Of a stretch of 21,501 nucleotides of DNA, positions 1 to 21,501 are shown one piece after another. Positions within the stretch are counted from its first letter, which is position 1. Every line of letters starts with the position of its first letter. Position numbers and translations under genes: made by a program. The notes beneath the pieces were generated by a model, which was given only the letters and a program-made list of their open reading frames with translations, did not search any database and was not told the DNA's origin. Source of the DNA: a virus; the IMG/VR virus record IMGVR_UViG_3300001589_000237, positions 1 through 21,501 of that record. The stretch is one strand, 5' to 3'.

Positions 1-78
1 AGCTTAAATCGTAAGGTGTTGTGTTTAAAATCTGCGGCCTCTCGGCAATTTTCAGAAGCATCCGAGAGATTTTCTTAG
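1..78 (+). CDS. Possible C-terminal end of an upstream gene (partial)
   Basis: Frame 1 is open from the window edge to a TAG at 76-78, giving 25 residues ending in ASERFS. The other two forward frames close within the first 12 bases. Nothing in the peptide is recognisable. The same bases form a strong inverted repeat (39-45 with 62-68), so the stretch may instead belong to a structured RNA. It is listed because it could be the tail of a real gene cut by the window edge, but support is weak. Confidence 0.2.
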   Translation, partial: SLNRKVLCLKSAASRQFSEASERFS

Positions 79-140
79 CGAATGCCGGCGCTGGTATCCC
101 TCAGCGAGCACACAGGCGCTCGGTTCAAGATGGGGTAACC
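27..140 (+). other. GC-rich structured segment with possible pseudoknot
   Basis: About 58% G+C by hand count over 31-123, in an otherwise AT-rich window. Complementary pairs seen: 27-31 with 69-73 and 39-45 with 62-68 (one long hairpin with a 7-nt bulge at 32-38); 89-93 with 102-106 (loop 94-101); 105-109 with 118-122; 122-125 with 137-140. The hairpin loop 95-100 (TATCCC) can pair with 132-137 (GGGGTA, one G-U), which would form a pseudoknot. The 89-106 and 105-122 hairpins share bases and could be alternatives. It matches no RNA family I can name. It lies just upstream of a sigma70-like promoter, so it could be the 3' part of an RNA or leader that begins before the window. Confidence 0.35.
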
Positions 141-179
141 TCTTATCTGTCTCAAATTAATTTAGCGTTCCACCAAAAT

Positions 180-213
180 AACCCTTGACAAGCAATGTGT
201 CTTCTGGTATAAT
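180..213 (+). promoter_or_regulatory. Sigma70-type promoter P1
   Basis: Perfect -35 TTGACA at 185-190, 17-bp spacer, perfect -10 TATAAT at 208-213. The -35 box is extended upstream to AACCCTTGACA (180-190), identical in the other two promoters of this region. Predicted start of transcription is about 220, ahead of the 53-codon ORF at 255. It is the type of strong promoter used by host RNA polymerase for early phage genes. Confidence 0.85.
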
Positions 214-254
214 CACATTGTTGTGCTTTAAGGTATAGTATATACATAGCTATT

Positions 255-416
255 ATGGAATGGTATCACCCGTCACACTATCAGAGAATACGCAAAGAGA
301 ATAAGAAGTTTCTCAAAGAACATGATTCGGCCCCTGTACATATACGAGACGTAGAGAGAAGGCGGCCTAAGGCATTGATAACAAACAATAAAAGAAAACC
401 CTTGACAAAGACATAG
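255..416 (+). CDS. Small basic protein, 53 aa, unknown
   Basis: ATG at 255 to TAG at 414-416. The product begins MEWYHPSHYQ and is rich in Lys/Arg, with a basic centre (VERRRPKA) and tail. No known family is recognised. It lies 35 bp after the predicted start site of P1 and is the only sizeable ORF in that transcript before P2. No good Shine-Dalgarno sequence is visible upstream, and the end of the ORF overlaps the -35 box of P2 (402-407). It could be a small early host-takeover protein or a chance ORF; length and promoter context are the only arguments. Confidence 0.4.
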   Translation: MEWYHPSHYQRIRKENKKFLKEHDSAPVHIRDVERRRPKALITNNKRKPLTKT

Positions 417-430
417 GATTATGTTATAGT
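397..430 (+). promoter_or_regulatory. Sigma70-type promoter P2
   Basis: TTGACA at 402-407, 17-bp spacer, TATAGT at 425-430 (5/6 to consensus). It is preceded by the shared block AACCC (397-401). The predicted start, about 437, places the structured RNA (485-596) and the tRNA gene (623-699) in its transcript, so P2 is the likely promoter of a stable-RNA operon. Confidence 0.75.
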
Positions 431-484
431 TACATATATGATTAAGGAAGTATCAGCGTGTGCTTAGAGTTTTCCTTTCATATA

Positions 485-596
485 GAGCGCTCATAGTATT
501 CTTGAATTAAGGATGTTGTGGCCCACATAGGACGTTCAGTCTGAAAGTTCCTCGTAGAGGTGTGGGATTGAAGTTTCATTATGTCTATGGGCGCTC
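485..596 (+). ncRNA. Candidate structured RNA upstream of tRNA-Asp
   Basis: 485-496 (GAGCGCTCATAG) pairs with 585-596 (CTATGGGCGCTC) over 12 consecutive pairs including one G-U. Inside, 522-527 (CCCACA) pairs with 561-566 (TGTGGG), enclosing either two 4-bp triloop hairpins (535-545; 550-560) or one longer hairpin (529-533 with 547-552 plus 535-538 with 542-545). Between the outer and inner stems is a large asymmetric internal loop (497-521 and 567-584). No ORF of note covers it. It lies in the predicted P2 transcript, 26 bp before the tRNA. T4 itself carries two stable RNAs of unknown function (species C and D) in its tRNA cluster, which is a precedent for the location. The family is not recognised. 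Confidence 0.5.
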
Positions 597-622
597 ACCT
601 TTCCCCAACGTTATCATCACAT

Positions 623-699
623 GGAGGCGTAGCTTAGTTGGTTAAAGCGTCTGCCTGTCACGCAGAAGATCGAGAGTTCGAGTCTCTTCGCTTCCGCCA
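623..699 (+). tRNA. tRNA-Asp (anticodon GUC)
   Basis: Complete 77-nt cloverleaf. The acceptor stem is 623-629 with 689-695 (one G-U). The D arm has GCTT/AAGC around AGTTGGTTA. The anticodon stem TCTGC/GCAGA carries loop CTGTCAC with anticodon GTC at 657-659. The T arm GAGAG/CTCTT has loop TTCGAGT. Discriminator base is G696, followed by an encoded CCA (697-699). GUC with G73 is the bacterial tRNA-Asp identity set. It probably belongs to the P2 transcript with the structured RNA. A phage-borne tRNA with encoded CCA is typical of T4-like genomes. Confidence 0.95.
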
Positions 700-894
700 T
701 GTTCCTACCCGTATGCCTTATATGAGCGAATCGCTTAGTAATCTATAAAGTAAAGTAACACTACCTTTACACTATCCATACGAATCAAAACACCCACCCC
801 CTAAAACTGAGCAACAATGCTGGTCAAATTCTCTCAAAAAAATGCGTGTTCTACTTTTGTTCCTCTAGAAAACGTTGCTATTCCTAGCTTAATT
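700..894. other. Non-coding gap with no recognised element
   Basis: Between the tRNA and promoter P3 I see only very short reading frames on either strand (for example an 11-codon frame at 714). There is a weak hairpin GTAAAG/CTTTAC near 749-770 without a T-run, so it is not a convincing terminator. Confidence 0.5.
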
Positions 895-929
895 AACCCT
901 TGACATGTGCCGGTATTCTATGTTATTCT
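895..929 (+). promoter_or_regulatory. Sigma70-type promoter P3
   Basis: Third copy of AACCCTTGACA (895-905). TTGACA at 900-905 is followed by a weaker -10, TTATTC at 923-928 (17-bp spacer) or TATTCT at 924-929 (18-bp spacer). Transcription would start at about 935, immediately before the ATG at 938. It probably drives the cluster of small genes 938-1916. Confidence 0.55.
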
Positions 930-937
930 AACTGTAT

Positions 938-1114
938 ATGATAAAAAACTACACAATGAAAAAGAACGCAATACGATTACAAAGATTACAATCTCGTATC
1001 GATACTGCTAAGAAAGTTTTGTATTCTGATTATAACGCAAGAAGATCGTTGTTTGAAGTAATACAGGAATTAAGAAACAAACCAATAGTGAGAGGAGTCT
1101 ATGCAAATGGATAA
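938..1114 (+). CDS. Small basic protein, 58 aa, unknown
   Basis: ATG at 938 (alternative in-frame ATG at 956, giving MKKNAIRL...) to TAA at 1112-1114. The product is basic, with a likely helical centre (LQRLQSRIDTAKKVL). No family is recognised. Neither start has a Shine-Dalgarno sequence. From P3 the first ATG would be at or within a few bases of the transcript start, so translation could be leaderless. The 3' end overlaps the next gene by 8 bp (start at 1107), typical of packed phage early or middle genes. Confidence 0.5.
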   Translation: MIKNYTMKKNAIRLQRLQSRIDTAKKVLYSDYNARRSLFEVIQELRNKPIVRGVYANG

Positions 1115-1313
1115 TTTTGTCAAAGACGTTGAGAATTATATCAACGAACAAATCAGTAAATCGTTTAAGTCAAAAGCGAAACTACTTACGGATGTTCCGA
1201 CACGTTTACAATTGATACGCAAGTGTCATCAAAAGTTCGGAAACTTTGGAAGTGATATCGCAAAGTCGCATTTAAGGAAAACATTAGAAAGTAACTTAAG
1301 GGAGTTAATCTAA
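1107..1313 (+). CDS. Small protein, 68 aa, unknown
   Basis: Begins MDNFVKDVENY and ends at TAA 1311-1313. I chose the ATG at 1107 over the in-frame ATG at 1101 because the GGAG at 1094-1097 is 9 nt from 1107 but only 3 nt from 1101. The protein is mixed-charge, probably helical and soluble, with no recognised motif or family. Its stop overlaps the next start (TAATG), which implies translational coupling within the 938-1916 cluster. Confidence 0.6.
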   Translation: MDNFVKDVENYINEQISKSFKSKAKLLTDVPTRLQLIRKCHQKFGNFGSDIAKSHLRKTLESNLRELI

Positions 1314-1519
1314 TGACGGATGATAGATCAGAAGATAAGAGTTACGAGAATGAGAGTACAAGAGATACAACCCCTATGGTATCAATCTCTCTTAAGGAAT
1401 ACGACAAGTTAAAAGAGAAGTCGCATTACATTACGGATAAGTCTATGATTGAGATTATAGATAATATAGAAAGACTTGTAAGAGCGTTAAGAAAACATAT
1501 CGTGAGGACAGATGTTTAA
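1313..1519 (+). CDS. Small acidic protein, 68 aa, probable coiled coil
   Basis: Starts on the TAATG overlap with the preceding gene. The first 20 residues are polar and acidic (MTDDRSEDKSYENE). Residues 26-65 look helical with heptad-like hydrophobic spacing (YDKLKEK ... MIEIIDNIERLVRAL). No known family is recognised. It overlaps the next gene by 8 bp. Its place in a run of small overlapping genes suggests an accessory function of the early or middle class. Confidence 0.55.
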   Translation: MTDDRSEDKSYENESTRDTTPMVSISLKEYDKLKEKSHYITDKSMIEIIDNIERLVRALRKHIVRTDV

Positions 1520-1916
1520 AAAAGATACTTGGATATTAATACTCGGTTGTCTGATATTTCTATTATTAACTGAACCTGTACGTTCCGATGAAACGTGGAA
1601 TGTCATACGTTCTGAAAAGATATACAAAAACGTTGAAGTCAAAACGGAGACTGGTCGTGTGTATAAATGTTCAGAAGTATCCGATCATTCAGACGCTATC
1701 GGCAAAGCAATGATCCTTGCTCTCGCAGGTTCCATGATTGATAGTGAACATGCAATACTAGGAGCATTCTCAGCGTTGATTCTTTCTGATACACAGGTTA
1801 GAAAAATCTGTTATGATGAGATCGAATACGACACAAGGATTGAGAAGAAATACGTCTATACTCTGATTACATTGAGTAATGGCGAGATAGAGACAACACA
1901 GAAGATATACGAATAA
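1512..1916 (+). CDS. Exported protein with glycine-zipper-like segment, 134 aa
   Basis: The N-terminus MFKKDTW is followed by a hydrophobic core (residues 7-19, ILILGCLIFLLL) and a plausible signal peptidase site after VRS (25|26). Cys13 is inside the hydrophobic core, so a lipoprotein signal is less likely than an ordinary Sec signal. Residues 61-91 are small-residue rich and hydrophobic (DAIGKAMILALAGSM, then AILGAFSALIL), like the glycine-zipper hairpins of envelope surface antigens. Two cysteines (52, 100) could form a disulfide in the periplasm. The C-terminal third is beta-like (YTLITLSNGEIETTQ). SD GAGGA is at 1503-1507. Envelope location is inferred; function is unknown. A role in superinfection exclusion or envelope modification is only a guess. 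Confidence 0.6.
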   Translation: MFKKDTWILILGCLIFLLLTEPVRSDETWNVIRSEKIYKNVEVKTETGRVYKCSEVSDHSDAIGKAMILALAGSMIDSEHAILGAFSALILSDTQVRKICYDEIEYDTRIEKKYVYTLITLSNGEIETTQKIYE

Positions 1917-1982
1917 CCCGATTCCGATTCCGTAGCAAGCGAAAAACCTCTGAATCGATCTCGGTGTTTATGTATCTGTCGT

Positions 1983-2002
1983 TATAAATAACTGTATAAA
2001 TA
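1983..2002 (+). promoter_or_regulatory. Tandem T4-type late promoter
   Basis: Two TATAAATA boxes at 1983-1990 and 1995-2002, starting exactly 12 bp apart: TATAAATAACTGTATAAATA. TATAAATA is the T4 late -10 element read by the phage sigma-like gp55 with host core polymerase. The downstream leader has ACTAAAGGAA (2011-2020), which also follows the tandem promoter at 12649. It drives the gene at 2030. The 66 bp before it (1917-1982) hold a direct repeat CCGATT but no clear terminator. Confidence 0.85.
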
Positions 2003-2029
2003 GTATAACTACTAAAGGAAAACATCAAT

Positions 2030-2824
2030 ATGTCAATTTGTATATCAGGTCAACAACAAGAGTTTTTAGGATTCGCAAACTATATAACGTACCAAACACT
2101 TATGGGTGCGAAGAAACTTTACACTTCAATAGCATCTTCAGGCGCTGATGGTGTAGATAGTCATATTCCTGTTACAGGTTTAAGAGACTACGAGATTATT
2201 GCTGACCAGTGTTCTAACATTGACGAACAAGTTACAGCACACGGCAGACTCCAACTATTCAAAGTCTATACAGATGCTTGGGTAACTTCAAAGAGTGCTT
2301 CAGAATTAGCGACACAGGTTGCTAGTGATGTTTCAGCAATTAATACTTCTTGGGGTTCTGCGTTAACTGTCGACACAATCATATACAACATTGGCCCAGG
2401 CGCTAATGGATTTGCAACAAGAGGCTGTACATGGAAAAGACATTATGGTGGAACCGATGCGATTGATAGTTCTCATTACGACAAAGTAATTGGTGCAAGT
2501 GATAAACATATTTCAGTTGCGTTTTCTGATATGTCAGATGCAAGTACACATTGGTCAAAAGCAATGTCAAGACACGAAGCTGCAGTTTCTATATCCGATG
2601 CTGATATTAATTGGAATGAAAGAGGAGTAGCTTTCGCAAGAAATAGAGCAGCGATTGATGCTGACATGCCAACGACAAATGCAGATCACGTTTTAAACAT
2701 TGACAAAATTCTAAGCAAAGATGCTACTGAATACGCAGCTCTTTGTACGTTCATAGGTAAAGACCCATTATCAACTAATACATGGCACAACTATGTTGAC
2801 AGTTATCTGACATACATTGCTTAA
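2030..2824 (+). CDS. Late protein, 264 aa, unknown
   Basis: First gene behind the tandem late promoter, with SD AAAGGA at 2014-2019 and ATG at 2030. No known domain is recognised with confidence. The N-terminal half is mixed (MSICISGQQQEFLGFANYIT). There are Gly- and Ser-rich stretches near 119-127 (YNIGPGANGF). The last 50 residues (ADHVLNIDKILSKD, then FIGKDPLSTNTWHNYVDSYL) resemble the C-terminal pattern of phage sulfotransferase- or nucleotidyl-kinase-like proteins, in which an Asp-rich loop precedes a final helix ending in Y-x-D-S-Y-L. No P-loop or PAPS-binding motif is visible, so this is only a hint. No signal peptide or membrane segment is seen. Late expression suggests a virion or particle-assembly role. 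Confidence 0.75.
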   Translation: MSICISGQQQEFLGFANYITYQTLMGAKKLYTSIASSGADGVDSHIPVTGLRDYEIIADQCSNIDEQVTAHGRLQLFKVYTDAWVTSKSASELATQVASDVSAINTSWGSALTVDTIIYNIGPGANGFATRGCTWKRHYGGTDAIDSSHYDKVIGASDKHISVAFSDMSDASTHWSKAMSRHEAAVSISDADINWNERGVAFARNRAAIDADMPTTNADHVLNIDKILSKDATEYAALCTFIGKDPLSTNTWHNYVDSYLTYIA

Positions 2825-2850
2825 TAGCAATCATTATATTATGAGGACAT

Positions 2851-3432
2851 ATGAAACTTACAGACTTTATTACCAATAAAGACTTTATAGAATGTGTAGA
2901 AACATATCCTTTTGCAATTCGTAATCTTCTAACCGAAGCAAAATCACACCATCTTACTAGAAAAAAATCAAACCAAACCGTAGATTACCATACCGACATG
3001 GAGTTAACTACACTTGAAAATGTAGGTGAAGTGCTAACTTCTAATGTTATGGCACCCATGACTCATTGGCGTATGCATCACGACCATGAAACTTATAAGT
3101 GGATAAGTGATAAAGCTTGTTCTCTTGCAAGTGAGATTACAAAGAAGATGGCAGATACAAAATTTAAAACAATTGAATGTTGGGGTGTACGTTATCGTGG
3201 GGGCGAATGGACTAAACGTCATTCACATTGGCCACACACTTTTGCGTTTGGATATTATATTAAAGTACCAGAAACACCAGCGCCATTAATTTTTCCTACT
3301 GCCAATGCAGAAGTCAATCCTACTGCTGGCGATCTTGTATTATTTCCTGGTCATATACAACACGAAGTTAAACCTGTATCAGGTGAGCGTATTATGATTA
3401 GCGGAAATCTAATGTGTCAAGTAAACATATAA
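2851..3432 (+). CDS. 2OG-Fe(II) oxygenase-like protein
   Basis: 193 aa, SD GAGG a few bases before ATG 2851. The C-terminal half carries the double-stranded beta-helix signature of the phage/marine 2OG-Fe(II) oxygenase family (PF13759-like): W111-x-x-R-Y-R-G-G, then H124-S-H126 followed by a Gly-Tyr-Tyr strand, then AGDLVLFPGHIQHEV with distal H161, and R170 in ERIMISGN as a candidate 2-oxoglutarate ligand. H124 or H126 with H161 would hold Fe(II). Family members hydroxylate protein or small-molecule substrates. In T4-like marine phages such genes often lie among structural genes, but substrates are unknown. It shares the tandem late promoter at 1983, and the TAA stop lies inside the next late promoter. 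Confidence 0.8.
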   Translation: MKLTDFITNKDFIECVETYPFAIRNLLTEAKSHHLTRKKSNQTVDYHTDMELTTLENVGEVLTSNVMAPMTHWRMHHDHETYKWISDKACSLASEITKKMADTKFKTIECWGVRYRGGEWTKRHSHWPHTFAFGYYIKVPETPAPLIFPTANAEVNPTAGDLVLFPGHIQHEVKPVSGERIMISGNLMCQVNI

Positions 3433-3435
3433 ATA
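3428..3435 (+). promoter_or_regulatory. Late promoter overlapping a stop codon
   Basis: TATAAATA whose internal TAA (3430-3432) is the stop codon of the oxygenase gene. The next ATG (3441) begins after exactly 5 nt. T4-type late transcripts start about 5-7 nt past this box, so the message would have no leader. No Shine-Dalgarno sequence precedes 3441. The same geometry recurs at 5262. Confidence 0.75.
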
Positions 3436-3440
3436 CTTAT

Positions 3441-3620
3441 ATGACTAGAGACAGACATAGACAACTAACAGATTATCATAACTCAAGTATGCGTGAGCAA
3501 AAAGAAAATGAGTTGAAAAGAAATTTAAGAAAAGAAGTGAACACTGGTGGACATGGTACTAGAGACTATGTAATCAAAGAAGGTCCTAACAAAGGCAAGA
3601 TAGCGGATAAGGGTCAATAA
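3441..3620 (+). CDS. Small charged protein, 59 aa, next to gp5
   Basis: Begins MTRDRHRQLTDYHNS. A longer in-frame start at 3414 exists, but it would lie inside the oxygenase gene and upstream of the late promoter, so 3441 is preferred. The protein is very hydrophilic: a helical basic/acidic segment (residues 17-33, MREQKENELKRNLRKEV) followed by a Gly-rich tail (GGHGTRDYVIKEGPNKGK). No family is recognised. The stop overlaps the gp5-like start (TAATG), so it is co-translated with the spike protein. A small baseplate or assembly factor is the simplest idea. Confidence 0.6.
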   Translation: MTRDRHRQLTDYHNSSMREQKENELKRNLRKEVNTGGHGTRDYVIKEGPNKGKIADKGQ

Positions 3621-4648
3621 TGGCAACCAATTACAGAATGGGTGAAGACGGATTTATATGGTTCGTTGGTGTCGTAGAAGATAGAAACGATCCCTCACAA
3701 CTAGGACGAGTCAAAGTTCGTTGTATAAACTTTCACACAGAAAATTTAAATGATCTTCCAACAGCAGATTTGCCTTGGGCAACTGTTATGCTTCCAACAA
3801 CGGCAACAGGTAATTCAGGTCTAGGTTCTAATCCATTTATCGTAGAGGGTACATGGGTTGTAGGATTCTTTATGGATGCTACTACAAAACAACAACCTGT
3901 TATCATGGGAACAATACCAGGTCGTCCAAAAAATCTTGGCGATATTACAAAAGGATTTAATGATCCTAACGAAAGAGAAAAAGAACCAGGCGTATCAATT
4001 TATCCAACAGAGAAAGAGGAAGTTGACATTGACAAACTTGCCCGTGGCGAAAACACAATCGATAAAACAACAGGCCAAACAATTGAAGTACCAATCGCAT
4101 TATCAGATGATGAGAAAACCAATTCAGGTTATATCGAATGGAAAGAACCTAACTCAGCATACAAAGCAACCTATCCTTACAACCGAGTATTTAAAACAGA
4201 GAGTGGTCATGTCAAAGAATATGACGACACAAAGGATGAGGAAAGAATACATGAATACCACAAGGCTGGAACATTTTACGAAATCGACAAAGACGGAAAT
4301 AAAGTTACTAGAATTATTGGTGACAATTATGAAGTTATTCATGGCGTCAATTATGTTAATGTTAAAGGGAATGTTAATCTTACTATTGATTCCAACTGCA
4401 ATACTTTTATCAAAGGAAATTGGAACATCGAAGTCGGTGGAAACAAAACAGAATTAGTAACAGGCACCGTAAGTGAAACTTACAAAAAAACTAAAACAGA
4501 AAATGTAACTGGTGCAGTATCAGAAACATATCAAGATACAAAGACAGAGAAGGTGACTGGTGTAGTATCAGAAACATATGAAGCAGATCAAACAACAAAG
4601 ATAACAGGAAACTTAGATGTTGATGCAGCTAAGATAGATTTAAACTAA
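3620..4648 (+). CDS. 5: Baseplate central spike/hub protein, gp5-like without lysozyme domain
   Basis: 342 aa. Residues about 10-100 are an OB-fold like the N-terminus of T4 gp5 (GFIWFVGVVEDRNDPSQLGR, then VKVR, VVGFFMDATTKQQPVIMG). After a polar linker, residues about 189-226 carry the gp5/VgrG junction pattern (RVFKTESGHVKEYDDT, then ERIHEYHKAGTFYEI-x-x-DG). From about 235 to the end there are octad repeats with Gly near position 4 (NVKGNVNL, FIKGNWNI, EVGGNKTE), the triple-stranded beta-helix needle. The lysozyme domain found between these parts in T4 gp5 (575 aa) is absent. As a trimer it would form the membrane-puncturing spike, capped by the PAAR protein encoded next (1-nt overlap). Confidence 0.9.
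   Translation: MATNYRMGEDGFIWFVGVVEDRNDPSQLGRVKVRCINFHTENLNDLPTADLPWATVMLPTTATGNSGLGSNPFIVEGTWVVGFFMDATTKQQPVIMGTIPGRPKNLGDITKGFNDPNEREKEPGVSIYPTEKEEVDIDKLARGENTIDKTTGQTIEVPIALSDDEKTNSGYIEWKEPNSAYKATYPYNRVFKTESGHVKEYDDTKDEERIHEYHKAGTFYEIDKDGNKVTRIIGDNYEVIHGVNYVNVKGNVNLTIDSNCNTFIKGNWNIEVGGNKTELVTGTVSETYKKTKTENVTGAVSETYQDTKTEKVTGVVSETYEADQTTKITGNLDVDAAKIDLN
4457..4600 (+). repeat. Three 48-bp repeats encoding 16-residue (2 x 8) needle units
   Basis: Units at 4457-4504, 4505-4552 and 4553-4600 encode VTGTVSETYKKTKTEN, VTGAVSETYQDTKTEK and VTGVVSETYEADQTTK. Each is two octads of the gp5 beta-helix. Copy number sets needle length, and the near-identity of the three units suggests fairly recent duplication. 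Confidence 0.85.
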
Positions 4649-4956
4649 TGCCAGCAGTAGTAAGAATAGGAGATAGTTTATCAACAGGTCATGGTTGTTC
4701 TAGCACAACAACTATTGCATCTTCGAATCAATCTACAAATAATGTTTTTGCAAACGGAATATTAATTGATGTGGTTGGAGCTCCAACTGTATCTCATCCT
4801 TTTGCACCACCAGTACTTTGTGTGCCACATGTCGCAAATTTAAATGCTGGATCATCAACTGTTTTTATTAATGGCATTGCAGTAGGACGTATTGGCGATA
4901 GTGCTGATGCTGGAGCAATGACAAGTGGTTCATCTAACGTATTCGCTGGAGGGTAA
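4648..4956 (+). CDS. 5.4: PAAR spike-tip protein (gp5.4-like)
   Basis: 102 aa, starts on TAATG with gp5. It shows PAAR features: N-terminal PAVVRIGDSLSTGHGC, central GAPTVSH, CVPHVANLNAGSSTVFING and C-terminal GRIGDSADAGAM with a terminal SSNVFAGG. His15, Cys17, His50, Cys58 and His61 are available to bind a metal ion at the tip, as in PAAR proteins of T4 and type VI secretion. The cone-shaped tip sits on the gp5 needle and is the first part to contact the membrane. Length and gene order (gp5 then PAAR) match the family. Confidence 0.9.
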   Translation: MPAVVRIGDSLSTGHGCSSTTTIASSNQSTNNVFANGILIDVVGAPTVSHPFAPPVLCVPHVANLNAGSSTVFINGIAVGRIGDSADAGAMTSGSSNVFAGG

Positions 4957-4957
4957 C

Positions 4958-5266
4958 ATGATTAATATAACAGACGAAGCATTAAATCATATAGAGAGTA
5001 TTGCTAAAGATAACAATAAAAAATTTGTTCGTCTCGACCTTAAAGGTGGCGGATGTGCTGGATTTGAATACGCATGGTCTTTCGAAGACGAAGAACAACG
5101 CAACGATATGATTGTCAAAGACGTTCTATTGATTGATAGAATGCATGAATTGTATTTGTTAGGAATGGAATTAGACTTTAAAAAAGATATTTTTGGATCA
5201 CAATTCGAGTTTAACAATCCCAATGCGAAATCTTCTTGTGGCTGTGGCACCTCCTTTTCGTTATAA
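4958..5266 (+). CDS. A-type Fe-S cluster carrier (IscA/HesB-like)
   Basis: 102 aa from ATG 4958, chosen because GGAGG at 4948-4952 is well spaced. A longer in-frame start (4925) lies inside the PAAR gene and lacks such a site. It has the three conserved cysteines of A-type carriers: Cys33 in LKGGGCAGFEY and Cys94/Cys96 in KSSCGCGTSF near the C-terminus. The helix/strand layout and length match (E. coli IscA is 107 aa, C35/C99/C101). These proteins bind [2Fe-2S] clusters or iron and deliver them to apoproteins in the cytoplasm. Here it lies directly between the spike tip and the next baseplate genes, so it is expressed late. It may serve the nearby iron enzyme, mature a metal site in the tail tip, or act in host metabolism. 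Confidence 0.9.
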   Translation: MINITDEALNHIESIAKDNNKKFVRLDLKGGGCAGFEYAWSFEDEEQRNDMIVKDVLLIDRMHELYLLGMELDFKKDIFGSQFEFNNPNAKSSCGCGTSFSL

Positions 5267-5269
5267 ATA
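5262..5269 (+). promoter_or_regulatory. Late promoter overlapping a stop codon
   Basis: TATAAATA containing the TAA stop (5264-5266) of the IscA-like gene. The next ATG (5275) follows after exactly 5 nt, identical to the layout at 3428. AAGGG (5267-5271) lies between but is too close to the ATG to be a normal SD and would fall at or before the transcript start. Confidence 0.75.
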
Positions 5270-5274
5270 AGGGT

Positions 5275-5388
5275 ATGACTACATTATTGTTCATAGGTTT
5301 AATTATATACTTTGCGTATGCTATTCACAAATGGACAGATAGAGTAAGTGACTCTTTAAATCCATATAATTTCTTCCCCAAAAAATAA
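5275..5388 (+). CDS. 37-aa single-span membrane protein
   Basis: ATG 5275 to TAA 5386-5388. Residues 3-17 (TLLFIGLIIYFAYAI) form one transmembrane helix, followed by a polar tail (HKWTDRVSDSL) and a C-terminal PYNFFPKK. It has its own T4-type late promoter ending 5 nt before the ATG, which argues that it is a real gene despite its size. Late small membrane proteins in phages include holin-like or accessory lysis proteins and lysis inhibitors. Nothing in the sequence decides between these, and one span with a charged tail is also compatible with a minor virion component. Confidence 0.65.
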   Translation: MTTLLFIGLIIYFAYAIHKWTDRVSDSLNPYNFFPKK

Positions 5389-5405
5389 CAACCCTGTTCT
5401 CCTCT

Positions 5406-5413
5406 TATAAATA
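5406..5413 (+). promoter_or_regulatory. Late promoter of the gp25-gp6-gp7 unit
   Basis: TATAAATA at 5406-5413, 20 nt before ATG 5434, with SD TAGGAG at 5422-5427. This promoter has a normal leader, unlike those at 3428 and 5262. No other TATAAATA was found before 12649, so it probably drives four genes over more than 7 kb. Confidence 0.8.
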
Positions 5414-5433
5414 AAAGATAGTAGGAGTTTTCA

Positions 5434-5880
5434 ATGGCACACAACACAGGTACAGCAGGTACGGATGCACAAGCAACCAACAAATCCTCTCGTAGTACCA
5501 AACAATATAAAGACCTTGATCTATTCTTTGGTAGAGATACTATGGGAAATGATGTTAATAAGGTCGAAGATATACAGGCAGTCAAACGATCTGTAAGAAA
5601 TTTAGTGTTATTGAATCAATATGAAAAACCTTTTCAACCAGAAATCTTTTCTGGTGTAAGGGAAATGTTATTTGAAAATATGACACCAATCGCTGCGGTT
5701 ATTATCGCAAGAAAGATTGAAGATGTCATAAACAATTTTGAGCCAAGAGCAAGATTAAATTCTGTACGATGTTATCCGAATTATAACAGTAATGCATATG
5801 ATGTTTCTGTTAGTTTTTATGTAGTAAACACACCAACTGAATTAGTTGAGTTAGATGTAATGTTAGAAAGATTAAGATAA
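5434..5880 (+). CDS. 25: Baseplate wedge protein gp25
   Basis: 148 aa with the GPW/gp25 (PF04965) pattern: DLDLFFGRDTMGNDVNKVED, then AVKRSVRNLVLLNQYEKPF, EIFSGVREMLFENMTP and a C-terminal beta segment (YDVSVSFYVVNTPTELVELD). T4 gp25 is 132 aa; the extra residues are a polar N-terminal extension (residues 1-25, Ala/Thr/Ser/Lys-rich). The protein attaches the first sheath ring to the wedge and has a lysozyme-like fold that is not thought to be an active enzyme in the T4 baseplate. It is followed after 1 nt by gp6, its partner in the wedge core. Confidence 0.92.
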   Translation: MAHNTGTAGTDAQATNKSSRSTKQYKDLDLFFGRDTMGNDVNKVEDIQAVKRSVRNLVLLNQYEKPFQPEIFSGVREMLFENMTPIAAVIIARKIEDVINNFEPRARLNSVRCYPNYNSNAYDVSVSFYVVNTPTELVELDVMLERLR

Positions 5881-5881
5881 T

Positions 5882-7810
5882 ATGGCAACAACTGTAAATA
5901 AAAAAAAATTAAAAGTAACAGAATTAGATTTTGATGCAATCAAAGATAACTTAAAGATATTTCTTAAAGCTCAAGATGAGTTTAAAGATTATGATTTTGA
6001 TGGTTCAGGTTTTAGTATCTTATTAGATTCTTTAGCATACAACACTCACTATCTAGGATACAATGCTAACATGTTGGCAAACGAAATGTTTCTTGATAGT
6101 GCATCATTAAGATCATCAATTGTTTCACACGCAAAACAATTAGGATACGAAGTAACATCAGCAAGAGCTGCGATGGCAACTATAAGTGCATCAATCATTA
6201 CAACCGCGGCAACAATCACAATGCCTGCAGGTACAAAATTTAGTACAACCTTAGAAGGTACAACATATAACTTTGTAACAGTTAACGATATCGTAAAAAA
6301 TAAATTTGGTAATTCAGTTAACTTTGATTCAATAAATGTTTATGAAGGTACATATATTGAAACAAGATATACTGCTGACAAATCTGATTTAGAACAAAGA
6401 TTTTTATTAAGAGATAACAGATCAGACACTTCTACTCTTACTGTTAAAATACTTAATTCAGCAACCGATAGTACATCAACAACTTATACTAAAGCAACCG
6501 ACATTACACAACTAAGCTCAACATCAACTGTTTACTTTTTACAAGAAGTAGAAGGTGGAAAGTTCGAAGTTTATTTTGGTGATGGTGTTGTTTCAAAAGC
6601 AATCGAAGACGGCAACATAGTTTCATTAACTTATGTTGTAACTAATAAATCAGAAGCGAATGGGGCTGCCCTTTTCACACCACCATCATCAATCGCTGGA
6701 GAATCTAACATTGGTGTTTCTACAATCATGAGATCAACTGGTGGAGCAGAACCAGAAAGTTTATCATCAATTAAATTATCTGCACCTTTAAATTATGCAG
6801 CTCAAGGAAGATGTGTTACAACTTCTGATTACGAAACATATGTAAAAAAATTATTTGCAAATACACAAGCAGTTAATGTGTTTGGTGGAGAAGACGGATC
6901 ATTCAATCCGTCAACAGGTGTATCATCAACACCTGAATATGGTAAAGTGTTTATCTCTGTTAAATCAACAACAGGTGCAAACTTAACCACAACTCAAAAA
7001 GCACAACTAGTAAATGATTTAAAACCTTTTACTGTGGCATCTATTACACCAGAGATTGTTGACCCCGAAACAACTTACATAAGATTAGCATCAACGGTTA
7101 AGTTTGATTCAAACTCAACAACATTTGCAGCTGCAGATATTCAATCTTCTGTAACAACATCATTAACAAATTTCAATAGAGATAATTTATTATCATTTAA
7201 TTCTCAATACAGAGCTTCTGAAGTTTCTAGATTAATTGATAATACAGATACATCAATATTAAATAATACAACTTCAGTAAAACTTTCTAAGTTCCTTACA
7301 CCAACAACAGGTTCAACTGTTTCATATAATGTATCTTTTAACAATGCATTACTACACCCCGAAAATGGTTACCTTTCATCAACAGGTGGAATATTAACAT
7401 CGACAGGATTTAAAGTTGGAACAGATACAACTTCAGAATTTTTCTTTGATGATGATGGTGAGGGAAACTTGAGAAGATATTCTTTAGTAGGAACAACAAG
7501 ATCATATGCAGACTTACAAGCAGGATCAATAGATTATTCTTCTGGTGTTATAAAAATTAATAATATTAACATCACTTCAATTTCAAATGTTGATGATGCT
7601 ACATCTTTACAAATAAGAATAGTTGTTTCGCCAAGTTCAAATGATATTGTTCCTGTAAGAAACCAAATCTTAGAAATAGATTTTGCTAACTCAACGATAA
7701 CTGCTTCAGCAGATACCCAAAGTTCGTCTGGTAGTTCTATCTCTACTTCTGGTAGTGGAACATCAACTACAACAACTGTATCTACTTCTGGTGGTTCTTC
7801 AAGCTACTAG
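5882..7810 (+). CDS. 6: Baseplate wedge protein gp6
   Basis: 642 aa, close to T4 gp6 (660 aa). The N-terminal domain is characteristic: LDFDAIKDNLKIFLKAQDEF, then SGFSILLDSLAYNTHYLGYN and ANEMFLDSASLRSSIVSHAK (residues about 15-85). The central part has the baseplate-J-like section (VYFGDGVVSKAIEDGNIVSL; YAAQGRCVTTSDYETYVKKL, about residues 300-325). gp6 dimers form the continuous inner ring joining six wedges. The last 40 or so residues are an unusual Ser/Thr/Gly low-complexity tail (SSGSSISTSGSGTSTTTTV). Gene order gp25-gp6-gp7-like-gp8 fits marine T4-like phages. Confidence 0.92.
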   Translation: MATTVNKKKLKVTELDFDAIKDNLKIFLKAQDEFKDYDFDGSGFSILLDSLAYNTHYLGYNANMLANEMFLDSASLRSSIVSHAKQLGYEVTSARAAMATISASIITTAATITMPAGTKFSTTLEGTTYNFVTVNDIVKNKFGNSVNFDSINVYEGTYIETRYTADKSDLEQRFLLRDNRSDTSTLTVKILNSATDSTSTTYTKATDITQLSSTSTVYFLQEVEGGKFEVYFGDGVVSKAIEDGNIVSLTYVVTNKSEANGAALFTPPSSIAGESNIGVSTIMRSTGGAEPESLSSIKLSAPLNYAAQGRCVTTSDYETYVKKLFANTQAVNVFGGEDGSFNPSTGVSSTPEYGKVFISVKSTTGANLTTTQKAQLVNDLKPFTVASITPEIVDPETTYIRLASTVKFDSNSTTFAAADIQSSVTTSLTNFNRDNLLSFNSQYRASEVSRLIDNTDTSILNNTTSVKLSKFLTPTTGSTVSYNVSFNNALLHPENGYLSSTGGILTSTGFKVGTDTTSEFFFDDDGEGNLRRYSLVGTTRSYADLQAGSIDYSSGVIKINNINITSISNVDDATSLQIRIVVSPSSNDIVPVRNQILEIDFANSTITASADTQSSSGSSISTSGSGTSTTTTVSTSGGSSSY

Positions 7811-7821
7811 AATGAGATATA

Positions 7822-10800
7822 ATGACAACTAAAATAACTACAAAACTTTCGCCGTTAGTACCAAATCAATTACCTGATTTTGTACAATCAGATCATCAGC
7901 TCTTTTCTAATTTTGTACAAGACTTTTATAAGTTTTTAGAATCTGCAAAGATAACTTATTCTGCAACTACAAACTATCTAGTACAAGAACCAGAAACAAA
8001 AGCATATGTGCTTTCAGAAAATGGTATACTAGGTGCAGCTGTTGATAGATTAGTTCTTGAAGATAGTATAGAATTTTTAGATGGCGAAACTATTGTTGGT
8101 CAAACATCTGGTGCAAAGTCAACGGTTATTGTAGAAGACGTTAGAAATACATCATTGTACATTACTTCAAACATGAGATTTGAAATTAATGAAGTTGTTA
8201 AAGGTTCAACATCTGGTGCAGAAGCAAAGTTATTAACATACAAAGGAAACCCCGTACAAAATATTCAACAACTATTAGAGTATGCTGATGTTGATAATAC
8301 ATTAAACGAATACTTTGATCAGTTTAGAGAAGCATTTTTAAAAGTTATTCCAAACTCACTAGCCTCAGAAGTATCTAAAAGAGATTTAATTAAATCTATT
8401 AAAGATTTATATTCAGCAAAAGGTACAAGTGAAGGTCATAAATTATTCATGCGTTTATTACTTAATGAAAACGCAAACGTAATATATCCAAATGAAAACA
8501 TGATGAGAGTATCAGGTGGTCAATGGAAACAAAAAATAAAAGTAAGATGTTTATCTTTAGGTCTTGGTTCATCTTCTGAAATACTTAATCAAATTATTAC
8601 AGGAAAAACTTCAGGTGCAACTGCAACTGTCGATGCAGCTGCAACATTTCAACAAGGAATAAATTCAGTATCAGAATTAGAATTAGAAAATATATCAGGT
8701 ACCTTTATTACAGGTGAAACCATAGAAGCGTTATCAACTGCTACTGATACAATAATTACATTTCAACTTAAATCTGTCGTTACAGGAACATCTTTATCTA
8801 ACGCAGGTTTGCTACACTCACTATCTGAAGCTGGAGTAATTGATTCAGATAAAGGAAACGGATTTGCTGACGTTCTTATTAATACAGTTAAAGAGGGATC
8901 AATTAGTGATGTTCATATTCAAGCTGTTGGTAGTGGATACGAAGTAGGAGATAAAGTTTTATTTTCTGGCGGAAGTGGTATAACTTCAGCTGAAGGTATT
9001 ATATCTGCTGTTGGTGGATCGTTTTTATTAGAAGACGGAACAGGTAACATAACAAGAGAAGTAGGAACAGTTACTTCAATGGTACCTTTTACAATAGCGA
9101 TAGAAAAAAGAGAAGTTGGTGACGGACCATATTATGTAAATGCAACTGCTGAATATAAACAACTAGGTGCTGGACTTACAGGATACTTTTATCCTTTATA
9201 TTTAACACAGGCAGCTGCTGGTGGAGTAGATGCTTCTCATGCACATTCATTTTTAGATTTTCCTGGCATAACTTTTTACATGCCAGCTACAGAATTAAAT
9301 CACGGCAAGACAGATTTACCAACGTCACATAATTATACATCTTGGCCAATTCCACCAGAAGATAATATATTGTTAGAAAGAACAGATAGCACAAATGCAA
9401 ATTCTGGTGATAAGATTGAAACAAATGAAAGACAAGAATCATTAGACTCTTATGGTAATGATAATGATATTCTTATATTAGAAGAGGGAACATTCGCTAC
9501 ACTTGAAGAAGCATCATCAATCAATAGAATATTTTTAAATAATTTTGGAACAGGCTATACTTCATTACCAAGCATCACAATAGAAACAGATGACGGAACA
9601 GGTGGTAGTCTTCTTTCATTAACAAATAATATTGGTGCAATTGAATCTTTAAAAGTAAATGATAGTGGATTTCTTTATGATGCTGATGACATACCTGACA
9701 TGGAGTTTCAAGCTCACTTTGTTTTGAAAGATGTTACAGGAAACTTCCTAGCAGGAAATACTCTTACTACACATACAGGTGTTGTAAAAGGTTATAATGC
9801 ATCTACACAACAATTAGATGTAACAATAGATTCACATATTCATCCATTAATGGAACAAGCTGCTGATATACCTCTTAGTTTTATTTTAGAAGATCAAGAC
9901 TCTACATTAAACGAAAGCAATCTTTTAATGGAAGATACACAGCTTGTCGATATGTTAAGTACGGACAATATTGCTTTGAATGGTACAAGTGTCACTCAAG
10001 CTCCTATTAGATTTGTACAAACAGATGTTAGAGTAAAAACAGACGATGCTGGATTAACTTACTATTATGTTATAGATAGTGTTAAACAAAGAAATTTAAT
10101 TTTACAACAAGGGTGGACATATAAATTTGATTTATCTGACTCATCATTGTATAATGAAATATCAACAAGAAATCATCCATTCCTTTTTAGTACAACACCA
10201 GACGGAACACACGGTCTTGGTGTAGAATATACAACTGGTGTTACTAAGTCACCTATTACAATTCAGACAGGAACAGAAGGTGCGTTTATTCAAATTACAG
10301 TAGCTGCAAATGCTGGAACACTTTACTATTATAATTCAAACTATGCTGATGCAGGTGGAAAAATTACTACTCAAGTTCCTAAAGATATTATTAATGACAT
10401 AGGTGATGAAATTATTATGAATGGTTCTGGTGTTAATAAATTTAAAATGTTAATAGAAACACCATTCGGTGAAAACCCATTACTAGGTATTGCTTACGAA
10501 GACAACTCTGGTACAGTCACTTTAGAATCTTCTAACATTAGTGTTATACAAGATGAAAATAATAAGATTGTATTAGACGGATTAATTGATATTGGTACTG
10601 CATTTGTATTAAATGAATCTTCTGGCGAAGCAATCAAAACTCAAGACCATGGTAATAAATTGTTAATTGAAGATGGCGGTGAGATTTTATCAGAATCAGA
10701 TGACGATGTAGCAATTGGTGGAGATAATATTGTACTAGATGGTACAGATAGTTCAGCTAACAATACTGGTAGTGAATTAATAATGGAACAAGGTACAGAT

Positions 10801-11466
10801 TTTTCTGGCAACGATGTTGTTATCACAGATTCAAGTGGCGCAAGTGGAACAATAATATTATCTGACATAGCAACTGGTGCTATTAATGTTGGCGTTACTC
10901 AAACAACCGAAGGTGCTTATTCAAACATTAGTTCATTAATTGATGAAGACTTAATTCGTATTCAAGACTCTTACTACTATCAACAATTCTCATACGAAGT
11001 ACAAGTCGGTCAATCGACAGCATCATATTTAAATGAATTAAAAAGAGCAGTTCACCCTGCTGGATTTGCACCTTTTGGTAAAGTTAGTATTGCAACATTC
11101 TTATCTGCAGCTATTGGTACTGCTGGAAGTTCACTACAAGATCAACCTGATAGCGTAGCAACATTCTCACCAATACTTGCATCTACATTACAATTAGTAT
11201 TTGATGAAACAATTAGACGAAGACATTATGTTCCAAGAGTTACAGCAAGAATAGGAACAAGAGATCAAGCACTTGTTATGGATGGTACTAACGGATCATC
11301 AGCAGATGCTGGAGATAATTTATTATTTGAAGCAGGAACATATACAAACATTGGTGGACTTGGTGGATTTATAATGACAGAAGATTCACATAGACCTGGT
11401 AACCAAGAATTAGTATTTGTACCTCAATATAAAATATCTGTTCAATCTAAAGCGAGGGCAAGATAA
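7822..11466 (+). CDS. 7: Giant baseplate wedge protein, gp7-like with large insertion
   Basis: 1214 aa. N-terminal residues 1-235 resemble the C-terminal domain of T4 gp7 as I recall it: LPDFVQSDHQLFSNFVQDFY, then DLYSAKGTSEGHKLFMRLLL (about 194-215; compare YSTKGIEASYKFLFKVL in T4). A second match, ELKRAVHPAGFAPFGKV (about 1072-1088), corresponds to the T4 VHPVGF segment. In T4 these two lie roughly 150 residues apart; here about 850 separate them, filled by beta-rich repeat modules. These include three TSGA-type hairpins (near residues 91, 127 and 260) and several IVLDGTD-type repeats (near 969 and 1150). Residues near 440-490 are Tyr/His/Pro rich. gp7 spans the wedge and anchors gp8/gp10-type proteins. 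The position between gp6 and gp8 supports the call; the symbol rests on remembered homology. Confidence 0.75.
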   Translation: MTTKITTKLSPLVPNQLPDFVQSDHQLFSNFVQDFYKFLESAKITYSATTNYLVQEPETKAYVLSENGILGAAVDRLVLEDSIEFLDGETIVGQTSGAKSTVIVEDVRNTSLYITSNMRFEINEVVKGSTSGAEAKLLTYKGNPVQNIQQLLEYADVDNTLNEYFDQFREAFLKVIPNSLASEVSKRDLIKSIKDLYSAKGTSEGHKLFMRLLLNENANVIYPNENMMRVSGGQWKQKIKVRCLSLGLGSSSEILNQIITGKTSGATATVDAAATFQQGINSVSELELENISGTFITGETIEALSTATDTIITFQLKSVVTGTSLSNAGLLHSLSEAGVIDSDKGNGFADVLINTVKEGSISDVHIQAVGSGYEVGDKVLFSGGSGITSAEGIISAVGGSFLLEDGTGNITREVGTVTSMVPFTIAIEKREVGDGPYYVNATAEYKQLGAGLTGYFYPLYLTQAAAGGVDASHAHSFLDFPGITFYMPATELNHGKTDLPTSHNYTSWPIPPEDNILLERTDSTNANSGDKIETNERQESLDSYGNDNDILILEEGTFATLEEASSINRIFLNNFGTGYTSLPSITIETDDGTGGSLLSLTNNIGAIESLKVNDSGFLYDADDIPDMEFQAHFVLKDVTGNFLAGNTLTTHTGVVKGYNASTQQLDVTIDSHIHPLMEQAADIPLSFILEDQDSTLNESNLLMEDTQLVDMLSTDNIALNGTSVTQAPIRFVQTDVRVKTDDAGLTYYYVIDSVKQRNLILQQGWTYKFDLSDSSLYNEISTRNHPFLFSTTPDGTHGLGVEYTTGVTKSPITIQTGTEGAFIQITVAANAGTLYYYNSNYADAGGKITTQVPKDIINDIGDEIIMNGSGVNKFKMLIETPFGENPLLGIAYEDNSGTVTLESSNISVIQDENNKIVLDGLIDIGTAFVLNESSGEAIKTQDHGNKLLIEDGGEILSESDDDVAIGGDNIVLDGTDSSANNTGSELIMEQGTDFSGNDVVITDSSGASGTIILSDIATGAINVGVTQTTEGAYSNISSLIDEDLIRIQDSYYYQQFSYEVQVGQSTASYLNELKRAVHPAGFAPFGKVSIATFLSAAIGTAGSSLQDQPDSVATFSPILASTLQLVFDETIRRRHYVPRVTARIGTRDQALVMDGTNGSSADAGDNLLFEAGTYTNIGGLGGFIMTEDSHRPGNQELVFVPQYKISVQSKARAR

Positions 11467-12641
11467 TGGCTGCACAAAATTTTTTATTGAATATTGCTAG
11501 AAGAGGATTTGGTAATCCTGGCACAAATGGTATTCAATTAGAAAACAGCGATGTTAATGATATTGTATTAGACGGAACTGATGGGTCATCCTCAAATGCT
11601 GGGGAAAATCTTATTACAGAAGATGTTTTAAATAATGCACAAATAGTTGACGAGGGTATAGAAGAAAGAGGAACAATTCGTTTAGACGGTATTGAACCAT
11701 TACCAGCAAATTCATTTATTGTACAAGAACAATTGCCAAACGATAATATTATTTTAGAAACAGGATATAACTTTCTAACAGAAAATTCTATTGTAACTTT
11801 TGAATCATTTCAAGTTACAAATGTAGGCGAAAAACTTTTACAAGATAATGCTCTTAATGCAGACACGACTCCATTATCTGAATATGCACCAATAAGATTT
11901 TTTGATATATTAAGACCATCTAAAATATTAACTGAACAACCTTTAGAGTTAATGGTCAATGGAAAACTAACACCAAAAATTATAACGGAACGAGATAGTG
12001 TAACACCATTACAACTAGAAGATGATGAAACGTTTATTACATTAGAAGATGCTTCTCACAATGAAGCGGATGATCCTTTTAGATCATTACGATCTGGTCA
12101 AGGAGATATTGATTCAGGGTTTGATCATGAAGCAGGTCTATCAGTAGAAGGTGGTGGATTTATAATTTTAAATGCTACTGCTGATGGAGCGATTGATGCT
12201 AATTCCAATCTTCTTTCAGAAGATAGTTTTAGATTTGCCCAAGAAGAAAACGGAAGTTTAGTACAAGAAGACTATGATGTATCATCTACTCTTGGTGTTA
12301 TGTTACTAGAAGACAGTATTACAGAAAAAAGAATAAGACAAGAACGATCACTTGAACCAGAAGAGATTGATGCCGTACTATTAGAGAGTGCTGGCCCTGG
12401 TGATAAGTTTTATTTAACAGACGAATCAGATAATAGATTTATTCATGAAATAGATTTTAAAGATATTGATTTAATTATATCAAATATATTATTAGAAGAA
12501 TCAACAGTTATTGGGAATAGAGGACAAATACCTGTCGAGAATTACTCAATCGGGGTTGATCAAGACAGACCACTACAAATAATAGCGAAAGGACAACAAC
12601 CAATCGTACAAGGATCATACATTTCTACTAACCAATCTTAA
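11466..12641 (+). CDS. Acidic repeat-containing baseplate-associated protein, 391 aa
   Basis: Starts on TAATG with the gp7-like gene, so the two are co-translated. Strongly acidic, predicted beta-rich, with repeated short units ending in LxxE: NDIVLDGTDGSSSNAGENL (about residue 31), DNIILETGYNFLTENSIV, ITERDSVTPLQLEDDETFIT, NLLSEDSFRFAQEENGSLVQ, VMLLEDSITEKRI. The same repeat type occurs in the flanking gp7-like protein and the 2111-aa protein. No T4 counterpart lies between gp7 and gp8, and no family is recognised. Position and shared repeats suggest a decoration or linker of the wedge; this is inference. Confidence 0.8.
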   Translation: MAAQNFLLNIARRGFGNPGTNGIQLENSDVNDIVLDGTDGSSSNAGENLITEDVLNNAQIVDEGIEERGTIRLDGIEPLPANSFIVQEQLPNDNIILETGYNFLTENSIVTFESFQVTNVGEKLLQDNALNADTTPLSEYAPIRFFDILRPSKILTEQPLELMVNGKLTPKIITERDSVTPLQLEDDETFITLEDASHNEADDPFRSLRSGQGDIDSGFDHEAGLSVEGGGFIILNATADGAIDANSNLLSEDSFRFAQEENGSLVQEDYDVSSTLGVMLLEDSITEKRIRQERSLEPEEIDAVLLESAGPGDKFYLTDESDNRFIHEIDFKDIDLIISNILLEESTVIGNRGQIPVENYSIGVDQDRPLQIIAKGQQPIVQGSYISTNQS

Positions 12642-12648
12642 AGAAGTG

Positions 12649-12668
12649 TATAAATAATTGTATAAATA
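12649..12668 (+). promoter_or_regulatory. Tandem T4-type late promoter
   Basis: TATAAATA at 12649-12656 and 12661-12668, again starting 12 bp apart (TATAAATAATTGTATAAATA). It is followed by TACTAAAGGAAACAC (SD at 12675-12680), nearly the same leader as behind the 1983 promoter. It drives gp8 and the three genes after it. Confidence 0.87.
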
Positions 12669-12691
12669 AGTACTAAAGGAAACACAAAGTC

Positions 12692-14185
12692 ATGACAGCA
12701 ATAATTACAGAAAAATTTAGATTGCATAACGCAGAACAATTCTTCGAATCGTTCTCTGAAACTGCTAAATCTACATATTACCTATTCATAGGAAAATCAC
12801 TTCCATACACAACAGGAACAACAGGGGGTAACGATAGTTCACCACCTACACCAGCAGATAGTATCTCAGGCGAATATTACAATTGGGATGCAATGTTAGC
12901 TGCTAAAAATATTGCTAGTACAGATGTTTCTTATGCTTTACCAAGAGTTGACTTTGCTAACGGTACTGTATATGATATGTACGATGACACGATTTCCTCT
13001 TCTAATACTACAACTTCTGGTGCGTCAAGTTTATATGCTGGTAAATTTTATTTCATCACTTCAACAAACAATGTTTATAAAGTATTAGATAATAATGGCG
13101 GAGTTGCATATTCAGGTTCTGAACCTACTAACACAGGAACATCACCTTTTGCTAGTGGTGGATATATCTTAAAATATATGTACAATGTAACTGCTTCAGA
13201 AGCAACAAAATTTTTAACAACAGATTATATGCCGGCATCAACAGATACAACTGTTTCTGCAGCTGCCGTTGACGGCAAAATAGAATCACTAGTAGTTACT
13301 GCTGGATCAGGTTATACTAACGGAACGTATTATGCACCAATTTTTGGTGACGGTACTTCTCAAGGAACATCTTCTGGTGCAATAGTTCGTATTACAGTAG
13401 CAGGTGGATCACTTGCAGCTTTTGGATTAACTGCTGGAACAGACAGTACTATTCAAGCAGGTGGAGCTGCATATACTTTTGGTAACGTAAGTTTATCTTC
13501 TGTATTTTCAGACGCAGGTTTAACTTCAAGTGCATCTATTGGATCAGGTACAGGTGGAGCTATTAGAGCAATCATATCACCAAAAGAAGGTCATGGTAAC
13601 AATGCAGAAAAAGAATTAGGTGGACACTTTGTAATGACAAACACAACACTTGCTCAAGCAGAAGGCGATGACTTAACAGTTGCCAATGACTTTAGACAAG
13701 TTGGTATTGTCGTTGACCCATTCACATTTGGAACAACAACAATAGCTTCAGCGTCAACTGCTAGAATGTCTAAAGTAATTAAGATGAGTTCATCTTCTGG
13801 TACGTTTGATGTTGATGAACAAATTTCTCAAGCGTCAACAGGTGCAGTAGGAAGAGTTATAGAATGGGATTCAAGCAGAAGTCTTTTATACTATTGTCAA
13901 GAAAGATTTTCTACTTATGGAACAGCTGCAACAACACAATCATTCACAGCATTTAGTGGGGCAAATACTGTAACAGGTGCTACATCATCAGCAACAGGAA
14001 CACCATCAAATACTGCAAGTGAAACAGTTACACTTGCTGGTGGAAATACAATTGCATTTACAAGTGGATATGCTAACCCCGAATTACAAAGTGATAGTGG
14101 AAATATTATCTATATAGAAAACAGAAAACCTATTCAAAGGGTATCAGACCAAACAGAAGACATAAAAATAATTATTGAATTTTAA
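12692..14185 (+). CDS. 8: Baseplate wedge protein gp8
   Basis: 497 aa, longer than T4 gp8 (334 aa). The C-terminus is diagnostic: NIIYIENRKPIQRVSDQTED followed by IKIIIEF, matching the T4 ending MIYMENRPPIIMAMDQTEEI with a final short strand. The N-terminus (ITEKFRLHNAEQFFESF; YYLFIGKSLPY) and the PRVDFANGTVYDMYDD segment (compare PRRDWGDTRYPDPY in T4) also fit. The extra length is in the middle: Gly/Ser/Thr-rich beta segments, including GYTNGTYYAPIFGDGTSQGT and a TSGA-type hairpin (STGAVGRVIEWDSS, about 383-396). gp8 dimers bind the gp7/gp10 region of each wedge. Confidence 0.88.
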   Translation: MTAIITEKFRLHNAEQFFESFSETAKSTYYLFIGKSLPYTTGTTGGNDSSPPTPADSISGEYYNWDAMLAAKNIASTDVSYALPRVDFANGTVYDMYDDTISSSNTTTSGASSLYAGKFYFITSTNNVYKVLDNNGGVAYSGSEPTNTGTSPFASGGYILKYMYNVTASEATKFLTTDYMPASTDTTVSAAAVDGKIESLVVTAGSGYTNGTYYAPIFGDGTSQGTSSGAIVRITVAGGSLAAFGLTAGTDSTIQAGGAAYTFGNVSLSSVFSDAGLTSSASIGSGTGGAIRAIISPKEGHGNNAEKELGGHFVMTNTTLAQAEGDDLTVANDFRQVGIVVDPFTFGTTTIASASTARMSKVIKMSSSSGTFDVDEQISQASTGAVGRVIEWDSSRSLLYYCQERFSTYGTAATTQSFTAFSGANTVTGATSSATGTPSNTASETVTLAGGNTIAFTSGYANPELQSDSGNIIYIENRKPIQRVSDQTEDIKIIIEF

Positions 14186-14193
14186 GGAATAAT

Positions 14194-17100
14194 ATGGCAC
14201 AAAAAACCGACTTAAACGTTGCACCATATTACGATGATTTTAACGAGAGTAAAAATTTTCATCGTGTATTGTTTAGACCTGGCTTTGCAGTTCAGGCTCG
14301 TGAATTAACGCAACTACAATCTATACTTCAAAATCAGATTGAAAGATTTGGTTCACATATATTTCAAGAAGGTACGGTAGTACTACCTGGTGGAATTAGT
14401 ATTAATAATAATTATACTAATATTCAATTATCAACAGCATTCGCTGGAGAAACAATTGACATATCACAATACTATGATGCAATCTCACCAGTAACAATTG
14501 TTGGTGCCACTTCAGGTGTCAGAGCAAAAGTTGTAGGATTTAAAGAAGCAACAGCAACAACTCAACCATTATTATATGTTCAATATATTTCTTCAGGTTC
14601 AGATTTAGCAAGTACAACGTTTTCAAATAGTGAAAACATATTTGCTGACAAATCAGTTACACACACTACTGGTTACGCAGAAAATGTTATATCTGCAACA
14701 ACTCATAATGTAAGTGCAGCTCAAACAGGAACATCGGTCACAGCAGGAAATGGAATTTATTTTATTCGTGGTCAATTAGTTCAGATGTCTGAACAAACAA
14801 TTGTATTATCAGACACAGAAACTAACTCTTCAAAAAGAATTGGATTTACAATATCTGAAAGTTTAGTTACACCAGAAGATGACGAGTCACTAACAGACAA
14901 TGCAACAGGTGCTTCTAACTTTGCAGCTAAAGGTGCTCACAGATTAAAAATAGAATTAGTACTTACATCATTAGATACAACATCTACTAGTGATAGTGGA
15001 TTTGTCGAAATTGCTAGAGCAAAAGAAGGTACATTTGAATCAGACGCTAGACCAACTGACTATTCAGTTTTAGGTGATACACTTGCAAGAAGAACATATG
15101 ACGAATCAGGTGACTATACAGTAAGACCTTTTCAATTCGATGCAAGAGAGGGAATATCTAACAGACACAAAGATACAGATTTCAGAGGTGTTTATACTGT
15201 TGGTGCTACTACAAATGACGGAGCCGTAGCAGATGATGAAAAATTTGTTCTTGCATGTACACCAGGTAAAGCATACGTTAAAGGATACGAGATTGAAAAA
15301 TCTGCAGCTACATTTAAAGATGTATTTAAAGCAAGAGATTTTGAAAATGTAAATACAGGTTCAGTAAATACAGAATTAGGAAACTTTATTAAGATAACAA
15401 ATGTATATGGTCAACCAGACGTTACTTCAATTACTGGTGAAACGACTCCATATAAAACAATTCAATTACACGATGATGTTACTGCAACAAGAGGAACAGC
15501 ATCAGGTACACAAATTGGTGTTGCAAGATCAAGAACAATAGAATACGCTAGTGGTACTGCTGGAAATACAGATGCAGTTTACAACTTATATCTTTTTGAT
15601 ATTAGACCATTTACTTACTTAACATTATCTGGCACACCTTCAACATCATTAGTTTCTAATCATGCAAATGGTGGAGTTCAAGTAACAGGTAATAACACAG
15701 GTGCAACAGGATTTGTATTTGGTGCTTTAACTTCAGGTACACAGGTTGTTTTAACAAATGTATCTGGTAACTTCTCTTCAGGTGAAAAACTAATTATTTC
15801 TGATAGTGCTGAAGCAGATCAAATTGTAGAAACATCGGCAAACGCTGACATAACTATATCATCAATTGTAGCTCATACTTTTGCTGAAACAAGATCAATG
15901 TTTATGGATGATGCAGATAGTGGACAAGATTTTACAGCAGATATTGTTTTAGAAAGAACAGCAGCTGCAGATGGTGGAATTATTATGGATGGTTCAGATG
16001 CTAATACAGCAGATGTAAATGATAACATTGTCCTTGAAGAAGATAACTCTACAACACTTGCTTTAGAATCAGAGCAAATAGGAAAACTACAAAATGCTGA
16101 AAAGAATGTTGCATTATACAGATTATCTAAAAGAATTATTAAAACACTTTTAACAACTACTAACAATGGTGTATCCGATACATCACTTACAATCAGAAAA
16201 CAATTTATAGGAACAACTAATAGTTCAGGTGCAGTATCATTTACTGCTGGAGCAAATGAAACATTCTTATCGTTTACTGAAAAAGATTTTACATTAACAA
16301 TACTTACTGCTGGATCAGGTTCTGGTTCTCAAGGTGATGTTGTTTCTGCTGATAGTAAAATTAGTGGAACAGGTTCATCTACTATTACTATTACTGATAA
16401 TACAAATTTTGGAAATGCAGCTAAAGTTAAATTAACTGCAACGGTATTAAAAACAAATATTACACAAAGATTAAAAACAACTAATCTTTCTAAACAAGTT
16501 AAAGTTGCTGGAGCAGTTGCAGCTGCATTTGGAACAAGAGCAACTGATAATACAATAAGTTTAGGAAGAGCAGATGCATTTAGAATAGGTGCAATCTTTG
16601 ACTCAGAAAGTACAAGTGCAGATGCAATCGCACCAGTTTTAACTTTAACATCACAATCAGGTACTTTTGTTAGAGGAGAAAAAATTACAGGTGGCACATC
16701 TGGTGCAATAGGAAGAGTTATTTCACCCACATCACCAATGTCATATTATTTACAAAATGGTAATGGATCAACTGATTTCTCTACAAGTGAAATTATCACA
16801 GGTGCTCACTCTGGTGCAACAGCAACAATTTTAACATTAACTGCTGGAAGTAAAATTATTACTTCTAACTATACTTTAGATACAGGTCAACGAGATAACT
16901 TCTATGATGTTTCAAGAATACAAATTAAACCAGGTGCATCTAAACCAAGAGGAAGAATGCTTGTTGTATTTGATTACTTCTCACATAGTACAGGAAACTT
17001 CTTTTCAGTAGATTCATATTCAGATCAAGCAGGTCAAATGGAATACGATAATATTCCAACATACTCTGCAACAAGAGTTGACCCCGATGAGCCAGAACCA

Positions 17101-20100
17101 ACTGGTGAATTTAATTTAACAGACTGTTTAGACTTTAGACCAACGGTAGAAAATATTACTGGTGCTTCTGATACTAATTCAGCGATAGATACTATTACAG
17201 GAAATTCTTTTGATTTCTTCCATAGACAATTTGATGGTACAGGTGCATCACTAGTTGATACGCCAAAACCAGGTACATTGGGAACACTTGACTTTGAGTT
17301 TTACTTAAACAGAATAGACACATTGTTTTTAACAGCAGACGGTAACTTTGAAATTATTCAAGGTACATCAGCAGAAGTTCCTCAAGAACCTAAAGAGATT
17401 GATGATGCGATGAAACTTGCTATACTCTTTGTACCTGCATTTACATTTAGACCAACAGATGTTCAAATCTCTAGACTTAAAACTCAAAGATTTACAATGA
17501 GAGATATTGGTAATTTACAAGATAGAATACAAAATTTAGAATACTACACTAACTTATCTTTACTAGAAAGAGACGCTGAATCTTTTGAAGTTACAGATGC
17601 AAACGGATTAAACAGATTTAAGTCTGGTTTTATCGTAGATAACTTTGCTGGTCATAGAGTTGGTGATGTAAAAAATAAAGATTATAAAAACTCAATTGAT
17701 GGTGCCGCAAAAGAATTAAGACCTAAGAACGTAATGAGAGCTGCATCGTTAAGTGAAACTGTAACAACTGATACACAAAGATCAGCATTAGGTTATAGAA
17801 AAACTGGTGATCTAATAACATTACCATATACAGAATCAACTATAACAGAAAATCCATATGCAACAAGAACAGAAAAAGTACAACCTGTTTATGTAAGTCA
17901 ATGGATTGGTAATATTGAATTAACACCAACAGGTGATGAATGGTTTGAAACTGAAGAAGCACCTGACTTAATTATTAATGTTGACGGAAACTTTGACTCC
18001 GTATTGGCTGCAGAAGAAAATAGACTTGGTACAATATGGAATGCTTGGGAAACACAATGGTCTGGTGTAGTTGCAAATACAACTACTCGAACCCGAAGAG
18101 GTAACCAAATTATTACTAGAGCAATTCAAACTGTAAGATCAGACTTAGCAAGAACAGGTACTCAAACAGATGTTAACGAACAAATCGATCTAGAGTCACA
18201 AGGAACAAGAATTATTGCGAGAGCATTGATACCATGGATTAGACCTAGTAATGTAGCATTTAAAGGAACGGCATTTTTACCAAATACTAAAATGTATCTA
18301 TTCTTTGATGGTACTGCTATGTCAAATTTTACAACACCTGCTTCAACAGAATTTACTGAAAATAATGATACGCCAGCTGAAGGTTCTCAATTAGTCACTT
18401 CTGCTAACGGATCAATTGAAGGTACAATGAGAATACCTGAATACAGATCAGCTGGACAAGAATCAAATCCAAAATTTAAAACAGGTGAAATAGAATTTAG
18501 ACTTACTTCTAGTGAAATTAATAAAAAGACACCACAACCATCAACAGCAGGAAATACAACTTATCTTGCTAAAGGTATATTAGAAACTGAACAAGAAACA
18601 ATTATTGCAACTAGAAACGCACAGGTAGTAAGAACAAGTGTAAATGATACTACTAGTAGAACAGATACATCTTCAAGAATTACTAATGTTCAAAATATTG
18701 ACCCTATTGCACAAACATTTTTAAATGAAGAAGCTGGTGGATGTTTTATAACTTCCCTTGATCTTTATGTAGAAACTAAAGACACCGTATTACCAATGTG
18801 GATTGAAATAAGAAATGTTATTAACGGATATCCTGGTCCTAAGATTTTACCATTTGGTAGAAAACTATTACATTCTGCTGATATTAATATTTCTTCAGAT
18901 GCTTCAACTGCAACAACATTTACTTTTGACTCACCTGTTTATCTAAAACAAGGTGTAGAGTATTGTGTAGTAGTTAGATCAGATTCACTAGATTACAAAG
19001 TATGGATTTCTAGAATGGGTGAAACAGATGTTGACGGATTAAGAATAGTTTCAAAACAACCTCACATGGGTGTAATGTTTAAATCTCAAAACAATAGAAC
19101 ATGGAACGCAGTACAAGCAGAAGATTTAAAATTTACAGTAAGAAAAGCAGTATTTAATACAAGTGCCGCTGGAAACTTGACATTACAAAACGAACCTATC
19201 GGTGATACAATAACAAATGAATTAGGCGAGACCGTTTATGGTAAGAGATTAAGAACAGCACCTTTGATAATAACAAATGGTTCAACAGTATTAAAAGTTA
19301 AACATACTGATCATGGTATGTATTCAACTTCTAACAATGTTAGAATAACAGGTGTATCTTCTGATGTTAGTACAACTCTTGTTACAGGAATTACAAATTC
19401 TGATACTTCATTAACACTTTCAAGTGCAACAGGATTTGCCGCAGGAGCTATTACAGTAAAAATTGGTAATGAGATTATTACAGGATCATTATCTGGTACC
19501 ACGTTATCATCATTAGGCAGAGGTACATCTAGTTCAACTGCAGCTGCTCATACTGCTGGAGAAACAATTGAGTTCTATCAAATACTAGGAACACCATTAA
19601 CAGAAATTAATAAAGTTCATACATCAATAGCAAATATTGGAATTGATACTTATACAATAGCGTTAACTACTGCACCTACAATTTCAGGTGACTCTACAAC
19701 TGCTGAAGTTGGTGGAACAGGAGTATATGCTTCAGAAAATTATAGATATGAATTAATTAAAACTATTGTTGGTTCATTAGAATTACCAAACACTACTATT
19801 AGTTCAACAATACAACCTACAACAGCAACATCACCAAGTGGTACGGAAACATCGTTTACGACAACTGCTGTTGGTAGTGCAGTTACAATTCCTTTTAATG
19901 AAAATCATAAATTTGAAACATCAAATATGGTGTGTTCAGATATTAACGAAACAAATGAATTGGCAGGTGTTAAATCTTTATTCATTCCTTTAAAACTAGG
20001 AAGTACAAATGAAAACATATCACCAGTAATTGATTTAGATAGATCATCATTAATTGCAGTTGCAAACAGACTTAATAATATTGATAGTTCAAGTGATGTA

Positions 20101-20529
20101 TTTCCAACAGCAGATTATAACGCATCAACTGCTTCAGAGGGAGATCAAAACGCATTTATATACATAACTAAAAAAGTTGCATTAGAAAATTCAGCAACAG
20201 CATTGAAATGTATATTCTCAGCACACAAACCACAGAGTGCAGAAATAAAAGTATTGTTTAAAATATTAAGATCAGATGATGCTTCTGACTTTGACGAATT
20301 AGGTTATGACTTCTTTAATACAGACGGATCAACAGATGTGGCAGTAGGGTCTTCTCTAGATGATGATGACTTTCAAGAGTATGTATTTACAGCTGGGGTA
20401 ACAGATGATGGTATAGGAACACCTCTACCAGAGTTTATTCAATTCGCAATTAAAATAGTAGGACAAGGAACAAATGCAGCTCAAGTACCTAGAGTTAGAG
20501 ACTTTAGAGTAATTGCATTGGCAACGTAA
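14194..20529 (+). CDS. Giant DUF4815-type baseplate/tail structural protein, 2111 aa
   Basis: The N-terminus has the DUF4815 pattern found in marine T4-like phages: PYYDDFNESKNFHRVLFRPG, FAVQARELTQLQSILQNQIE, then FQEGTVVLPGG (residues 11-66). Further landmarks are FRPTDVQISRLKTQRFTMRD with GNLQDRIQNLEYYTNLSLLE (about 1087-1130), and DPIAQTFLNEEAGGCFITSL with VINGYPGPKI (about 1504-1550). Four TSGA-type hairpins (about 100, 497, 830, 868) and one IIMDGSDANTADVNDNIVLE unit (about 594) are embedded. It lies where T4 has genes 9-12, none of which is recognisable here. It may take over their outer-wedge or fibre-attachment roles (inference). SD AAGGA at 14184-14188. Confidence 0.8.
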   Translation: MAQKTDLNVAPYYDDFNESKNFHRVLFRPGFAVQARELTQLQSILQNQIERFGSHIFQEGTVVLPGGISINNNYTNIQLSTAFAGETIDISQYYDAISPVTIVGATSGVRAKVVGFKEATATTQPLLYVQYISSGSDLASTTFSNSENIFADKSVTHTTGYAENVISATTHNVSAAQTGTSVTAGNGIYFIRGQLVQMSEQTIVLSDTETNSSKRIGFTISESLVTPEDDESLTDNATGASNFAAKGAHRLKIELVLTSLDTTSTSDSGFVEIARAKEGTFESDARPTDYSVLGDTLARRTYDESGDYTVRPFQFDAREGISNRHKDTDFRGVYTVGATTNDGAVADDEKFVLACTPGKAYVKGYEIEKSAATFKDVFKARDFENVNTGSVNTELGNFIKITNVYGQPDVTSITGETTPYKTIQLHDDVTATRGTASGTQIGVARSRTIEYASGTAGNTDAVYNLYLFDIRPFTYLTLSGTPSTSLVSNHANGGVQVTGNNTGATGFVFGALTSGTQVVLTNVSGNFSSGEKLIISDSAEADQIVETSANADITISSIVAHTFAETRSMFMDDADSGQDFTADIVLERTAAADGGIIMDGSDANTADVNDNIVLEEDNSTTLALESEQIGKLQNAEKNVALYRLSKRIIKTLLTTTNNGVSDTSLTIRKQFIGTTNSSGAVSFTAGANETFLSFTEKDFTLTILTAGSGSGSQGDVVSADSKISGTGSSTITITDNTNFGNAAKVKLTATVLKTNITQRLKTTNLSKQVKVAGAVAAAFGTRATDNTISLGRADAFRIGAIFDSESTSADAIAPVLTLTSQSGTFVRGEKITGGTSGAIGRVISPTSPMSYYLQNGNGSTDFSTSEIITGAHSGATATILTLTAGSKIITSNYTLDTGQRDNFYDVSRIQIKPGASKPRGRMLVVFDYFSHSTGNFFSVDSYSDQAGQMEYDNIPTYSATRVDPDEPEPTGEFNLTDCLDFRPTVENITGASDTNSAIDTITGNSFDFFHRQFDGTGASLVDTPKPGTLGTLDFEFYLNRIDTLFLTADGNFEIIQGTSAEVPQEPKEIDDAMKLAILFVPAFTFRPTDVQISRLKTQRFTMRDIGNLQDRIQNLEYYTNLSLLERDAESFEVTDANGLNRFKSGFIVDNFAGHRVGDVKNKDYKNSIDGAAKELRPKNVMRAASLSETVTTDTQRSALGYRKTGDLITLPYTESTITENPYATRTEKVQPVYVSQWIGNIELTPTGDEWFETEEAPDLIINVDGNFDSVLAAEENRLGTIWNAWETQWSGVVANTTTRTRRGNQIITRAIQTVRSDLARTGTQTDVNEQIDLESQGTRIIARALIPWIRPSNVAFKGTAFLPNTKMYLFFDGTAMSNFTTPASTEFTENNDTPAEGSQLVTSANGSIEGTMRIPEYRSAGQESNPKFKTGEIEFRLTSSEINKKTPQPSTAGNTTYLAKGILETEQETIIATRNAQVVRTSVNDTTSRTDTSSRITNVQNIDPIAQTFLNEEAGGCFITSLDLYVETKDTVLPMWIEIRNVINGYPGPKILPFGRKLLHSADINISSDASTATTFTFDSPVYLKQGVEYCVVVRSDSLDYKVWISRMGETDVDGLRIVSKQPHMGVMFKSQNNRTWNAVQAEDLKFTVRKAVFNTSAAGNLTLQNEPIGDTITNELGETVYGKRLRTAPLIITNGSTVLKVKHTDHGMYSTSNNVRITGVSSDVSTTLVTGITNSDTSLTLSSATGFAAGAITVKIGNEIITGSLSGTTLSSLGRGTSSSTAAAHTAGETIEFYQILGTPLTEINKVHTSIANIGIDTYTIALTTAPTISGDSTTAEVGGTGVYASENYRYELIKTIVGSLELPNTTISSTIQPTTATSPSGTETSFTTTAVGSAVTIPFNENHKFETSNMVCSDINETNELAGVKSLFIPLKLGSTNENISPVIDLDRSSLIAVANRLNNIDSSSDVFPTADYNASTASEGDQNAFIYITKKVALENSATALKCIFSAHKPQSAEIKVLFKILRSDDASDFDELGYDFFNTDGSTDVAVGSSLDDDDFQEYVFTAGVTDDGIGTPLPEFIQFAIKIVGQGTNAAQVPRVRDFRVIALAT

Positions 20530-20530
20530 T

Positions 20531-20764
20531 ATGACACAATTTTTAAAAGTAGAAGGTCATGCAGATTTAGTTAGAGATACTAACAGTCATGCTATTATTA
20601 ATAAAAATAGAACGGCATATTTGATTGCAAAAAAAAGAGTTGCAGAAGCAACAAAACATAAAGATGAAATGCGTACAGCTGTTAGAGAGATAAATAGTCT
20701 TAAAAGTGAAATGCACGAAATTAAAAACTTATTAAAACAAATGGTGGAAAAAGATGGCAATTAG
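20531..20764 (+). CDS. Small coiled-coil virion-associated protein, 77 aa
   Basis: The start at 20531 is preferred over the in-frame start at 20513, which overlaps the end of the 2111-aa gene. The N-terminal motif FLKVEGHADLVRDTNSHAII resembles small proteins encoded after the large structural gene in cyanophage-like myoviruses. Residues about 33-72 form a long charged helix with heptads (AKKRVAEATKHKDEMRTAVR, EINSLKSEMHEIKNLLKQM). It is likely to trimerise or act as an adaptor. It overlaps the next gene by 11 bp. Function unknown; a structural or assembly role is inferred from position. Confidence 0.75.
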   Translation: MTQFLKVEGHADLVRDTNSHAIINKNRTAYLIAKKRVAEATKHKDEMRTAVREINSLKSEMHEIKNLLKQMVEKDGN

Positions 20765-21290
20765 AACAACTCAAGTTACCTCATCTGGTACAATAGAATC
20801 ACTTAGAAATGAGTTTAACAATTTAGTGACAGATGTATCTGCTTTAGAGGCAGGTACTTTAAACTTTTCTAGTATTGCAGCTTCTGCCATATCAGTTGGT
20901 GATCTATCTATTACAGGTGGATTTAACGTAGCAACTTTAACACCCACAACATTAACAGTTAAGGGTGACAGAATAGAATTTGAAGGTACAGGGGCAGATG
21001 ATGCTTTTGAAACAACATTAATTGTAACTAATCCAACTGCCGATAGAACGATTACATTCAAAGATCAAGATGGTACGGTTGCGTACACACTAGACTTAGG
21101 ATTTACAAATTCCACACTAACAGTTATTCCTGGCTCTGCTGGTGCAACTGATCTAGCAGACGGAGAAACCCCTTTTGATGCAGGAGCAACAGATTCTTTT
21201 GGAATATCTCTTGCTTCTAACTTATATGATATGAACGAACCTAAAGGATCGACAGAATCTTTAGATATTGGACAAAGTACAGGTATATAA
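20754..21290 (+). CDS. Tail-fibre-like structural protein, 178 aa
   Basis: Begins MAIRTTQVTSSGTIESLRNE, a short helical head (residues 13-33) followed by beta-rich sequence with the tail-fibre-like motif IVTNPTADRTITFKDQDGTV (about residues 89-108). Similar Asn-Pro-Thr-Ala-Asp-Arg-Thr-Ile-Thr motifs are common in marine phage fibre proteins. The rest is Ala/Gly/Asp/Thr-rich. It is short for a fibre, so it may be a connector or fibre-attachment protein. It is the last gene of the unit driven from 12649-12668 and is followed after 4 bp by the next tandem late promoter. Confidence 0.7.
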   Translation: MAIRTTQVTSSGTIESLRNEFNNLVTDVSALEAGTLNFSSIAASAISVGDLSITGGFNVATLTPTTLTVKGDRIEFEGTGADDAFETTLIVTNPTADRTITFKDQDGTVAYTLDLGFTNSTLTVIPGSAGATDLADGETPFDAGATDSFGISLASNLYDMNEPKGSTESLDIGQSTGI

Positions 21291-21294
21291 TGAT

Positions 21295-21314
21295 TATAAA
21301 TAACTATATAAATA
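21295..21314 (+). promoter_or_regulatory. Tandem T4-type late promoter
   Basis: TATAAATA at 21295-21302 and 21307-21314, third case of two boxes starting 12 bp apart (TATAAATAACTATATAAATA). It is followed by SD TAGGAG at 21328-21333 and ATG 21342. Confidence 0.87.
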
Positions 21315-21341
21315 AAATAACTTAATTTAGGAGTAAGACAA

Positions 21342-21501
21342 ATGCCAACGGTATTACAATTCAGACGAGGAACAACCTCTCAGAATAACTCTTTCACTGG
21401 CGCTATCGGTGAGATTACCTATGACACACAAACAGATGCGTTACGGGTACATGACGGTAGTACTGCTGGAGGGTTTTCAGCTGTTTCAGAAGCAGCAACA
21501 C
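21342..21501 (+). CDS. Tail fibre/receptor-binding protein with Mtd-like N-terminus (partial)
   Basis: The window ends after 53 codons. The visible part, MPTVLQFRRGTTSQNNSFTG, then GEITYDTQTDALRVHDGSTA and GGF, matches the small N-terminal domain found in phage fibres and in the Bordetella phage major tropism determinant (RRGT ... GE-x-x-YD-x-x-x-x-x-x-x-HDG). Such domains attach receptor-binding proteins to the tail. It has its own tandem late promoter, consistent with high late expression. The C-terminal receptor-binding part is outside the window. Confidence 0.8.
   Translation, partial: MPTVLQFRRGTTSQNNSFTGAIGEITYDTQTDALRVHDGSTAGGFSAVSEAAT

Follow-up and report, generated by a model that had tools for sequence, protein, structure and literature searches.

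A covarying structured RNA, partly linked to tRNA genes, in uncultured marine T4-like phages

Phage T4 carries two small RNAs, C and D, beside its tRNA genes, and to our knowledge no function is known for either. GOLLD and ROOL are structured noncoding RNAs from phages and prophages; their function is not known, and some of them lie near tRNAs. Within marine T4-like phages, the structured RNAs described include manA, wcaG, PhotoRC-II, the glutamine riboswitch, and other motifs (PMC2864571, PMC9004378). In addition, Ocean-VI has been presented as a marine-only candidate RNA with no Rfam accession given, so that it lies beyond what a cmscan comparison can exclude (PMC2864571).

The stretch of viral DNA analysed here (the window, 21,501 nt) is a 21.5 kb record with T4-type baseplate genes, recognised by their Gp5_OB, gp25, gp6, and gp8 domains, and with a PAAR match just below its cut-off. 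In the phage collection, the gp6 sequences closest to that of the window, with 47–50% amino-acid identity, belong to the Pelagibacter phages Mosig and HTVC008M and the Methylophilales phage Melnitz. An IscA-type gene (Fe-S_biosyn, positions 4925–5266), possibly an auxiliary metabolic gene, was also seen among the baseplate genes. The original prediction, made from the letters of the window, had placed a structured RNA with no ORF between a strong promoter and a tRNA-Asp gene. This position was correct, as the RNA interval lies between a predicted promoter (402–430) and tRNA-Asp (623–699), which probably shares its transcript, and no ORF of at least 60 aa overlaps it (Table 1).

Table 1. Features of the RNA element and its surroundings (window positions unless a locus is named).
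Feature	Position	Strand	Details
Predicted sigma-70-type promoter	402–430	+	TTGACA-17-TATAGT, TG before −10; consensus scan 11/12
P1 outer, 5' strand	485–496	+	GAGCGCTCATAG; 12 bp with 585–596, one G-U
P1 inner, 5' strand	503–506	+	TGAA; adjoins core; partner 575–578
J1/2, internal loop 5' side	507–521	+	UUAAGGAUGUUGUGG; conserved
P2, 5' strand	522–527	+	CCCACA; partner 561–566
P3 hairpin	530–542	+	GGAC-GUUCA-GUCU; window-type subfamily only
Linker	543–549	+	GAAAGUU, conserved; AAAGUU in 35/36 aligned members, invariance partly imposed by the pattern scans
P4 hairpin	550–560	+	CCUC-GUA-GAGG; pairs 1–3 canonical 36/36
P2, 3' strand	561–566	+	UGUGGG; partner 522–527
J2/1, internal loop 3' side	567–574	+	AUUGAAGU; varies across family, always GU at end
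P1 inner, 3' strand	575–578	+	TTCA; partner 503–506
P1 outer, 3' strand	585–596	+	CTATGGGCGCTC; partner of 485–496
tRNA-Asp(gtc)	623–699	+	ARAGORN; Rfam tRNA 71.2 bits; 27 nt after RNA
TTGTGTTTAAAnnCTGCGGCCnCTCGGCAnTTTT-like stretch	window 19–56; L004:1703–1741; L015:930–968; L017:179–216; L018:594–631; L021:4389–4422		

The 12-bp closing stem with one G-U pair (485–496/585–596) and the inner stem (522–527/561–566) that had been proposed are both present and kept by compensatory change, and the further hairpins proposed inside them correspond to P3 and P4. The internal loop is strongly asymmetric, with 15/8 nt in the window. The energy of the RNA interval 485–596 is better than that of its dinucleotide shuffles (z −3.7), and that of a slightly wider stretch, 480–600, likewise (z −3.1). 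Of the conserved helices, the minimum-energy fold of the window RNA alone (−39.1 kcal/mol) contains the outer stem and P4 but neither P2 nor P3, and the conserved fold scored on the same sequence reaches −34.3 kcal/mol. Since the minimum-energy fold prefers other interior pairs, the support for the interior of the window fold comes from covariation, not from energy. Switching through alternative inner pairings (529–552 versus 550–560) had also been suggested; these alternatives are not conserved, and the conserved model contains both P3 and P4, as two distinct hairpins.

Homologues were first collected from loci retrieved through a gp25-like ORF, nine of which had a similar stretch about 5 kb upstream. 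In these, the sequence of the closing stem differs and yet stays complementary, as in L021 (GCCGAGACTTCT/AGAGGTCTCGGC) and L004 (CTATGGCA/TGCCATAG). A covariance model built from seven sequences (R1) found two distant members, L060 and L071, without P3 and with UUCACA paired to UGUGAU or UGUGAA in P2 instead of CCCACA/UGUGGG. IMG/VR was then scanned with patterns derived from both types, which enlarged the set to 45 distinct sequences in viral contigs, window included, after nine pattern matches (L237, L240, L296, L298, L300, L302, L303, L310, and L311) had been judged false by eye; a second model (R2) recovers all 45, with 38.7–90.6 bits. The members, about 80–110 nt long, share a common architecture: P1, J1/2 with the motif UUAAGGNNG..UGG in nearly all of them, P2 (NNCACA/UGUGNN), an optional P3, AAAGUU, P4 abutting P2, and J2/1 ending in GU. 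Part of this invariance, that of the AAAGUU linker included, was imposed by the pattern scans, and relaxed scans yielded variants in both J1/2 (UUGAGG, UAUUGG) and the linker (AAAGAU, GAAGUU). Two members, L294 and L301, have an extra hairpin, CTAGGA...TCCTAG, within J2/1 and CGCACA/UGUGCG as P2.

Fourteen member records were searched over their full length, and every one of them carries exactly one copy. No copy with a credible score was found in nine cultured phage genomes searched whole (Mosig, Melnitz, HTVC008M, Syn1, S-MbCM7, S-CAM3, S-PM2, P-TIM68, and Cr30), and a scan of host genome contigs gave 26 pattern matches, none of them a member (best R2 score, 16.6 bits). The RNA family is spread through uncultured marine T4-like phages, and it marks an uncultured part of this group, because the cultured Pelagibacter and Methylophilales relatives that were tested are without it.

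In the 45-member alignment, which was fitted to the model and hence leans towards it, 94.2% of the pair cells are canonical, against 67.1% after shuffling and 40–61% with the partners slid. Both sides had changed in 289 cells, against 88 after shuffling. When 36 members were aligned by sequence only, 89% of the P1 and P2 cells were canonical, compared with 66% shuffled and 43–58% slid; the members are related, so that cell counts are not independent events, which the slid control partly addresses. By stem, the core-proximal pairs of P1 (503–506/575–578 in the window) are canonical in nearly all members, with varying pair types; the two loop-side pairs of P2 vary among C-G, U-A, and G-C around an invariant inner CACA/UGUG; pairs 1–3 of P4 occur as several pair types; and P3 is present in 7/7 long-type members with different pairs. 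A lack of compensatory changes in homologues, named beforehand as grounds for giving up the original prediction, was therefore not seen; such changes exceed the controls, as in a structured noncoding RNA, and comparison of the sequences clearly points to a real RNA whose fold has been preserved by evolution. Among the paired cells, G-U (35) outnumbers A-C (13), which identifies the plus strand as the RNA strand.

The proposal that the RNA was an undescribed one stood up as well, the stems covarying in 45 sequences with no Rfam 15 match besides tRNA. At gathering score, Rfam 15 detected in the window and 16 member contigs only tRNA, plus a glutamine riboswitch elsewhere in L219. A cmscan of the window region at E<=5 returned tRNA only, and at E<=10 two homologues gave only implausible sub-threshold matches. 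No description of the RNA was found in the literature, preprints and most subscription journals being outside the coverage.

In the window, the predicted start of transcription lies near position 437. Across the family, 35 members could be tested, and in 19 of them the roughly 100 nt preceding the RNA contain a TTGACA/TATAAT-type promoter with a score of at least 10/12; among random windows the share is 4.4%. Where short-type members have such a promoter, its −10 box in many cases ends 16–27 nt before UUAAGG, so that the predicted transcript would begin near the base of P1; the predicted start of the window type is about 50 nt further upstream. Runs of at least four T follow P1 in 12/44 members (background, 10%), which suggests that P1 may act as the terminator of some copies; as these runs are found in a minority only, the 3' end of the RNA is not defined in most members. 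Two more strong sigma-70-like promoters, both with TG before the −10 box, were noticed in the window at 185–213 (12/12) and 900–929 (10/12), and, with strong promoters flanking the RNA/tRNA unit, the first kilobase has the look of a region of early genes. In L229, L305, L307, and L308, the −35 box TTGACA immediately before the RNA lies in the loop of what appears to be the terminator hairpin of the preceding gene; AGAGGACTTGACATGGTCCTCTTTTTTT in L307 is an example of this overlap.

The setting in a tRNA transcription unit, also part of the original prediction, recurs in the family, as a same-strand tRNA starts 60–460 nt after UUAAGG in 13/45 members, where 0.44 would be expected. L292 has a tRNA-Thr whose end directly adjoins P1 on the upstream side, which raises the tRNA-linked total to 14/45. 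The linked tRNAs are of six identities (Asp, Arg, Cys, Thr, Trp, and Ser). Some members have protein neighbours of the 2OG oxygenase/gp5/gp25/gp6 kind; in others, DNA polymerase B precedes the RNA or a RecA-family, UvsX-like protein follows it. As both the tRNA identity and the flanking genes vary, a free-standing, trans-acting RNA is most likely. In one subgroup (L217, L229, L305, L307, and L308), P1 is followed within a few tens of bases by an RBS-like GGAG and an ATG, as it would be in a leader, and this speaks against a free-standing RNA.

Two further noncoding stretches were observed around the element. The motif (C)n-CCYUAAAACUG(R) occurs at 799–809 in the window and in L004:2405, L015:1445, L021:4916, L060:811 and 1298, L209, L215, and others. 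A contig has one or two copies, which follow the RNA in the same orientation and in some cases lie within a GCCC/GGGC hairpin; the motif could be another RNA or a regulatory site. The other, noncoding-looking stretch, TTGTGTTTAAAnnCTGCGGCCnCTCGGCAnTTTT, is conserved in most of the closest relatives, where it precedes the RNA by a few hundred bases.

Several additional structural or binding features were considered and rejected. A G-quadruplex from GGUUGGUUGG fails because the G-runs are broken in the window type, and a CsrA-type GGA site is present only in members with UUAAGGAUG and is not family-wide. A pseudoknot between UUC of the P3 loop and GAA of J2/1 is possible in 7/7 long-type members, but GAAGU also occurs in L229, which has no P3. 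Finally, pairing of UUAAGG and AAAGUU with a downstream CCYUUAAAACUG looked suggestive by eye, but C-rich copies such as CCCCCCUAAAACUG do not fit it, and some members have no such motif.

We favour, with about an even chance of being right, a free-standing RNA that would act in trans by presenting its core to a protein, probably of the host, as a decoy or modulator. The RNA would be transcribed from the host-type sigma-70 promoter, presumably early in infection, either alone or as part of a tRNA transcript, out of which it would be cut by host nucleases. The RNA folds into P1, the asymmetric internal loop, P2, the AAAGUU linker, and P4, plus P3 in the window subfamily. The 5' strand of the loop and the linker are probably its working part, because they are nearly fixed while the stems change freely, and the same pattern suggests that the loop is read by a partner. 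The variable neighbours, the promoters near the base of P1, and the closed fold argue for a free-standing molecule. During takeover of the host, the core would be offered to its protein; that the partner is a protein, and which one, is the least certain part of the explanation. A bolder version, which we hold only as a speculation with some chance of being true, would make it a new class of trans-acting phage RNA, present as a single early copy, whose internal-loop core captures a host protein involved in transcription, translation, or RNA processing; if so, a marine-phage RNA would do a job that T4 does with proteins.

The main rival is a cis-acting leader, namely a riboswitch, an attenuator, or a put-like antitermination element acting on its own transcript. 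Strong promoters do stand close before the RNA, and tRNAs or ORFs after it; one of its subgroups has the ORF soon after P1 already described, and the conserved nucleotides of the loop would be fitting for a ligand pocket or for contact with polymerase. However, the gene downstream is not conserved, as tRNAs and different protein families take this place rather than related genes, and in the window it is a tRNA 27 nt away. Moreover, no alternative terminator or sequestering pairing is conserved, and a T-run comes right after P1 in some copies (L209, L222, and L246), so that we consider a leader unlikely. Less probable again is an element of the tRNA operon that serves maturation or tRNA handling, for example as a processing signal or by touching the tRNA through the invariant UGG. 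Here the strong tRNA linkage, with the tRNA-Thr abutting P1 in L292, and the UGG before P2, which by eye could pair with the CCA end, have to be set against the 32/45 members without a tRNA within 460 nt downstream, and a complementarity of three bases is no evidence.

A likeness to 6S RNA had also been put forward, in which the RNA would mimic an open promoter and bind the host RNA polymerase. The two share a closing stem, an internal bubble, and a terminal stem-loop, and an RNA directed against the sigma-70 polymerase would suit an early phage gene. However, there was no Rfam 6S match, and 6S covariance models did not match the window and two homologues in a permissive cmscan. In place of long duplexes and a near-symmetric bubble, the phage RNA has a 15/8 nt loop conserved in sequence on its 5' side and a distal part of 6 + 4 bp (P2 and P4) interrupted by the linker. 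Known 6S RNAs have a downstream duplex longer than these roughly 10 bp, which are too few for it, and we regard the 6S reading as quite improbable. We give slightly less credit still to a self-cleaving ribozyme; such ribozymes are known from phages, and the small compact fold and conserved internal loop would fit one, but no Rfam ribozyme was matched and the pattern of conservation points to no cleavage site. At the bottom of the scale stands a DNA-level element (a cruciform, an origin, or a protein site) that only resembles RNA. P1 is indeed an inverted repeat and there is one copy per contig, but without the folding of one strand as RNA no excess of G-U over A-C would be expected, and the promoter reads the same strand that this excess favours.

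The covariation in this new family, absent from Rfam 15, is strong enough for immediate use, as the alignment supplies a model with which viromes and metatranscriptomes can be searched and points out the bases to mutate. If the RNA acts in trans, it would add an RNA to the known means by which phages take over marine bacteria. Alongside T4 RNAs C and D, the family allows a direct test of why small noncoding RNAs are retained next to tRNA genes in T4-type phages.

Among known RNAs, the phage RNA is about half as long as 6S RNA and differs from it in its asymmetric loop with one sequence-conserved strand. GOLLD and ROOL are ornate RNAs of several hundred nucleotides, whereas the new RNA is small and without an Rfam match. 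The manA, wcaG, PhotoRC-II, glutamine riboswitch, and other motifs of marine T4-like phages are mostly found in the 5' UTRs of genes, and none of them matches the new RNA in cmscan. RNAs C and D of T4 (rnaC and rnaD, species 1 and 2), annotated as small stable RNAs in NC_000866, had been named as a precedent, and this stands as regards location but not as regards homology. They are likewise small RNAs of about 100 nt in a T4-type phage, beside tRNA genes, but their predicted folds differ, and they follow the tRNA cluster, whereas the new family usually precedes the tRNA. When R2 was run without filters on T4 68500–73500, the best overlap with rnaC scored 5.7 bits and none was listed on rnaD. 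In conclusion, with Ocean-VI outside the cmscan comparison, we rate this RNA as a new family of small noncoding RNAs beside tRNA genes in T4-type phages, with a fold of its own.
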